DNA from: Kordiimonas sp. SCSIO 12603
GTDB taxonomy: Bacteria; Pseudomonadota; Alphaproteobacteria; Sphingomonadales; Kordiimonadaceae
Length of the DNA: 64,000 bases
Direction of reading: 5' to 3'
Assembly: GCF_024398035.1 (NCBI RefSeq)
Contig: NZ_CP073748.1
Coordinates: 2,331,520-2,395,519 of the forward strand
Positions 1-64,000 of this stretch are shown piece by piece (within the stretch, counting starts at the first letter, position 1; every line of letters begins with the position of its first letter). A program made the position numbers and the translations under genes. Under the pieces are notes generated by a model, which saw nothing but the letters and a program-made list of their open reading frames with translations, was not told the origin of the DNA and did not search any database.

Positions 1-819
1 ATTGCCGCGCAGGCTGAACGAGCAGGGCTTGTTGAAGAACGTTGGCAATTTCTTTTTGCTGTCAATCAGCTTGGATTGGCACGATCACTGAAAGCTGGAG
101 AGTTCTTAATTCCAGCTGGCAGTGCTCTGAAAAATACACTGTCAATCATTCAATCTGGCAAGACATATACAAGACGGTTGAGAATTCCTGAAGGTTCTTC
201 GGTTGCTGAAGTTGAAAAGCTTTTTTCCGAAACTCCCTGGATTGAAGGTTTTTTTCCAGAAGTTGTCGAGGGCAGTTTACATCCGGAAACCTATTTTTAT
301 GAACGGGGTGATAGTGCTGAAAAGATTGTAAATCGTATGCAATCAAAGCAGCGCGAATTGTTACTGGAGCTCTGGGAGAACAGAGATCCCGCGGTTCAAC
401 TCAAATCACCTGAAGAGGCGTTAAATCTAGCTTCTATTGTTGAGAAAGAAACGGGCCAAAAGGGCGAGCGGGAGCTGGTTGCGGCTGTTTTTCATAATCG
501 ACTCAAAAAGGGAATGCGACTGCGTTCTGATCCAACGGTGATTTATGGACTAACGGGAGGATTGCCTCTGGGGCGACAGCTGCTGCGTAGCGATATCAAA
601 CAGTATTCCGATTATAATACCCATAGAATAAATGGTCTTCCTCCAACCCCTATTGCTAACCCAGGGGAAGCCTCTATCCGCGCGGTTCTTAATCCTGCGA
701 AGGTACCATATTTATATTTTGTGGCTGACGGCACAGGGGGGCATGCTTTCGCGGTCACGCTTAAAGAACATAATAAAAATGTAGCCAAATGGCGAAAAAT
801 AAGAGATAGCAAGAGCTAG
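1..819 (+). CDS. mltG: Endolytic transglycosylase MltG (5' end outside window)
   Basis: MltG is an inner-membrane lytic transglycosylase that cuts nascent peptidoglycan strands within the chain and so sets glycan length. The reading frame is open from base 1, so the N-terminal membrane anchor lies upstream and this is a 3' partial gene of about 272 codons. Family motifs seen are LASIVEKET, which holds the catalytic Glu, then SDPTVIYG and GLPPTPIANPG near the C-terminus. A TTG at 76 could be read as a start, but the codons upstream of it continue the family sequence, so I treat it as internal. It is followed 38 bp later by yicC and then gmk on the same strand, a common alphaproteobacterial order. 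Confidence 0.95.
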   Translation: MAAQAERAGLVEERWQFLFAVNQLGLARSLKAGEFLIPAGSALKNTLSIIQSGKTYTRRLRIPEGSSVAEVEKLFSETPWIEGFFPEVVEGSLHPETYFYERGDSAEKIVNRMQSKQRELLLELWENRDPAVQLKSPEEALNLASIVEKETGQKGERELVAAVFHNRLKKGMRLRSDPTVIYGLTGGLPLGRQLLRSDIKQYSDYNTHRINGLPPTPIANPGEASIRAVLNPAKVPYLYFVADGTGGHAFAVTLKEHNKNVAKWRKIRDSKS

Positions 820-857
820 GGAATATTGCAGCTTGCAAAACAACTGAAGGGATAAAC

Positions 858-1745
858 ATGCCACTTAACAGCATGACAGGCTTTGCCAGAGGGGCAGGGG
901 CTGCCGTAGGGCATACATGGAACCTTGAAATCAAAAGCGTAAATAATAAAGGGCTTGATGTGCGTATGCGCTTTCCAAGCTTTCTTGATGGTTTTGATTT
1001 AGAAGCAAAAAAGATTGTTGGCCAACATTTAACGAGGGGGTCAGTTTTTGTATCTCTGTCTGTTGAGGCAGAAGATAACGATGGTGCTTTTGTTGTAAAT
1101 GAGGACCGGCTTAAAACACTTCTTTCAGTTGCTGGGAAATATGCAAACGAAGATGGAATTAACCCGGCTTCTTTAGACGGATTGCTCGCGATTAAAGGTG
1201 TTGTTGACCTAACAAGCAAAGAGCTCTGGGAAGATGACAGGAAGGTTCTGGAAAAAGAACTTAAGGTGAGCTTGATTGAAACGCTTGAAGAACTGAAGGC
1301 TAGCCGTGCAGACGAAGGCGCACGTATGGCTGAATTCCTTGAAGCTCAGATGGATGAAATTGAGCGCTTGAAAGATAGTGTTAAAGCTATGTCTGGCGAT
1401 CGCGTGATTGCCATGAATGAACGTTTTAAAGCGCAACTTGAAAAGTTAACCGGTACTGATAAGCCTATTTCTGAAGAACGTTTAGCTCAGGAAATTGCGG
1501 TTATCGCCGTAAAGGCTGATATTCAGGAAGAAATAGACAGGCTTGAAAGTCACATTGATGAAGCGCGAACACTTCTCAAGGAAAGCAAGCCTGTAGGGCG
1601 CCGACTCGATTTTCTATGTCAGGAATTTAATCGTGAAACCAATACTCTTTGTTCTAAATCTGGGGATGCAAAGCTAACAAAAGTAGGTATTGATCTGAAA
1701 ACTGTGATAGATCAGTTCCGTGAACAAATTCAAAATATTGAATAA
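858..1745 (+). CDS. yicC: YicC-family endoribonuclease
   Basis: A 295-residue YicC protein, the usual length. In E. coli YicC is an endoribonuclease implicated in small-RNA turnover; the role here is assigned by family only. The N-terminal signature SMTGFARGAG and the C-terminal DUF1732 signature FLCQEFNRETNT are both intact, with a charged, probably helical middle (roughly residues 140-230). The ATG at 858 follows a GAAGGG ribosome-binding site by about 7 bases. It lies between mltG and gmk with short gaps (38 and 12 bp), which suggests one transcript. Confidence 0.93.
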   Translation: MPLNSMTGFARGAGAAVGHTWNLEIKSVNNKGLDVRMRFPSFLDGFDLEAKKIVGQHLTRGSVFVSLSVEAEDNDGAFVVNEDRLKTLLSVAGKYANEDGINPASLDGLLAIKGVVDLTSKELWEDDRKVLEKELKVSLIETLEELKASRADEGARMAEFLEAQMDEIERLKDSVKAMSGDRVIAMNERFKAQLEKLTGTDKPISEERLAQEIAVIAVKADIQEEIDRLESHIDEARTLLKESKPVGRRLDFLCQEFNRETNTLCSKSGDAKLTKVGIDLKTVIDQFREQIQNIE

Positions 1746-1757
1746 ATAGGGTCAGGG

Positions 1758-2429
1758 ATGCCACAACAATTTATCAATAAACGCCGCGGGTTAATGCTCG
1801 TATTGTCTTCACCATCGGGCGCGGGGAAAACAACGCTTACACGCCGGTTGCTTGCAGAAGACGGTGACATGACTATGTCTGTTTCGGCAACAACGCGAGA
1901 AGCCCGCCCAGGTGAAGAACACGGTAAAGACTATTATTTTGTAACCCACGAACGCTTTCAGGATATGATTGAGAACAATGAACTTCTTGAACATGCAATC
2001 GTTTTCGGAAATCGCTATGGCACACCTCGTGGCCCTGTGACAGAGGCGCTACAGGAAGGCCGCGATGTTATTTTTGACATCGATTGGCAGGGTACTCAGC
2101 AGTTGATGTCCAGCTCTCGTGCTATTGATTTGGTGCGTATTTTTATTCTTCCGCCATCTATTGCAGCTTTGGAAAAACGTCTTAAAGCTCGTGGTCAGGA
2201 TAGCGAAGAAACCGTTGCTAAACGCATGGAGCAAGCCGAAAGCGAAATCAGCCACTGGGCAGAATATGATTATGTACTGGTTAATGATGACCTTGAACAA
2301 ACATACGAAGACCTGAAAGCTATTATCCGAGCGGAAAGATACCGCCGTGAGCGTCGCCCGGGTATGTCCGAGTTCGTTAGAAGCTTGATGGAGGAACGTA
2401 TGGGATCTTCTGATACAGCTGCAGAATAG
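1758..2429 (+). CDS. gmk: Guanylate kinase
   Basis: Cytosolic GMP kinase (GMP + ATP to GDP + ADP), essential for making GTP and dGTP. The 223-residue protein has a P-loop SSPSGAGKTTL at about residues 17-27, the GMP-binding region TTREARPGEEHGKDYYF, and the lid region with several Arg residues. The start at 1758 follows a GTCAGGG site. It is the last plus-strand gene of the mltG-yicC-gmk run and is only 5 bp from the stop codon of the convergent rsmA, with no clear terminator hairpin between them. Confidence 0.97.
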   Translation: MPQQFINKRRGLMLVLSSPSGAGKTTLTRRLLAEDGDMTMSVSATTREARPGEEHGKDYYFVTHERFQDMIENNELLEHAIVFGNRYGTPRGPVTEALQEGRDVIFDIDWQGTQQLMSSSRAIDLVRIFILPPSIAALEKRLKARGQDSEETVAKRMEQAESEISHWAEYDYVLVNDDLEQTYEDLKAIIRAERYRRERRPGMSEFVRSLMEERMGSSDTAAE

Positions 2430-2434
2430 ATGAA

Positions 2435-3289
2435 TTAGGCGCGCATTTCGCCGTATATGCGCGCTAGCCATACAAATTCCTCAACAGAAACAGTTTCTGC
2501 TCTTCGTGTTTCTTCAATACCTGCAGCATTTAATAGTTCAGCCACATCTACATCCAAGCCTTTCATGCTGGCACGAAGCATCTTACGGCGTTGCCCGAAG
2601 GCTTTTTCAACCACTTTTTCCAAATGCGCGAGTTTTACCGTACTATCCATTGGTTCTGTTGGTTCGAAATGAATAATGGCACTAGCGACCTTTGGTGGTG
2701 GTGTAAAGGCAGCTGCGGGTACATTCATTGCAATTTTCACTTTGCCTCGCCACTGCGCCAGTACTGAAAGCCTTCCATAAGCTTTTGTGTTTGGCTGAGC
2801 AACAATTCGCTCTGCTACTTCTTTTTGGAACATCAGCGTTAGTGAAGCATACCATGGTTTCCATTCATCAACGGTTAGCCATTTGATGAAAAGAAGTGTT
2901 CCAACGTTATAGGGCAGGTTGGATGCAATGCGCGCGATTTCGCCTTCTTTTGGAGCAAGAAGCGCGAATTCATCCATCTCCATTGCATCGCCTTCAATGA
3001 CCTTAAGGGCACCATCATAGGCTGCCGAAACTTCCGCAAGCGCAGGTAGACAGCGTTTATCCATTTCAACAGCGACAACACGCTTAGCGCCGTTTGCGAG
3101 TAGCCCTCGAGTGAGGCCGCCTGGGCCCGGTCCTACCTCATAAACAACGCTATCTGATAGGTCCCCTGCAATTCTTGCAATCTTACCTGTCAGGTTTAGA
3201 TCCAAAAGAAAGTTTTGGCCGAAAGACTTTTTGGCACGCAGATCAAATTCATTGATAACTTCACGGAGCGGAGGGAGTGTATCAGTCAT
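2435..3289 (-). CDS. rsmA: 16S rRNA A1518/A1519 dimethyltransferase RsmA (KsgA)
   Basis: RsmA dimethylates two adjacent adenines in helix 45 of 16S rRNA, a late checkpoint of 30S assembly. Its 284 residues carry the [11 protein letters not shown]-terminal signature, the SAM-binding loop [10 protein letters not shown] at about residues 51-60, and the catalytic NLPYN motif typical of adenine N6-methyltransferases. The start codon overlaps the end of pdxA by 8 bp, so the two are probably translationally coupled. It is the last gene of the minus-strand lptD-surA-pdxA-rsmA operon, an order known from many proteobacteria. Confidence 0.97.
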
Positions 3290-4292
3290 GATTCAATTGC
3301 CTTGCAGCCATTTCTTCCGCCATTTTAATTGCCGCGAGCATACTATCAATCCGAGCTATATTTTTTCCAGCTAATTCAAGTGCAGTCCCGTGATCTGGTG
3401 ATGTGCGGATGAAAGGTAAACCCAGTGTTATATTCACACCGCCCCAGAAATCTACGGTCTTGATCGGAATGAGAGCTTGATCATGGTACATACAAAGAAC
3501 AGCGTCATACTTGGAACGAGCTTCAGCGTGGAAGAGGGTATCTGCTGGGAGTGGATCACTCACGTCAACGCCGTGATCTCTAAGTTCCCATATGGCAGGC
3601 ATGATGTGGGTTGCCTCTTCCATCCCTATAGTGCCGTTTTCACCAGCGTGCGGGTTAAGGCCCGCAATCGCTATTCTTGGCTGCTCAATACCAAAGCGGT
3701 ATTTTAAATCTTGGGCGGTGACTAGCCCCACATGTACTATCTTATCAGCTGTCAGCTGTTTAGCTACGTCCTTAAGGGGAATGTGAATGGTCACAGGTAC
3801 GACACGTAAATCATGTGCCGCGAGCATCATAACCGAATGATCATCTTTTTTACCCGAAAGACGGGCGAGAAATTCGGTATGCCCTGGGGCGTCAAAGCCT
3901 GCGCTATATAACGCAGCTTTATGAATGGGAGCCGTAACAATACCGGACACCTTATTTGAAAGCGCCAATTCTGTAGCTAGTTCAATAGAGTTTATAACTG
4001 CTTGACCGTTAGAGGGATTAAGTTCCCCAAGCTTTATTGGTGCAGTTGTATCAATATTGAGTACAGGAAGCGCGCTTTCGAAAACATCACCGGCCTTAGA
4101 TATATCGTCAATAACTTCGATAGGTGTCGTTTTGGAGGCTTTTGATATCGCGTCTGGTGAACCAATCATACAAAAAGGCAAGAGTTTGTTATCTCGCCGT
4201 TTTTCCCATATGCGAGCAATTAACTCAGGGCCAACACCTGAAGGCTCGCCCATGGTTATAGCAAGCGGTTTATGTTGTTGAGTTGTTTTCAT
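3282..4292 (-). CDS. pdxA: 4-hydroxythreonine-4-phosphate dehydrogenase PdxA
   Basis: PdxA oxidises 4-phosphohydroxy-threonine in the DXP-dependent pyridoxal phosphate pathway; the product then condenses under PdxJ. The 336-residue protein begins with the family signature [13 protein letters not shown] and contains the metal-binding His regions around APGHTEFLA and near the C-terminus ([10 protein letters not shown]). The length is normal. It starts 9 bp after the surA stop and overlaps rsmA by 8 bp, so it sits inside the operon. The NAD-dependent, divalent-metal mechanism is family knowledge. Confidence 0.96.
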
Positions 4293-4301
4293 CTAGATTT
4301 A

Positions 4302-5594
4302 TTAGCGGTAATCAATAATGGCGTCGCGTCTAAGGTCACGAAGATAACGACGACCCATCATTGCTAGGCGTTGTTGCTCAATTTGATTCATGATTTGATC
4401 AAAATCGGGTTCCTGAACTTGAGGTGCTCTCTTGTCGCAAACGACAAGTACACGCCAGCCATCATCCATTTTTATCATATCAGTGGCACCGCCAGCATCC
4501 AGAACTTCAACTTTAGTACGGATTTCACCCTGTAAAGCACGCAGACGAAGCGCACCAATTTCAACACGTCCATCAGCGCCAGCTGTAGAAGCAATTGTGT
4601 CTATACTAGCGCAATCAACCGTTCCTGTGTGGAGGTTTTGTACTGTAGTTTCAAACTGAGTTGCAAGCGCTGTATCTGCGACTTTTTCAGTAGAAAGGTG
4701 TAACTGCCGAATATCTACTTCTGTATCAAGAGGGTCGGCCACTAAAACACGACGACGATCACCGAGACCAAGAATGGCAAAACCGCCAGCCGTTCTAACA
4801 GGATCAGAAATTTTCCCAACGTCTAAACCTTCAACGATGCCGGCATAGTCATCGTTCATGCTATCGACCGTTATCCAGCCAAGATCACCACCAACAGCCG
4901 CGGAAGGTGAACTGGAAAGTTGTTTTGCTATTTCATCAAATTTAGCGCCTGCGCGAAGGCGTTCAACAATTTGCTCGGCATTTGATTTAATGCTGGCTTC
5001 CTGTTCAGGGGTGTTTACATCAAAAACAATTTCATTTAGGCGATATTCAAATTTACCTCGATTATCACGAATTTTTTGAATACGAGCTTCTACCTCTTCA
5101 TCTGATACAGATACGAAAGAGCCTAAGCGACCTTCAACGAGCTGTGACCATGCTACTTCAGCTTCCATTTGTTTTTGCATAGAGCGTTTGCTGGAGCCAA
5201 TACTTGTTAACGCTGAAGCAAATTGATCTGCTGTTTGGCCAACGCCTTGGGCACGGCGGGCAAAAAAGTCATCCAATTGTTCAGCAGCTATTACAAGATC
5301 AACTGTTGCAGCCTCTTGAAGTTGAAGGCGTTCATCAATCATGGTTCTTAGAACTTGTTCACGCACCTTAAGGAATTCTTCCTGTGTGTTTACCCCACCA
5401 GAAAGCGCAATCACCAAGCGTAAACGCTGATCAATATCAAATGAAGAAATAGGTTCGTCATTCACTAACACTTCGATGCTATTCACAGCTTGTTGAGCGG
5501 AAACTCCCACGGTCAGCGCCACACATACTGCGCTTCCTAAAACTGTATTCTTTACAAGTTTTTTAGTTTTTTTAATCACTCTAATATTGCCCAA
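4302..5594 (-). CDS. surA: Periplasmic chaperone / peptidyl-prolyl isomerase SurA
   Basis: SurA escorts unfolded outer-membrane proteins, including LptD, across the periplasm. An N-terminal export signal (basic Lys run, then a hydrophobic stretch ending in GVSAQQ) is followed by the chaperone domain (about 40-175), a recognisable parvulin domain (about 180-280, with GGDLGWI) and a much more degenerate second parvulin-like part. The C-terminal helix region rejoins the chaperone domain. The start is uncertain: TTG at 5594 gives 430 residues, while an in-frame GTG five codons later gives MIKKTKK. The gene sits between lptD and pdxA, the classic order. Confidence 0.93.
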   Translation of the reverse strand: MGNIRVIKKTKKLVKNTVLGSAVCVALTVGVSAQQAVNSIEVLVNDEPISSFDIDQRLRLVIALSGGVNTQEEFLKVREQVLRTMIDERLQLQEAATVDLVIAAEQLDDFFARRAQGVGQTADQFASALTSIGSSKRSMQKQMEAEVAWSQLVEGRLGSFVSVSDEEVEARIQKIRDNRGKFEYRLNEIVFDVNTPEQEASIKSNAEQIVERLRAGAKFDEIAKQLSSSPSAAVGGDLGWITVDSMNDDYAGIVEGLDVGKISDPVRTAGGFAILGLGDRRRVLVADPLDTEVDIRQLHLSTEKVADTALATQFETTVQNLHTGTVDCASIDTIASTAGADGRVEIGALRLRALQGEIRTKVEVLDAGGATDMIKMDDGWRVLVVCDKRAPQVQEPDFDQIMNQIEQQRLAMMGRRYLRDLRRDAIIDYR

Positions 5595-5658
5595 CTGTTA
5601 CTGCGATTGATCAGTTTAAATCTGTTTAAAGCGTTTTAGCGCCTTTTGTGACAAGACA

Positions 5659-7890
5659 CTACCCTAAATTAATCAATTTTATCCGAAACATAATTGACGT
5701 TCCTGGTTCAATATCTCTGTCTCTGGTGAACGTTTCTCTCCACCGTAAGCCAAGTTGAATACATTCATTCTGATATTCTACACCAAGGCTATACTCAAGA
5801 TTGCCACTTCCTTCATCAATAAGTTCATTTGTAATTCTATCTGGAATTTCGGCACCTTTAAGGCGGCGAGAAAAACTGCCGGTCAATTTCCAGTTTGTAT
5901 TGAAGTTATAGAAGCCACTTGCTCTGACTTCTTCTCGGTCTTCCCGGTTCAGGGATGTCAATTCCCGGTTGAGCTTCAAGTACCCAACCCGAAGTGAAGC
6001 ATTTTCATTACCGAAGGTTACATCAATTTCATTTCTTCTAAATGAAAAACTCTTATCATCCAATCGATACCGATGCTCAAGGTCAATCCAACCCTTGTAA
6101 TTGATATTAGTTCGACCAACGATATCTGAGCTGTCACCTTCCAGACCTGCTCCATCCGCCAATACCACGTCGGTACTGTCTATCCTTAAGCTTTGACCAA
6201 GAACAATATCAGTACTTAAATCGCCTGTTTCATAGCGCCACTTGAGGCCATAGGTAACTCGGCTTCCTTCCTCCCAGAGGTCAAAACCTGATGTACGGTC
6301 TGATGAAAATAGATTTAGGTCATTAAGCTCAAAAGCTCGGCTATCCTCATTTACGATGCTGTTTGGTGTGCCTCTGCGAGGAGATAGAGTGACTTCTAAG
6401 ATCGGTTCTAGAGTTTGCGTACTATCACCACTGTGTTTAACAAGTGGCCAACTAACTGTGCCGGTTACGCGCGCTAGATTGCGCCACTCGCTTGAAGATG
6501 CCCCAAAGTTACCTGCGAATTCGGCTTCATCAGGTTGAGCTACATCGTCTACATTATATAAATCAGACCGTACGAGCGCTTCTGTGTCAAAAATAAAACC
6601 TTTTGGCGTTACCCAGCGTTTTTCCCATTTTGCTGAAAGCGAAAGGCGCTGAGTATCAAGGCCGTCTGTTCTATGCAGAGCCAGGGCATTTCCTTGTACG
6701 CTTAAAGTACCTCCCAAAGGTTTAAAAGGGGCTACATATTCTGCGTCTATTAGAGGCAGTGCATGTCCTGTTAAACCAGCGACATCTTCGATGCGCAGTC
6801 CCTGGAAAGCCAGAGCGCGGCTAGATATGTATGAGCGCCCAAAGAAACCCTCTAATAGATACTCACTGGTTAAGGTATCAGCATCTGAGATATCATATCT
6901 TCTTAGGTAAGTATCATCTGATGCCCAGTTAACCTTGAGGGAAGAACGCCAGTTTTTTGTATGGTTATAACTGCCGTCCGCTGCGATATGTCCTCGAAAC
7001 TCTTTTCTGGTGTTAAGTGGATCGGTGAGGTCTTCATTTCCTGTACGGGCAATACTGCCTCGAGTGATACTGCCACCAATAGAATATCTACCGTTTCTAA
7101 GATGATGACGATATTCGGACTGTAGAACGAAGCCTTCACGTGTTGTGTAAATAGGTTTAACCGTGATGTCCTGACTATCATTAAATACATGATAGTAGGG
7201 TACACCTATATAGAAACCCAAATTTCGCGTAGTTTGGATGTCGAGCGGTAAAACACCACTTGCTTTATCGACTGTGGGGTCAGGGTGTGAAAAATAGGGT
7301 GTCCAAAGAATAGGTAGCCCAAATACTTCCAGAATTGCATCTTCATAATAAAGCCGCTTCTTTTCTTTATCATGAACTACTTTTACTGCTTTGATTTGCC
7401 ATAAGGGCGCCTCTGGCTTTTCTTCGGATTCTAAACAAATCTTACAAGGGCTATAAACAGCTCTCTTAAGAACAGTTTGTCCGCTTGTATCATCTTTGGT
7501 TCCCGAAACTGCTCGAACCTGCGCGCCGTCCGCCATTAAAAGCCGGATATCTTCTACAAAAGCTTTTTGAAGGGAATCCTGAAGTTCCATCTGAGGAGCG
7601 AAAACACGATCACCATTAGGTGAGGTCAAGGTAACAGCGCCATATGCATGGCCGATACCTGTTTTCTCGTTATAAACAACTTCCCCTGCAGTAAGGGTAT
7701 ATCCGTCGCGTTGGATAAGGACGTGCCCAATCGCTCGCACAACACCTGTGTCTTGGTTGTAAGTAAGTTGATCTGCGGCGAAGTCGATCTTCTTTTCTTC
7801 AGTAACCTCTTGGACTTTAACCTCTGCAGCATAAACTGGACTGGAGGCTGCCAAAGCAATCAAAAGCGCTGACTGTGAAACCAATGACAT
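5659..7890 (-). CDS. lptD: LPS-assembly outer-membrane protein LptD
   Basis: LptD is the beta-barrel translocon that inserts lipopolysaccharide into the outer leaflet of the outer membrane, with the lipoprotein LptE as its plug. The 743-residue precursor has a signal peptide (about 1-21, cleaved near VYAAEV), an LptA-like jellyroll domain (about 30-150), and a large C-terminal barrel rich in alternating hydrophobic residues. A CxxC pair near residue 147 and a Cys near residue 710 could form the structural disulfides known in the family. It heads the operon lptD-surA-pdxA-rsmA. Upstream, where many relatives carry lptF-lptG, there are only 223 bp before the divergent pepA. Confidence 0.95.
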   Translation of the reverse strand: MSLVSQSALLIALAASSPVYAAEVKVQEVTEEKKIDFAADQLTYNQDTGVVRAIGHVLIQRDGYTLTAGEVVYNEKTGIGHAYGAVTLTSPNGDRVFAPQMELQDSLQKAFVEDIRLLMADGAQVRAVSGTKDDTSGQTVLKRAVYSPCKICLESEEKPEAPLWQIKAVKVVHDKEKKRLYYEDAILEVFGLPILWTPYFSHPDPTVDKASGVLPLDIQTTRNLGFYIGVPYYHVFNDSQDITVKPIYTTREGFVLQSEYRHHLRNGRYSIGGSITRGSIARTGNEDLTDPLNTRKEFRGHIAADGSYNHTKNWRSSLKVNWASDDTYLRRYDISDADTLTSEYLLEGFFGRSYISSRALAFQGLRIEDVAGLTGHALPLIDAEYVAPFKPLGGTLSVQGNALALHRTDGLDTQRLSLSAKWEKRWVTPKGFIFDTEALVRSDLYNVDDVAQPDEAEFAGNFGASSSEWRNLARVTGTVSWPLVKHSGDSTQTLEPILEVTLSPRRGTPNSIVNEDSRAFELNDLNLFSSDRTSGFDLWEEGSRVTYGLKWRYETGDLSTDIVLGQSLRIDSTDVVLADGAGLEGDSSDIVGRTNINYKGWIDLEHRYRLDDKSFSFRRNEIDVTFGNENASLRVGYLKLNRELTSLNREDREEVRASGFYNFNTNWKLTGSFSRRLKGAEIPDRITNELIDEGSGNLEYSLGVEYQNECIQLGLRWRETFTRDRDIEPGTSIMFRIKLINLG

Positions 7891-8113
7891 AAATAACCCT
7901 GTGCATCATTTTATTGTTGAGGTTTTGATAGACGCAAAGAGCCTGAACCGCAACGCGCAAAAACCAATGATGGATAAAAACTCACGCTTTGTCATATGGA
8001 ATTATGGCTTTTTCGAGGGGCAGAGCTTGCCAAGATCGAAAAATAGAGGCAAATAATGCACTAAAGGGCAATGAGATTGTCTCGTCTCGCACAGATAATA
8101 AAAGAGGAATCCC

Positions 8114-9577
8114 ATGAAGGTTTCATTTGATAAATTAGCACTACCTGAAAATGGTGCACTTGTAATTTTGGTTGAAAAAGATGCTCCATTCACTGGTCTT
8201 GCTGCAGAAGCAGATAATGCTGTGTCAGGCGCGCTTTCGAAGGCAAAGGATGTATCCAATTTTACGGGTGCCGCAGGGCAGGTTAAAGAGATCATAGCTC
8301 CTGCCGGGCTGGCAGTTGAGCGCGTTGTGCTGCTTGGTCTTGGAGATAAAGGGATTGATTCTAATTACTCAGGCCTAACGACAGGGGCAACTGTTGTATC
8401 AACACTTCTTAATAGTGGATCAGAAACCGCAACTGTGATTGCGTCGGATGATGACGCAGTAGCAATTGCTGAAGGTGCGCTTCTCCGTTCTTACCGCTTT
8501 GATAAATACCGAACCAAAGAACCTGAAAGCAAAAAGCCAACACTTAAGACTATTATTGTTGCGACAGGAAATCCTGATGCAGCTGCTGAGGCTTTCTTGG
8601 AACGTGAACGAGTGATTGATGGCGTGTTTATGACACGTGATCTGGTTTCAGAACCAGCAAACATTCTACACCCAGAAAGCTTCGCCGATGAAATCACAAG
8701 CTTGAGCGATCTTGGTGTGGAAGTGGAAGTGCTTGGTGAAGCTGAAATGGCTGAATTGGGTATGAATGCACTTCTGGGTGTTGGCCAAGGTTCTGATAAA
8801 GAGAGTAAGCTCGTTATCATGCGCTGGAATGGCGGTAACGAGGGCGATCAGCCTCTCGCATTCGTTGGTAAAGGCGTAACATTTGATACTGGTGGCATCT
8901 CGCTTAAACCGGGCGAGGGTATGGAGCAGATGAAATGGGACATGGGCGGCGCGGGAACCGTTGTAGGCCTGATGAAAGCTCTCGCTGGTCGTAAAGCAAA
9001 AGCAAATATCGTTGCTGCCGTTGGTTTGGTTGAAAATATGCCGTCTGGCAATGCACAGCGCCCAGGCGACGTTGTTACAAGCATGTCTGGTCAGACTATT
9101 GAAATCCTAAACACAGATGCAGAAGGGCGCCTCGTTCTTTGTGATGCTATCTGGTATACGCAGGATAAATATAAGCCGAAGTTCATTATCGACCTTGCAA
9201 CACTCACTGGTGCAATCATTATTTCGCTAGGTAATGAGTATGCGGGTATCTTCTCTGACAGTGACGAACTTTCTATGCAGCTTTCTGCGGCAGGAAGCCA
9301 GACAGGTGACAAAGTTTGGCGTATGCCAATCCATGAAAACTATGACAAGATGATCAACTGTGATATCGCAGATATGAAAAATATCGGTGGCCGTGCAGCT
9401 GGTTCCATTACTGCAGCGCAGTTCCTCAAGCGTTTCACCAATGATGTACCTTGGGTGCACATTGATATCGCCGGTACCGTATGGTCTGAAAAAGATATGC
9501 CTCTAAGCGCGAAAGGCGGGACAGGCTTTGGTGTTCGCCTTCTAGACCGTTTCGTAGCAGATAACTACGAAAGCTAA
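8114..9577 (+). CDS. pepA: Leucyl aminopeptidase (M17)
   Basis: Cytosolic two-metal aminopeptidase that removes N-terminal residues from peptides; in enterobacteria it also binds DNA at Xer recombination sites. The 487-residue protein carries the M17 signature NTDAEGRLVL and the metal-binding regions around GKGVTFDTGG and DMGGAG. The ATG follows an AGAGGAAT site. It is divergent from lptD and followed 5 bp later by holC, the usual pepA-holC pair. Confidence 0.97.
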   Translation: MKVSFDKLALPENGALVILVEKDAPFTGLAAEADNAVSGALSKAKDVSNFTGAAGQVKEIIAPAGLAVERVVLLGLGDKGIDSNYSGLTTGATVVSTLLNSGSETATVIASDDDAVAIAEGALLRSYRFDKYRTKEPESKKPTLKTIIVATGNPDAAAEAFLERERVIDGVFMTRDLVSEPANILHPESFADEITSLSDLGVEVEVLGEAEMAELGMNALLGVGQGSDKESKLVIMRWNGGNEGDQPLAFVGKGVTFDTGGISLKPGEGMEQMKWDMGGAGTVVGLMKALAGRKAKANIVAAVGLVENMPSGNAQRPGDVVTSMSGQTIEILNTDAEGRLVLCDAIWYTQDKYKPKFIIDLATLTGAIIISLGNEYAGIFSDSDELSMQLSAAGSQTGDKVWRMPIHENYDKMINCDIADMKNIGGRAAGSITAAQFLKRFTNDVPWVHIDIAGTVWSEKDMPLSAKGGTGFGVRLLDRFVADNYES

Positions 9578-9582
9578 ATTAA

Positions 9583-10032
9583 GTGGCGGAGATTAGATTT
9601 TACCATTTACAAAGGCAGGGCCTCGAAGAGGCACTGCCAAAGCTGATGGAGAAAGTCCATCAGGCTGGTCTCCGCGCGATTATCAAAGCTGAAAACAAAG
9701 CGCTTATTGATACGCTTGATAAAGCGCTTTGGACATATGATGCGAACAGTTTTATTCCGCATGACAAGGATGGCTGTAAACATCCGGCGGAACAGCCAGT
9801 TTTCCTTACCGCAACTGATGAAAACCCAAATGATGCAAATGCTTTAGTACTGATTAACGCAGCTTCGTATGAGGAGATCGAGAAGTTTGATCGTTGTCTT
9901 TATATGTTTGATGGCAGGGATGAAGTGATTGTGTCTCAGGCGCGAACCGACTGGAAGGCATATAAGGAACTTGGGCTAGAAATGTCTTATTGGCAGCAAC
10001 GGGAAAATGGCGGCTGGGAACAAAAAGCCTGA
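9583..10032 (+). CDS. holC: DNA polymerase III chi subunit HolC
   Basis: Chi links the clamp loader (through psi) to single-strand binding protein at the replication fork. At 149 residues it has the family length, and it matches in its N-terminal AEIRFYHLQ strand and its central LWTYDANSFIPHD segment, which resembles the SSB-tail region. It uses a GTG start 5 bp after pepA, so coupling is likely. The sequence is divergent, as is usual for HolC, but the position behind pepA is strongly supportive. Confidence 0.9.
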   Translation: MAEIRFYHLQRQGLEEALPKLMEKVHQAGLRAIIKAENKALIDTLDKALWTYDANSFIPHDKDGCKHPAEQPVFLTATDENPNDANALVLINAASYEEIEKFDRCLYMFDGRDEVIVSQARTDWKAYKELGLEMSYWQQRENGGWEQKA

Positions 10033-10037
10033 TTATT

Positions 10038-10490
10038 ATGCAATATAAACATCCAGAGTTATCTTATTATATTTCAACAGATTATTCCGAGTTTGATACA
10101 TCCAAGATGATCAAGTGGCTCAGCGAAGACGCTTATTGGTCAACTGGTGTTCCATTTGAGGTTATGGACCGTGGTTTCAGCAATTCGCTGGCCTTTGGTG
10201 TGTTTGAGGCGAGCGGGAACCTCGTAGGCATTGCTCGAATGATTACAGACAGAGCAACCTTTGCATATCTAGCTGATGTATATATGGACCCTGACCATAG
10301 AGGTAAAGGGCTGGGTGAGTGGTTGATGGAAATTATAATGGCGCACCCAAACCTTCAGGAGTTAAGAAGAATGATGCTGGCGACCTCTGATGCGCACGGC
10401 CTTTATGAAAAGTTTGGTTTCTCCAAGATCAGTAAAACTGATGAACGACTGATGGAAATCGTGCGGCCAGATATCTACAAAAACGATTAA
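10038..10490 (+). CDS. GNAT-family N-acetyltransferase
   Basis: A 150-residue acetyltransferase of the GNAT fold. The acetyl-CoA-binding motif A is clear in DVYMDPDHRGKGLGEWLM, and the C-terminal YEKFGF segment is typical of the fold. The substrate is unknown. I place the start at the ATG at 10038, five bases after the holC stop; a longer in-frame reading from 9990 would overlap holC and adds residues that do not look like family sequence. It probably shares the pepA-holC transcript. Confidence 0.85.
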   Translation: MQYKHPELSYYISTDYSEFDTSKMIKWLSEDAYWSTGVPFEVMDRGFSNSLAFGVFEASGNLVGIARMITDRATFAYLADVYMDPDHRGKGLGEWLMEIIMAHPNLQELRRMMLATSDAHGLYEKFGFSKISKTDERLMEIVRPDIYKND

Positions 10491-10508
10491 TTACCCTTTT
10501 TTTACCAA

Positions 10509-10564
10509 TTTCCTTTATTCTTAATCTCAGGCTCAGAGGGATGTAATAAAAAGAATAAAGGAAA
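10509..10564 (+). promoter_or_regulatory. AU-rich inverted repeat covering the hydrolase ribosome-binding site
   Basis: Two perfectly complementary 14-base arms (10509-10522 and 10551-10564) flank a 28-base spacer. The right arm contains the AAAGGAAA ribosome-binding site of the gene starting at 10570, so folding of the mRNA would hide it. The repeat is seen directly; its regulatory role is inference. It could also act as a weak terminator for the gene upstream, but no T-run follows the right arm. Confidence 0.6.
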
Positions 10565-10569
10565 ATCCC

Positions 10570-11358
10570 GTGCGTGCTGTTGCTCGTTTTCTAGGCTTAG
10601 TAGCCTTTACCTATATCGCTATAGCTTCCTATATGTATTGGTATCAGGAAGACCTTATCTTTCATCCAGTGCCCGTTGAGGAAGGGTACGATTACGCATT
10701 CTCCACCCCTGCAGAAGATATATGGCTGCCTCATGAAAAAGGCAGGTTACATGGTGTTTTGTTCAAAAACATTTCAGATGCAAGAGGGGTGGTTTTGTAT
10801 TTTAAAGGGAACTTTGGAAACATAAGTTTTTCAGAGCGGCAGGCACATGTTTTCATGCGGTTAGGTTATGATGTAATTGCTATGGACTATCGAGGATCAG
10901 GTAAGAGTGTTGGCCCCCTTTCTGAAAAAGTTCTGCTTCAGGATGCTGAACGTTGGTACGATTGGGCATCTGAGCGGTACGGCGATAATAATGTACGAGT
11001 AGTGGGGTATTCGCTAGGAACCACGTTCGCAAGTCATGTTGCTGCAGTGAAGCAGGTGGCTCACACCATATTACTTGCGCCGATGAAATCTATTGAGGAT
11101 ATTGCAGTGCACCGTTACCCGCTTCTTCCTTCATTCCTAACGCGTTATCCATTAAGGTCTTATGAAAAATTAAAGCAAGCTGTGGGGCAGGTAATAATTT
11201 ACCACGGAACCAATGATCGAGTTGTACCATATGCTTCAGGCGCAGCGCTTAGAGAAGTCCTTGATCATAATGATAATTTCCTAACTATAAGAGGTGGCAC
11301 TCATTACGATCTACTCACGCGGGATGAAGTACTCTCAGATATTCGGAATAGGTGGTAG
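10570..11358 (+). CDS. Membrane-anchored alpha/beta hydrolase
   Basis: A 262-residue serine hydrolase of the ABHD13/17-like (Bem46) type. An N-terminal hydrophobic segment (about residues 8-24) should anchor it in the inner membrane. The nucleophile elbow is GYSLGT, the acid is probably the Asp in GTNDRVV, and the catalytic His is in GGTHYDLL. The substrate is unknown; relatives are thioesterases or lipases. The GTG start lies 5 bases after AAAGGAAA, which is itself inside one arm of a long inverted repeat. Its stop is next to that of the convergent ABC-F gene. Confidence 0.85.
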   Translation: MRAVARFLGLVAFTYIAIASYMYWYQEDLIFHPVPVEEGYDYAFSTPAEDIWLPHEKGRLHGVLFKNISDARGVVLYFKGNFGNISFSERQAHVFMRLGYDVIAMDYRGSGKSVGPLSEKVLLQDAERWYDWASERYGDNNVRVVGYSLGTTFASHVAAVKQVAHTILLAPMKSIEDIAVHRYPLLPSFLTRYPLRSYEKLKQAVGQVIIYHGTNDRVVPYASGAALREVLDHNDNFLTIRGGTHYDLLTRDEVLSDIRNRW

Positions 11359-11359
11359 G

Positions 11360-13252
11360 CTAAACGTCTAATTCACCTTGTTTTTCCGCGTAAGTTTCTT
11401 CTGCTTCCATCCACGCTGTTTCAGCCTGTTCAATCTTTTTTTCAAGCTCAGAAGCTTTCAGGCTTAAGTCGGCAACTTTATTTTCATTCCCAGTTTCATA
11501 TAGTTTGGGGTCTGCCAGTTTTTTATCAAGTACAGCTTTTTGATCACTCAACTTTTCTAGCTGCGTCTCGGCTTTTTCCACTGCGCGGCGGAAGGGGGCG
11601 AGTTTTCTTCTTGCCTCGGCTGCGTTTTGGCGCGCTGCCTTTCTGGTATCGGCTTGTTTTTCTCCGCGCTTCTCTGCGCGTTCACCAGCACGGAGCTTAA
11701 GCAGATGCTGTTTGTAATCTTCGAGATCGCCTTCAAAACGCTTCACGTCACCATCTTCAACAAGCCAAAGGCGGTCCACACAGGCCTCTACCAAGTGGCG
11801 GTCATGGCTAATAAGGAGCACAGCCCCATCATAATCGTTGATGGCATGAATAAGCGCTTCGCGGCTATCGATATCCAAATGGTTTGTTGGTTCATCAAGA
11901 ATGAGAAGTTGTGGCTTTTCAAAAGTTGCAAGGGCGAACATAAGCCGGGCTTTTTCACCCCCTGATAAGCTTTCAACCGGGCGATCAGCTTTATCAATAC
12001 CAAATCCAAACCCTCCGAGGCGTGCCCGGACCTTTGCTTCGATGGTATCGGGCATGAGCTTTTTCAGGTGATCAAGCGGGCTGTTTTTGGGGATAAGCTC
12101 ATCAAGCTGGTGTTGTGCAAAATAGCCAATACCCAGCGTACGAGGGCGTTTTACCTTACCTATCATGGGTTTCAGTTTATCCGCCACCAGTTTAGCGAAC
12201 GTGGATTTACCGTTACCATTTGCGCCCAAGAGTGCGATGCGATCATCCATATCAACCCGGAGGTCGAGTTTTTTGAGAATTGGCTTATTTTCTTCATAGC
12301 CAACGCTTGCTTCCTCTACAGCAATCAGAGGTGAAGAAAGTGGGTCAGGCTTTGGAAACTTAAAAGGGACAGTATGTTCTTCAACCATGGTCGCAATAGG
12401 CTGCATGCGCTCAAGAGCTTTGATGCGGCTCTGCGCCTGCTTTGCCTTGCTGGCTTTGGCTTTAAAACGGTCTACAAAGCTTTGAATATGCCTACGCTCT
12501 GCCTCCTGTTTGGATTTAAGCGCCATTTGGCGTTCCATATTAATGCGGCGCAACTCTTCGAAACGGTCATACCCACCTGTGTAGATATTCAGCTTCTGGT
12601 TCTCAAGGTGAACAATGTGAGTGACAGCCTTATTTAAAAGGTCTCTATCATGGCTTACGATTACTACTGTATATGGGTAGGTCTTGAGGAAGTTCTCAAG
12701 CCACATCACACCCTCAAGGTCCAGATAGTTTGTTGGTTCATCAAGTAGTAGCAGGTCTGGCCTGTTAAAAAGCACACAAGCGAGGGCAACACGCATGCGC
12801 CAACCGCCTGAATAGCTGGAGCAAGGGCGCATTTGGGCTTCTTCATCAAAGCCCAGGCCTGCAAGAATCGTTGCGGCGCGACTTTCGGCAGAATGTGCTT
12901 CGATATCTGCTAGACGGGTGTGAATTTCAGCAATACGGTTCGGATCTGTTGCCGTTTCTGCTTCCGCATTTAAAGTGGTTAATTCTTTATTGGAGGCAAG
13001 GACTGTTTCCAAAAGTGATTGAGGACCACCCGGTGCCTCTTGGCCTACATGGCCAACTGTTGCACGTGGACGAACTTTAATCTCACCGGTTTCTGGGCCA
13101 ATTTCGCCAAGGATCATCTTCAGAAGTGTTGATTTTCCAGCACCATTTCGGCCAACAAAACCAACCTTATGGCCCGCAGGAATACCTACCGTTGCCTGCT
13201 CGAAAAGCACACGGTCACCAATTCGATATGTGATGTCATTAATATGAAGCAT
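11360..13252 (-). CDS. ABC-F family ATPase (YheS-like)
   Basis: ABC-F proteins have two fused ATPase domains and no membrane part; they act on the ribosome. The 630-residue protein has Walker A FVGRNGAGKST and ALLGANGNGKST, signature motifs SGGWRMR and LSGGEKARL, a linker rich in Lys and Gln (SKAKQAQSRI) and a long C-terminal coiled coil (about 525-625). The pattern follows E. coli YheS closely from end to end. I choose the ATG at 13252 (MLHINDITYRIG), which matches the YheS start; an upstream in-frame start at 13288 adds an unrelated leader. The precise ribosomal role is unknown. Confidence 0.92.
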   Translation of the reverse strand: MLHINDITYRIGDRVLFEQATVGIPAGHKVGFVGRNGAGKSTLLKMILGEIGPETGEIKVRPRATVGHVGQEAPGGPQSLLETVLASNKELTTLNAEAETATDPNRIAEIHTRLADIEAHSAESRAATILAGLGFDEEAQMRPCSSYSGGWRMRVALACVLFNRPDLLLLDEPTNYLDLEGVMWLENFLKTYPYTVVIVSHDRDLLNKAVTHIVHLENQKLNIYTGGYDRFEELRRINMERQMALKSKQEAERRHIQSFVDRFKAKASKAKQAQSRIKALERMQPIATMVEEHTVPFKFPKPDPLSSPLIAVEEASVGYEENKPILKKLDLRVDMDDRIALLGANGNGKSTFAKLVADKLKPMIGKVKRPRTLGIGYFAQHQLDELIPKNSPLDHLKKLMPDTIEAKVRARLGGFGFGIDKADRPVESLSGGEKARLMFALATFEKPQLLILDEPTNHLDIDSREALIHAINDYDGAVLLISHDRHLVEACVDRLWLVEDGDVKRFEGDLEDYKQHLLKLRAGERAEKRGEKQADTRKAARQNAAEARRKLAPFRRAVEKAETQLEKLSDQKAVLDKKLADPKLYETGNENKVADLSLKASELEKKIEQAETAWMEAEETYAEKQGELDV

Positions 13253-13381
13253 GAGCGGGGAAGTATCACACCGTTTGGTTCGCTGCAACGAAGGAATATA
13301 AACTCTTTGCTATTATGGGCAAGGTTGGTATAAGGCGCGCGAATCAAAGTTTTAACCCAACCTTCTTGAAGGGATAGTCAC

Positions 13382-13804
13382 ATGGCTGTGCAAAGAACAT
13401 TTTCTATCATTAAACCTGACGCGACAAATCGTAACCTAACTGGCGCTATCAACGCGATCTTCGAAAAAGCTGGACTACGCATCGTAGGTCAAAAGCGTAT
13501 CCAAATGACCCAAGCACAAGCTGAGACATTTTACGCTGTTCACTCTGAGCGTCCATTCTTTGGTGAGCTTGTTGAGTTCATGACATCAGCACCTGTTGTT
13601 GTTCAAGTTCTTGAAGGTGAAAATGCTGTTCTTGCACACCGTGAAGTGATGGGTGCAACAAACCCTGAAGAAGCTGCTGAAGGTACTGTACGTAAAGAAT
13701 TCGCTCTTTCAATTGGCGAAAACTCTGTACACGGTTCTGACAGTGAAGAAAATGCAGCGATCGAAATCGCTCAGTTCTTCTCTGGTAACGAGATCGTTGG
13801 CTAA
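13382..13804 (+). CDS. ndk: Nucleoside diphosphate kinase
   Basis: Ndk moves the gamma phosphate of ATP onto other NDPs through a phospho-histidine and so balances the NTP and dNTP pools. At 140 residues it has the normal bacterial length. It contains the KPDAT motif near the N-terminus and the active-site NSVHGSD with His117. A GAAGGGA site lies just before the ATG. The gene is single, with a strong terminator 54 bp after its stop. Confidence 0.98.
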
Positions 13805-13857
13805 TCAGCCAAAAAAGTTTGTCTAAGAGCTATTAGGCACGCGGTCTATTCCGCATG

Positions 13858-13888
13858 AAAGGGCTATCCGGTTGGGTAGCCCTTTTTT
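13858..13888 (+). terminator. Rho-independent terminator of ndk
   Basis: A GC-rich hairpin with arms around GGGCTATCC and GGGTAGCCC is followed by six T residues. It ends the ndk transcript and lies just before the 3' end of the opposite-strand secreted-protein gene. Confidence 0.9.
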
Positions 13889-13893
13889 ATGAA

Positions 13894-14778
13894 TTACCTA
13901 AAGTCATCAAATGATGAACCACATCCATTTGCATCTGTGGTGATATAAGCTTCTGCAGTGTGAAGTCCCCAATCCACGTTAAGCGGCACCTTTACATCAA
14001 AGTTGATTGGCCAATAAGTAGTTGGTGTAGGCATTTTTAGACAGTAGGAGAGGTTTTTTCCTGTGGTATCAGTTTCAATGGCATCTCTTAAATCTTCTAC
14101 AGTCGCTTGTGCATCCAGTGTTAAACCTGAAGGCATTGTTGTTAGATTTACCAGAGGTGTAAGTTGAAAGCCTGTACCGTGGGTTTGAAACACCAATTGT
14201 TCTTCAAAACAAGAATTAGCATCGCCAAAGTCGTAGGCGAGAACACCATTATTCATAGGAGTTTTTGCTAACAGTATTGGAGTTGGTCCAACACCAATGA
14301 GAAATAGATCGAGATCAGATGATGTCATTGGAGTGTAATCAGATGCTAGATGACCACTGCTGTTTACATGAGTGGAATTTGCTACAAGCTGCATTCCGCC
14401 AAAGTTAATGACGATATCCGCATTTGGAAAAATGTTCCGCACTGAGAGCATTTCAGCTTTTAAGAATGGAAAAGCATTGCCTGTGTTAGAGAAATCTAGA
14501 ATACCTGCGCCGTCGCCCCGACTTTTCAGGCTACTTGGATAAGCTATAGGGTAAGAGAGTACAGCTGCAGGCAATATAGTGCACTCATTTAAATCTTTGT
14601 TGGTACCTACATAGGTAAATCCATTATTGGGGTATGCAAATTGCCAACTGAGTGAGCCCACCGAGTAATCTCCAGCGCCTGATTGGCCAATAGAGATAAT
14701 GTCCTGTTTGTCAGATGCGGAAGGCGTGCCTTGATACAGGAAAAATAGAGTAAGAAAACTTGCTAAAAAAATACGCAT
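13894..14778 (-). CDS. Secreted protein of unknown family
   Basis: A 294-residue protein that I do not recognise. It has a signal peptide of about 20 residues ending near PSASDK, and an otherwise soluble, beta-rich-looking sequence with many Gly, Asn, Ser and Thr. Four mature Cys (in ECTIL, SCFEE, YCLKM and GCGSS) could form two disulfides. There are no repeats, membrane segments or catalytic motifs that I can name. A good GGAGG site precedes the ATG. It appears to be a single-gene unit between ndk and purN. It could be a lineage-specific periplasmic or surface protein. Confidence 0.75.
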   Translation of the reverse strand: MRIFLASFLTLFFLYQGTPSASDKQDIISIGQSGAGDYSVGSLSWQFAYPNNGFTYVGTNKDLNECTILPAAVLSYPIAYPSSLKSRGDGAGILDFSNTGNAFPFLKAEMLSVRNIFPNADIVINFGGMQLVANSTHVNSSGHLASDYTPMTSSDLDLFLIGVGPTPILLAKTPMNNGVLAYDFGDANSCFEEQLVFQTHGTGFQLTPLVNLTTMPSGLTLDAQATVEDLRDAIETDTTGKNLSYCLKMPTPTTYWPINFDVKVPLNVDWGLHTAEAYITTDANGCGSSFDDFR

Positions 14779-14888
14779 TTAAAGAACCTCCAATTTAATA
14801 TGAGGCCTTTAAATTATCATGATTATATTTTTAGGTGTACAACCGTATCTTTCGGTTGATCTTTAAGAGTTTAGTGTGAATTTTGGAA

Positions 14889-14917
14889 TTTAAGGCTGTG
14901 AGGAACACAGCCTTAAA
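14889..14917 (-). terminator. Probable terminator of purM-purN
   Basis: A perfect 12-base inverted repeat (arms 14889-14900 and 14906-14917, five-base loop) begins 11 bp after the purN stop on the minus strand. The T-run after the stem is weak, so termination may be partial. Confidence 0.6.
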
Positions 14918-14927
14918 GAGATACTTT

Positions 14928-15581
14928 TTATTCAGGCAGCGGACTGATGATACCAATATCGCCCGAGTCTATGCCATTAAATGCTACCTTGTTACCAGAT
15001 ACCCGAGCTTTACCTTCGGCGATCATTCGGATAGCTGCTGGATACATTTTATGTTCATAAACCAACGTTTTAGCAGCAAGGCTTTCTGGTGTTTCATCAT
15101 ATGCAATTGGAATGGCAGCTTGCATTAGGATTGGGCCATTATCCATTTCTGGTCGCACAAAATGGATCGTGCAACCGCCAAAGCGCACACCATCTTCAAT
15201 AGCCCGAGTATGGGTATGAAGGCCCTTATATGAAGGGAGTAGAGAAGGGTGGATGTTGATCATGCGATCACGCCAGCGGTTTACAAAATCCGAATTTAAG
15301 ATGCGCATAAAGCCCGCAAGGCAGACAAGTTCTACATTATGCTCTTTCAAGCAATCATGAACGGCGTCTTCAAATGCCTCTCGAGTTTCAAATTCTTTAT
15401 GATCAATGCAAATTGCTTTGATCCCTGCTTTTTCAGCACGCTCCAGGCCTTTGGCCTCTGGACGATTTGATATAACGACCTGTATTTCAGCAGGGTAATC
15501 AACTTCAGCGCAAGCATCAATAATGGCCTGTAAATTGGTGCCGCTACCTGAGATCATTACACCTAATTTAAGTTTTGCCAC
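14928..15581 (-). CDS. purN: Phosphoribosylglycinamide formyltransferase PurN
   Basis: PurN transfers a formyl group from 10-formyl-tetrahydrofolate to GAR, the third step of purine synthesis. The 217-residue protein has the N-terminal phosphate loop MISGSGTNLQ, the catalytic INIHPSLLPSYKG region and the Asp-containing PEMDNGPIL. The length is normal. It follows purM by 5 bp on the same strand, the conserved purM-purN pair, so the product of the downstream pathway step and its enzyme are made together. Confidence 0.97.
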   Translation of the reverse strand: MAKLKLGVMISGSGTNLQAIIDACAEVDYPAEIQVVISNRPEAKGLERAEKAGIKAICIDHKEFETREAFEDAVHDCLKEHNVELVCLAGFMRILNSDFVNRWRDRMINIHPSLLPSYKGLHTHTRAIEDGVRFGGCTIHFVRPEMDNGPILMQAAIPIAYDETPESLAAKTLVYEHKMYPAAIRMIAEGKARVSGNKVAFNGIDSGDIGIISPLPE

Positions 15582-15586
15582 AGGTG

Positions 15587-16690
15587 TTACTCCTCACCAG
15601 TGATTGCGGACCAATCAGTATCAGAGCCCCAGGAATTTGCTTTACCTGTTACACGACATTTGGGTTTGCCTTCGCCGCTTGTAATCTTGCCGATTTCGTA
15701 AACCGTTTCGCCGTGCTTTTCGAGAAGCGCTTTTGTTGCTGCAACATTTTCGGCGGCAACTACAACAACCATACCAATACCGCAGTTAAATGTGCGGGCC
15801 ATCTCTCTGGTTTCGATATTACCTTCCTGTTGTAGCCAACCGAAAATACCAGGCAATTCCCAAACGCTACTATCTACTTCAGCGATGGTATCTTTTGGCA
15901 TTACGCGTGGAATGTTCTCCAAGAAGCCACCGCCAGTAATATGGGAAAGGGCTTTTACATAGCCAGCCTTTGTTGCGGCAAGGGTGCTTTTTACATAAAT
16001 CTTTGTTGGGGCAAGGAGTGCTTCGCCAAGCGAACAATCATCAAACGGGGCTTTATCTGAATAATTATAGCCTTTGTCGCCTACGATACGGCGGATAAGG
16101 CTGTAGCCGTTTGAATGCGTGCCATTCGACGCTAAACCGAGCAAAACGTCGCCTTCTGTAACAGTAGAACCGTCAAGAAGGGTACCACGCTCTGCCGCTC
16201 CAACGCTGAAGCCGGCGAGATCATAATCCGCCCCTTGGTACATGCCTGGCATTTCCGCGGTTTCACCACCAATAAGGGCACAACCAGATTGACGACACCC
16301 TTCAGCGATACCCGCTACAACATCTGTCATTTGTGCAACGTCTAGATTACCTGTTGCCATATAATCAAGAAACAAGAGTGGTTCAGCGCCTTGAACAACG
16401 AGATCATTTACGCACATTGCTACAAGATCGATCCCAACTGTATCATGTTTCCCGGCATCGATTGCTACTTTTAGCTTGGTACCCACACCGTCGTTGGCCG
16501 CAACCAATATAGGGTCGGTGAAACCTGCAGCTTTCAAGTCAAAAAGGCCCCCAAAGCCTCCTAGATCGGCATCGGCGCCAGATCTGCGTGTGCTGGCAGC
16601 AAGTGGTTTGATGTTTTCTACAAGTGCTTCACCAGCATCAATATCAACGCCAGCGTCTCGGTATGTGTAAGATTGATTGTCGTTCGACAC
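15587..16690 (-). CDS. purM: Phosphoribosylformylglycinamidine cyclo-ligase PurM
   Basis: PurM (AIR synthetase) closes the imidazole ring using ATP, the fifth purine step. At 367 residues it shows the N-terminal [11 protein letters not shown] motif, the ATP-binding GVGTKLKVA and the family [11 protein letters not shown] motif. It heads the minus-strand purM-purN pair. The upstream 120 bp up to the divergent DUF2066 gene must hold promoters for both directions; I could not define them. Confidence 0.97.
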
Positions 16691-16812
16691 GGAACACCCC
16701 TGTTCGTTGCCCTAAAGTCGGCCCATTAGCATGCCAGAACATATGCGAAGTGGTGGTGTACATTTGTTCTCGCAAATACGTTTGAGGGCGTTATAGTGAG
16801 GCAAATTTATTA

Positions 16813-17931
16813 ATGAAAGTGCGAATACGCAAGCTGTTGAGAAATATGAAGGTTTTATTCCGTATAAGTGCAGTAATGACACTATGTTTTGTGAGTGTTT
16901 TGAGTTTTGGTCATTCTTCATTGGCTCAAACAACAGAATCGCTTGATCGCCTTTTTACTATTAAAGCCATTAAAGTGGATGAAACTGCACGCCGAGCCAG
17001 CGAAGCTCAAAGAACAGCACTTGCTAAAGCGGAACTTGAAGCGTTTGATAAATTGCTGTTGAAGGTTACACAGCCCGAAGGCCGGGCCATTTTACCTGAA
17101 ATCAGTATTGCTGAGAAGCAATCCCTAATAAGTGGCTTGGAGATCGTGGAAGAAAGCTCATCCTCCCGAAGATATACTGCAACGCTGAACGTACGATTTG
17201 AACCTGCTCTCGTTAGTCAGTTCCTTGCGCGTTATCACGTACCTCATGTTTTGAGCGTGGGCCGCGGTTTAGTAGTTTTCTACGCCTATGAAGAAGGTGT
17301 GAATGAATACCTTTGGCAAAGAAACACATCAAGTGATGCTGCTATTGATCAAGTAGACTGGATCAATAGAATTCGGAACTACACCTTTCCTGTAGGCGGG
17401 CTGAGAGAGCGAGCCTTGGTTTCTTATGAGGAAGTTAAAGAGCTGGATTTAAGCAAGCGTGACCGTTTACTCGCTTTCTATAATTTACCTTCTGTTTTGT
17501 TTGTTCACTCGACTTGGAATGCTCAGTCTTCATCGTTGTCTTATAAGTTTAAGTTATCGGATGATAATCTTGTCGGTGATGGAAATATTAAGGCTGCGAC
17601 ATCAATTGAAGCTCAAGAAACAATGTTTGAAGAGGTACTGGAGCAGATTGATAGTGTTTGGCGCTCCCAACTGCTTGTTGATACCGGGCAAGGCGGTTCA
17701 ATGGAAGTTCTTCTCGAAACTACATCCCTTGAAAGTTTGGTTGAGGTAGAAAAAAAGCTGGCCGATGTTACACTTGTTCAAAATGTAAAGATTGATGAAG
17801 TTGGATTACCTTTTAGTCGGATTTCTTTTCTTTATACTGGCAGAGAAGATCAATTAGTGGTCGCACTAAGGTTTGCAGGATTGAACCTGGAAGAATACGG
17901 CGAAGAGCGATTGCTTAAAGCTAGAAACTGA
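16813..17931 (+). CDS. DUF2066 domain protein, exported
   Basis: A 372-residue protein with an N-terminal signal (hydrophobic core about residues 16-35, cleavage near SLAQTTE) followed by the DUF2066 region, seen in the segment ALAKAELEAFDKLLLKV and what follows. No enzymatic motif is visible and the function is unknown. An ATG at 16846 is a possible shorter start; GAGG eleven bases before 16813 favours the longer one. It is divergent from purM and 17 bp upstream of the PerM gene, an arrangement shared with other alphaproteobacteria. Confidence 0.85.
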   Translation: MKVRIRKLLRNMKVLFRISAVMTLCFVSVLSFGHSSLAQTTESLDRLFTIKAIKVDETARRASEAQRTALAKAELEAFDKLLLKVTQPEGRAILPEISIAEKQSLISGLEIVEESSSSRRYTATLNVRFEPALVSQFLARYHVPHVLSVGRGLVVFYAYEEGVNEYLWQRNTSSDAAIDQVDWINRIRNYTFPVGGLRERALVSYEEVKELDLSKRDRLLAFYNLPSVLFVHSTWNAQSSSLSYKFKLSDDNLVGDGNIKAATSIEAQETMFEEVLEQIDSVWRSQLLVDTGQGGSMEVLLETTSLESLVEVEKKLADVTLVQNVKIDEVGLPFSRISFLYTGREDQLVVALRFAGLNLEEYGEERLLKARN

Positions 17932-17948
17932 ATCTTATAGGGGGATTT

Positions 17949-19073
17949 ATGAATAGGTGGGTTTTAATAGCTTCAGCCGCAGTAGTTGGGTTATTTGCGT
18001 ATCTAACATGGGGGGTACTGTTGCCGTTTATGGCGGGCTTGGCCATCGCCTATTTTCTTGATCCAGTAGCAGATGTTCTTGAAGAACGAAATGTTCCAAG
18101 AGGAGCCGCTGCCGCACTTGTTATCTTCTTATTCTTTTTGATTATTGTCGCAGTTATTTTGGCTATGTGGCCGATTTTGCAATCTCAAATCGGGGCTGTC
18201 GCGGAAACATTGCCTAAAACCTTGGCTAATCTACGCCCTTGGATTAACGAAACTCTGCAGTCTCTCCATGATGATTTAGGTTTGCCTATCGGAACTGATG
18301 TTGAGAGCGTTTTAGGAACATATTCGGATGAATTGTTGGCTCAGGTAAAAGCCGGTGCAACAGGGGTTCTTAAGGGCAGTTTGGCGATCTTCAATATTTT
18401 CAGCTTAGCGCTGATTTCGCCCGTAGTTGCTTTTTATCTTCTACGAGATTGGGACTTGATCGTTGCGAAGCTAAATAGCTGGCTACCTCCAGCAGCGGCT
18501 GATGATATTAGAGAGCAGTGTGTAAAAATTGATGAGGTACTTGCTGGGTTTGTACGAGGCCAATTGCTGGTTAGTACTACAATGGGCGTGATGTACGGCA
18601 TTGGCTGGTATTTAACAGGGCTTGAGTTCGCGTTGGTACTTGGTGTGTTGGCTGGGGTTATGTCTTTCATACCATTTGTTGGCGCTTTGTTCGCCGCGAT
18701 CGTTGCTGTAGCCATGGCAATAGGCCAGTGGGGCTTTGATCCTGCACAGGTTGGCCTTGTCGCTGCGGTATTTGTGGTGGTACAAGCTGTTGAAAGCTCT
18801 TTCTTAACACCTCGGTTGGTGGGTGAAAGGGTTGGGTTACACCCGGTTTGGGTACTGTTTGCAGTATTCGCTGGCGGGGAGGTCGCTGGCTTCCTTGGAG
18901 TACTTATTGCAGTTCCAGCAGCGGCGGCAATTGCAGTTCTGGTACGTTACTGGATTGACAGGTACCTTGATCATTATGATATCACCGAGGTGACAGCGGA
19001 TAACGCTGAAGATAGTTTAGAGTCTACAGAAAAGGCTGAAGATAGTGACAGCAGCACGCCAGATACCGTTTGA
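17949..19073 (+). CDS. AI-2E/PerM-family membrane protein
   Basis: A 374-residue inner-membrane protein of the PerM/AI-2E transporter family (often annotated as permease). Hydrophobic segments cover residues 5-30, 55-80, 135-165 and most of 200-345, with the family-typical ALVLGVLAGVMSFIPFVG and the conserved FLTPRLVGERVGLHPVWV segment near the end. The C-terminal tail is acidic. The transported substrate cannot be deduced. It starts after a GGGGG site 17 bp behind DUF2066, and its end overlaps the Hda start by 29 bp. Confidence 0.9.
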   Translation: MNRWVLIASAAVVGLFAYLTWGVLLPFMAGLAIAYFLDPVADVLEERNVPRGAAAALVIFLFFLIIVAVILAMWPILQSQIGAVAETLPKTLANLRPWINETLQSLHDDLGLPIGTDVESVLGTYSDELLAQVKAGATGVLKGSLAIFNIFSLALISPVVAFYLLRDWDLIVAKLNSWLPPAAADDIREQCVKIDEVLAGFVRGQLLVSTTMGVMYGIGWYLTGLEFALVLGVLAGVMSFIPFVGALFAAIVAVAMAIGQWGFDPAQVGLVAAVFVVVQAVESSFLTPRLVGERVGLHPVWVLFAVFAGGEVAGFLGVLIAVPAAAAIAVLVRYWIDRYLDHYDITEVTADNAEDSLESTEKAEDSDSSTPDTV

Positions 19074-19716
19074 TCTAGAGATAGCGCCTAGTTATGCAAT
19101 GCGAGATTTCATCGTTTCTGATTCAAACGCAGAGGCTTTCTCGCTTCTAGACAATATTGATGAATGGCCAAGCCATGTGGCGGCTGTTGTTGGCGCTAAA
19201 GCTTCCGGTAAATCCCACCTATCTCAAGCGTGGGCGCACGAAGTCGGAGCTGTGTTTTTTGGCGAAGATATTGTTATCAGCGAATTACCTGCAGGGTCGG
19301 TTATCGTTTTTGAAGATGCTGATAAAGCTGGATTAGATGATGATACATTTTTCCATCTTTTTAACTGGATTAAAGAGATCGGCGCAAAGCTACTTATTAC
19401 ATCCGAGCTCGAGCCTAATCGTTGGAACGTAGAGCTGCCGGATTTAAAATCTAGGCTGGCGACAATACCTGTAGCCAATATTAAAGAACCAGATGATGAA
19501 CTTTTAATGGTTCTTTTAATTAAACTGTTTTCAGACAGACAGTTACAGGTTGATATGAATGTGATACGTTATATTTTGCCTCGTATCGAACGCTCTTTTC
19601 AAGCGGTGATGGCTTTTGTGGAAGAGTTAGATTCTATGGCACTCGCTGATAAGCGAAAGATCACCAAGACACTGGCTAAGCAGTGTCTGGACAAACGCGG
19701 CGGCGTAGAAATGTAA
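19045..19716 (+). CDS. hda: DnaA regulatory inactivator Hda
   Basis: Hda, docked on the DNA-bound sliding clamp, stimulates ATP hydrolysis by DnaA and so prevents re-initiation of replication. The 223-residue AAA+ protein begins with a clamp-binding-like QIPFDL motif, followed by a P-loop-type region (VVGAKASGKSHL) and sensor segments. The GTG start lies within the end of the PerM gene, 29 bp of overlap, so translation is probably coupled. The short N-terminus distinguishes it from DnaA. Confidence 0.92.
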   Translation: MTAARQIPFDLEIAPSYAMRDFIVSDSNAEAFSLLDNIDEWPSHVAAVVGAKASGKSHLSQAWAHEVGAVFFGEDIVISELPAGSVIVFEDADKAGLDDDTFFHLFNWIKEIGAKLLITSELEPNRWNVELPDLKSRLATIPVANIKEPDDELLMVLLIKLFSDRQLQVDMNVIRYILPRIERSFQAVMAFVEELDSMALADKRKITKTLAKQCLDKRGGVEM

Positions 19717-19765
19717 TAAATCCTGTTTAGATCATTTCACTTGATCTAAAGCGAAGGAGTAAAAA

Positions 19766-21979
19766 ATGGCGGATGGTGACATCAAGCATACTGAAAATTC
19801 AGCGAAAGCTGTACCATCAGCTATGAGCCGTGAGGAAATTAGCGCTTATGTTAAATCTCTGCCTAAGCATGAAAGATACCTGAACCGCGAACTAAGCTGG
19901 CTCATGTTCAATATTCGTGTGCTTGAGGAAGCTGAAAACCCTAGGCACCCACTTCTTGAACGGCTTAGATTTCTTTCTATTTCAGGTAATAACCTTGATG
20001 AATTCTATATGGTGCGCGTGGCGGGCCTTCGTGGGCAGGCCGATGCTGGTGTTGATGTAACATCAGATGATGGCCTAACACCGCAGCAGCAACTTCAGCA
20101 GATCAATGAGCTTGCCGACAAGCTTATGGCGAAGCAACAGGAAGTTTGGGCAAGTCTGCGGGTTGAAATGCGAGCGCATGAGATTTCGTTGCTCTCAAAA
20201 GAAGAAATTACAGACGAAGACAGGAACTGGGTGGAAACCTATTTCCTCGAAAATGTATTTCCTGTTCTTACCCCAATTGCTGTTGATCCTGCGCATCCGT
20301 TCCCGTTTATTCCAAACCTTGGCTTCACCATGGCCCTATCACTTGTTCGCGAGAGCGATAATAAGGAAATGGTGGCGTTGTTACCTGTACCGCAGCATGT
20401 GAAGCGGTTTGTAAGGTTACCTGGCGGAGAAGGAATTCGGTTCGCTTCCCTTGAATTGATTTTAGAACTCTTTCTGGGGCAATTGTTCCCTGGATACAGG
20501 GTTCTTGGAAACGGCGTATTCCGTGTTCTTCGGGATAGCGATCTGGATATAGAGGAAGAAGCTGAGGATCTCGTTCGGTTGTTTGAAACAGCGCTTAAAC
20601 GCAGGCGACGCGGTCGTGTTATCAGGCTGAAGATTGATGCTGCAATGCCAGAAGAACTCCGGTCGTTGGTAATCTCTCGGTTAGATGCAACGGAAGGTGC
20701 AGTTGTTGTCGTTGACGGTATTTTAGGCATTAATGAAACTTCTCAGCTGATTGTTGATGATAAGCCAGAGCTCAAGTTTAAACCTTATATTCCGCGTTAT
20801 CCGGAACGTGTGCGGGACTTTGGTGGTGATATTTTCAAAGCTATCAAAGCGAAGGACTTTGTTGTTCATCACCCATATGAATCTTTTGATGTTGTTCACG
20901 CATTCCTTAGACAAGCGGCAAGGGACCCTGATGTCGTAGCTATCAAGCAAACTCTTTACCGGGCCGGTTCTCAGTCACTTATCATTGCAGCTCTTATAGA
21001 AGCCGCAGAAGCAGGAAAGCAGGTTACAGCGGTTGTTGAGCTTAAGGCTAGGTTTGATGAAGAACAGAACATCAAGTGGGCCCGAGATTTAGAGCGTGCA
21101 GGTGTGCACGTAGTTTTCGGTTTCATCGATCTTAAGACGCACGCCAAAATATCAATGGTTGTGCGTCGTGAAGGTAGCAAACTAAGGAGCTATATGCACT
21201 TTGGTACCGGTAATTATCATCCAATTACAGCTAAGATCTACACTGATTTATCCTATTTCACGGCTGATCCGGTGCTTGCACAGGATACCACCAAGATGTT
21301 TAATTTCCTGACTGGTTACGTAGAGCCTACAGACCTTCAAAAGCTGGTGTTATCGCCCTTCAATATCAGAAAACACCTTATTGAGCTCATTGATAACGAG
21401 ATTGAAATCGCGCGGTCTGGGGGTAAAGGGGCAATTTGGATCAAATTAAATTCACTATTGGACCCAAAGATTATCGATAAACTCTATGAAGCGTCTATGA
21501 ATGGTGTGGAGATAGATTGTATCGTAAGAGGAATTTGCACGTTAAGGCCTGGAATTAAGGGGTTGAGCGAGAATATCCGTGTACGCTCAATTGTGGGCCG
21601 TTTTCTTGAGCATGCCCGTATCTGCTGTTTTGGGAACGGTCATGGACTTCCTTCCAGACAAGCTAAGGTCTTTATCTCCAGTGCGGATTGGATGCCTAGA
21701 AACTTTAATCGGCGTGTTGAAACACTTGTCCCGATCGAAAACCCAACTGTCCATGATCAGATTATGGGGCAGGTTATGGCTGCTAATCTTAAGGATAACG
21801 CGCAATCCTGGACTATGTTACCAGATGGTGATTTCGAACGTAATAAAGTGGAAGAGGGCGAGGAACAGTTTATTGCCCACCACTATTTCATGACGAACGC
21901 TTCGCTTTCTGGGCGTGGTAAAGCTCTGGATGAAGGTACTGAAATTCAACCGCTCATTCAGTATGACTATGAAGAGTAA
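19766..21979 (+). CDS. ppk1: Polyphosphate kinase 1
   Basis: PPK1 builds long polyphosphate chains from ATP at the membrane-associated side of the cytoplasm. The 737-residue protein shows all expected parts: N-terminal helical domain with [10 protein letters not shown], head domain, and two phospholipase-D-like C-terminal domains. The phospho-accepting His is in [10 protein letters not shown] and the second essential His in RFLEHARI. It starts 50 bp after hda behind a GAAGGAG site and is 9 bp from ppx, so synthesis and breakdown of polyphosphate are encoded together. Confidence 0.97.
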
Positions 21980-21988
21980 CGAGACTGT

Positions 21989-23485
21989 ATGTTCGCATTT
22001 GAAGCCGATATTAAAGATTATGTAGCTGTTATTGATATTGGGTCGAACTCTGTTCGGCTGGTAGTTTTCTCTGGCGAAAAACGGGTGCCTGACACCATCT
22101 TTAATGAAAAAGTTATGGTTGGATTGGGCGGAGAGGTCGGCTCCACCGGACGTATGGGAAAGAATGCAGTTCTCCATGCTCTTTCAACGCTAAGGCGTTT
22201 TAAGGCTCTGTGCGAACAAATGAGTATTCGAACTATCCGTACTGTTGCTACCGCAGCGGTGAGGGACGCTGAAAACGGTGAAGAATTTGTTGTACAGGTT
22301 AAGGAAGAATGCGGCCTTCAGATTGAAATTATTGATGGTAATGAAGAAGCTAGATTAGCGGCTCTAGGTGTTTTGTCGGGCGATCCTGATGCCTATGGTA
22401 TTACAGGTGATCTTGGTGGTGGCTCGCTTGAACTGGCGCAAGTTAAAAACGGTAAAGTCGGAGAAACTATTAGCCTGCCAATAGGACCTCTGCGCTTAAT
22501 CAGTATGTTTGGATATAAACGTAATAAAATCCGCAAATACTTGCGAGAAACATTCGCGAACATCGGGTGGCTGGATGAGCGTAGCAGGCAAAACCTTTAT
22601 ATTGTTGGTGGTGCCTGGCGGAACATTGCCCGCATGATGATGATGGAAAAGGCAGAGCCTCTTCCTATCCTTCATGGCTATTACTCCAAACGGAAAGAAT
22701 GCAAGGCTTACTGTAAGCGCATAAGTAAGCTGAACCCACGAGATATCCCGTTTGGCAGCGTGATTCCCACACGTCGACGAGAGATACTGCCTATTGCAGC
22801 GATCATTTTGGTAGAATTGGTGGAAGCGATGCAGGCCAAGAATGTGGTTTCTACATCATATGGTCTTCGTGAAGGATTGATTTTTGATCATTTGAATGCA
22901 GAAAGACGGCAAGATGATCCATTCCTGTTCGTTTGCAATGCTATTGCGATGGAGAGAAACCGATTTGCCGAGCACTCAGACGTAATTTATGAATGGACAC
23001 GGCCACTATTCAGTGGAAAAGCACAAAAGAAAATTGCCCGCGAACGCTTACACAAAGCAATTTGTCTTTTAAGTGATATTGCTTGGCGAGGCCATCCTGA
23101 TTTTAGAGCGGAGAAAGCTGTAGAAGCGGTATTGCACGGTAACTTTGTAGGGGTTGGGCATAAAGAACGCACATATATTGCTGTTGCCCTCAACCAAGCC
23201 TACGGTGCGTCTGTTGATGAGATACATATATCCAGAATGCTTCCGTTGTTAACGATTTCAGAAATACAGGAAGCGCGATTAATGGGATCAGCGCTAAGGC
23301 TGGCTCAGCGTTTGTCAGGTGGTGCGGTGAAGGCGCTTGAAGTAAGCTCTCTTAAGGTGTCTAAAAGTAAGTTAAAGCTTGATGTGCCTGCCTCATATAG
23401 AGATATCGCAAATGATATTGTGGAACGTAGACTAAGGCAGCTCGCGCAATTTATCGGCAGAAAACCTGAAATTGAATATGTATAG
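21989..23485 (+). CDS. ppx: Exopolyphosphatase (Ppx/GppA family)
   Basis: Ppx removes terminal phosphates from polyphosphate and may also act on pppGpp. The 498-residue protein has the ASKHA-type phosphate loops VIDIGSNSVRL (about residues 11-21) and TGDLGGGSLEL, then the extra C-terminal helical (HD-like) domain typical of Ppx from alphaproteobacteria. It follows ppk1 by 9 bp with ATG start. It converges on rnd, 17 bp away. Confidence 0.95.
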   Translation: MFAFEADIKDYVAVIDIGSNSVRLVVFSGEKRVPDTIFNEKVMVGLGGEVGSTGRMGKNAVLHALSTLRRFKALCEQMSIRTIRTVATAAVRDAENGEEFVVQVKEECGLQIEIIDGNEEARLAALGVLSGDPDAYGITGDLGGGSLELAQVKNGKVGETISLPIGPLRLISMFGYKRNKIRKYLRETFANIGWLDERSRQNLYIVGGAWRNIARMMMMEKAEPLPILHGYYSKRKECKAYCKRISKLNPRDIPFGSVIPTRRREILPIAAIILVELVEAMQAKNVVSTSYGLREGLIFDHLNAERRQDDPFLFVCNAIAMERNRFAEHSDVIYEWTRPLFSGKAQKKIARERLHKAICLLSDIAWRGHPDFRAEKAVEAVLHGNFVGVGHKERTYIAVALNQAYGASVDEIHISRMLPLLTISEIQEARLMGSALRLAQRLSGGAVKALEVSSLKVSKSKLKLDVPASYRDIANDIVERRLRQLAQFIGRKPEIEYV

Positions 23486-23493
23486 ACAGAACC

Positions 23494-23515
23494 TGAGGAA
23501 GATTATTCTTCCTCA
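23494..23515. terminator. Hairpin between convergent ppx and rnd
   Basis: A perfect 9-base inverted repeat (23494-23502 and 23507-23515, loop TTAT) spans the last codons of rnd and the ppx-rnd gap. It could stop both convergent transcripts, but neither side has a clear T-run. Confidence 0.4.
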
Positions 23516-24660
23516 AGTTCCACAACTTCTATTTCACCTTTGCGTGCAGTAAGAGCAAGGTCACCGTTCATAAGCTTAAGAGCGTCATCACCAAATATCT
23601 CTTTCCGCCAGCCAGTAAGCGCCCGGATATCTGTTTTCTGAGGCATAGCAGCCCATTCTTCGATTTCCTGCGAGCTCGCGATCATACGGCTTGCTACTTT
23701 CGCTTCTTGGCATTTGATCTTAAGAAGAACCTTTAAAAGATCAGCCATTGGCGGTGTTGCTGGACGAGGTTTAGCCCTTGCAATGTGTGGCAGGTCTTCC
23801 TCTGGAATGTTGAGACCTTCTTCAAGGGCTTCAAAAAGCGCCTTACCAGCCTTGGAGCGACTAAACCCTTTTGGAACGCCGCGAATTTTATCAAGACCTT
23901 CGATCTCCTTGGGAGGATGGGCAGCAATTTCAAAAAGCGTTTCATCTTTAGCAACACGGTTACGTGGCATATCGCGCTCTTGCGCTTGTGATTCACGCCA
24001 TGTTGCCAATTGTTGCAGAATGCCTAGGAAACGAGGTTTGTTAGTGCGAACTTTTAGGCGCTTCCAAGCGTCTTTGGGGTTAATCAGATAAAGGCTAGGC
24101 TCACGCAGTGGAGCGGTCTCTTCTTCAACCCAGCTTTCGCGGTTCGTCTGTTCAAGCTCTTCCTGAAGCTTACGGTAAATCGTACGTAGGTGCGTAACAT
24201 CACCAAGAGCATAAGAAAGTTGCTTGTTCGTAAGCGGGCGCTTTGACCAATCCGTGTAACGTGCTGATTTATCTAGTTGAGCCTTTGTGATTTTAGTTAC
24301 GAGCGTTTCATAACCAACCGAATCGCCGAAGCCGCATACCATTGCTGCAATCTGGGTATCGAAAATCGGGGCAGGGAGCTTACCCATAGCCAGATAAAAG
24401 ATTTCCATATCCTGACGGCAGGCGTGCATCACTTTCAGCACTTTTTCATCTGCGAATAAATCCCAAAGCGGTGTTAGATCAATGTCTTCCGCCAAGGGAT
24501 CGATGCAGTGTGCTTCATTATCATCCGCAACCTGAATTAGGCAAAGCTTTGGAAAATAAGTGTTGTCGCGCAGAAACTCGGTATCAACAGTTACAAAGTC
24601 GGCTTTACTCAAACGTTCACAAAGAGATTTTAGTTCTTCTGTATTTATTATGGGCTTCAT
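23503..24660 (-). CDS. rnd: Ribonuclease D
   Basis: RNase D is a 3'-5' exoribonuclease that trims tRNA and other structured RNA 3' ends. The 385-residue protein has the DEDD nuclease domain with VDTEFLRDNTYFPKL (first Asp and Glu), MHACRQDMEIFY, and the DEDDy Tyr segment QLSYALGDVTHL, then an HRDC domain (about 210-290). The start at 24660 has GGAAA at good spacing; an in-frame ATG at 24687 has none, so I prefer the shorter form. The C-terminus is acidic. Confidence 0.94.
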   Translation of the reverse strand: MKPIINTEELKSLCERLSKADFVTVDTEFLRDNTYFPKLCLIQVADDNEAHCIDPLAEDIDLTPLWDLFADEKVLKVMHACRQDMEIFYLAMGKLPAPIFDTQIAAMVCGFGDSVGYETLVTKITKAQLDKSARYTDWSKRPLTNKQLSYALGDVTHLRTIYRKLQEELEQTNRESWVEEETAPLREPSLYLINPKDAWKRLKVRTNKPRFLGILQQLATWRESQAQERDMPRNRVAKDETLFEIAAHPPKEIEGLDKIRGVPKGFSRSKAGKALFEALEEGLNIPEEDLPHIARAKPRPATPPMADLLKVLLKIKCQEAKVASRMIASSQEIEEWAAMPQKTDIRALTGWRKEIFGDDALKLMNGDLALTARKGEIEVVELEEE

Positions 24661-24839
24661 GCCAGTTTCCGTTATTGTTTGAAGCATCTAATACACAGGA
24701 AATAGGCAATCGTCACGCTTTCTGTTCATATATTGTATACCGGGCTTGACAATTTCGTCTAATCATGCGCTTTTCCGGCCCAAATATAGATGATATTTGT
24801 GCTCTATTGCACATAGTTAAATTGGAAACGTAGGACATC

Positions 24840-26627
24840 ATGCACGCATTTCGTTCGCACACTTGTAACGATCTTCGCCAAGCAAACGTTGGCGATACAG
24901 TACGCCTCTCTGGCTGGGTACACCGTAAACGTGACCACGGCGGTCTTCTTTTTATCGACCTTCGCGATAATTATGGCCTAACTCAGCTGGTGTTTGATGT
25001 AGACAGCGCATGCTTTAAAGATGCAGAAGCTGTTCGCGCTGAAAGCGTTATCCGTATTGATGGTCGTGTGAAAGCCCGTACTCCTGAAACAGTAAATGCT
25101 GAACTCCCAACTGGTGAAGTTGAGATTTACGTTGATGAGATGGAAGTTCTTTCTGCTGCTGGCGATCTGCCAATGCCTGTGTTTGGCGATGTAGAATATC
25201 CGGAAGATGTACGCCTTAAGTACCGCTTCCTTGATCTGCGCCGTGACCGTTTGCACAACAATATCATTTTGCGTGCTCAGGTTATCTCTGAACTACGCCG
25301 TTTGATGACAGAGCAGGGCTTTAACGAGTTCCAGACGCCGATCCTTACGGCTTCAAGCCCTGAAGGCGCGCGTGATTTCCTTGTGCCGGCTCGCCAGCAT
25401 CCTGGAAAATTCTATGCACTTCCGCAGGCGCCGCAGCAGTTCAAACAGCTTCTGATGGTTTCTGGTTTTGACCGCTATTTCCAGATTGCTCCTTGTTTCC
25501 GTGATGAGGATGCACGTGCTGACCGTAGCCCGGGCGAATTCTATCAACTTGATATTGAAATGAGTTTCGTTACTCAGGATGATGTATTCAACGCGATTGA
25601 GCCTGTACTTGAAGAAGTGTTCAAGAAGTTCTCTGATAAGAAAACGACACCGGCACCGTTCCCACGGATTCCGTTTAAAGAATCTATGTTGAAGTACGGT
25701 AACGATAAGCCAGACCTTCGTAACCCGATTGAAATTCAGGATGTGACTGAAATCTTCCGTGGTTCAGGATTTGGTATTTTCGCACGTATGATTGAAGAAG
25801 GTGCGATTGTTCGCGCTATCCCAGCACCGGGAGCAGGTCTTAAATCTCGTAAGTTCTTTGACAGCACCAATGACTGGTCGAAGAAAGAAGGTTATGCAGG
25901 CCTTGGTTACATCAACATCAAAGAAGGTGTACCTGGTGGTCCAATCGCTAAAAACCTTGGTGAAGAGAAAACGAAAGAACTTATTGATGCACTTGGCCTA
26001 GGCCCGAACGACGGTGTGTTCTTTGCGTGCGATAAAGAAGCTGGCGCTGCCAAGCTCGCTGGTGTCGCTCGTACGAAGGTTGGTGAAGATCTAGACCTTA
26101 TCCCTGATGATGAGTTCAAATTCTGCTGGATCGTTGATTACCCAATGTTCGAGTATGACGAAGATAACAAGAAGATTGACTTCTCTCACAACCCATTCTC
26201 TATGCCTCAAGGTGGTATGGAAGCACTTGAGACACAAGATCCACTTGAGATCCTTGCGTACCAGTATGATATTGTTGTGAACGGTGTAGAGCTATCTTCC
26301 GGCGCTATTCGTAACCACCGCCCGGACATCATGGTTAAAGCCTTCGGCATGGCTGGTTACAGTGAAGAAGTTGTTGAACAAGAATTTGGTGGCATGCTCA
26401 ATGCGTTCAAATATGGTGCCCCTCCGCACGGCGGTTTGGCACCAGGTGTTGACCGTATGGTTATGCTGCTGGCTGATGAGCCAAACATCCGCGAAGTTAT
26501 CGTCTTCCCAATGAACCAAAAAGCGGAAGATTTGATGATGAACGCACCAAGCACTGTGGAGCCAAAGCAGCTCCGCGAGCTTTACATTCGGACGGTTGAG
26601 CCTCCGAAAAAAGAAACGAGCGAATAA
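24840..26627 (+). CDS. aspS: Aspartate-tRNA ligase
   Basis: Class IIb synthetase that charges tRNA-Asp. The 595 residues are laid out as in bacterial AspRS: an OB-fold anticodon domain (about 1-105, with [11 protein letters not shown]), catalytic core with motif 2 ([15 protein letters not shown]), the bacterial insertion domain (about 280-420), and motif 3 ([12 protein letters not shown]). Whether it also charges tRNA-Asn cannot be told from this window because no asnS or gatCAB is present. An isolated gene with its own terminator. Confidence 0.97.
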
Positions 26628-26634
26628 GTGTGAG

Positions 26635-26658
26635 CGGGGTCCAGAGCGGCCCCGTTTT
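26635..26658 (+). terminator. Rho-independent terminator of aspS
   Basis: A 7-bp GC-rich stem (CGGGGTC with GGCCCCG, one G-U pair, six-base loop) followed by TTTT, 8 bp after the aspS stop. Confidence 0.85.
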
Positions 26659-26705
26659 GCCATTTAGTTCCCGACAACTCACCACTAGTGAAGTGAGACC
26701 TATAT

Positions 26706-28253
26706 ATGAATGATAAAATTCTTATTCTCGATTTCGGTTCTCAGGTAACTCAGCTTATTGCACGACGTGTGCGTGAAGCAGGTGTTTACTGTGAGATCGT
26801 TCCTTTCAACCAAGCTGATGATGTTCTTGATACATTTGGCGCTGCCGGCGTTATCCTATCTGGTGGTCCAGCTAGTGTAACGCACTCAGACACTCCCCGC
26901 GCTCCTGAACGTCTGTTTGAAATGGGTATTCCAGTAATGGGTATTTGCTACGGCCAGCAAACAATGGTGGCACAGCTCGGCGGTAATGTAACTACGTCTG
27001 ACCACCAGGAATTTGGTCGTGCGTTTGTAGATATCGCTGAAGACTGTGCGCTTTTTGACGGCGTTTGGGCTAAGGGCGAGCGCGAACAGGTTTGGATGAG
27101 CCATGGTGATCATGTTGATGCTCTTCCAGAGGGTTTCAGTGCTGTTGCTACAAGTGAGGGCGCGCCATATGCAGCGATCGCAAATGAAGAGAAGCGTTTC
27201 TATGCTGTGCAGTTCCACCCAGAAGTGGTGCATACACCGCACGGTGCAGAATTGCTTAAAAATTTCGTAACGAAGATTTGCGGTTGTTCTGGTGAATGGA
27301 CCATGGCTAGTTTCCGAGAAACCAAAATTCAGGAAATTCGCGAACAGGTTGGCGTCAAGCGTGTAATCTGCGGGCTTTCAGGTGGCGTGGACAGTAGCGT
27401 TGTAGCGGTTCTTATTCATGAAGCGATCGGTGATCAACTTACATGTGTGTACGTAGATCATGGTTTGATGCGGGCAGGCGAAAGTGAACAGGTGGTTAGC
27501 TTGTTCCGTGAGCACTATAACATTAATCTAGTGCATGTGGATGCTTCTGATCTGTTCCTTGGTGAACTTGCTGGTGTTACAGACCCTGAAGTGAAGCGTA
27601 AGACCATTGGAAAACTCTTCATTGATGTGTTTGAAGAAGAAGCTAAGAAGGTGGGCGGCGCTGATTTCCTTGCCCAGGGTACGCTTTATCCTGATGTGAT
27701 CGAATCCGTTTCCTTCATTGGCGGCCCTTCCGTAACTATTAAATCACATCATAATGTGGGTGGTCTGCCTGAGCGTATGAACATGGGCCTTGTTGAGCCA
27801 CTTCGCGAACTCTTTAAGGATGAAGTGCGAGATCTTGGCCGTGAACTTGGCCTTCACGATGATTTTGTGAGCCGTCACCCATTCCCTGGTCCTGGCCTTG
27901 CTATCCGTATTCCTGGCGAAATTACCCGTGAGAAAGCTGATATTCTCCGTAAAGCAGACGCGATTTATCTTGAAGAAATTCGCAATGCTGGCCTCTACGA
28001 TAGTATTTGGCAGGCATTTGCAGTTTTACTGCCTGTTAAAACTGTGGGCGTTATGGGCGATGCACGTACATACGATCACGTTTGTGCCATTCGCGCGGTG
28101 AATTCTACAGACGGCATGACAGCTGACTACTATCCTTTCCCACATGATTTCCTTGGCCGTGTGGCTACCCGTATTATTAATGAAGTACGCGGCATCAACC
28201 GCGTGGTTTATGATATTACTTCGAAACCTCCGGGAACGATTGAGTGGGAATAA
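26706..28253 (+). CDS. guaA: GMP synthase (glutamine-hydrolysing)
   Basis: GuaA aminates XMP to GMP. The 515-residue protein joins a class I glutamine amidotransferase domain (nucleophile Cys in MGICYGQQ, His/Glu in [12 protein letters not shown]) to an ATP pyrophosphatase domain (P-loop-like GLSGGVDSS at about residue 225) and the C-terminal dimerisation domain ending KPPGTIEWE. All catalytic parts are intact. guaB is not adjacent. A hairpin terminator follows. Confidence 0.98.
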
Positions 28254-28278
28254 ATCTCACATTGTGAACAGTTAATTG

Positions 28279-28316
28279 ATAGGGCATTGGATTTTTAAAT
28301 CTGATGCCCTATGTTT
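28279..28316 (+). terminator. Probable terminator of guaA
   Basis: A long hairpin with outer arms ATAGGGCAT (28279-28287) and ATGCCCTAT (28304-28312), with further inner pairing around GATTT/AAATC, followed by GTTT. It also argues against a panB start upstream of 28340. Confidence 0.7.
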
Positions 28317-28355
28317 CTGCGCAAACCATATGTGTGGGAAAAGGGTATGTACGGT

Positions 28356-29207
28356 ATGTCTACGACGAGTAAAGCACCAACGATTGATGCGCGCCCGAAG
28401 CGCCAGGCTACAGCTAAAAACATTGCTGCAATGAAAGGTGGTACACCAATTGTTTGCCTAACGGCATACATCACCCCAATGGCAGCACGCCTTGATAAAC
28501 ACTGCGACCTGCTTTTGGTTGGGGATAGTGTTGGAATGGTACTTTACGGTATGGACAGCACACTTGGTGTCGATCTTGATACAATGATCCGCCATGGTCG
28601 CGCAGTATGCCGGGGGGCGAAACAGGCCCTTGTAGTAATTGATCTACCATTTGGAACCTATGAAGAATCAAAAGAGTTGGCTTTTAGAAACTCTGCTCGT
28701 GCGCTATCGGAAACTGGAGCTGGTGCAGTCAAACTTGAAGGCGGCGTGGAAATGGCTGAGACGGTAGAGTTTCTGGTTAAGCGCGGCATTCCTGTTCTTG
28801 GACACGTTGGTTTGATGCCGCAATCGGTGCATACGAATGGTGGCTACGGTGCCCGCGGCCGTGATGTAGATGAATGGCAGCCAATCATTGATGACGCGAT
28901 TGCTATCGCCAACGCTGGTGCTTTTGCCGTTGTTTTGGAAGGGGTGGCTGAGCCGTTAGCTCGCAAAATTACAGAAACTGTATCGTGCCCGGTTATTGGT
29001 ATTGGCGCATCTAGCGAATGTGATGGCCAGATTCTCGTGACGGAAGATATGCTTGGATTGTTTGCCATTAACCCTAAGTTTGTGAAGCGCTATATGGAGC
29101 TCGGTCAAAGCATTGAAGGTGCTATTGAGGCCTATGCCGATGAGGTTAGAAGCCGTGATTTTCCTAGTGATGACCATACCTACAAGATGCGGGGCTCCAA
29201 TAGTTAA
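28356..29207 (+). CDS. panB: 3-methyl-2-oxobutanoate hydroxymethyltransferase PanB
   Basis: PanB makes ketopantoate from 2-oxoisovalerate and methylene-tetrahydrofolate, the first committed step to pantothenate and CoA. The 283-residue TIM-barrel protein shows [14 protein letters not shown] with the metal-binding Asp, the VKLEGG segment and [17 protein letters not shown] choose the ATG at 28356 with AAAAGGG ten bases upstream; longer in-frame starts at 28311 or 28347 run into the guaA terminator. panC and panD are not nearby. Confidence 0.95.
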
Positions 29208-29365
29208 GGCGTTGCCGAACTTTTACCATAATTAGTTGGTGTCTTCGGGTTTGCTTCTGGCGAAAGCTTTCGCTATGGTAGCCCAAATTTTTGGCCATTA
29301 GAGCCTATTTGATGAATTTAGAGCATGAAGCCTGTTCTTCATGACAACTGTTTTAGGAGTTTCGT

Positions 29366-30058
29366 GTGTCGGACATTAATCCTGATCTTGCAGCACAAGA
29401 GGTTGATGAGGACCTGCGCCGTGACCAATTGAATGCGCTTTGGAAAGCCTATGGCAAATATTTAGTGGGCGCAGCTGTCGGAGTTGTGCTCGTAGTTGCT
29501 GGCACTGAAGTATACAAAGCTCAGAAGCAGTCCGCGCAGGAAGAAAATTCTTCCAAGTTTGGCGCAGTTATAGAACAGGTAGAAGCGAACAAAGCTAATG
29601 CTGTTGCTTTATGGGAAGGTGCTGAAAGTGGTCTTTCTGATGGTTATTCGGCTCTAGCAGAGTTTCGTTTGGCGACAGCCGCTATCGAGGCGGGTGATTT
29701 TGACAAAGCAATCGCTACACTGGACGCTGCTGCTACTAGTTCCGCTATTGATACTGCACTTCAACAATTAGCACAGCTTCGAGCGGCGCTTATTGTTGCT
29801 GAACACAAGGGTGATCTTGACAACGCTCGAGGACGTTTATCTGTGCTCGCAGTGAAGGACAAGCCTTGGTATTATACTGCAACTGAACAGCTTGCTTATA
29901 TTGATTTACAGCAAAATAAAACAGAGGAAGCACTATCTCGTTTTAATATGCTTGTGGATGACACTGCCACGCCGCAATCTATTAGCGCACGTGCACGTCA
30001 GTTCAGAGATATGCTATCTGCACAAGCTGAAGAAGGAGTTAGCAATGACAACAGCTAA
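29366..30058 (+). CDS. YfgM-like TPR membrane protein
   Basis: A 230-residue protein with a cytoplasmic N-terminus, one membrane helix (about residues 30-50, GAAVGVVLVVAGTEV) and a periplasmic TPR-like helical domain. This matches YfgM, which in E. coli works beside SecYEG and periplasmic chaperones. The GTG start is preceded by TTTAGGAG. It overlaps bamB by 14 bp and precedes der, the same YfgM-BamB-Der order as E. coli, which supports the assignment and links it to outer-membrane protein biogenesis. Confidence 0.88.
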   Translation: MSDINPDLAAQEVDEDLRRDQLNALWKAYGKYLVGAAVGVVLVVAGTEVYKAQKQSAQEENSSKFGAVIEQVEANKANAVALWEGAESGLSDGYSALAEFRLATAAIEAGDFDKAIATLDAAATSSAIDTALQQLAQLRAALIVAEHKGDLDNARGRLSVLAVKDKPWYYTATEQLAYIDLQQNKTEEALSRFNMLVDDTATPQSISARARQFRDMLSAQAEEGVSNDNS

Positions 30059-31388
30059 ACTCCTTTCGAAAACGTTGAAAGTTGGTCTGTTAGGAGCTAC
30101 CGCTCTTACTATAGCTGCATGTAGCAGCAGCAAAAAACAGCAGAAATACGATGACGAAGGTCGGGAACGTATTTCAATTTTGACTGGTTCACAGGGTATT
30201 GCGGTTGATTCAACCATTTCAACACTACCTATCGTGCTTCCGAGACCATATCGTAACCAGAATTGGGCTCAGGCAGGCGGCAATGCTCAGCATATTACTC
30301 AGCATCTAGAACTAGGTGATAATCTTTCAAAAGCATGGTCAACTAGTATTGGTCGCGGCAATGAGAAATATGAACGCTTAGTATCTGGCCCCGTTGCTGG
30401 TAATGGATTAGTTTTTGCAGTTGATATTAAAAGTCAGGTGACTGCTGTTTCATTGGCTTCTGGTTCAACTGCTTGGTCAGTGGATTTATCTACTGATGAA
30501 GAACGTAGTAAAGTTGGGTTTGGCGGCGGTGCAGCCCTTTTTGGCGATACTCTGTATGTTACGTCGGGATATGGTTTTCTGGTAGCACTTGATGCGTCTA
30601 CGGGTCGTGAAAAATGGCGTTACAGTGGTGCTGTTCCTTTCAGGGGGGCTCCAACCGCCGCTGAAAATCGTGTATTTGCAGTTACACATGATAACCAGAT
30701 GCTTGCTTTCGATACCGAGAATGGCGAGCTGCTTTGGGATCAGGTAGGTATTTCGGAAAATGCTGGTATGCTGGGTGCTGCGAGCCCTGCATATGATGGC
30801 ACTACATTTGTAGCGGCGCTCTCTTCAGGTGAATTGATAGCGATGCTTGGTAGTAATGGCCGTATTCTATGGCAGGATGCTCTATCTAGCTCCCGTCGTC
30901 TTACACCACTTGCTACACTTTCCGATATTGATGGCCATCCCGTTATTGATCGCGGTCGCGTATATGCTGTTAGCCACGCTGGCCGTATGGTAGCTATTGA
31001 TATGCGTACTGGAGAGCGTTCCTGGGAAGCTGATGTTGCAGGTGTGAATACACCAACAATTGCTGGCCGCTTCGGATTTGTAACGACGATCGACGGTCAA
31101 GTTGCTTGTGTTTCTCTTGATGATGGTCGTGTTCGTTGGGTAACCCAGCTTCAACGCTTTACTAATCAAGATAAGCGCCGTGGCTTGATCCGTTGGAATG
31201 GCCCTGTGTTAGCAGGTGATCGACTATTGGTTACGAGTACACACGGTTTTGCGCTTTCTGTTTCCCCTTATACTGGTGAAGTGTTAAGCGGTATTGAGAT
31301 GGATACGGGCTCAAGCACAGAGCCAATTGTTGTTGACGGAACATTCATTGTTTTGACCGATGATGGCGAATTAATCGCATATAGATAA
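30045..31388 (+). CDS. bamB: Outer-membrane assembly lipoprotein BamB
   Basis: BamB is the beta-propeller lipoprotein of the BAM complex that helps feed barrel proteins to BamA. The 447-residue precursor has a lipobox LTIAAC at its signal-peptide end, so it should be acylated and sent to the outer membrane. Repeated PQQ-like blades are visible (for example GSTAWSVDLS, TGREKWRYSG, NGELLWDQV, TGERSWEADV, DGRVRWVTQL). The ATG at 30045 has an ideal AGGAG site and lies inside the end of the YfgM-like gene. Earlier in-frame ATGs give a leader without signal features and are rejected. Confidence 0.94.
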   Translation: MTTAKLLSKTLKVGLLGATALTIAACSSSKKQQKYDDEGRERISILTGSQGIAVDSTISTLPIVLPRPYRNQNWAQAGGNAQHITQHLELGDNLSKAWSTSIGRGNEKYERLVSGPVAGNGLVFAVDIKSQVTAVSLASGSTAWSVDLSTDEERSKVGFGGGAALFGDTLYVTSGYGFLVALDASTGREKWRYSGAVPFRGAPTAAENRVFAVTHDNQMLAFDTENGELLWDQVGISENAGMLGAASPAYDGTTFVAALSSGELIAMLGSNGRILWQDALSSSRRLTPLATLSDIDGHPVIDRGRVYAVSHAGRMVAIDMRTGERSWEADVAGVNTPTIAGRFGFVTTIDGQVACVSLDDGRVRWVTQLQRFTNQDKRRGLIRWNGPVLAGDRLLVTSTHGFALSVSPYTGEVLSGIEMDTGSSTEPIVVDGTFIVLTDDGELIAYR

Positions 31389-31438
31389 TATAAAGCCGCC
31401 AGTATTTATGCTGGTGCTTACCCTAACAGGTGAATGAG

Positions 31439-32884
31439 ATGAGTTTTACACTTGCCATTGTTGGTCGCCCCAACGTGGGCAAATCTACTTTGTTTAACCG
31501 TTTGGTTGGCAAGAAACTGGCGATTGTTGATGACACACCAGGTGTTACACGCGATCGCCGTGCCGGATACGGTAATATTGCAGATCTGAAATTTGATTTG
31601 ATTGATACCGCGGGCCTTGAGGAAGGCGCGCCAGGTTCTTTATCAGACCGTATGCGACAACAGACTCGCCAGGCTGTAGATGAAGCAGATGTAGCTTTAA
31701 TGCTCTATGATGCTCGCCACGGTGTAACACCAATGGATGAGCATTTTGCCGAATGGCTTCGTCGCACGCGTACACCAGTTATTTTGTGCGCTAACAAATG
31801 CGAAAGTAAAGCTGCAAATACCGGCATTTATGAAGCTTACGGGCTTGGCCTTGGTGATCCTATCCCGCTTTCTGCTGAACACGGCGAAGGCCTTGGAGAG
31901 CTCTATCAGGCAGTGGTTGACGCTCTTAGAGACCAGGGTATTGACCCATATGCTCATGAAGCTGAAGAAGCTGAGCAAGAGGAAAAGAAAGAATTCCAAG
32001 GCCCGGTTGAAGGCGATCTTGAGTACGAATTCGAAGACAAAGAAGCGGATGAAGAAGAAGGTCGTCCACTTCGTCTTGCGATTGTTGGGCGTCCAAACGC
32101 AGGTAAATCTACTCTTATTAACCATCTGGTTGGTGAAGATCGTTTGATTACGGGCCCTGAAGCCGGACTTACCCGTGATTCTATTTCCGTTGATTGGGAA
32201 TGGGAGGGCTTACCAGTTAAGCTCTTTGATACAGCCGGTATGCGCAAGCGAGCCCGTGTGAACGATAAGGTGGAAAAACTCTCTGTTGCTGATGGCCTTC
32301 GTGCTGTTCAGTTTGCGGAGGTTGTTGTTCTGTTGATCGATGCCGAACTTGGTATAGAGCGTCAGGACCTGAAGATCGCAGAACTGGTGGTACGTGAAGG
32401 GCGTGGTCTTGTGATTGCTCTCAACAAATGGGATGTAATTGACGACCGCCTGAAGGTTATTCGTCAGATGAAAGATACCCTGACGAAAAGCCTGCCACAG
32501 CTAAAAGGCGTGAAGGTTGTGAATTTCTCAGCGCTTACAGGGAAGGGCACTCAGCACCTTATGCCTGCGGTCGCGGAAGCTTATGAGCTGTGGAATGCAC
32601 GTATTCCAACGGCAGCCTTTAACCAGTGGCTTGTTGACACGCTTGATAAGCACCCAGCACCATCTGTTGCGGGTCGACGTATTAAAATTAGATATGGTGC
32701 CCAGGTAAAAACACGTCCACCAACCTTTATGCTCTTCTGTAACCGCCCTGATGATTTACCTGACAGCTATCTCAGGTACTTGGAGAATGAGCTTCGTAAG
32801 GATTTTGATCTGCCAGGTGTGCCATTCCGTATGGTGTTGAAAAAAGGTGCAAACCCATACGAAAGCAGACGTAAAAAACGCTAA
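31439..32884 (+). CDS. der: Ribosome-assembly GTPase Der (EngA)
   Basis: Der is an essential GTPase needed for 50S maturation. Its 481 residues hold two tandem G domains with P-loops GRPNVGKST (about 10) and GRPNAGKST (about 218), each with DTAG and N/TKxD-type motifs (ANKCES in the first is variant; LNKWD in the second), plus a C-terminal KH-like domain. The linker between G domains is long and strongly acidic (about 175-210). The ATG at 31439 is preferred to a GTG at 31430 because of the AGG spacing. It closes the YfgM-BamB-Der run. Confidence 0.96.
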   Translation: MSFTLAIVGRPNVGKSTLFNRLVGKKLAIVDDTPGVTRDRRAGYGNIADLKFDLIDTAGLEEGAPGSLSDRMRQQTRQAVDEADVALMLYDARHGVTPMDEHFAEWLRRTRTPVILCANKCESKAANTGIYEAYGLGLGDPIPLSAEHGEGLGELYQAVVDALRDQGIDPYAHEAEEAEQEEKKEFQGPVEGDLEYEFEDKEADEEEGRPLRLAIVGRPNAGKSTLINHLVGEDRLITGPEAGLTRDSISVDWEWEGLPVKLFDTAGMRKRARVNDKVEKLSVADGLRAVQFAEVVVLLIDAELGIERQDLKIAELVVREGRGLVIALNKWDVIDDRLKVIRQMKDTLTKSLPQLKGVKVVNFSALTGKGTQHLMPAVAEAYELWNARIPTAAFNQWLVDTLDKHPAPSVAGRRIKIRYGAQVKTRPPTFMLFCNRPDDLPDSYLRYLENELRKDFDLPGVPFRMVLKKGANPYESRRKKR

Positions 32885-32944
32885 TAAATAACTAATTCGG
32901 TTATATTTTTTGACCTAAAACCCGAACGCGATATAGTCAGGGCT

Positions 32945-33901
32945 ATGAAAAAGTTCCTCACATTTATCGTTTTCGGGTTTTTATCGTCTGGCGTAATTGC
33001 GGAAGATAAAAATATTACTTTCGCTACTGACTGGAAAGCTCAGGCTGAGCATGGTGGGTTTTATCAGGCTGTGGCAAAAGGCTTGTACAGAAAATATGGA
33101 TTGAATGTTCGTATTCGGCCGGGCGGCCCGCAAACTGATAATCCTCGTTTAATGGCAGCAGGTGCGCTTGATATCGCCATTGCATCTAATAATTTTCAAC
33201 CTTTAAACCTCGTGGCTGCAGGGGCAGATGTGAAAGTAGTGATGACTACTTTTCAGAAGGACCCACAAGTCTTGATGGTTCATCCAGAAGTACAGGCATC
33301 CGGCTTTAAAGATTTTAAAGGCATGCCTATCTTTTTAGCTGATAGCGCGATTGCTACCTTCTGGCCTTGGCTTAAGTACAAATTTGGATATGAAGACCGT
33401 CAGATTAGGAAATATACATACTCTCTTGCTCCTTGGTTGGTAAATAAAGGGACAGTTCAGGAGGGGTATGTTTCTTCTGAACCGTTCTCTGCAGTGCAGG
33501 CGGGCGTCAAACCGAGGGTGTTCCTTTTTGCGGATGAGGGGTATCTGGGATACGCTGGTATGGTAATGGTTCGTTCAGAGTATCTTAATAGCAATAAGGA
33601 TGTAGTGAAGGCGTTTGTTCAAGCTTCCATTGAAGGGTGGCTAGATTACCTTTGGGGAGACCCTTCAGAAGCTAATAAACTTATTCTTGCCGATAATAAG
33701 GAAATGACCCCAGAGCTTATAGCCTTTTCAATCAATGCGATGCGAACCAATGAAATGCTTGGTAACAAGGAAAAATTGGGGCGTATGACGGATAAAAGAT
33801 GGAAAGATTTTCATGTTGAAATGAGCGAAATGGGTTTATTGCCCGAAAGTCTTGATGTTACAAAAGCTTACACGCTTGAATTTTTACCCACGACAGAGTA
33901 A
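32945..33901 (+). CDS. NMT1/THI5-like ABC substrate-binding protein
   Basis: A 318-residue periplasmic binding protein with a signal peptide (about 1-19, cleaved near VIAED). The N-terminal pattern TDWKAQAEHGGFYQAVAKG followed by GL-V-I-PGGP resembles the THI5/ThiY group that binds thiamine pyrimidine precursors such as formylaminopyrimidine. The ligand is not proven; related proteins bind sulfonates, nitrate or other small compounds. It is followed 9 bp later by its ATPase and then its permease. No thiamine riboswitch fits into the 60 bp upstream. Confidence 0.85.
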   Translation: MKKFLTFIVFGFLSSGVIAEDKNITFATDWKAQAEHGGFYQAVAKGLYRKYGLNVRIRPGGPQTDNPRLMAAGALDIAIASNNFQPLNLVAAGADVKVVMTTFQKDPQVLMVHPEVQASGFKDFKGMPIFLADSAIATFWPWLKYKFGYEDRQIRKYTYSLAPWLVNKGTVQEGYVSSEPFSAVQAGVKPRVFLFADEGYLGYAGMVMVRSEYLNSNKDVVKAFVQASIEGWLDYLWGDPSEANKLILADNKEMTPELIAFSINAMRTNEMLGNKEKLGRMTDKRWKDFHVEMSEMGLLPESLDVTKAYTLEFLPTTE

Positions 33902-33910
33902 CGCAATTAT

Positions 33911-34627
33911 ATGCTTAACTTGCTAAATGTTGGTTTTTCCTATGATAATACTGTCAACATTCTCTCTGACCTGTGTTTGTCGGTTGAAGAGGGGGAAGTC
34001 GTTGCCCTTTTAGGGCCCAGCGGATGTGGCAAGTCTACCTTATTACGTCTTATTTCGGGTTTATTAGAACCTTCTTCTGGTTCAATTAGTTATGACGGCA
34101 AACGTGATACAGCTTTTGTTTTTCAAGAACCTTCCTTAATGCCGTGGGCTACTGTTGAAGCAAATGTCAAATTACCGCTGAAGTTAAAGAATAATATTGA
34201 TAATCAATTGATTGCTGATGCTCTCGAAGCTGTAGAGTTAGCTGGTTTTGAAAAAAGATTTCCTGAAGCATTATCAGGCGGGCAAAAAATGCGTGTGTCA
34301 ATTGCAAGGGCACTTGTCGCTCAGCCAGATATTTTGCTGTTGGATGAACCATTTGCGGCGCTTGATGAAATTTTACGTTTTCAAATGAATAACTTAATAC
34401 TTAATCTTCAAGTAAAAAATAAACTAACCGTACTCTTCGTCACTCACAGTATCTATGAAGCTGCCTATCTTGCAGACAGGGTATTCATTATGAAAGACGG
34501 CATGGTTTCAGGCGAAGTAGCGCCACAATTGGATCGGTCATTAAAGCCTGATGAACAACGTACGTCGATTGAATTTATGAATGCGGCAAAGCAGATTGCT
34601 GAATTTCTGGCCGGAGAGGTGGTGTGA
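33911..34627 (+). CDS. ABC transporter ATP-binding protein
   Basis: The 238-residue nucleotide-binding subunit has Walker A GPSGCGKST, a Q-loop (FQEPSLMPW), signature LSGGQKMRVS, Walker B LLLDEPF and the switch His in VTHSIYEA. The sequence is of the TauB/SsuB/ThiZ type used by small-molecule importers. It sits between the binding protein and permease genes, and its stop overlaps the permease start, so the three form one operon and one importer. Confidence 0.93.
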   Translation: MLNLLNVGFSYDNTVNILSDLCLSVEEGEVVALLGPSGCGKSTLLRLISGLLEPSSGSISYDGKRDTAFVFQEPSLMPWATVEANVKLPLKLKNNIDNQLIADALEAVELAGFEKRFPEALSGGQKMRVSIARALVAQPDILLLDEPFAALDEILRFQMNNLILNLQVKNKLTVLFVTHSIYEAAYLADRVFIMKDGMVSGEVAPQLDRSLKPDEQRTSIEFMNAAKQIAEFLAGEVV

Positions 34628-35379
34628 TGCGAGTGGCACTACCAATTAGCGCACTAATTGTTCTTTTAGCGTTCTGGGAATGGTATGTAGCTTACGCGGG
34701 AATACCTAAATTTGTGCTTCCTGCGCCGTCACTCATTTATGCTTCTCTGGTATCGAACTTGTCGGATTTATTGTGGGCAGGGTTATCTACCCTTGAGGTT
34801 ACTTTAAAGGCACTTTTTGTAGCGGCTATCAGTGGTATATTATTTGCACTTCTATTTAGCATCAGCAGACGGTTTGAAATGACTGTATATCCATTTGCCG
34901 TCATTCTTCAGGTAACGCCAATAATAGCTATAGCGCCGCTTGTGATCATATGGGTTGGTATTGATAATGTTGATTTAGCACAGGTCATAATTGCATGGCT
35001 GGTAGCCTTTTTTCCAATTTTGGCCAATATGTCCGCAGGGCTAAAATCGGTTGATCAGAACTTGCAGGATATTTTTACTCTGTATGGTGCTAACCGGTGG
35101 CAGCGTTTTTGGCTCCTTTTGTGGCCATCTTCCATGCCGTATTTGCTTGCTAGTTTAAAGGTAAGTGGGGGGTTAGCTCTTATTGGCGGGGTTGTAGCTG
35201 AGTTTGTTGCAGGTTCTGGTGCTTCGGCTGGGCTTGCTTGGCGCATCATCGAGGCTGGCAATAGGCTCAATATTGAGAAAATGTTTGCCGGTCTCTTGAT
35301 CCTTGCTTTAATGGGGATGGCTATATTTTACTTCTTTGCTTTTTTGGAAAACCTTTGGCTTAAGCGATCTAAAGCCTGA
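34627..35379 (+). CDS. ABC transporter permease
   Basis: A 250-residue inner-membrane permease with about six helices and the EAA-type loop (residues near LQDIFTLYGANRWQRFW). It belongs with TauC/SsuC/ThiX permeases. The start is either ATG at 34627 (TGATG overlap with the upstream stop) or GTG at 34624 (GTGA overlap); GGAGAGG just upstream serves both. It completes the three-gene importer. Confidence 0.92.
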   Translation: MRVALPISALIVLLAFWEWYVAYAGIPKFVLPAPSLIYASLVSNLSDLLWAGLSTLEVTLKALFVAAISGILFALLFSISRRFEMTVYPFAVILQVTPIIAIAPLVIIWVGIDNVDLAQVIIAWLVAFFPILANMSAGLKSVDQNLQDIFTLYGANRWQRFWLLLWPSSMPYLLASLKVSGGLALIGGVVAEFVAGSGASAGLAWRIIEAGNRLNIEKMFAGLLILALMGMAIFYFFAFLENLWLKRSKA

Positions 35380-35433
35380 TTTGTTCGTAAATATTCTTGC
35401 TGTATTAGTAAATAAACGGTAGCTAGCATCATT

Positions 35434-36462
35434 ATGTTTCAAACACACGATAGAGATAGGCGGGCCGTTGGTTATTGGCTCCTGTTTATGGCATTCATCA
35501 TCTTTGTGATGGTGGTTGTGGGTGGCGCTACGCGCCTGACGGAATCCGGGCTTTCCATGGTAAATTGGAACCCTGTAACGGGCGCGCTTCCACCGATGTC
35601 TGAAGCAGAATGGATGGACGAATTCAACGACTACAAAGCTAGCCCAGAATATAAGCTTAAAAACGCAGGAATGAGTCTGGAAGATTTCAAAGGTATTTTC
35701 TATTGGGAATGGGGTCACCGTCTTCTTGGGCGGTTGATTGGCGTTTTCTTTTTTGTGCCATTCGCTTGGTTTTGGGCTAAAGGAAGAATTCCTAGTGGTT
35801 ATAAGCCGCGTCTGGTTGTTTTATTTGTTCTCGGGGGGCTTCAGGGCCTTCTTGGCTGGTATATGGTAAAATCTGGTTTGGTAGATGAACCAGCAGTAAG
35901 CCATTACCGCCTTACAGCTCACCTCTCGCTCGCGTTATTTTTGTTCGCAGCTATTCTTTGGACAGGGCTTTCACTTTTGAATCCAAGACCTTCACGTACG
36001 GAATCTGGTGTGAAGCGATTAACGCACATAGCTATGCTGGTACTGGTTCTTCAGCTCGTTATGGGCGCACTGGTCGCGGGCCTGAAAGCAGGGCATATAT
36101 TTAATACTTGGCCGCTCATGGGGGAAACATTTGTTCCTGATGGATTGCTGGGGCTTGAACCAGCTTGGCGAAACTTCTTCGATAATGCTGTTACTGTACA
36201 ATTTGATCACCGGATTGGAGCTTATGTCCTCACGGGCTTGATGTTTGTTATTTTGATAGCAGTGAGGAAATCTGTGTATCAGATAAAGGCTGCTGCATAC
36301 CTCTTTGGTTTATCCGTGCTATTGCAAATGGCCCTTGGAATCATCATGTTATTAAATTATGTGCCTGTATCGTGGGGAACGGCCCACCAAGGCGGCGGCG
36401 TACTTGTGCTTGCGGCTTTGATAAATTTAATGCACATACAACGGCGGGGAGAGGCTAAATGA
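35434..36462 (+). CDS. ctaA: Heme A synthase (COX15/CtaA type 2)
   Basis: CtaA oxidises the C8 methyl of heme O to make heme A for aa3-type cytochrome oxidase. The 342-residue membrane protein has about eight helices. The family signature GGATRLTESGLSMVNW at its first loop and conserved His in WGHRLLGR, YRLTAHLS, FDHRIGAY and TAHQGGG match heme-ligating positions. This implies that the organism uses heme A oxidases, although no oxidase gene is in the window. It overlaps cutA by 4 bp (ATGA). Confidence 0.95.
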   Translation: MFQTHDRDRRAVGYWLLFMAFIIFVMVVVGGATRLTESGLSMVNWNPVTGALPPMSEAEWMDEFNDYKASPEYKLKNAGMSLEDFKGIFYWEWGHRLLGRLIGVFFFVPFAWFWAKGRIPSGYKPRLVVLFVLGGLQGLLGWYMVKSGLVDEPAVSHYRLTAHLSLALFLFAAILWTGLSLLNPRPSRTESGVKRLTHIAMLVLVLQLVMGALVAGLKAGHIFNTWPLMGETFVPDGLLGLEPAWRNFFDNAVTVQFDHRIGAYVLTGLMFVILIAVRKSVYQIKAAAYLFGLSVLLQMALGIIMLLNYVPVSWGTAHQGGGVLVLAALINLMHIQRRGEAK

Positions 36463-36785
36463 CAAAAGAAGATTGCGTTACAATTTATGTAACTGCTGAA
36501 AGTGAAGATGTTGCTGTTCATATATCAACTGCACTTGTTCGGGAAAAATTGATTGCTTGCGCTAATGTGCAAACAGGTATCAGGTCAATTTATGAATGGG
36601 ACGGTGTTATCCAACTGGATAATGAAGTAGCGGTCACAATGAAGACAGTAGCATCTCACGTTGATGCTGTAATTTCGAAGGTGAAAGAAATGCACAGCTA
36701 CGGTGTTCCGTGCATTACAGTTTCACCTATTGTAGACGGCAATCCTGAATATCTAGAATGGGTTGCAAGACAGACGAAAGCTTAA
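36459..36785 (+). CDS. cutA: Divalent-cation tolerance protein CutA
   Basis: A 108-residue trimeric small protein of the CutA family, linked in E. coli to copper tolerance but of unclear biochemical role. The conserved ACANV segment with its Cys, the following IYEWDG and the C-terminal YLEWV are present. The start overlaps the ctaA stop by 4 bases, so translation is coupled. Its stop overlaps that of the convergent nitrilase-like gene by 4 bases. Confidence 0.93.
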   Translation: MTKEDCVTIYVTAESEDVAVHISTALVREKLIACANVQTGIRSIYEWDGVIQLDNEVAVTMKTVASHVDAVISKVKEMHSYGVPCITVSPIVDGNPEYLEWVARQTKA

Positions 36786-37927
36786 GAGTTTTTATCAAGC
36801 CATAAATTATAGATAGCGGCACCTTCAGAACCGGTTTTCCCGATATGAAGAGTGCCGTTTTCTATAATAAGAGCATGACCATTGCCTTGTTGCTCCCAAA
36901 GTTTCCCTTTTAAAAATACTGTCATTCCCCACTTTATGCCATATTTCGCGGCTTTTGCGGGGAATGCATATTTTATCCACGCTTCACCTTCGGTTATTTG
37001 GCCAACATCACTGTGCCATGAAGCATATTCTTCATGTTCGCCTGCTGTGTATCCCTGCCACGGTGCATCCCATTGAATGCCTTCCAAATAAGCAGGCACC
37101 AGCAATAAATGAACACCTTGTGAAGCCATAAAAGCATTAGTGTCTTCAAACCAGCTATCAGCACAGATAAGAACACCGAAATCTATGCTGTCTCTCTTGA
37201 AGGTCGGAAGGAATTTAGAGGATGAAGCGGTTGTGAAACCAGTTTCGCTTGGTATTGGGTAAACCTTACGAATGGCATCCACTTGTGCTTTTCCGTCTGG
37301 GCCGAACACGAAACCAGTATTAAAAATAGGCCCATGCCCATATGTAAGTGCGTTAGGATAAACGCCTGGTGTCATAAGCGCGCTTGAGCCAGCTACAATA
37401 GTTACGCCGTATTTTTTGGAGAGATTGCTGAAGACAGTATTTATAGCTCTTGCAGTTTGTTTGGTTTGTGTCCGAAGGAAAGCCGCGGAAACATTATCTG
37501 TATTATCAAAAATATAGAGGTTCTTCAGAAATTGTAGAAGATTTTGAAAAATAAGTGGCCGCATTGCAGCGAATGTCGAGCTAGCATTATATACTCGTGT
37601 GCCAGAATTTGTGGCTGCGAGCCAAGTTCCGATGTGCTCTGGCAGCAGTATAATAGTGCCTTCGTTTATCCAGCCTTTACCTTGTGCTTCTTTTATGTAA
37701 CCACCAATTTTGGCTTCGAAGCGGGCCGGGGTGGCATAATCAAGGGGCACCATAAAAGGTTCTATGCCGACAACGTTTCCCTTTTGAGTATTTGTGCCAA
37801 AACTCTCAGTATGTTGGAGATATAACTCCGACTGAGTGCCAAGGTCAGGTGTGAAACCCGGCCAAAATAGATAAAAGGCGACCGCAAATACGGCCGCCAG
37901 TACAGTAAGTGTTTTCTTAAATTTCAT
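36782..37927 (-). CDS. Membrane-anchored nitrilase-superfamily hydrolase
   Basis: A 381-residue protein with an N-terminal hydrophobic anchor or signal (about 6-24). The nitrilase-fold catalytic residues can be placed: Glu97 in LLPEHIG, Lys221 in IRKVYPIPSE and Cys255 in VLICADSWF. These suggest an active carbon-nitrogen hydrolase facing the periplasm; the substrate is unknown, and amidase and N-acyltransferase activity are both possible in the superfamily. It follows the oxidoreductase gene by 8 bp on the minus strand. Confidence 0.8.
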   Translation of the reverse strand: MKFKKTLTVLAAVFAVAFYLFWPGFTPDLGTQSELYLQHTESFGTNTQKGNVVGIEPFMVPLDYATPARFEAKIGGYIKEAQGKGWINEGTIILLPEHIGTWLAATNSGTRVYNASSTFAAMRPLIFQNLLQFLKNLYIFDNTDNVSAAFLRTQTKQTARAINTVFSNLSKKYGVTIVAGSSALMTPGVYPNALTYGHGPIFNTGFVFGPDGKAQVDAIRKVYPIPSETGFTTASSSKFLPTFKRDSIDFGVLICADSWFEDTNAFMASQGVHLLLVPAYLEGIQWDAPWQGYTAGEHEEYASWHSDVGQITEGEAWIKYAFPAKAAKYGIKWGMTVFLKGKLWEQQGNGHALIIENGTLHIGKTGSEGAAIYNLWLDKNS

Positions 37928-37935
37928 CTGTTGCC

Positions 37936-38943
37936 TTATTCATCAGCAAATTTAATCACCTGCTTACCGAAGTTTTTACCGCTCAACATATCAATGAAGG
38001 CTTGAGGTGCGTTTTCGATACCTTCAGCTACACTTTCACGGTACTTAAGCTTGCCTTCGGCGATCCATTTAGCTCCAACACCAATCCATTCCCTGCACAA
38101 ATCAGGGTAATTGGAGACGATAAAGCCCTGCATTTTCACACTGCGGCCTACAAGCATAACCATATTGCGAGGGCCAGCAGGCATATCTTCCAGCGTTGCG
38201 TTATAATTGGCAATCATACCACAAAGCGCAACACGAGAATTGAAATTCAAGTTATTGATAACGGCTTCAAGAATAGGGCCACCAACATTTTCAAAATAAA
38301 CATCAATGCCCTTTGGGTTAGAGGCTTTTACAGCTTTATAAACATCTTCGGTTTTATAGTTGAAAGCCTCATCAAAGCCGAGTTCTTTTAGGTAGGCTAC
38401 TTTGTCGTCGCTGCCAGCGCTGCCAGCCACATGACAGCCCATGTTTTTACCAATTTGACCAACTACCTGCCCAACGGCACCTGATGCAGCTGAAACAAAG
38501 AGTTGATCGCCTTCTTTGAGTTCAGCCACGCCCTTAAGGCCTACATAAGCTGTCATACCAGGCATGCCTAAAACGCCAAGGTAATAGGAAAGAGGCGCTA
38601 GCCCAGGCTGGATTTCCTGAAAGCCTGTGCCGTCAGTTACCATATAGTTTGCCCATAGCCCCATGCCCGTTACGTAGGCGCCTTCTTTAAACGGTCCTCC
38701 GTTTGAAGCGATAACTTTTGCTACAATACCTGCCTGACAAGCTTCCCCGATTTGAAAAGGCGGTACATAGCTTTTCGCATCATTCATACGTCCACGCATA
38801 TAAGGATCAACAGACATATAGATGGTTTGAAGAAGTACTTCACCTTCAGCAGGCTCAGGCATAGCAGCATTTGCCAGCTCAAAGTTATCTGTTGTCGGCC
38901 AGCCATTTGGGCGGCTTTTAAGTAAAATCTGTTGGTTGCTCAT
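37936..38943 (-). CDS. NADP-dependent MDR oxidoreductase (CurA/PTGR-like)
   Basis: A 335-residue medium-chain dehydrogenase/reductase without the structural zinc motif. The N-terminal SRPNGWPTTDNFEL and YMSVDPYMRGRM are typical of the leukotriene B4 dehydrogenase/curcumin reductase branch, which reduces alkenal or enone double bonds with NADPH. The Rossmann motif is VSAASGAVGQVVGQ. The natural substrate is unknown; detoxification of reactive alkenals is a reasonable guess. Probably co-transcribed with the nitrilase-like gene. Confidence 0.9.
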   Translation of the reverse strand: MSNQQILLKSRPNGWPTTDNFELANAAMPEPAEGEVLLQTIYMSVDPYMRGRMNDAKSYVPPFQIGEACQAGIVAKVIASNGGPFKEGAYVTGMGLWANYMVTDGTGFQEIQPGLAPLSYYLGVLGMPGMTAYVGLKGVAELKEGDQLFVSAASGAVGQVVGQIGKNMGCHVAGSAGSDDKVAYLKELGFDEAFNYKTEDVYKAVKASNPKGIDVYFENVGGPILEAVINNLNFNSRVALCGMIANYNATLEDMPAGPRNMVMLVGRSVKMQGFIVSNYPDLCREWIGVGAKWIAEGKLKYRESVAEGIENAPQAFIDMLSGKNFGKQVIKFADE

Positions 38944-39149
38944 ATCTATAAACCCATGTTTTGAATTGTTATGGCGTGAATTAGACTTAACCGATCAAAA
39001 AGCAAGGTGTCGTTACGGAGGTCTTTGAGGGAATTAACCAAACATAAAGCGGTAGTATCCATACTTAGCCGGTGATGAATTTAGGTTTTTAGTAGTTTTA
39101 TATTTGTTGGCTGTGTTCCGAGTTGAAGCATTTCAGGGATGAGCACCAA

Positions 39150-41873
39150 ATGCAGATTAGAGAACTGATAAAACTCGAGCGTGGCGGCTTTCTTTTTGTT
39201 GCGGGACTTGCATTAGCTTGTTTAGTCCTTATCGGATTAAATTTAAATATCGGTGGTAATACCAATTCGGTTGACGAAAAGTGGCAACGTTATACGGATC
39301 AACAATCTGATAAAATGGTTCTTGTGACCCAGCTTAGAAAAGAGCTGGGTTATGGGGGGATGATCCACGAGTTTAAGAATTATGTATTGCGTCATGATCC
39401 TGCCTACCTTGATATAGTTTGGGCTAAATTAGGCGGTGCTGAAGCTGCTTTGGCTGAATATAAAACCTTGCCTATCTCAGATACTGAGAAGGTTGCGCTC
39501 ATTGACCTTCAAAACACAATAGCTGAATATCGCAAAGCAGTCCTTGAAGCTTCAGATCTCGTCGCAGAGGGGAAAGCTTCTGTGGAGGTAGATCGTGCGG
39601 TAAGGGTGGATGACGGACCGGGTCTGGTAGCGCTTTACGCATTATCGGAAGAGGCTGGTTTAACCAGTAAAAGTTCACAGCACTCTAAGGCAGACTTGGT
39701 TAACTCATTGAGAGCTGCCCTTGGGTATGGGGGGATGATCCATGAGTTTAAGAATTTCATATTAAGAGGCGATAAGAGGCGCATAGACAGGGCTGCAGCT
39801 AAGGCCGATGCTGCTAATCGTGCTATAAAAGGCTACCTTTCGTTGGCGGTTAATCAAAACGAGGTAACCGCACTAAATGATATTCAAGCAACCCTTTCAG
39901 CTTATCAGTTAGTGTTCGAAACCGCTGTAAAATTAAAAGTTGAAGGGCTATCCCCACAAGAAATCGATACCGAAGTTAGGGTGGATGATATTCCTGCGTT
40001 AGAAGGATTTGTCGACCTTAGCTATGAACACCAACTCCAAAGTGCAGAAAATGCTGCCGCGGTTGAAGGTGCGCTCAGTACCGCAAGAAGAATGATTTCT
40101 ATTAGTCTTTGGGCCACAGTTTTGATTGTTACCATCTTAATGGCAGTTGCCATTTGGAATATATACGATCGCTACAATAGGGAGATGATGTTAAGGGCGA
40201 ACGAGGGCCGTACCAGAGCAATCGTGGAAAACTCTATTGACGGCATTATCGTCATCGATTCACGAGGTATTATTCAAGAATTTAACAAAGGTGCGGAGAG
40301 TATCTTCCAGTATTCCGCTAAGGAGATCATTGGCCGTAATGTCTCGCTGCTAATGCCTATTCATCTTGCACGCGAACATGATGGTTTTCTGAAGCGGTAC
40401 CTTAAAACCGGAGAAGCGAAGATTATCGGCTTCGGTCGTGAAGTGATAGGGATGCGGCAGGACAATTCCCAGTTCCATATGCATCTTTCATTAAATGAGC
40501 TGCGCCTTGGCAGTGAAGTATATTTTACCGGCATTGTCAGAGATATCACTGAAGCCAAACAAGCAGAAGAAGCTTTGATGAGAGCGAAAGAAGAAGCTGA
40601 ACACGCAAACAAAGCGAAATCAGAGTTTCTTGCCAGCATGAGCCATGAAATCAGAACACCAATGACAGGTGTTATGGGGCTCGCTGACCTACTGCTTGAT
40701 GACAAGCTTTCCAAAGGTAGTAAAGAGAAAGTCTACCGGATTAAAGATGCAACCCGTTCACTCCTCACTATTTTGAACGACATTTTGGATATTTCAAAAC
40801 TTGAAGCCAACAAAATGGCAATTGAAAGTTTGGATTTCCATTTGCCGGGGATGCTTGAAGATGCGCTGGGTTTTTTTGAGGAAAAACGAAAAGGCGTTAG
40901 AAGACAAGACCTCAAGCTGGAACTGAAGATGTCTGATGATTTGCCAACAACAATTAATGCAGACCCAACCAGATTGCGACAGGTTCTAATGAACCTGATA
41001 GGAAATGCTGTTAAATTTACGAAGAAGGGCGGGGTTACACTAACGGCTTCTATTTTAAGGTCCGAGAAAGAGGAGTCTATTAAGATAGAAGTTCGAGATA
41101 CCGGCATCGGCATGGCCAAGGAGACCATCGGTAAACTCTTTGCGGATTTCACTCAGGCAGATGCCTCAATTACCCGAAGGTTTGAAGGAACAGGGCTCGG
41201 GCTTTCAATCTGTAAGAGGCTTGTCGAACTTATGGGCGGTGAGATTGGTGTGGAGAGTGAGATAGGCATCGGTAGTCGGTTCTGGTTTACATTGCCGTAT
41301 CATGCGGCTGAAACGGAAGTATTGGCGCCAACACTGAAAGCCAAATCGGAACTTACACAATACGAAGCGAACAGGAAGCTATCTGTGCTGATCGCGGAGG
41401 ATAATATGCTCCTTCAGCATATCATTAGCGAAATGATTGGTGGTTTCGGCCATGAATTCCATATTGTAGAAAACGGTGCAGAGGCAATTCAGGCTGTAGA
41501 AAGTGAAGATTTCGATCTTGTTCTTATGGACGTTAGGATGCCTGAAGTATCAGGAACGGATGCATCCATAGCTATTCGCAAGATGGGCGGGCTTAAGCGG
41601 CGTATTCCAATTATTGCCATCACTGCTGATGCTATGGAGGAGCATAAAGCAGAATATCATGAGGCTGGGATGGATGCTTGTGTTACCAAACCAATTGATC
41701 GAGATGAGTTAGTAAAAACCATTGATAGTGTGCTAGGGGAAGCAATCCACCATGCAGTTGGGGATTGCAGCACAGAGCCAGTAAAGCAGGAACAATCATC
41801 AGCTAAAAACAATCCAACAGTTCCTAAAGATAAATCAAATGCTCTGGTTGGGTTGCTGGATGAGTTAAAATAA
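39150..41873 (+). CDS. Hybrid sensor histidine kinase with duplicated sensor and FixL-like PAS
   Basis: A 907-residue inner-membrane hybrid kinase. Order: TM1 (about 12-33); an extracytoplasmic helical region with two copies of a roughly 125-residue unit marked by [11 protein letters not shown] (Tyr68 and Tyr193); TM2 (about 317-338); PAS (about 352-475); dimerisation domain with phospho-acceptor His499 in MSHEIRTP; ATPase (about 600-715, with DTGIGMA and GTGLGLS); and a receiver (about 743-860) with Asp794. No Hpt domain, so a separate phosphotransfer protein is likely. The PAS keeps His410, Arg416 and Arg430 at positions matching heme-contacting residues of FixL. I choose ATG 39150, which has an AGGGATGAG site, over TTG 39123. 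No response regulator lies beside it. Confidence 0.9.
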
Positions 41874-41958
41874 TGGGGTATTTAAATACCGTTTTTATAA
41901 CTATTTGTTTTTGTTGAGTTATTTTTGATCTTTACGAAATTAGAAGCTATTTTGTCCG

Positions 41959-41986
41959 TTGACAAAGCTCCTTTTCCCTATATAAG
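41959..41986 (+). promoter_or_regulatory. Sigma-70-type promoter of rplM-rpsI
   Basis: A perfect TTGACA (41959-41964) is followed after 16 bases by TATAAG (41981-41986). This predicts a transcript start near 41993 and a leader of about 85 bases before rplM. Confidence 0.75.
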
Positions 41987-41992
41987 ACGCCC

Positions 41993-42077
41993 ACAGATGA
42001 ATTGAGCCTCTTGCCTACATGGTAAGGGGCATAGTTGTAAAACTCCGGATTTGATCCGGTAACCGAGGCAAATTGCG
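41993..42077 (+). promoter_or_regulatory. Structured rplM leader, candidate L13 autoregulatory element
   Basis: The predicted leader can form a three-way junction. A closing helix pairs GCCTC (42006-42010) with GAGGC (42065-42069). Inside it lie one hairpin of 5 bp (42011-42015 with 42021-42025, one G-U) and one perfect hairpin of 6 bp (42045-42050 with 42054-42059). The 3' strand of the closing helix is the rplM ribosome-binding site, nine bases before the ATG, so closing the junction would shut off translation. The structure is read from the sequence; control by L13 or S9 is inference. Confidence 0.55.
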
Positions 42078-42536
42078 ATGAAAACTTATTCCGCAAAACC
42101 ATCGGAGATCGAAAAGAAATGGCTTATCGTTGACGCTGAGGACCTAGTTCTTGGTCGTATGGCTCAAGCCGTTGCTGTTGTTCTCCGCGGCAAGCACAAG
42201 CCAACATACACACCGCACATGGACTGTGGTGACAATGTTATCGTTATCAATGCTGAAAAAGTTAAACTTACAGGCAAAAAACGCACTGACAAAGTTTACT
42301 ACCGTCACACTGGTCACCCAGGTGGTATTAAATCAGCAACTGCTGGCGAAATCCTTGACGGTCGCTTCCCAGAGCGCGTTGTTGAAAAAGCAATCGAGCG
42401 TATGATCCCTAAAGGTCCGCTTGGTCGTCAACAAATGCGTAACCTGCGTGTATACGCTGGTACTGAGCACCCACATGCTGCACAAGAGCCAGAAGTTCTG
42501 GACGTTGCAGCCATGAACCCTAAGAATAAGAGGTAA
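42078..42536 (+). CDS. rplM: 50S ribosomal protein L13
   Basis: An early-assembling large-subunit protein, 152 residues (slightly longer than E. coli because of a short C-terminal extension). Family segments [33 protein letters not shown] and [17 protein letters not shown] are all present. The start follows GAGG, which is part of the leader helix. It is 5 bp upstream of rpsI, the universal pair. Confidence 0.98.
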
Positions 42537-42541
42537 GCGAC

Positions 42542-43018
42542 ATGGCTGATCTTCAAGATCTTAAAGAAATCACTGGCGAAGCAACTGCAGCTGTGGAAGC
42601 TACAGAAGAGCGTAAGCCTGTTGTAGACGCACAGGGCCGTTCATACGCTACTGGTAAGCGTAAAGACGCTGTTGCACGTGTTTGGGTGAAGCCTGGTTCA
42701 GGTAAAATCACTGTAAACGGTCGTGATCAGGAAACATACTTTGCACGCCCAACACTACGTCTTGTAGTGAACCAACCTTTCCAAGTTGCTGGCCGTGAAA
42801 ACCAGTATGACGTTGTTGCTACTGTAAAGGGCGGCGGTCTTTCTGGTCAGGCTGGTGCGGTTAAGCACGGTATCTCCAAAGCACTTCAGCTTGCTGAGCC
42901 TGAGCTTCGCGCTGCTCTTAAAGCTGCTGGCTTCCTAACACGCGATGCTCGTGTTGTTGAACGTAAGAAGTACGGTCGCGCAAAAGCTCGTCGTTCCTTC
43001 CAGTTCTCGAAGCGTTAA
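42542..43018 (+). CDS. rpsI: 30S ribosomal protein S9
   Basis: Small-subunit protein whose C-terminal tail reaches the P-site tRNA. The 158 residues include an N-terminal extension of about 28 residues common in alphaproteobacteria, then [14 protein letters not shown] and the C-terminal basic tail ending in FSKR, which is the conserved S9 end. Co-transcribed with rplM and followed by a strong terminator 32 bp after the stop. Confidence 0.98.
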
Positions 43019-43050
43019 GCTTTACTGGTCATACGACTACAGAATTCTGG

Positions 43051-43083
43051 AAAAGGCTACCCAATTTGGGTGGCCTTTTTTTA
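43051..43083 (+). terminator. Rho-independent terminator of rplM-rpsI
   Basis: Hairpin with arms AAAAGGCTACCC and GGGTGGCCTTTT around AATTT, followed by a run of T. Strong and well placed. Confidence 0.9.
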
Positions 43084-43133
43084 TGCGCTTCTATAATGTT
43101 GGCAAGAATTTAAATAACGCAGGTATCTGTATA

Positions 43134-43826
43134 ATGTATTCTGATAGCTCTCAAATTTCTCTCAATGAAAATACATTAATAGGTATTTATGGCGCAGGTG
43201 GATTTGCTCGGGAAGTGATGCCTTTAGTTAGAGATATGCTCGAGGCTACCGATTTAGATGTATTGAGAGAACAGCTCGTTTTTATTGAGACAACAGCCTC
43301 AACCGATGAAGTGAATGGTTTTAAAGTTTTATCTGAGGATGCCTTTTTTGAAATGCCGCATGAAGACAAGCTATTTAATGTAGCTATTGCGGATTCAAAA
43401 GCGCGAGAGGCTATTGCGAACAGATGTATTGAAAAAGGCGCTAAACCATTGGCGGTTGAAGCCCGAACAGCTGCGAGCCTCGCTCAGAATGATATCGGGG
43501 AAGGGGCTTTGTTATGTGGAAATACAATCATCACAGCAAATGCCAAAATTGGAAAGTTCTTTCACGCTAATATCTTTAGTTATGTGGCGCATGATTGTGT
43601 AATTGGAGATTATGTAACCTTTGCTCCTAGGGTAAACTGTAATGGCAATGTCCATATTAAGGATCACGCCTATATTGGAACGGGTGCTATTTTGAAACAA
43701 GGGAGTTCTGAAAAGCCTCTTATCATTGGCGAGGGTGCGATTGTTGGAATGGGCGCTGTTGTAACAAAAGATGTGCCAGCCAATACCGTTGTAGTTGGAA
43801 ATCCTGCACGACCACTAGGTAAATAA
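43134..43826 (+). CDS. NeuD/PglD-type left-handed beta-helix acyltransferase
   Basis: A 230-residue protein with an N-terminal Rossmann-like part (IGIYGAGGFAREV, about residues 14-26) and a C-terminal hexapeptide-repeat beta-helix (about 110-225, ending in NTVVVGNPARPLGK). This is the layout of NeuD/PglD sugar O- or N-acetyltransferases. The acceptor is unknown, and there is no surrounding polysaccharide locus. The ATG at 43134 follows CAGG; further in-frame codons upstream run into the rpsI terminator. A TATAAT at 43092 may be its -10 box. Confidence 0.85.
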   Translation: MYSDSSQISLNENTLIGIYGAGGFAREVMPLVRDMLEATDLDVLREQLVFIETTASTDEVNGFKVLSEDAFFEMPHEDKLFNVAIADSKAREAIANRCIEKGAKPLAVEARTAASLAQNDIGEGALLCGNTIITANAKIGKFFHANIFSYVAHDCVIGDYVTFAPRVNCNGNVHIKDHAYIGTGAILKQGSSEKPLIIGEGAIVGMGAVVTKDVPANTVVVGNPARPLGK

Positions 43827-43901
43827 TCTACATATCAGAAGCTTGTAATCTAAACTATTGTTGCTCATAGTGTATTAGCTTTGACCATTAAGGGGGATGG
43901 C

Positions 43902-44696
43902 ATGGAAAAAAATGTTGAGCGGCCAAGCGCTATTACTCTTGTTAAAGAGTTCCTTGATGATTTTTTAAGCCTGAAAAAGGGTGTTCTATATACTATCGGC
44001 CAGGCTTTTTTGAAGCCTTGGGAAGTGTTCCAATTATATATCAGTGCTCAAAGTAAGCTTATTTCCAGCCCCTTGAAACTGTTGCTTACAATCTCTCCAC
44101 TCCTTGCTTTATTTGCCTACATAACACCTTCGGAAGAGTTTATGACCAACGTCGCAATGGACATGGAGAGGCTTGGTTATACAACATCTAACGCTGATAT
44201 GGTGGAGGGTGTCACCGGCGAACTAAGCGAGGAAAAGAAACAGCATATCGACAGTGAAGTAGATGAAACAAATAGGATGTTGTTCAATACCATGGACGAA
44301 TATCCTGTTGCTGTTTTTCTCGTAAATATCGCGCTTCTTGGCCTTGCTGTTAAAACAGTTTTCCCTAAGAATATTACTCTATTTGATGCAATGCTGCTGT
44401 CGGGATATATTATAATTCCTTACACCATGCTGAGCACTGTTCTTGGGTATTTACTGATATGGACCTATGGTTTTGATACTGGTTTTTCTCTTATACTAGG
44501 TGGATTACAGCTGCTCGCACTCGGGCTTTTGCTCTATTATCTATATAACGTTGGTAGGGAACTCTTCGAGTTTTCAATTTCCAGCAGTGTTATCAGAATG
44601 TTAGGCAGCTTTATTTTAATGCAGCTATATTCAGGCTTCTTTGGCATTTTATTAGGTGCCACCATAAAAATCGTAGAGAATTTTGGGGCAGGATAA
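43902..44696 (+). CDS. DUF3667-like membrane protein
   Basis: A 264-residue protein with an amphipathic N-terminal part, one hydrophobic segment near residues 60-75, a polar middle (about 80-135) and several helices in the C-terminal half. The segment around FLKPWEVFQLYISAQSKLISSPLKLLL resembles the DUF3667 signature, in which a short stretch with a conserved Pro precedes the first helix; that match is moderate. No function is known. The ATG at 43902 follows AAGGGGGA. It ends 18 bp from the convergent deformylase-like gene. Confidence 0.65.
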   Translation: MEKNVERPSAITLVKEFLDDFLSLKKGVLYTIGQAFLKPWEVFQLYISAQSKLISSPLKLLLTISPLLALFAYITPSEEFMTNVAMDMERLGYTTSNADMVEGVTGELSEEKKQHIDSEVDETNRMLFNTMDEYPVAVFLVNIALLGLAVKTVFPKNITLFDAMLLSGYIIIPYTMLSTVLGYLLIWTYGFDTGFSLILGGLQLLALGLLLYYLYNVGRELFEFSISSSVIRMLGSFILMQLYSGFFGILLGATIKIVENFGAG

Positions 44697-44714
44697 GCTT
44701 CTGTAGCTGTTAAA

Positions 44715-45269
44715 CTAATGACTGGTAGAGCAATTTGGATCTTCACAGCAGCTGTGGTTGTGTGAATTTTGTTTCTGAGCTTTTACCATCTTTTTAATAA
44801 GCCGATCTTTTTTCATTTTGGATAAATGGTCCAGATAACTTTTTCCATCCAAGTAATCCATTTCATGTTGGATGACTGTGGCCAGCCAGCCTTCAGCTTT
44901 CATGCTCCGTTCAGAACCTTCTTCATCAAGATACTCTACTTCAACAGCATCAGGCCTGCTGATTTCCGCAGAAATGCCGGGAAAACAGAGAGAGGCTTCT
45001 TCTTGTTTTACAAGATTATCAGACTTCCAAGTAATCTCCGGGTTCACCATCGCAATCGGGTTTTTGCTGCCATCTTCCTGCAGATCAATCACGATGATAC
45101 GTTTGAATATACCAACCATATTAGCCCCAATTCCAATACCGCGGTATTCATATAGGCTTTCAAACATATCATTAATATCTGATCTGACCGTATCATCTAC
45201 CACGCCTACATGAACTGCTTTCTTCCGAAGCTCTGGATCTGTTCCGAAAAATAACTGACGTACTGGCAT
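44715..45269 (-). CDS. Degenerate peptide deformylase-like protein
   Basis: A 184-residue homologue of peptide deformylase, which normally removes N-formyl groups from new proteins. All three catalytic motifs are altered: GIGIGANMVG replaces the GxGxAAxQ motif (Gln to Met51); EASLCFPG replaces EGCLSxPG, so the metal-binding Cys is Ser93 and a Cys sits two residues later at 95; and HEMDY replaces HExDH, so the second metal His is Tyr139. The C-terminal tail is rich in Cys and His (Cys174, 175, 180; His170, 172, 184). It is unlikely to be an ordinary deformylase. The start at 45269 has GAGAG upstream; ATG 45284 is possible. Confidence 0.88.
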   Translation of the reverse strand: MPVRQLFFGTDPELRKKAVHVGVVDDTVRSDINDMFESLYEYRGIGIGANMVGIFKRIIVIDLQEDGSKNPIAMVNPEITWKSDNLVKQEEASLCFPGISAEISRPDAVEVEYLDEEGSERSMKAEGWLATVIQHEMDYLDGKSYLDHLSKMKKDRLIKKMVKAQKQNSHNHSCCEDPNCSTSH

Positions 45270-45397
45270 TGGTAGCTCTCTCATGGGTTTCGATAAATTT
45301 TCGATTTTTATAATCGTTTTTATTATGGATTTCGAGCTAGATATTAAATGAAATTAACATCATACTTCCTCCAAGGTCAGATAAGGGAGCATTTATC

Positions 45398-45823
45398 ATG
45401 ATGAATTTTCTAAAAACCTCTGTAATTGCTGTAGCTTGCGTGTTCTCAACGGCTACTATTGCCGATGAAAGAACCCCTTCAAAAGAAGGTGCTGAAGTTT
45501 ATTTTATTAGTCCAAAGAACGGGGAAACGATCTCTGGCCCGGTTACCGTGAAGTTTGGTTTGAAAGGTATGGGAGTAGCGCCCGCAGGCGTTGAGCAGGA
45601 AGGTACCGGACACCATCACCTAATCATTGATGTACCGCTGCCACCTGTTGATGATTATATTCCAATGGATGAAAATCACCGCCACTTCGGTGGTGGGCAG
45701 ACTGAGGTAACGATCGAGTTAAAGCCCGGTAAGCATACACTGCAGCTTCTTTTGGCGGATCAATATCATCTGCCGCACCTACCTGCGCTATATTCAGAAA
45801 AAATAACAATAATAGTTAAATAA
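45398..45823 (+). CDS. DUF4399 exported protein
   Basis: A 141-residue protein with a signal peptide (about 1-22, cleaved near TIADE) and one DUF4399 domain, shown by GTGHHHLIIDV, HFGGGQTEV and the closing GKHTLQLLLAD. The His clusters suggest possible metal binding, but this is inference and the family function is unknown. GGGAG lies 9 bases before the ATG. It is 23 bp upstream of the isomerase-like gene, with which it is probably co-transcribed. Confidence 0.88.
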   Translation: MMNFLKTSVIAVACVFSTATIADERTPSKEGAEVYFISPKNGETISGPVTVKFGLKGMGVAPAGVEQEGTGHHHLIIDVPLPPVDDYIPMDENHRHFGGGQTEVTIELKPGKHTLQLLLADQYHLPHLPALYSEKITIIVK

Positions 45824-45846
45824 CAATAGATTAAAGGTTTGTTTTA

Positions 45847-46188
45847 ATGCCTCATCTTGTAATTGAGCATTCATCTGATATTGCTGAAGGTGCCGATGTT
45901 AATACACTTATGCAAACGGCTCATGCGGGTGCCGTTGAAAGTGGCTTGTTTGGGCTGCATGATATAAAAGTAAGAGCTTACCCATGCCCTCACTCGCTAA
46001 TTGGCGGGGAAGAAAATTCTTTCTTACACATAACAATTTATCTCTTGTCTGGGCGTTCTCAGGAAACCAAAAAAGCACTTACAACACTTGTGCTGGATAA
46101 ATTTACCAAACTTGGGCTGGATGTGAGTTCACTGAGTGTTGATGCAAGAGATATGGACAGAGAGGTCTACAGTAAGATAACTCGGTAG
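45847..46188 (+). CDS. 5-carboxymethyl-2-hydroxymuconate isomerase-like protein
   Basis: A 113-residue CHMI-family protein (tautomerase superfamily). The mature N-terminus would expose Pro1, the catalytic base of the superfamily, followed by the family PHLVIEHS. In E. coli C the enzyme works in homoprotocatechuate breakdown, but no other gene of that route is nearby, so the physiological substrate is uncertain. It lies between DUF4399 and the M28 peptidase with gaps of 23 and 20 bp. Confidence 0.88.
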   Translation: MPHLVIEHSSDIAEGADVNTLMQTAHAGAVESGLFGLHDIKVRAYPCPHSLIGGEENSFLHITIYLLSGRSQETKKALTTLVLDKFTKLGLDVSSLSVDARDMDREVYSKITR

Positions 46189-46208
46189 GACCTATTATCG
46201 GGGAGGGC

Positions 46209-47615
46209 ATGTTGAAAAAATTACTCACAGCAGGTGTGGCTGCACTCACACTAACGGGTGCACTAGTTGCACAAGATCATGAAAATGCACCAGAGGACGT
46301 TAGGCGTCTGCATGGATTTGCTGCCGCGGTATCTGCGGATAACATAGAAAAAGATATTAAGAAACTTGTAGGCTTCGGTACACGCCATACGCTTTCAGAT
46401 ACCAAATCTGACACTCGAGGTATTGGTGCCGCTCGGCGCTGGATTGAGGCCGAGTTTAACCGGATATCTGAAGGATGTGTGGCTGATTTAGAAGTTTACA
46501 CCGTCTCAGATACTGTGTCAGGTGGCAGAATTCCAGAACCAACAGAGGTGGTCAATGTAATTGCTGTTCAGCGTGGTATCCTTGACCCAGACAGGATTGT
46601 TATTATGTCTGGCGATATTGATAGCCGCGTATCTGATGTAATGAACAGCACAGATGATAGCCCGGGGGCCAATGATAATGCATCTGGCATGGCTGGTACC
46701 ATTGAAGCAGCTCGTGTACTTTGCCAAACCAAATTCCCAGGCACGATTGTGTACGCAGGATTATCTGGAGAAGAGCAAGGGCTCTATGGTGGGCGTATTC
46801 TTGCAGACCATGCGAAGGAGCAGGGCTGGCGGATAATGGGCGTACTGAACAATGATATGATCGGTAATATCGAAGGTATTAACGGGGTTATTGATAATAC
46901 AACTGCTCGAGTGTTTTCAGAGGGTACGCGAGTGAATGAAACACCTCAGGAAGCGCGCCAACGCCGCTTTTGGGGCGGAGAGGTAGATAGTCCGAGCCGG
47001 AATATTGCGCGTCTTGTTGATAAGCTAGCTGATAAATATATCCCGAATCTCGACGTTATGATGGTTTATCGGCTTGATCGTTTCCGTAGAGGTGGCCATC
47101 ACAGGCCATTCAATGAAGCTGGCTGGCCTGGTGTTCGCATTATGGAAACCAATGAGAACTACAACCGCCAACACCAAGATATTCGTACTGAAAATGGTAT
47201 CAAATACGGCGATACAATTGATGGCGTTGATTTTGATTACGCTCGTAAATTGACAGCGCTTAATGTTGTAACTCTAGCCACATTTGCTGGCTCTCCCCCA
47301 TTTCCTGTTGAGGTTACAATTGAAGGGGCGGTTCAGCCTTCTACAACAGTAAAGTGGAACATTCGTCCCGATGTGCGCGAACGTGCTAATTTAAGAGGTT
47401 TCCGCGTTTACTGGCGGTTAACAACAGACGCGCAGTGGCGTTGGAGCCGTTTCGTTGGACGTGATGCTAGAGAGCTAACATTGGATAACGTGGTAATCGA
47501 TAACTATCTCTTCGGTGTGGCAGCTGTTGCTAATGACGGCATAGAAACACCTGTTGTTTTCCCGGGTTCCATGGGGCGCTTTGATGTAATGCCCACGGAT
47601 GATAGTGAAGAATAA
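46209..47615 (+). CDS. Exported M28-family zinc peptidase
   Basis: A 468-residue protein with a signal peptide (about 1-21, ending LVAQ), an M28 aminopeptidase domain (about 40-350) and a C-terminal fibronectin-III-like domain (about 365-465). Bridging metal Asp156 is in GANDNASG, and the catalytic and ligand Glu pair 188-189 in SGEEQG. The first metal position, normally His in HxD, reads Asp136 in SGDIDSR, with catalytic Asp138 kept. The substrate is unknown. GGGAGGG lies just upstream of the ATG. Followed by a strong terminator. Confidence 0.9.
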   Translation: MLKKLLTAGVAALTLTGALVAQDHENAPEDVRRLHGFAAAVSADNIEKDIKKLVGFGTRHTLSDTKSDTRGIGAARRWIEAEFNRISEGCVADLEVYTVSDTVSGGRIPEPTEVVNVIAVQRGILDPDRIVIMSGDIDSRVSDVMNSTDDSPGANDNASGMAGTIEAARVLCQTKFPGTIVYAGLSGEEQGLYGGRILADHAKEQGWRIMGVLNNDMIGNIEGINGVIDNTTARVFSEGTRVNETPQEARQRRFWGGEVDSPSRNIARLVDKLADKYIPNLDVMMVYRLDRFRRGGHHRPFNEAGWPGVRIMETNENYNRQHQDIRTENGIKYGDTIDGVDFDYARKLTALNVVTLATFAGSPPFPVEVTIEGAVQPSTTVKWNIRPDVRERANLRGFRVYWRLTTDAQWRWSRFVGRDARELTLDNVVIDNYLFGVAAVANDGIETPVVFPGSMGRFDVMPTDDSEE

Positions 47616-47632
47616 CTGTCATTAATTATATC

Positions 47633-47662
47633 AAGGCTCGACATTATGTCGGGCCTTTTTTG
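47633..47662 (+). terminator. Rho-independent terminator after the M28 peptidase
   Basis: An 11-base-arm hairpin (47633-47643 with 47647-47657, one mismatch-type pair) runs into a T-run. It ends the DUF4399-isomerase-peptidase transcript. Confidence 0.9.
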
Positions 47663-47781
47663 TAACTGAGCCGTGAACAGGTGTGACATGTTATTCAGGA
47701 AACAAACACATATATGTTACGTGACAAATTGCTCGCTGTTTATATAACGCATGCAAGTTTAGTGAGATTAGGGTAAGGGTC

Positions 47782-49848
47782 GTGACTTTTTTTTCCAAAT
47801 TAGCTGTTTCTTTGTTTGTGCTTTTCGCTACTGCATCCGCAAATGCGCAGGAACTATTCCAGTATAAAGATAGCCACAGCGATGTTGCACTATATGCTGA
47901 GAAAACTGCAGCTAATAATGAAGAGCCACTTTGGCTCGCTTTTCGTATAGAGCCAAAAGAAGGCTGGCATAGTTACTGGAAAAACTATGGGGACAGCGGT
48001 GCAGCGCCTATTCTTGAATGGACATTGCCGGAGGGTGTGACAGTTGGTGAACCACTTTACGGCACACCATACAGAATGCCTGTTGGCCCGCTCATGAACT
48101 ACGGCTATGAAGGTGCATCAAGCCTCCTTATACCTCTTACAATTGCTGAAAACTATACAGGTGATACAGTTGAAGTTCAGCTTTCTGCTGAATGGCTTGT
48201 ATGTGAAATTGAATGCGTTCCTCAGGTTGGCGAATGGTCTTTTAGTATTCCTGTGGGACAGGCTGAAAACATCAACGCCAATATCTTTGCCGAGGCACGT
48301 TCCATGTTGCCTGAGCTTTCTTATTGGGATGCAACGCTTTCGGTTTCTCAAAATGCCAGCGAACTATTGGTTTTTGTTGATGAAAGCGAATTGGAAGGTT
48401 TGAAATCAGCATACTTCTATCCTGAGAGCGAAGGCGTTGCACTTTATGCTGACACACAGACATGGGAAGTATCAGGCGATGGCCTGAGGTTACGTATCCC
48501 CCGTGAAGGTGAGCTAGAGCCAACTACAGGCAACGGTATTCTTGAACTGGAATTTGATGATGGACGCAAGACAGCGCTTGAGCTTGAACCAACACTTAAC
48601 TCCGCACTTTCAGTAGCAGGCACTGATAACACACCGGTACAAATCGACCAAAGTTATGATTTGCCAATATGGCAGGCTGCAATGTTTGCTTTCTTTGGCG
48701 GCATGATCCTTAACCTGATGCCGTGTGTATTCCCTGTACTTTCGCTTAAAGCATTTGCTCTAATTTCAGCGAACCACAAAACAACAGATGGGCGCAGAAA
48801 AGAAGGATGGGCTTATACTTTTGGTATCTGGATCAGCTTCATGATCATTGTTGCTGTGCTTATGATCCTTCGTGCTGGTGGAGCAGCAATTGGTTGGGGC
48901 TTCCAGCTTCAAGACCCAGTGTTCGTTGGTTTGCTTGCTATTCTCATGGTTATCGTGGCGTTATCTCTTGGCGGTATGTTTAATATTGGCCTAGGCGGCG
49001 CAGAAGGAGCAGGACAAACTCTTGCAGAAAAGGATGGCCTCAAAGGTGCTTTCTTTAAAGGTGTTCTTGCAACGCTTGTGGCAACACCATGTACGGCACC
49101 ACTTATGGCACCAGCTATTGGGTTTGCTCTTACTCAATCAATACTCACTGTAACACTTGTTTTCTCAATGCTCGCTTTTGGCCTTGCAGCACCATTCCTT
49201 GCTTTATCTTACAGTGAAACACTCGCTCGCATGATGCCTCGCCCAGGCGCTTGGATGGAAAAGGTAAAACAAGGTCTTGCTTTCCCAATGCTGCTAACAG
49301 CGGTTTGGCTCATTTATATCTTTGATGTGCAGGCAGGCGGAATTGCGACAATGATTTTGCTGATGGGCATTATCGGTATCGCTTTTGGCCTATGGTTATG
49401 GCAGCAAACGAGCGGAACAGTAGGGCGTGCTATCAGTGTCATTTTTATTGCAGGCGCTGCGGGCTATGCGCTTTATCAAGCTAGCATTTCATCACCGGCA
49501 CCTACAGCGGTCGACGAAAGTGTTTATGCATATACGCCTGAAACAGTCGCCGAATTGCGTGCTGAAGGTGAGCCAGTTTTTGTATATTTTACAGCAGAAT
49601 GGTGCATTACCTGTAAGGTGAATGAACAAGTGGCACTTAACAGTTCAGAAGTAAAAGATGCTTTTAAAAACAAAGGTATCAAGATTGTTAAAGGCGACTG
49701 GACCAATAGAAATGCAGAAATTGCTGAAATCTTAGCGAAATATGGCAGGGCAGGTGTGCCTCTCTATCTATTCTTCCCAGCAGGGGCATCTGAGGCTAAA
49801 GTACTTCCGGAAATTCTAACACCAAGTATTGTTGTTGAGGCGCTATAA
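47782..49848 (+). CDS. ScsB/DsbD-like thiol:disulfide interchange protein
   Basis: A 688-residue three-part reductase that carries electrons from cytoplasmic thioredoxin to the periplasm. Order: signal peptide (ending ANAQEL), an N-terminal periplasmic domain of the ScsB type (about 25-290), an eight-helix membrane domain with Cys in NLMPCVFPVLS and ATPCTAPLM, and a C-terminal thioredoxin domain with active-site CITC in AEWCITCKV. The N-terminal domain looks like ScsB, linked to copper and redox stress, rather than classical DsbD. Starts with GTG; the gene behind, a redoxin, may be a partner. Confidence 0.92.
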   Translation: MTFFSKLAVSLFVLFATASANAQELFQYKDSHSDVALYAEKTAANNEEPLWLAFRIEPKEGWHSYWKNYGDSGAAPILEWTLPEGVTVGEPLYGTPYRMPVGPLMNYGYEGASSLLIPLTIAENYTGDTVEVQLSAEWLVCEIECVPQVGEWSFSIPVGQAENINANIFAEARSMLPELSYWDATLSVSQNASELLVFVDESELEGLKSAYFYPESEGVALYADTQTWEVSGDGLRLRIPREGELEPTTGNGILELEFDDGRKTALELEPTLNSALSVAGTDNTPVQIDQSYDLPIWQAAMFAFFGGMILNLMPCVFPVLSLKAFALISANHKTTDGRRKEGWAYTFGIWISFMIIVAVLMILRAGGAAIGWGFQLQDPVFVGLLAILMVIVALSLGGMFNIGLGGAEGAGQTLAEKDGLKGAFFKGVLATLVATPCTAPLMAPAIGFALTQSILTVTLVFSMLAFGLAAPFLALSYSETLARMMPRPGAWMEKVKQGLAFPMLLTAVWLIYIFDVQAGGIATMILLMGIIGIAFGLWLWQQTSGTVGRAISVIFIAGAAGYALYQASISSPAPTAVDESVYAYTPETVAELRAEGEPVFVYFTAEWCITCKVNEQVALNSSEVKDAFKNKGIKIVKGDWTNRNAEIAEILAKYGRAGVPLYLFFPAGASEAKVLPEILTPSIVVEAL

Positions 49849-49867
49849 CCAAATACGGGAGGTCATA

Positions 49868-50491
49868 ATGCGTGGAGTAATCTTAACCTATTTGTTTATT
49901 CTTGCGAGTATGACCTCACCAATCATGGCTCAGCCTGTAGTAGGTGAAAAAGCACCAGCATTCATTGGTTTAAAGTCGAACGGTGACACAATTAATCTGG
50001 AAGACCTTAAGGGCAGTTATGTAGTTCTTGAATGGACTAATCATGAATGTCCGTATGTTAAAAAGCATTATAACAGCGGCAACATGCAAAAAACGCAAGA
50101 ATCCTTAACTTCGCAGGGCGTTCACTGGATATCTGTTATTTCTTCAGCGCCAGGCAAGCAGGGACATGTTTCAGCTAGTGAGGCGACGGAAATAGCAACG
50201 AAACGCGGGTCATACGCTACATCAATCGTCTTGGACCCATCTGGTGAAATTGGCCGTGCGTACCGCGCAAAAACAACGCCTCAAATGGTGTTAATTGATC
50301 CTGAAGGCGATATTCTTTATCAAGGCGCCATAGATAATAAGCCATCTGCTCGTATTTCTTCTTTGGAAGGTGCTAGCAACTATTTACTGACAGCATGGAA
50401 TGAAGTTCGAAATGGTGAGCAAGTTTCGGTAAGAGAAACTAAACCTTACGGCTGCACTATAAAATACGGCGATACTCAAGGTTACAAATAA
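49868..50491 (+). CDS. Exported redoxin-domain protein
   Basis: A 207-residue protein with a signal peptide (about 1-22, ending IMAQP) and a thioredoxin-like/AhpC-TSA fold. The conserved segment WTNHECPYVKKHY keeps one Cys at the peroxidatic-like position; there is no CxxC. Pro in TTPQMVLID matches the cis-Pro loop of thioredoxin folds. It starts 19 bp behind the ScsB-like gene with a GGGAGG site, so it is probably co-expressed and may receive electrons from it. Confidence 0.88.
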   Translation: MRGVILTYLFILASMTSPIMAQPVVGEKAPAFIGLKSNGDTINLEDLKGSYVVLEWTNHECPYVKKHYNSGNMQKTQESLTSQGVHWISVISSAPGKQGHVSASEATEIATKRGSYATSIVLDPSGEIGRAYRAKTTPQMVLIDPEGDILYQGAIDNKPSARISSLEGASNYLLTAWNEVRNGEQVSVRETKPYGCTIKYGDTQGYK

Positions 50492-50522
50492 AAGTAATTG
50501 TGATTTCAACAGGCTATGGCTG

Positions 50523-50537
50523 TTAAGACACTATTAA
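50523..50537 (+). promoter_or_regulatory. CtrA-type box upstream of motA
   Basis: A full TTAA-N7-TTAA match, the consensus of the alphaproteobacterial cell-cycle regulator CtrA, 70 bp upstream of the motA start. I found no other exact match in the intergenic regions of the window. Binding is inferred. Confidence 0.55.
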
Positions 50538-50606
50538 CGCTATTGATTGAAACTGCAACTTCTGTAAGATGCGTTTGAATTAATAAACAATGTCAGGCAA
50601 CTGCTT

Positions 50607-51476
50607 ATGTTTTTCTTTGTTGGTTTGATTATCGTATTTGCGATGGTATTCGGCGGCTTTATTCTAGCTGGCGGTAAATTCGGTATCATTCTTAAAGCGC
50701 TGCCTTTCGAGCTTATGATGATTTTCGGCGGTGCTGTCGGTGCGTTTGTAAGTGGCAACTCAGGCGGCGTTATGGGATCAGCCCTTAAGGGGATCGGTCA
50801 GGTTATAAAAGGCCCTACGTGGAGCGCAGACGATTATAAAGATCTTCTATGCTTAATGTTCCTTCTTATTAAAACGATTAGAACAAAGGGGGTTGTTGCG
50901 GTTGAAGCGCATATTGAAAACCCTGAAGAATCTAAGATTTTCCAGCAATTTCCGAAGATTGCAGGCGACCATCATGTAGTGGACTTCATCTGTGACTATA
51001 TCCGAATGATGACAATGAACTTCGAAGATGCTGGTCAAATGAAGGAAGCGATGAACGCTGATCTTACCAAACACCATAACGAAGAGCATGAAATTTATCA
51101 CGCGCTCCATACGATGGCTGAAGGTCTGCCTGCTATTGGTATTGTAGCAGCCGTACTTGGTATTGTGAAAACAATGGGCGCTATCGCAGAGCCAGTAGAG
51201 GTTCTTGGTGGTATGATTGGTGGTGCACTTGTGGGTACTTTCCTTGGTATCTTCCTGTCATATCTTGTGATTTCGCCGTTGGCAGAACGTTTCAACCAAA
51301 TCTTATTTGAAGATGGTCACTTTATGCCAATCATTAAATATGTTCTTGTGGCACACCTTCAGGGCAATGCACCACAAATCGCGGTAGAGATTGGCCGACG
51401 AAACGTGCCAAGTCATAACATGCCAACATTTGCTGAACTTGAAGAAGCAATTGCTGAGCTGCCGCCAGACGTATAA
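50607..51476 (+). CDS. motA: Flagellar motor stator protein MotA
   Basis: MotA forms the proton channel of the flagellar stator with MotB. The 289 residues give four helices: about 1-20, 30-50, 170-195 and 205-225. The cytoplasmic loop has a charged region and the segment EGLPAIGIVAAVLGIVKTMG, the classic MotA/TolQ signature. The length and form match alphaproteobacterial MotA. motB is not adjacent, nor is any other flagellar gene; a CtrA-type box lies upstream. Confidence 0.95.
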   Translation: MFFFVGLIIVFAMVFGGFILAGGKFGIILKALPFELMMIFGGAVGAFVSGNSGGVMGSALKGIGQVIKGPTWSADDYKDLLCLMFLLIKTIRTKGVVAVEAHIENPEESKIFQQFPKIAGDHHVVDFICDYIRMMTMNFEDAGQMKEAMNADLTKHHNEEHEIYHALHTMAEGLPAIGIVAAVLGIVKTMGAIAEPVEVLGGMIGGALVGTFLGIFLSYLVISPLAERFNQILFEDGHFMPIIKYVLVAHLQGNAPQIAVEIGRRNVPSHNMPTFAELEEAIAELPPDV

Positions 51477-51578
51477 TCTTAAGGCAAATTTATTTGAGAT
51501 TTTATGGCGCAGCTTTTCGACAGAATGGCTGCGTTTTGTTATAATTAATCAGTATTTTATCGTTCTAAGAGAAATCAA

Positions 51579-52706
51579 ATGTCCGCAAAAAAGAAAATCA
51601 GAGTAGGAATTCTTGGCGCCAGTGGTTATACGGGTGCAGACCTTGTTCGCTTGCTTGTTGCTCATCCTAATGTAGAGATTGCTTTATTGACTGCAGAGCG
51701 AAAAGCAGGGTTACCGATTGCAGAGGTATTTCCGCATCTGGTTGGGCTTGACCTCCCCGACCTTATTTCTATCAATGAGATAGAGTGGCCGGCGGTAGAG
51801 TTGGATGTTGTTTTCTGTGCTCTTCCTCATGCGACTAGTCAGGAGGTAATTAAAGGCTTGTTGCATGCCACCAACCATAGCCTTCTTGATGAGCTCATTA
51901 TTGAAACTGTTGGGGATCAGGCCAGCGCTATTAAAGGCGATGTGAAAATCGTTGATCTTTCAGCTGATTTTAGACTGCGTGATACGAATACCTATGCCCA
52001 GTGGTACGGCAGAGAACATCAAGCCACTGATATCCAGAAAAGAGCCGTTTACGGTCTTCCAGAGGTTTACCGCGAGCAAATTAAAGAAGCAGATTTGGTC
52101 GCATGTCCTGGTTGCTATCCAACGGCGGCGCTCCTCGCATTAGTACCACTTCTAAAGGCGGGTGTGATTTCTGCTGAAGATATTATCATTGACGCTAAAT
52201 CAGGGGTATCTGGGGCAGGGCGTTCTCTTAAGGAAAGCAATCTATTTGTAGAAGTTGCGGAAGCTATGCACCCATACGGTGTTGGCCATCACCGGCATAT
52301 GCCTGAAATTGAGCAAGAGCTTTCAGTAGCGAACGGTGAGAATGTACAAATCAGTTTCACACCCCATCTGGTGCCAATGAATAGGGGTGAGTTGGAAACC
52401 ATCTATGTAAAACTAAAAGGTGATGAAACAGCTGACAGTCTTAAGGCAGCACTGGTGAAGCAATATGCTGATGAACAGTTTGTAACTGTGCTTGATGGTT
52501 CAACGATGCCTGCTACCCGGATGGTACGTGGTTCAAATAACTGTGTACTGAATGTATTCCCAGACCGCATTGATGGTAGAGCCATTGTTGTCGCCGCGAT
52601 TGATAATTTGGTTAAAGGTTCCTCTGGTCAAGCAATTCAAAACATGAACCTTATGCTTGGTCTGGATGAAAATACTGGCCTCATGCAAGCTCCAATGTTC
52701 CCGTAA
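51579..52706 (+). CDS. argC: N-acetyl-gamma-glutamyl-phosphate reductase
   Basis: ArgC reduces N-acetylglutamyl phosphate to the semialdehyde in arginine synthesis. The 375-residue protein has an N-terminal Rossmann motif GILGASGYTGADLV and active-site Cys in ACPGCYPTA, with the His of MHPYGVGHHRHMPEI near the substrate site. It is the longer form (about 350-375 residues). Gap of 3 bp to the gamma-carbonic anhydrase gene, so they are probably co-transcribed. Confidence 0.97.
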   Translation: MSAKKKIRVGILGASGYTGADLVRLLVAHPNVEIALLTAERKAGLPIAEVFPHLVGLDLPDLISINEIEWPAVELDVVFCALPHATSQEVIKGLLHATNHSLLDELIIETVGDQASAIKGDVKIVDLSADFRLRDTNTYAQWYGREHQATDIQKRAVYGLPEVYREQIKEADLVACPGCYPTAALLALVPLLKAGVISAEDIIIDAKSGVSGAGRSLKESNLFVEVAEAMHPYGVGHHRHMPEIEQELSVANGENVQISFTPHLVPMNRGELETIYVKLKGDETADSLKAALVKQYADEQFVTVLDGSTMPATRMVRGSNNCVLNVFPDRIDGRAIVVAAIDNLVKGSSGQAIQNMNLMLGLDENTGLMQAPMFP

Positions 52707-52709
52707 GTT

Positions 52710-53297
52710 ATGACCGAAGCATTTCCACTTTACAAAGATACTTCTCTGGGAGGGCGAGTAACGCCCTTTCAAGGTAAGTGGCCGTTTATAGATGATAGTG
52801 CCTATGTTTTTCACGGCGCGCAGGTTGTTGGTGATGTTACCATTGGGGCGCAGTCCAGTATCTGGCATAACTGCGTACTAAGGGGCGATGTAAACCATAT
52901 CAAAATTGGTACACGCTCCAATATTCAAGATGGCAGTGTCATTCATGTAAGCACTCATACATACCCAACAATTATTGGTAATGATGTTCTCGTTGCCCAT
53001 ATGGCTATGCTGCACGGCTGCACACTTATGGATAATGCGTTTGTTGGGATGGGGTGTATCGTTATGGATAACGTTACAATTGAACCTGACGGCATGCTTG
53101 CAGCGGGTGCCATGCTCACACCTGGTAAAAAAGTTGGCAAAGCTGAACTTTGGGTAGGGCGGCCCGCAAAGTTCCTAAGGTACCTCACCGATGAAGAGCT
53201 CGAAAAAAATCGAGGCATGGCAGAACATTACCGCAAAATTGCTGAACAACATAAATTGGATTCTATGGGGCAGGTTGCAGACAAGCCATACCCATAA
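52710..53297 (+). CDS. Gamma-carbonic anhydrase-family protein
   Basis: A 195-residue left-handed beta-helix trimer subunit. The likely metal His residues are in [12 protein letters not shown] and [11 protein letters not shown], and the hexapeptide repeats run from about 25 to 150, followed by a C-terminal helix. Family members are carbonic anhydrases or inactive relatives (YrdA/PaaY-like); the Trp and other residues needed to tell them apart I cannot judge. It follows argC by 3 bp. Confidence 0.9.
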
Positions 53298-53395
53298 ATA
53301 ATTACCATTTTTGTTGCCTTTTTAGCCTTGCACCATTAGCAATTGCACCCACATTACAGTTAGTCTTTTTATGTAATTTGTCAGGAAGTAGTATT

Positions 53396-53995
53396 ATGTC
53401 TTTTGAACTACCTGCGCTGCCATATGCGCAAGATGCCCTCGCTCCACACATTTCAGCAGAAACACTTAGTTTTCACCACGGCAAACACCACAATGCTTAT
53501 GTTGTGAACCTGAACGGCCTTATTGAAGGTACGGAATATGCTGAGATGTCTCTTGAAGATATCATGAAAGCAACAGCGGGTGACGCTTCTAAAGCTGGCG
53601 TTTTCAATAATGCTGCTCAAATCTGGAATCACACATTCTACTGGCACTCTATGGCTCCAAATGGTGGTGGCAAGCCGACGGGCGCTCTGGCTGCTAAAAT
53701 TGATGAAGATTTCGGCTCTTTCGATGCGTTTGTTGAAGCGTTCAAGGCAGCAGGCGCTACGCAGTTTGGTTCAGGCTGGGCTTGGCTGGTACTAAAGGAT
53801 GGCAAGCTTGAAGTTATAAAAACGCCGAACGCAGAATGCCCGCTAACTGACGGCGCAACACCACTTCTTACAATGGATGTTTGGGAACACGCTTACTATA
53901 TTGATTTTCAAAACCGCCGCCCTGATTACATCAGCACTTTCCTAAGCGACCTAGTGAACTGGGAATTCGCTGCTGCAAACTTTGAAGCTGCATAA
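53396..53995 (+). CDS. sodB: Superoxide dismutase, Fe type
   Basis: Cytosolic superoxide dismutase of 199 residues. Metal ligands are His27 (FHHGKHH), His79 (IWNHTFYW), Asp161 and His165 (DVWEHAYY). Gln75 in [10 protein letters not shown] is the position that marks iron rather than manganese enzymes. The ATG at 53396 follows AGGAAG; an earlier in-frame start at 53378 would add residues that SodB lacks. Single gene with its own terminator. Confidence 0.97.
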
Positions 53996-54021
53996 GTGCT
54001 GAACATATAACCTATCAAAAG

Positions 54022-54052
54022 AAAAGGGGCTTCGATGAGCCCCTTTTTTTAT
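54022..54052 (+). terminator. Rho-independent terminator of sodB
   Basis: Stem AAAAGGGGCT with AGCCCCTTTT around a short loop and then a T-run, 27 bp after the sodB stop. The A-rich left arm also suits the opposite strand, so it may serve the convergent PuuD-like gene too. Confidence 0.92.
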
Positions 54053-54072
54053 TTTTCAAATTGCTTAAAGGC

Positions 54073-54657
54073 CTAGAAAGCTAAGCCGTGGCTTTGTCCT
54101 GCCATGCAGAGCAACATAGGAATAGATAGCAGCGTATTTGTACGGCTAAATAGCATTGCTTTCTTTGCTGCAGCAGGCTTAGCATCCGCATCTGCTTCAA
54201 CAATACCCAGTGCAATCTTCTGATTTGGCCAGATAATAAACCACACGTTAAACCACATGATAATTGCGAGATACATACCGATACCGATAAGGCGGAAGCC
54301 CTCAGACAGCATGAAAGCGTCATGAGCGTAGCCGTTCACTGTAGCAAGCCACAAACCGCTTAATAGCGTGATCATTGCGCCCCAGCGGAACCAGAATAAT
54401 GCTTTAGGTGCGATGTGTTTCCCAATGGCGGGCTTCAGTTCATCCGGAATTTCCGGCATTGTTGGTATCTGTACGAAGTTGAAGTACCAAAGCAAACCAA
54501 TCCACATAACACCAGCGAGAATATGCAGATAACGGGCGTAGAAGGCCTGGTCAAAACCGAATTCAGCAAACCAGCCTGACTGTGCGGCTATTACTAAAAT
54601 TGTAATTACAAAACCTGCGATAACGGTGTTTTGCAAAGATCCTAGAATCTTTTCCAT
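54073..54657 (-). CDS. PuuD-type membrane-domain protein (Urate_ox_N)
   Basis: A 194-residue membrane protein with about five helices. It matches the N-terminal membrane region of the urate hydroxylase PuuD: GVMWIGLLWYFNFVQIPTMP, FNVWFIIWPNQKIALG and SIPMLLCMAGQSHG. PuuD itself ends in a cytochrome c domain, which is absent here. So it is a membrane-domain-only relative, and urate oxidation should not be assumed. The conserved His residues could bind heme. GGGAG precedes the ATG. Confidence 0.85.
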   Translation of the reverse strand: MEKILGSLQNTVIAGFVITILVIAAQSGWFAEFGFDQAFYARYLHILAGVMWIGLLWYFNFVQIPTMPEIPDELKPAIGKHIAPKALFWFRWGAMITLLSGLWLATVNGYAHDAFMLSEGFRLIGIGMYLAIIMWFNVWFIIWPNQKIALGIVEADADAKPAAAKKAMLFSRTNTLLSIPMLLCMAGQSHGLAF

Positions 54658-54820
54658 ATAGAACTCCCCTTTATGTTGTCCCCTAAGACGTAAAAAGCGT
54701 AACCGCGATATGGGGGATGCTCAAGAAAAAATGGCTAATTTCAAAGGGATTAGAGAATTTAATACCTAATCACTCTGATTTTTCTTGAAATATTGGGAGC
54801 AACCAACCATTTTGCGCGAC

Positions 54821-55660
54821 ATGTCAGAGCCAATAAATACATTCGATTATTGTCGGGAAATAGTGAACAAGGATGACCGAGATCGGTACCTTACAACCAT
54901 TTTCGCACCGTCTTCATTTCAGAACCAATTATGGGCCCTTTGGGCTTTCAATCAAGAAGTAGCTAAAATCAGAGAAAATGTCTCCGAAGCTATGCTTGGG
55001 GAAATTCGCCTTCAATGGTGGACCGATGCTATTGATGAAGTGAAAAGTGGGGCTGTAAGAGAACATCCAGTATGTCAGGCCCTTAATGAAGCAGGCTTGA
55101 GCGAGAGCGTGCTAGATTTACTGAAAGAAACTATTGCAGCTCGTAAACTCGATGTATTTGACGACGGACCTGCCGACTTCGCCGCCTTATGTGATTATGC
55201 CGACGGTGTTGGTGGAGCCTTACAGGAAGCTTCATACAGAATTCTTGCGGTAGACGCTTCAGTAGAAGCGGGTATTAATGCATCCAGAGCCCTAGGGCAA
55301 GCATGGACTATGCTTGGTCTTGTAAGAGCTTTGCCATTCCATTGGCAGGCAGGACGCAGCTATATGCCTGCTTCGGTTAAGGAAGGAATGCACTTACCAG
55401 ATCCAGAGCAAGCGTTTAATCAGTTAAAGCCAACGATTGACCGTATGCTGAATTACACACGCCAGCAACTGAATGACAGCAAAAAGGTTATAAAGACTCT
55501 AGATAAAAAACAGCGAAAGCTGTTTGTGCCAATCGCCCTTATGGAACTATATCTGGATACCCTTAAGAAAGCTGATAGTAATCCTTTTGAAACACCGCCA
55601 TTTGAGGCAAGCGAACTTAAGAAGCTCTGGAAGTTATTTGTATTTAAAACAACAGTATAA
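54821..55660 (+). CDS. Squalene/phytoene synthase-like protein (NDUFAF6-like)
   Basis: A 279-residue protein with the all-helical isoprenoid synthase fold, but it lacks the Asp-rich motifs. The first motif position reads AFNQEVAKIRE (about 42-52) and the second has no acidic cluster (GLVRALPFHW). The nearby MLGEIRLQWW is typical of the NDUFAF6 branch, whose mitochondrial member assists complex I assembly. A role in isoprenoid synthesis is therefore unlikely. The start is uncertain: ATG 54821 has a distant GGGAG; TTG at 54812 or 54785 is possible. Confidence 0.82.
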   Translation: MSEPINTFDYCREIVNKDDRDRYLTTIFAPSSFQNQLWALWAFNQEVAKIRENVSEAMLGEIRLQWWTDAIDEVKSGAVREHPVCQALNEAGLSESVLDLLKETIAARKLDVFDDGPADFAALCDYADGVGGALQEASYRILAVDASVEAGINASRALGQAWTMLGLVRALPFHWQAGRSYMPASVKEGMHLPDPEQAFNQLKPTIDRMLNYTRQQLNDSKKVIKTLDKKQRKLFVPIALMELYLDTLKKADSNPFETPPFEASELKKLWKLFVFKTTV

Positions 55661-55667
55661 CCAGAAA

Positions 55668-55693
55668 AAGCGCACACGATATCGTGCACGCTT
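55668..55693. terminator. Hairpin between convergent genes
   Basis: A 12-base palindrome CACGATATCGTG (55675-55686) with partly matching flanks AAGCG and CGCTT. It may end both the plus-strand synthase-like gene and the minus-strand small gene; flanking A and T runs are short. Confidence 0.45.
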
Positions 55694-55720
55694 CTAAAAG
55701 GTTACATATAGCCCCAGAGG

Positions 55721-55906
55721 TTAGGCTTGAATGTCTACCTGTTCACCAACACCAGGCTGTGTATCGCTTGGTTCAGCTTCTCTACGTTCAATTGCTGAAT
55801 CTTCAACTGCTCTACGTTCAGCGACAGCAGATTCAATAGAACCTGTACGTCCAGAAGAAACAACTTGTTGGCTGCTCGCATTAGCAGCACCTTGAATATC
55901 TACCAT
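55721..55906 (-). CDS. Small unknown protein of 61 residues
   Basis: A small gene I do not recognise. The ATG at 55906 follows a well-placed GGAG, and the protein is polar and Ser/Ala/Glu-rich with a short repeated Arg-Glu pattern (AERRAVEDSAIERREAE). Its ends echo each other (VDIQGA near the start, VDIQA at the end). No signal peptide or membrane segment. An ATG at 55936 gives a longer 71-residue form without a good site. It may be a lineage-specific protein; short flagellar or surface-associated proteins can look like this, but that is only a guess. Confidence 0.55.
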   Translation of the reverse strand: MVDIQGAANASSQQVVSSGRTGSIESAVAERRAVEDSAIERREAEPSDTQPGVGEQVDIQA

Positions 55907-56081
55907 ATTATGCTCCATCTGCGTGTGTTTACCCATTACACACGCTCTCTCAGCTGAGATGATCTTAGCACAACATGCTCATTTATTCTAATTTTACCTG
56001 CTCTGTAGGCTTCTATTGCTGTTTTCAAAGCAGAAGAAGCTGTTAGTATGGGAAAAAATCACTAAAATTTAGGTTGGAAAT

Positions 56082-56951
56082 TTGATTAAAATTTTATCTA
56101 AGCGAATCAATATCGTTGTTTTGACAGCTTGTATCTGCGCTTGTTCTTCCAATCCACATCCCGCGAGAACTACTCAGGAAGAAGGTATTTTCTCCGCCAG
56201 AGCCAGGAATGAGCTGGCAACGGAAAACCCGGAAGGCCTTGTTCGCGTGGGGGAGGGGTTTGAAAAATCAGGAAATTTAAACAGTGCTCTTAATTTGTAT
56301 GGTCAGGCTCTAAGCGCAGCTCCATCGCTTCTGAGGGCGAGAATTGCGTATGCACGAGTTACCGCTAAGCTAGGGCAGCCAGATAGAGCGTTAGCAATGC
56401 TCGATTCATTATCAACCGAAGAGAGAGCTAGCGCGGAGGTGCTATATGAAAAGTCGGGGATATTAATCTCACAGCGCAATTATGTTGAAGCCCTTGCTGT
56501 ATTTCAGCCGCTAGTTGGTAAATCCCAATTGGTTCAGCCTGAGCATATCTTTCGATTAGCTAAGCTGACAATTTTATCGGGAGAGATGGAAGAGGGACAG
56601 GCCCTTTTAAGTAAGGCGATTAACCAAACGCCTTATAATGGTTTGTATACTCAAAATTTGGCATTCACGTATGCCTTGAAAGAAGATTTTCAAACGGCAA
56701 TCTCTCTTATTCAGCAATCTCTTGATCGGCCAGAAGGAAAAGAGAGTGGCAGGTACGCTCTAGCTCTTGTTTATGCTCTATCTGGGCAGATCAATCAGGC
56801 GCTGGAATTTCATTTAGGGGTTCTGAACCGGACTGAATTAACTAAGCGACGGTTATTCTATCGTGCGTTAAGGTATCTTAATCCCAGCGAGAAAAACGAA
56901 GCCGTGTTTTACGGGAACCTTCCTGAAGATATTTATGAGCGGATTAATTAA
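56082..56951 (+). CDS. TPR-repeat lipoprotein
   Basis: A 289-residue protein with a lipoprotein signal (lipobox near CICAC, Cys about residue 21) and about five to six tetratricopeptide repeats filling residues 50-230, for example GNLNSALNLYGQALSAAPS and QTAISLIQQSLDRP. This resembles TadD-type pilus lipoproteins, but no other tad genes are nearby, so I assign only TPR lipoprotein. The start is TTG 56082 behind AGGTTGGA; no in-frame ATG fits better. Confidence 0.82.
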   Translation: MIKILSKRINIVVLTACICACSSNPHPARTTQEEGIFSARARNELATENPEGLVRVGEGFEKSGNLNSALNLYGQALSAAPSLLRARIAYARVTAKLGQPDRALAMLDSLSTEERASAEVLYEKSGILISQRNYVEALAVFQPLVGKSQLVQPEHIFRLAKLTILSGEMEEGQALLSKAINQTPYNGLYTQNLAFTYALKEDFQTAISLIQQSLDRPEGKESGRYALALVYALSGQINQALEFHLGVLNRTELTKRRLFYRALRYLNPSEKNEAVFYGNLPEDIYERIN

Positions 56952-57040
56952 GTAAAATTGATAGCGGCAAATTGCGCCTTGCTTAAGAAGCTCGCTAGCG
57001 GTAATCAGTCGCCATGCTTATTTATTAAAAAGGACATGCT

Positions 57041-57331
57041 GTGAAATCCTGCAAAAATATGACAGAAGTGCGAGAGGAAATTGATCGTGTAGACAGGTTA
57101 ATTGTTCCACTCCTTCTGGAGCGGTTGGAGTATATTAAGCAAGCTGGCGGCATTAAAACTGATCGCGATACCGTGCGTGATGAATGGCGGGTAGAAGATG
57201 TTGTTTCGAAAGCAAAAGGAACAGCGCAAAACCTTAGTGGGGACATAACCTATATCGAAGATATATACCGTCATTTAATTGAATGGAGTATCAATCACGA
57301 GTTTGGTGTGTGGGATAAAGAGCATCAATAG
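57041..57331 (+). CDS. Chorismate mutase type II (AroQ)
   Basis: A 96-residue all-helical AroQ-type protein. The pattern R-EID-VDR-IV-LL-ER at residues 11-28 and the Lys in GGIKTDRD match active-site positions. Stand-alone short mutases can be chorismate mutases for Phe/Tyr or isochorismate-pyruvate lyases; the sequence does not decide. GTG start behind AAGGA. It is a single gene between the TPR lipoprotein and a terminator. Confidence 0.85.
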   Translation: MKSCKNMTEVREEIDRVDRLIVPLLLERLEYIKQAGGIKTDRDTVRDEWRVEDVVSKAKGTAQNLSGDITYIEDIYRHLIEWSINHEFGVWDKEHQ

Positions 57332-57354
57332 TAGTATTTTGTTGTTAATACATT

Positions 57355-57396
57355 AAATAAAGCGATTAAGAATAATTCTTAGTCGCTTTATTTTTG
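57355..57396 (+). terminator. Terminator after chorismate mutase
   Basis: A nearly perfect long hairpin (arms around AAATAAAGCGA and TCGCTTTATTT) followed by T residues, 24 bp after the stop. Confidence 0.85.
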
Positions 57397-57800
57397 CCTA
57401 GTAAAAATTCAAGAAGCGTTGAAATACTATTTATATGACCAAATAAAACTTAAATAATGATAACTATTAATTATAAACATTACCTAAGTTACTGAAAATG
57501 TTAAAAATGTGAATATATTTACTTTTTTTCCAATTATAGCGATTCTGTATTCGTTTTATGTGCGCAACACCCTTAGATTGCGGAACTTATAGTATAATTT
57601 TTCATTTTTATGAAAACGTGAATGCTTATTGGTGCGAACACACAACTTTGAACACTTGCTTTTATTTTATCATTGCTAATCTGTACTAATATAGGTAATG
57701 AATTGGTGCAGCAACCGAGTGTTTATTTTAGCACTTAGGACTGCGCGACCCAAAGGGCTACCCCCATCGCCCTTTGGGTCAACTTATATCTGCTTCATAC
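57397..57800. other. Non-coding AT-rich region with one GC-rich hairpin
   Basis: About 400 bp without a supported gene. The region is AT-rich up to about 57740. It contains a TATAAT (57593-57598) without a clear -35 box and a GC-rich perfect 12-base inverted repeat at 57747-57780 with a C-rich loop. A 43-codon open frame at 57558-57689 lacks a ribosome-binding site. Confidence 0.6.
57747..57780. repeat. Perfect 12-base inverted repeat with C-rich loop
   Basis: Arms GACCCAAAGGGC (57747-57758) and GCCCTTTGGGTC (57769-57780) enclose a 10-base loop with five C. It has no T-run on either side, so it is not a standard terminator. It lies between the chorismate mutase and amtB terminators in otherwise AT-rich DNA. 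Confidence 0.7.
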
Positions 57801-57835
57801 AAAAAAATGGCAGCTCAAGCATAGCTCAGCTGCCA
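57801..57835 (-). terminator. Rho-independent terminator of glnK-amtB
   Basis: On the minus strand TGGCAGCT pairs with AGCTGCCA around a 12-base loop and is followed by seven T. It begins 24 bp after the amtB stop. Confidence 0.88.
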
Positions 57836-57858
57836 AGTTAGAAGGGATTCTTTGGGGG

Positions 57859-59184
57859 TTAAAATTTCTGAGAACCTTTTCCAAACTCTGGGTACGCTTC
57901 CATCCCCAATTCCGCTAAATCAGAACCGCGCTCTTCATCTTCTCCGTCAAGTCGAATGCCCACTGTTGCTTTAAGGGCAACCCAAGTAATCGTACTTGAA
58001 ATCGTTACAAAAGCGCCGATGGCTCCAATGCCAAGAAGCTGTGCAGGAAGACTGGCTGCGTCATTGGTCAAAGGTACCGCCAAAGTTCCCCAAATTCCGC
58101 ACACTAAATGCACAGAGATTGCACCAACAACGTCATCTATCTTTAACTTGTCAAAAAACGGTACTGCAAAAACCACTAATGCGCCACCAACGCCGCCAAT
58201 TGCTGTTGCAATAATCGGGGTGGGGGTTAAAGGTTCTGCTGTAATTGATACCAAGCCAGCCAACGCACCATTAAGGATCATTGAGAGATCAACCTTTTTG
58301 TAAACAGCTTTAGTGACCAGCATCGCTGAAACTGCTCCACCGGCCGCTGCCATATTCGTGTTTACAAATATATTGGATACAGAAATCGCATCACCTAAAG
58401 ACCCTAGTGCAAGTTGAGAGGCGCCATTGAAACCGAACCAGCCCAGCCAGAGAATAAATGTGCCAAGTGTAGCAAGCGGCATGCTACTGCCAGGCATTGG
58501 TTTGATTTTGCCATCCTTAGTGAAGCGACCAAGGCGTGGCCCCAGTATAAGGGCGCCAACTAACGCGGCCCAGCCGCCTGTAGAGTGTACAAGTGTTGAG
58601 CCTGCAAAGTCTTGAAAACCCGCGGCATCTAACCAGCCACCACCCCATTTCCAAGCACCTTGAATTGGATATATGAGACCAGCCAAAACAACAGTAAAGG
58701 CTAAGAACGGGAAGAGTTTTATACGCTCAGCAACTGTACCAGAAACAATTGAGGCTGTTGTCGCAACAAATACCATTTGAAAGAAGAAATCAGAGCCAGC
58801 GGAATAACCAGTTGGATCGACTTTCGCGCCGTCAACAAGGGTTGCTGCATCGTCAGGGGACCAAAGAGAGAAGAATTGGCCAAAGTATCCGCCATCCACA
58901 CCTGAATACATGAGGTTATAGCCCATTAACATCCACATAATGCATGCGATGGCGTATAGTGAAACGTTCTTAACACATATTTCCGCTACGTTTTTCGTTC
59001 GAACTAGCCCAGCTTCAAGCATAGCAAAGCCAGCTGCCATCCACATAACTAGGAAGCCACCAATTAGGAAAAGAAGGGTGTTGAATATATATGCAGAATC
59101 AGCACTAACTGCCAGAGCAGGAGAGGATACAGCGCTGACTGTAATAGCGCCCACCAAAAGTTTTTTTCCTTTTAACTTCATCAC
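57859..59184 (-). CDS. amtB: Ammonium transporter AmtB
   Basis: A trimeric inner-membrane ammonium channel. The 441-residue precursor starts with a signal-like segment (about 1-28) and then has eleven helices. The conserved Asp in FQDFAGSTLVH, its twin-His partners in LVHSTGGW and VHLVCGIWG, and the gate Phe region are present. The C-terminal tail that GlnK blocks is intact. It follows glnK by 8 bp, so PII and its target are made together. Confidence 0.96.
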   Translation of the reverse strand: MMKLKGKKLLVGAITVSAVSSPALAVSADSAYIFNTLLFLIGGFLVMWMAAGFAMLEAGLVRTKNVAEICVKNVSLYAIACIMWMLMGYNLMYSGVDGGYFGQFFSLWSPDDAATLVDGAKVDPTGYSAGSDFFFQMVFVATTASIVSGTVAERIKLFPFLAFTVVLAGLIYPIQGAWKWGGGWLDAAGFQDFAGSTLVHSTGGWAALVGALILGPRLGRFTKDGKIKPMPGSSMPLATLGTFILWLGWFGFNGASQLALGSLGDAISVSNIFVNTNMAAAGGAVSAMLVTKAVYKKVDLSMILNGALAGLVSITAEPLTPTPIIATAIGGVGGALVVFAVPFFDKLKIDDVVGAISVHLVCGIWGTLAVPLTNDAASLPAQLLGIGAIGAFVTISSTITWVALKATVGIRLDGEDEERGSDLAELGMEAYPEFGKGSQKF

Positions 59185-59192
59185 TATACTCC

Positions 59193-59531
59193 CTAAAGCG
59201 CTTCAATGCCGGTTTCGCCGGTCCGGATACGCACAACTTGATTGATATCTAAAACGAAGATCTTTCCATCACCTATCTGGCCGGTCTTGGCTGCTTCCTG
59301 CAGAATCTCAAGAACCTGATCTCCAGCATCATCGTCTACGGCTACCTCAATCTTTATTTTGGGAAGAAAATGCACTTCATATTCGGCCCCTCTATAGATT
59401 TCCCGCTGGCCGCGCTGACGCCCATACCCCTGGACTTCAGAAACCGTCATGCCGTTAATACCAACTTCGGCGAGCGCATCTCTGACAGGTTCCAGCTTAT
59501 GAGGTTTAATGATCGCGATGATATACTTCAT
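59193..59531 (-). CDS. glnK: Nitrogen regulatory PII protein GlnK
   Basis: A 112-residue trimeric PII protein that senses 2-oxoglutarate and ATP/ADP and blocks AmtB when nitrogen is plentiful. The uridylylation site Tyr51 is in the T-loop REIYRGAEY, and the C-terminal GDGKIFV and RIRTGETG motifs are intact. ATG 59531 has GGAG seven bases upstream; a longer in-frame start at 59570 overlaps the sigma-54 promoter. Called GlnK rather than GlnB because it is paired with amtB. Confidence 0.95.
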   Translation of the reverse strand: MKYIIAIIKPHKLEPVRDALAEVGINGMTVSEVQGYGRQRGQREIYRGAEYEVHFLPKIKIEVAVDDDAGDQVLEILQEAAKTGQIGDGKIFVLDINQVVRIRTGETGIEAL

Positions 59532-59562
59532 AATTACTCCAATGATTGTTTGGAGCTTATTA

Positions 59563-59578
59563 AGCACCAACTGTGCCA
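59563..59578 (-). promoter_or_regulatory. Sigma-54 (RpoN) promoter of glnK-amtB
   Basis: On the minus strand the sequence reads TGGCAC, five bases, then GTGCT, matching TGGCAC-N5-TTGCW at all but one position with the GG and GC cores at the right distance. A transcript would start about 20 bases before the glnK ATG. This fits control by NtrC under nitrogen limitation; no convincing NtrC site pair was found upstream. Confidence 0.8.
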
Positions 59579-59767
59579 GTTGACATTAATTAATGTTTAT
59601 CAATGGCTTAACTAAATAACCAACATTGCCTCTCATGAGCTGATGTCCATTTATTATGCAGTGTCTGTTTTTTAATCATAAAGATAAGCTAATGACGACC
59701 TGTTAAATTGATCGCTCACTCCAGTTCGCAGACGTCGGTAACATAGGTGCAACATCAAGGAGGCTGT

Positions 59768-60346
59768 ATGAAAATATATGGTGATAAAATTTCAGGGAAT
59801 TGTCTGAAGGTTAAATATGTAGCCGACTATCTTAAACAGGCTTATGAGTGGGTGGATGTTAGTGTTGTGGAGGGTGAAGCTAAATCAGAAGCTTTTCTGA
59901 ATATAAACCCAGCAGGTCAAGTGCCTGCAATTCAGTTAAATAATGCTAGCACTCTGGCTCAATCTAACGCCATTATGCTTTTTCTAGCTAAAGATAGCGA
60001 GTTAATCCCAGCCGATAGTTTCTTGGAAGCTAAAATGAATGAATGGCTGTTCTGGGAGCAATATTCTCATGAGACAGCTATCGCAGTATCTCGCTTTCAA
60101 GTGGTCTACAAGGCCGTACCATTCTCAGAGGTTGATCCAGAGCTTATCAAAAAAAGCTATGCTGCGCTTGATGTTATGGAAAAGCACCTTCAAGAAAGCG
60201 ACTGGTTTCTTGGCGATCACTTTAGTTTGGCGGACATTGCTCTATATGCATACACTCAGTTCGCAGAAGAAGTTGGTTTTGACATGTCAGAATATACGGC
60301 TACGGTTCTGTGGTTGAAAAATGTACGTATAAAATTGAACCTCTAA
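59768..60346 (+). CDS. Glutathione S-transferase family protein
   Basis: A 192-residue GST. The N-terminal thioredoxin-like half contains NPAGQVPAIQL (cis-Pro) and a Ser/Gly stretch near the start (ISGNCLKVKY) where the catalytic Ser or Cys is expected; the C-terminal helical half includes GDHFSLADIALYAY, the N-capping Asp box. The substrate cannot be told. The ATG has an AAGGAGG site five bases upstream. It is 22 bp before the VOC gene, so they may be co-transcribed. Confidence 0.9.
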   Translation: MKIYGDKISGNCLKVKYVADYLKQAYEWVDVSVVEGEAKSEAFLNINPAGQVPAIQLNNASTLAQSNAIMLFLAKDSELIPADSFLEAKMNEWLFWEQYSHETAIAVSRFQVVYKAVPFSEVDPELIKKSYAALDVMEKHLQESDWFLGDHFSLADIALYAYTQFAEEVGFDMSEYTATVLWLKNVRIKLNL

Positions 60347-60368
60347 ACAGAATCGATGAGTTTGCATT

Positions 60369-60737
60369 ATGATCAACCCTGTTGGCTATTTTGAGATACC
60401 GGTCCTTGATATGGAGCGAGCGGTGAGTTTTTACTCAACTGTTTTTGATTACCATTTCACGCCAGCAGTAGTTGATGGCCATGAAATGGCTCTTTTCCCG
60501 CATCTTGAAGGCAAAGAAGGCATAACCGGTGCACTGGCGAAAGGCGATGCTTATATCCCGAGCAAGAATGGCAGCCTGATCTATTTTAATACGGACAACA
60601 TTAAAGATAGCCTGAAAAGAGTTGTTCAAGCAGGCGGAGCCGTTCTGTACGGCCGAAAATCAATTGGCGAACTAGGCTTTGTAGCAGAATTTGAAGATAG
60701 TGAAGGTAACCGCATCGCACTGCATCAAGCAGCTTGA
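60369..60737 (+). CDS. VOC-superfamily (glyoxalase-like) protein
   Basis: A 122-residue protein with two beta-alpha-beta-beta-beta modules. The start (GYFEIPVLDMERAVSFY) and the end (DSEGNRIALHQ) are typical of VOC proteins near the glyoxalase/bleomycin-resistance fold. Candidate metal ligands are the early Glu and the late His. Function unknown. It follows the GST and both may concern detoxification. Confidence 0.88.
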   Translation: MINPVGYFEIPVLDMERAVSFYSTVFDYHFTPAVVDGHEMALFPHLEGKEGITGALAKGDAYIPSKNGSLIYFNTDNIKDSLKRVVQAGGAVLYGRKSIGELGFVAEFEDSEGNRIALHQAA

Positions 60738-60764
60738 ATGATTCAAAAAAACTTCTCAAAAGAT

Positions 60765-60798
60765 AAAGGCCCCGATGAATGATCATCAGGGCCTTTAT
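60765..60798. terminator. Bidirectional terminator between VOC gene and tRNA-Ser
   Basis: Arms AAAGGCCC (60765-60772) and GGGCCTTT (60789-60796) with further pairing inside. Located 27 bp after the VOC stop and about 20 bp past the 3' end of the minus-strand tRNA. Confidence 0.75.
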
Positions 60799-60816
60799 AT
60801 CTTAGCGCCACAACAG

Positions 60817-60906
60817 TGGCGGGCAGGGTGGGATTCGAACCCACGAAGGGCTTGCACCCTTGCCGGTTTTCAAGACCGGTGCATTCAACCGCTCTGCCAC
60901 CTGCCC
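60817..60906 (-). tRNA. tRNA-Ser(UGA)
   Basis: A complete 90-nucleotide tRNA. The acceptor stem GGGCAGG pairs with CCTGCCC. The anticodon stem CCGGT/ACCGG holds the loop CTTGAAA, giving anticodon TGA. A long variable arm and the T arm GTGGG-TTCGAAT-CCCAC follow. The 3' CCA is encoded in the genome. It reads UCN-type serine codons. Confidence 0.97.
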
Positions 60907-61112
60907 GCGGCATCACTGTTCGTGAACGTGGGGCGGGTTTTAATAGGTAAAATTCGATCCGTCTAGTCTAAAAATTAAGAAATTTACATTTATGTGAAAT
61001 TGCCCCTCCAAGCGCCTTGCATGCACCCCTTGGAATTGCTAGAAAGTTTGTCTGTTCTTACAAGATATTGCGTATGCATTTTTTATGTAAGCAAGGTTTA
61101 GTTTTATAAGTG

Positions 61113-61129
61113 CAGCAGCTTAGCTGCTG
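61113..61129 (+). promoter_or_regulatory. Small hairpin in the gyrA leader
   Basis: Perfect 7-base arms CAGCAGC and GCTGCTG around TTA lie about 7 bases before the AGGGGG site of gyrA. It may affect translation or mark the end of an upstream transcript, but no T-run follows. Confidence 0.4.
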
Positions 61130-61148
61130 ATAATCAGGGGGCTAAAGG

Positions 61149-63890
61149 GTGAGCGATAACACTCCAATTACACCAGAAGAAGAGGGCATTGCGCCAATCA
61201 CTATCGAAGAGGAAATGAAAGCCTCTTATCTTGATTATGCTATGAGCGTGATTGTTTCCCGTGCTCTTCCTGATGTGCGAGATGGTTTGAAACCAGTTCA
61301 CAGACGCATCCTCTATTCAATGCATGAAAATGGCTATGAACATAACAAGCCATTCCGGAAATCGGCTCGTATTGTCGGGGATGTAATGGGTAAGTATCAC
61401 CCACACGGTGATAGCGCTATCTATGATGCCCTTGTTCGTATGGCGCAGGACTTCTCGATGCGTGCGCCGCTCGTGGACGGCCAAGGTAACTTTGGTTCGA
61501 TGGACGGTGATGGTGCCGCGGCGATGCGTTATACAGAAGCCCGTATGGATAAAGTATCCAGCATGCTTTTGGCTGACATTGAGAAAGACACTGTTAATTT
61601 CCAGGCTAACTATGATGAGAGCGAATCTGAACCAACAGTTCTTCCTGCACGCTTTCCAAATCTATTGGTAAATGGTGGTACAGGTATCGCGGTTGGTATG
61701 GCGACGAATATTCCATCTCACAGCCTCCGGGAAGTGATTGATGGTGTGCTTGCGCTTATTGACAACCCGGAACTGAATAACATGGACCTGATGGATTATG
61801 TGCCAGGCCCAGATTTTCCGACAGGTGGTATCATCCTTGGTGCTGGCGGTATCAAACAGGCTTATGAAACAGGCAAGGGTTCGATTACAATTCGTAGCCG
61901 CACCCACGTTGAAGAGATTCGCAAAGACCGTTACGCAATTATTATTACTGAGATCCCGTTTCAGGTGAACAAAGCTTCCATGATCGAGAAGATCGCGGAA
62001 TGTGTTCAGACTAAACGAATTGAAGGTATCTCTGATATCCGTGACGAATCTGATCGTACAGGCGTTCGTGTTGTTGTGGAATTGAAGCGCGACAGTGTTC
62101 CCGAAGTAATTCTGAATCAGTTGTTCCGCTTTACGCAGGTACAAACAAGTTTCGGCATCAACATGCTGGCACTGAATGGCGGCAAGCCACAGCAGCTTAC
62201 ACTCCGCGACGTGCTACGTGCTTTTATCGAATTCCGTGAAGAAGTTATCACACGCCGTACTAAGTTTGATCTTAATAAAGCACGTGACCGTGCGCATATT
62301 ATGGTTGGGCTGGTAATTGCGGTAGCAAACATTGATGAAGTAGTAGCTATCATCCGTGGTGCATCATCACCGGCAGCGGCTCGAGAGGCACTAGCATCAC
62401 GTAAATGGGACCCAGCAGAAATTCTGCCATACCTCGAACTTATCGGTGAAACTGGCAAGTTGAACGATGACGGTACCTTCCAGCTTTCTGAAATTCAGGT
62501 TAAAGCGATCCTTGATCTTCGCTTGCACCGCCTAACAGCACTTGGCCGTGATGAGATTGGCGATGAACTTGAAGCTCTCGCTGAAAAAATTCGTGAATTC
62601 CTAGAAATTTTGGGCTCCCGTATACGTTTGTATGAAGTTCTTCGTGGTGAACTGGAGGCTGTTCGCGAGGAATTTGGTAATGACCGCCGTACGGAAATCG
62701 ATCTTAGCGCAGCAGGCTCTTTCGAAGACGAAGATCTCATCGCGCGTGAAGATATGGTAGTTACGGTAACTCACACAGGTTACATAAAACGAGTACCGCT
62801 CTCGACTTATCGCGCACAGCGCAGAGGCGGAAAAGGTCGCTCTGGTATGCAGACTAAGGATGAGGATTTCCTCTCTACCGTATTTGTCGCCGATACGCAT
62901 ACGCCAGTACTCTTTTTCTCAAATACTGGCCAAGTATATAAAATGAAGGTTTGGAAGCTCCCACTTGGCTCACCAACTTCAAAAGGTAAGGCTGTTATTA
63001 ACCTTCTACCACTGAAACAAGGGGAGACTATTGCGACGATTCTGCCGCTTCCAGAGAATGAGGAAACATGGAGCGATCTCCATGTAATGTTCGCTACAGC
63101 ACGCGGTAATGTTCGCCGTAACCGTTTGTCAGATTTCTCTAATGTTATGTCGAACGGTAAGATCGCTATTCGTTTCTCTGATGAAGAAGATAAACTGATC
63201 GGCGTAGATGTTTGTACGGAAGAGGACGATGTAATCCTTGCTGCTCGTGGTGGTCGTGCAATCCGCTTTAAGGCCACAGATGTTCGCTTGTTCGCGGGCC
63301 GTACATCGACCGGTGTTCGCGGTATGAAGTTTGCTGCAGGTGATGAAGTAGTTTCTATGTGTGTGGTTAAGGGGACAGATGCCTCGACCGAAGAGCGTGA
63401 TGCTTATTTGAAAGCTGCAGCATGGAAAAATGAGCCTGGTGAGCAAACTCTATCAGATGAACGGATGGAAGAATTAGCTTCTATTGAACAGTTTGTATTA
63501 ACTGTTACCAATAAAGGCTTTGGTAAACGTACAAGCAGCCATGAATACCGTGTAACAGGTCGTGGTGGTCAAGGTATTTGGAACGTGCCGTCAGATGAGC
63601 GTTTGCGTGAACAAATTGGCGGTGTGATTACAGCTGTACCTATTACAACGGACGAACAAGTACTTATGGTAACAGACCAAGGTAAGCTTATTCGTACACC
63701 AGTTCATGACGTTCGTATTGCATCAAGAAATACAAAAGGGGTTACTCTCTTCAAAGTATCTGATGATGAAGAAATTGTATCTGTAGCCAAGCTTCAGGAA
63801 ACTGACGACGAGGAAGAAGATACAATTGAAGGCAGCGAAACTGCAACAGTTGAAGCAGTAACCGACGCTGAAGAAACATCTGAAGAATAA
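61149..63890 (+). CDS. gyrA: DNA gyrase subunit A
   Basis: The breakage-and-rejoining subunit of gyrase. The 913-residue protein has the active-site Tyr128 ([10 protein letters not shown]), the quinolone-resistance region [13 protein letters not shown] with Ser89 and Asp93 at the two key positions (the susceptible residues), and a C-terminal six-bladed DNA-wrapping domain with the GyrA box QRRGGKG, which separates it from ParC. An insertion of about 40 residues interrupts the wrapping domain (around [14 protein letters not shown]), as in other alphaproteobacteria. The tail is acidic. GTG start with AGGGGG upstream. gyrB is not in the window. Confidence 0.98.
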
Positions 63891-63910
63891 CCCTCAAGCA
63901 GTCAATTTAG

Positions 63911-63946
63911 ATAAGCCCCTTGAAACTAGATTTCGGGGGCTTATTT
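63911..63946 (+). terminator. Rho-independent terminator of gyrA
   Basis: Arms ATAAGCCCC and GGGGGCTTAT with extra pairing inside (GAAA/TTTC), then ATTTC. Placed 21 bp after the gyrA stop. Confidence 0.75.
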
Positions 63947-63947
63947 C

Positions 63948-64000
63948 ATGCGCAAACTTCTTTATTTTCTTGTGTTTTGCAGCATATTCGTCAATCTTGC
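63948..64000 (+). CDS. Possible start of an exported protein (3' end outside window)
   Basis: From the ATG at 63948 the frame is open to the window end and begins MRKLLYFLVFCSIFVN, which looks like a signal peptide (two basic residues, then a hydrophobic core). GGGGGC about nine bases upstream could be a ribosome-binding site, but it is also part of the gyrA terminator. Only 17 codons are visible, so identity cannot be judged. Confidence 0.4.
   Translation, partial: MRKLLYFLVFCSIFVNL

Follow-up and report, generated by a model that had tools for sequence, protein, structure and literature searches.

An old alphaproteobacterial peptide deformylase paralogue with an altered metal site and a conserved, predicted ribosome-docking helix

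Results

In addition to an intact peptide deformylase (PDF) gene, Kordiimonas sp. SCSIO 12603 possesses a PDF paralogue, encoded on the minus strand of the window (the whole stretch of 64,000 nucleotides that was analysed). Judged from its sequence and its relatives, this paralogue may be an old alphaproteobacterial PDF that has lost its deformylase site and would now dock at the ribosome as a pseudoenzyme, a reading that we place a little above even chances. Its metal site has undergone one fixed set of changes while the predicted docking helix is retained, so that it probably takes part, in a non-enzymatic way, in the processing of new proteins at the ribosome exit.

The longest open reading frame (ORF) of the paralogue lies at 44715..45284 (minus strand), begins with an ATG at 45284 and codes for 189 amino acids. 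The in-frame Met6 at 45269 (minus strand) is probably the true start, because its column matches the start of E. coli Def and the sequence AGAGAG is found just 5' of it; the original prediction, in which the gene extended to 45269, thus had the likelier start. A Met is present in this column in 38 of 50 paralogue rows, and as row starts had been picked by script as a nearby Met, this count is consistent with Met6 and not independent of it. The protein is a PDF homologue (PF01327, 147.2 bits versus a cut-off of 22.8), and its closest named copy is that of K. laminariae (97% identity). It also scores above the cut-offs of the NCBI peptide deformylase models TIGR00079 and NF001159, so that annotation as a functional enzyme is likely, which is a warning against score-based annotation, as these cut-offs are passed though the catalytic residues are gone. 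Two antisense ORFs inside the paralogue (window positions 44826-45155 and 44872-45213, plus strand, 109 and 113 aa) are most likely chance frames.

All three motifs of catalytic PDFs are changed. Motif I reads GIGIGANMV (45114..45140, minus strand; canonical GxGxAAxQV), so that GANM replaces AAxQ, and M56 of the long ORF, the Met51 of the original prediction when counted from Met6, occupies the position of E. coli Q50. Motif II reads EEASLCFP (44979..45002, minus strand; canonical EEGCLSxP), which means that instead of EGCLS with its Cys ligand there is EASLC, with S98 at the position of ligand C90 and C100 at that of S92. Motif III reads QHEMDYLDG (44844..44870, minus strand; canonical QHExDHLxG); in place of the two-His motif HExxH it has the predicted HExDY form, HEMDY, in which the first His and the Glu are retained (H140/E141) and the second His, ligand H136, has become Y144. 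In E. coli numbering, the changes are Q50M, C90S, and H136Y, with H132 and E133 unchanged, and by alignment two of the three metal ligands are lost, as had been claimed. An exchange of Cys and Ser in motif II had also been described (Ser93/Cys95 counted from Met6, equal to S98/C100), and it holds literally for the window protein, but across the family only the change from Cys to Ser is fixed, whereas at the second position 29 of the 50 paralogue rows have Cys and 21 have Ser.

An AlphaFold2 model obtained from a 43-row alignment of the window's own and fetched loci had a mean pLDDT of 91.3, with a weak N-terminus and tail. It superimposed on E. coli Fe-PDF (1xen) with a Z-score of 27.2 and 1.2 A over 165 residues, Foldseek matched it to 1ix1 with an E-value of 6.4e-19, and all listed structure matches were PDFs. 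This confident model predicts a complete PDF fold for the paralogue. The packing of Met56, Ser98, and Tyr144 that is proposed below was deduced from the alignment.

The Kordiimonas genome (one contig, 3.85 Mb) yielded two PF01327 matches, the paralogue and an intact def at 505 kb with the motifs GIGLAAIQ, EGCLS, and QHEIDH. The latter is located directly upstream of an ORF that we take, from its sequence, to be fmt. A search for a second, intact def, usually situated beside fmt, had been suggested; such a gene is present, and the paralogue is not the only def gene of this genome.

Relatives were drawn from a scan of a species-genome collection (58 loci), which relies on exact short query peptides such as VIQHEMDY and so is confined to close relatives, and from 118 related genomes. 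The fetched loci supplied 142 PDF-like rows. We discarded L002, a second retrieval of the window copy, together with 9 rows whose first 150 residues duplicated those of another row; with the addition of E. coli Def and of the window protein, 134 rows were aligned. Fifty of these carry M50/S90/Y136, 73 carry Q50/C90/H132/E133/H136, 11 from Rhodobacterales carry S90/Q133, and no mixed rows occur. As M50/S90/Y136 define the first group, their presence in 50/50 rows is by construction; H132 and E133, which had no part in that definition, are likewise retained in 50/50 rows. After removal of columns 50, 90, 92, 132, 133, 135, and 136, a tree from a quick search without bootstrap (101 of 134 rows: all 50 and all 11, and 40 of the 73 canonical ones) placed the 50 paralogues on one branch (SH-aLRT 99) and the 11 Rhodobacterales rows on another (SH-aLRT 100), among Rhodobacterales defs. 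The changed motifs are thus conserved in orthologues forming one clade, and these orthologues do not show the normal motifs that a sequencing or strain-specific defect would have left in them; the M50/S90/Y136 changes are not a strain defect, as judged from these rows. Further positions near the old site in sequence have switched as well: V/I/L93 has become F/Y and C129 has become V/I in 50/50 paralogues, L125 is replaced by an aromatic residue in 47/50, and G95 is found in 47/50.

Conservation around the old site is uneven. Mean entropy is higher in the paralogues than in PDFs at positions 43-50 (0.85 versus 0.39) and 88-93 (0.55 versus 0.27), which are thus freer, whereas segment 125-136 is equally conserved (0.56 versus 0.65). 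The last value, together with the invariant H132 and E133, counts against a pseudoenzyme and may leave room for other chemistry. The paralogue might still be a deformylase or another amidohydrolase that works on formyl-peptides or some other substrate, either with an alternative metal or through Ser90-His132-Glu133-Tyr136 without any metal, and that perhaps serves when metal is limiting or under oxidative stress. In line with this, the invariant H132/E133 stand beside fixed S90/Y136, and G45, E88, and R102 do not vary in the paralogue rows either. However, two of three ligands and the Gln of motif I are replaced, positions 43-50 and 88-93 vary more than in PDFs, and Ser and Tyr would be weak metal ligands, so that we consider such an enzyme unlikely, though worth keeping in mind. 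The available part of one study reports activity for motif-altered type 3 PDFs of T. brucei, which speaks against a dead enzyme, and suggests that type 3 PDFs could use other cofactors under oxidative stress (PMC12690207).

A profile built from 27 family members was run on the 118 relatives, and 40 of them gave a match of at least 226.7 bits, every other match reaching at most 201.5. All 40 carriers also have a second copy in the lower, canonical score range; motifs were read directly in 33 of the 40 carriers and the other 7 were assigned by score. The paralogue occurs in 17 of 19 Kordiimonas genomes, the two without it being 76% complete, in 7 of 10 genomes from the rest of the window's family, and in 2 and 14 genomes of two further families; some relatives with complete genomes, such as G019, lack it. 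Of the 58 loci from the species scan, 26 were of the M50/S90/Y136 kind, all in records titled alphaproteobacteria, and the carriers include Kordiimonas, Sneathiella, Emcibacteraceae, and some uncultured lineages, which in the drawn tree are the earliest to diverge. In a phylum draw, the profile exceeded 226 bits in 3 of 398 genomes, all from the window's family, and the next 27 loci had canonical motifs (25 read by script, 2 by eye). In a class draw, a DNA pattern for QHE[MI] plus Asp/Glu plus Tyr, which is narrow and misses HELDY and HEADY and whose reversed control also matched at least 6 genomes, was found in 9 of 385 genomes, of which 6 (own genome included) contained the paralogue, 1 was unrelated and 2 had no matching frame. 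From these data, the paralogue is an old gene of alphaproteobacteria with a patchy distribution. It is also present, near the base of the clade, in metagenome bins titled 'Rickettsia typhi' (L047, L049), names that are probably mislabels.

Patchiness and rate could point to a slowly decaying duplicate that has no selected function, as 78 of 118 relatives lack a copy at the family score, many of them in families having none, and as the paralogue evolves faster than def (dN higher than that of def in 10/10 pairs; e.g., 62% versus 92% identity). However, simple Nei-Gojobori counts gave a dN/dS of 0.056 for the comparison with the K. laminariae copy and of 0.049, 0.087, 0.090, 0.097, and 0.181 for five further pairs with finite dS, two of which are rough with dS near 3; 4 of 10 pairs were saturated. 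The paralogue is under purifying selection in the measurable pairs (dN/dS 0.05-0.18). With new residues fixed in one clade that spans several named groups and docking residues kept, decay was already a disfavoured reading and appears to us barely probable.

The immediate neighbours of the paralogue lie on the opposite strand. When 50 loci were compared, no neighbour was constant across the clade; genes that we assume from their sequences to encode an M28-like peptidase (17 loci), rpsI (15), and rplM (12) recur, always on the opposite strand, in loci of the window's family or its near relatives. Six loci of Emcibacteraceae/family f8 have another set of genes in common, one of which lies on the same strand 0.7-2 kb away. 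As no neighbour is constant over the clade, no partner is indicated and the context gives no function. Near the gene, one promoter-like and one terminator-like site were detected, both on the plus strand, compared with shuffle means of 2.2 and 0.8, and upstream of the gene the sequence differs so little from that of K. laminariae that the comparison is uninformative. An origin from phages or plasmids was also considered and rejected, because no M50/S90/Y136 copy was present among 46 viral-contig loci (34 parsed as Q/C/H, 5 misread at motif II by the regular expression, 7 unparsed). Plasmid and phage collections, where matches were judged by identity and not by motif, gave matches below 60% identity only, the best among the 8 listed from each being 42.6% and 38.5%.

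These observations bear on a possible role as a decoy for natural PDF inhibitors or a factor giving resistance to them, in which the paralogue would bind the inhibitor or displace it from PDF. Hydroxamate PDF inhibitors bind through the metal and the paralogue has lost metal ligands, no neighbour is constant in the clade, and among the matches listed none on plasmids or phages exceeds 60% identity. On these grounds a decoy is highly improbable, although an accessory PDF of Vibrio cholerae is stated, in the accessible part of the source, to lower actinonin susceptibility (PMC12690207).

The model predicts a C-terminal helix of the type 1B PDF kind at residues 156-177 (44754..44819, minus strand). 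In the alignment, M157, K158, R161, K165, K168, and K171 of the paralogue correspond to the E. coli contacts L149, K150, R153, K157, K160, and R163. The sources, so far as they are available, state that L149, K150, R153, and K157 of E. coli Def bind uL22 and K160 and R163 bind 23S rRNA (PMC12690207), and that PDF docks by this helix at a site overlapping that of methionine aminopeptidase (MAP), with which it competes (PMC8712518). The predicted dock was scored as kept when at least 3 of the 4 positions 150, 157, 160, and 163 held basic residues. This applied to 49 of 50 paralogues, the exception (L123) being cut by a contig end, to 62 of 63 canonical copies and to 11 of 11 dead-looking Rhodobacterales copies, versus 0 of 9 accessory copies whose catalytic motifs are intact, these nine being of two kinds only (4 from the window's order, 5 from Rhodobacterales) and grouped after the alignment had been viewed. 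Position 153 is basic in 16 of 50 paralogues versus 3 of 63 canonical copies. When residue identity is considered, the mean entropy over the six contacts is 1.18 in paralogues versus 0.80 in canonical copies, the variation residing mainly at 149 and 153. In this sample, which comprises two lineages and few independent events, spares with intact motifs thus seem to have lost the dock whereas those with lost motifs seem to have kept it.

The dead-looking Rhodobacterales copies, a second kind of such PDF, reside in def clusters (L073:5040-5585, L074:4500-5048, L080:5001-5543, and 8 further loci). They have S90, with loss of the Cys ligand, and Q133, with loss of the catalytic Glu, and keep Q50, H136, and the docking residues in 11/11 cases. 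Five of these loci contain another copy that has intact motifs and is devoid of the helix contacts. A second motif-intact PDF type devoid of docking residues occurs in L115, L118, and L120 (family f4) and in L116 (family f8), with the motifs WEGCLSVP or WEGCLSLP and HECDH or HEADH; two of these, when included in the tree, formed a very long branch.

The C-terminal tail of the window protein, QNSHNHSCCEDPNCSTSH (residues 172-189; 44718..44771, minus strand), contains the three Cys and three His noted before; its first residues are helical and the rest has low confidence in the model. Among the paralogues, 28 of 50 have at least four tail Cys plus His, compared with 1 of 73 canonical copies and 0 of 11 Rhodobacterales S90/Q133 rows, so that the tail is shared by part of the orthologues and the other 22 fall below this number. 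At least one tail Cys is found in 30 paralogues and none in 20. There are two recurring tail styles, HVHxxxC and CxDPxC combined with His, and no Cys/His tail was seen in the copies read from Sneathiella and f8. The CxDPxC tail pattern was detected at 11 places in the own genome, 10 of which were read, and outside the paralogue it occurred only in three chance-looking frames of 61-74 aa. HVHGP was detected at 19 places in 4 genomes, all of which were read, and Cys/His tails were seen only in its three paralogues, the other frames being scattered and chance-looking (HVHGP closes one of 107 aa and lies 48 residues before the end of one of 281 aa).

The original prediction had also offered a metal site rebuilt from Cys95 and the Cys/His tail, which would make the paralogue a new metalloenzyme or a chaperone for the PDF metal. 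The window protein has both elements, and tails with at least four Cys plus His are frequent in paralogues and rare in canonical copies. However, Cys95 is Ser in 21 of 50 paralogues, fewer than four tail Cys plus His are found in 22 of 50 and no tail Cys in 20 of 50, and the two features are not associated among the 50 paralogues (Fisher p 0.39). In addition, the tail is of low confidence in the model and the canonical PDFs L019 and L238 bear similar Cys/His tails, which means that the tail is not confined to ligand loss. The idea of a rebuilt site thus found no support and is very improbable. The tail rather appears to be an optional add-on, likely to bind metal, and no part of a rebuilt catalytic site, as far as the aligned rows indicate. 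Canonical defs of family f5 (L005, L007, L008, L009, L013, L015, L016, L026, L029, and L031) display a Cys/His-rich insertion, e.g. CNHDGHYHHHYP, in the loop after about E. coli residue 63, and metal-binding add-ons seem to recur on alphaproteobacterial PDFs.

Discussion

One option of the original prediction, in which the enzyme is dead and serves in binding near the ribosome, fits with the intact def, the clade-marking changes, and the kept basic contacts, although this role, and its exact form as a brake or as a holder of N-termini, is what we infer from these features. In such a pseudoenzyme, Tyr136 would fill the space of the lost metal, with Met50 and Ser90 packed around Tyr136, and we propose that with the old site filled in this way no catalytic metal would be bound. 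The paralogue would dock by its C-terminal helix at the tunnel exit, a place common to PDF and MAP. Once docked, it may lower the access of PDF and MAP and so act as a brake on N-terminal processing, or alternatively it may hold the emerging N-terminus and not cleave it. In some lineages, the disordered Cys/His tail beside the docking helix may add an optional capacity for metal or redox binding.

A wider reading, which is tentative and which we would not expect to hold as a whole, joins both dead-looking kinds. Alphaproteobacteria might have made ribosome-docking pseudo-deformylases at least twice (M50/S90/Y136 and Rhodobacterales S90/Q133), keeping the dock without catalysis, while catalytic spares drop the dock. 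Together they would form an unrecognised layer of control over N-terminal processing that competes with PDF and MAP or shields selected formyl-Met N-termini, with the Cys/His tail as a metal or redox switch in Kordiimonas.

Accessory PDFs with altered motifs are described, in the available part of one source, as common and open in their role, and the reason for the def clusters of Rhodobacterales is called elusive (PMC12690207). Our literature search returned no paper joining deformylase with Kordiimonas or peptide deformylase with pseudoenzyme. The kind of protein is thus known, and the M50/S90/Y136 clade and the contrast between dock and catalysis were not found in the literature searched. 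Because the clade is defined, its signature fixed, and its docking helix retained, and because the source genera are cultured and not known to be harmful, the putative ribosome role of a dead deformylase becomes directly testable.

In comparison with type 1B PDF, represented by E. coli Def, the paralogue shares the fold, the C-terminal docking helix, NP, E88, R102, and the Q131-H132-E133 positions, but it lacks Q50, C90, and H136, and some paralogues add a Cys/His tail. Type 3 PDFs, which comprise the accessory PDFs of S. aureus and S. pneumoniae as well as archaeal and trypanosomatid ones, are reported to be weakly active or inactive in those parts of the sources that are available (PMC12690207, PMC5591237). 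Like them, the paralogue has substituted catalytic motifs, and type 3 PDFs too are often accessory; unlike them, the paralogues fall among alphaproteobacterial PDFs, in a tree made without type 3 references, and have the triple signature with H132/E133 kept. The copy from the Rhodobacterales def clusters (EEASPNLP, QHQIDH) resembles the paralogue in that the Cys ligand is replaced by Ser, in its dead-looking state and in its docking residues (11/11), and differs in that Q50 and H136 are kept and E133 is replaced by Gln; its origin is most likely independent, because it forms a separate branch (SH-aLRT 100) grouped with Rhodobacterales defs. Finally, the accessory PDFs of Vibrio and integrons (Def2) are, as far as the accessible text of the source goes, also second PDF copies, with a docking helix partly unlike that of E. 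coli, but in contrast to the paralogue their catalytic motifs are kept and those tested were active (PMC12690207).
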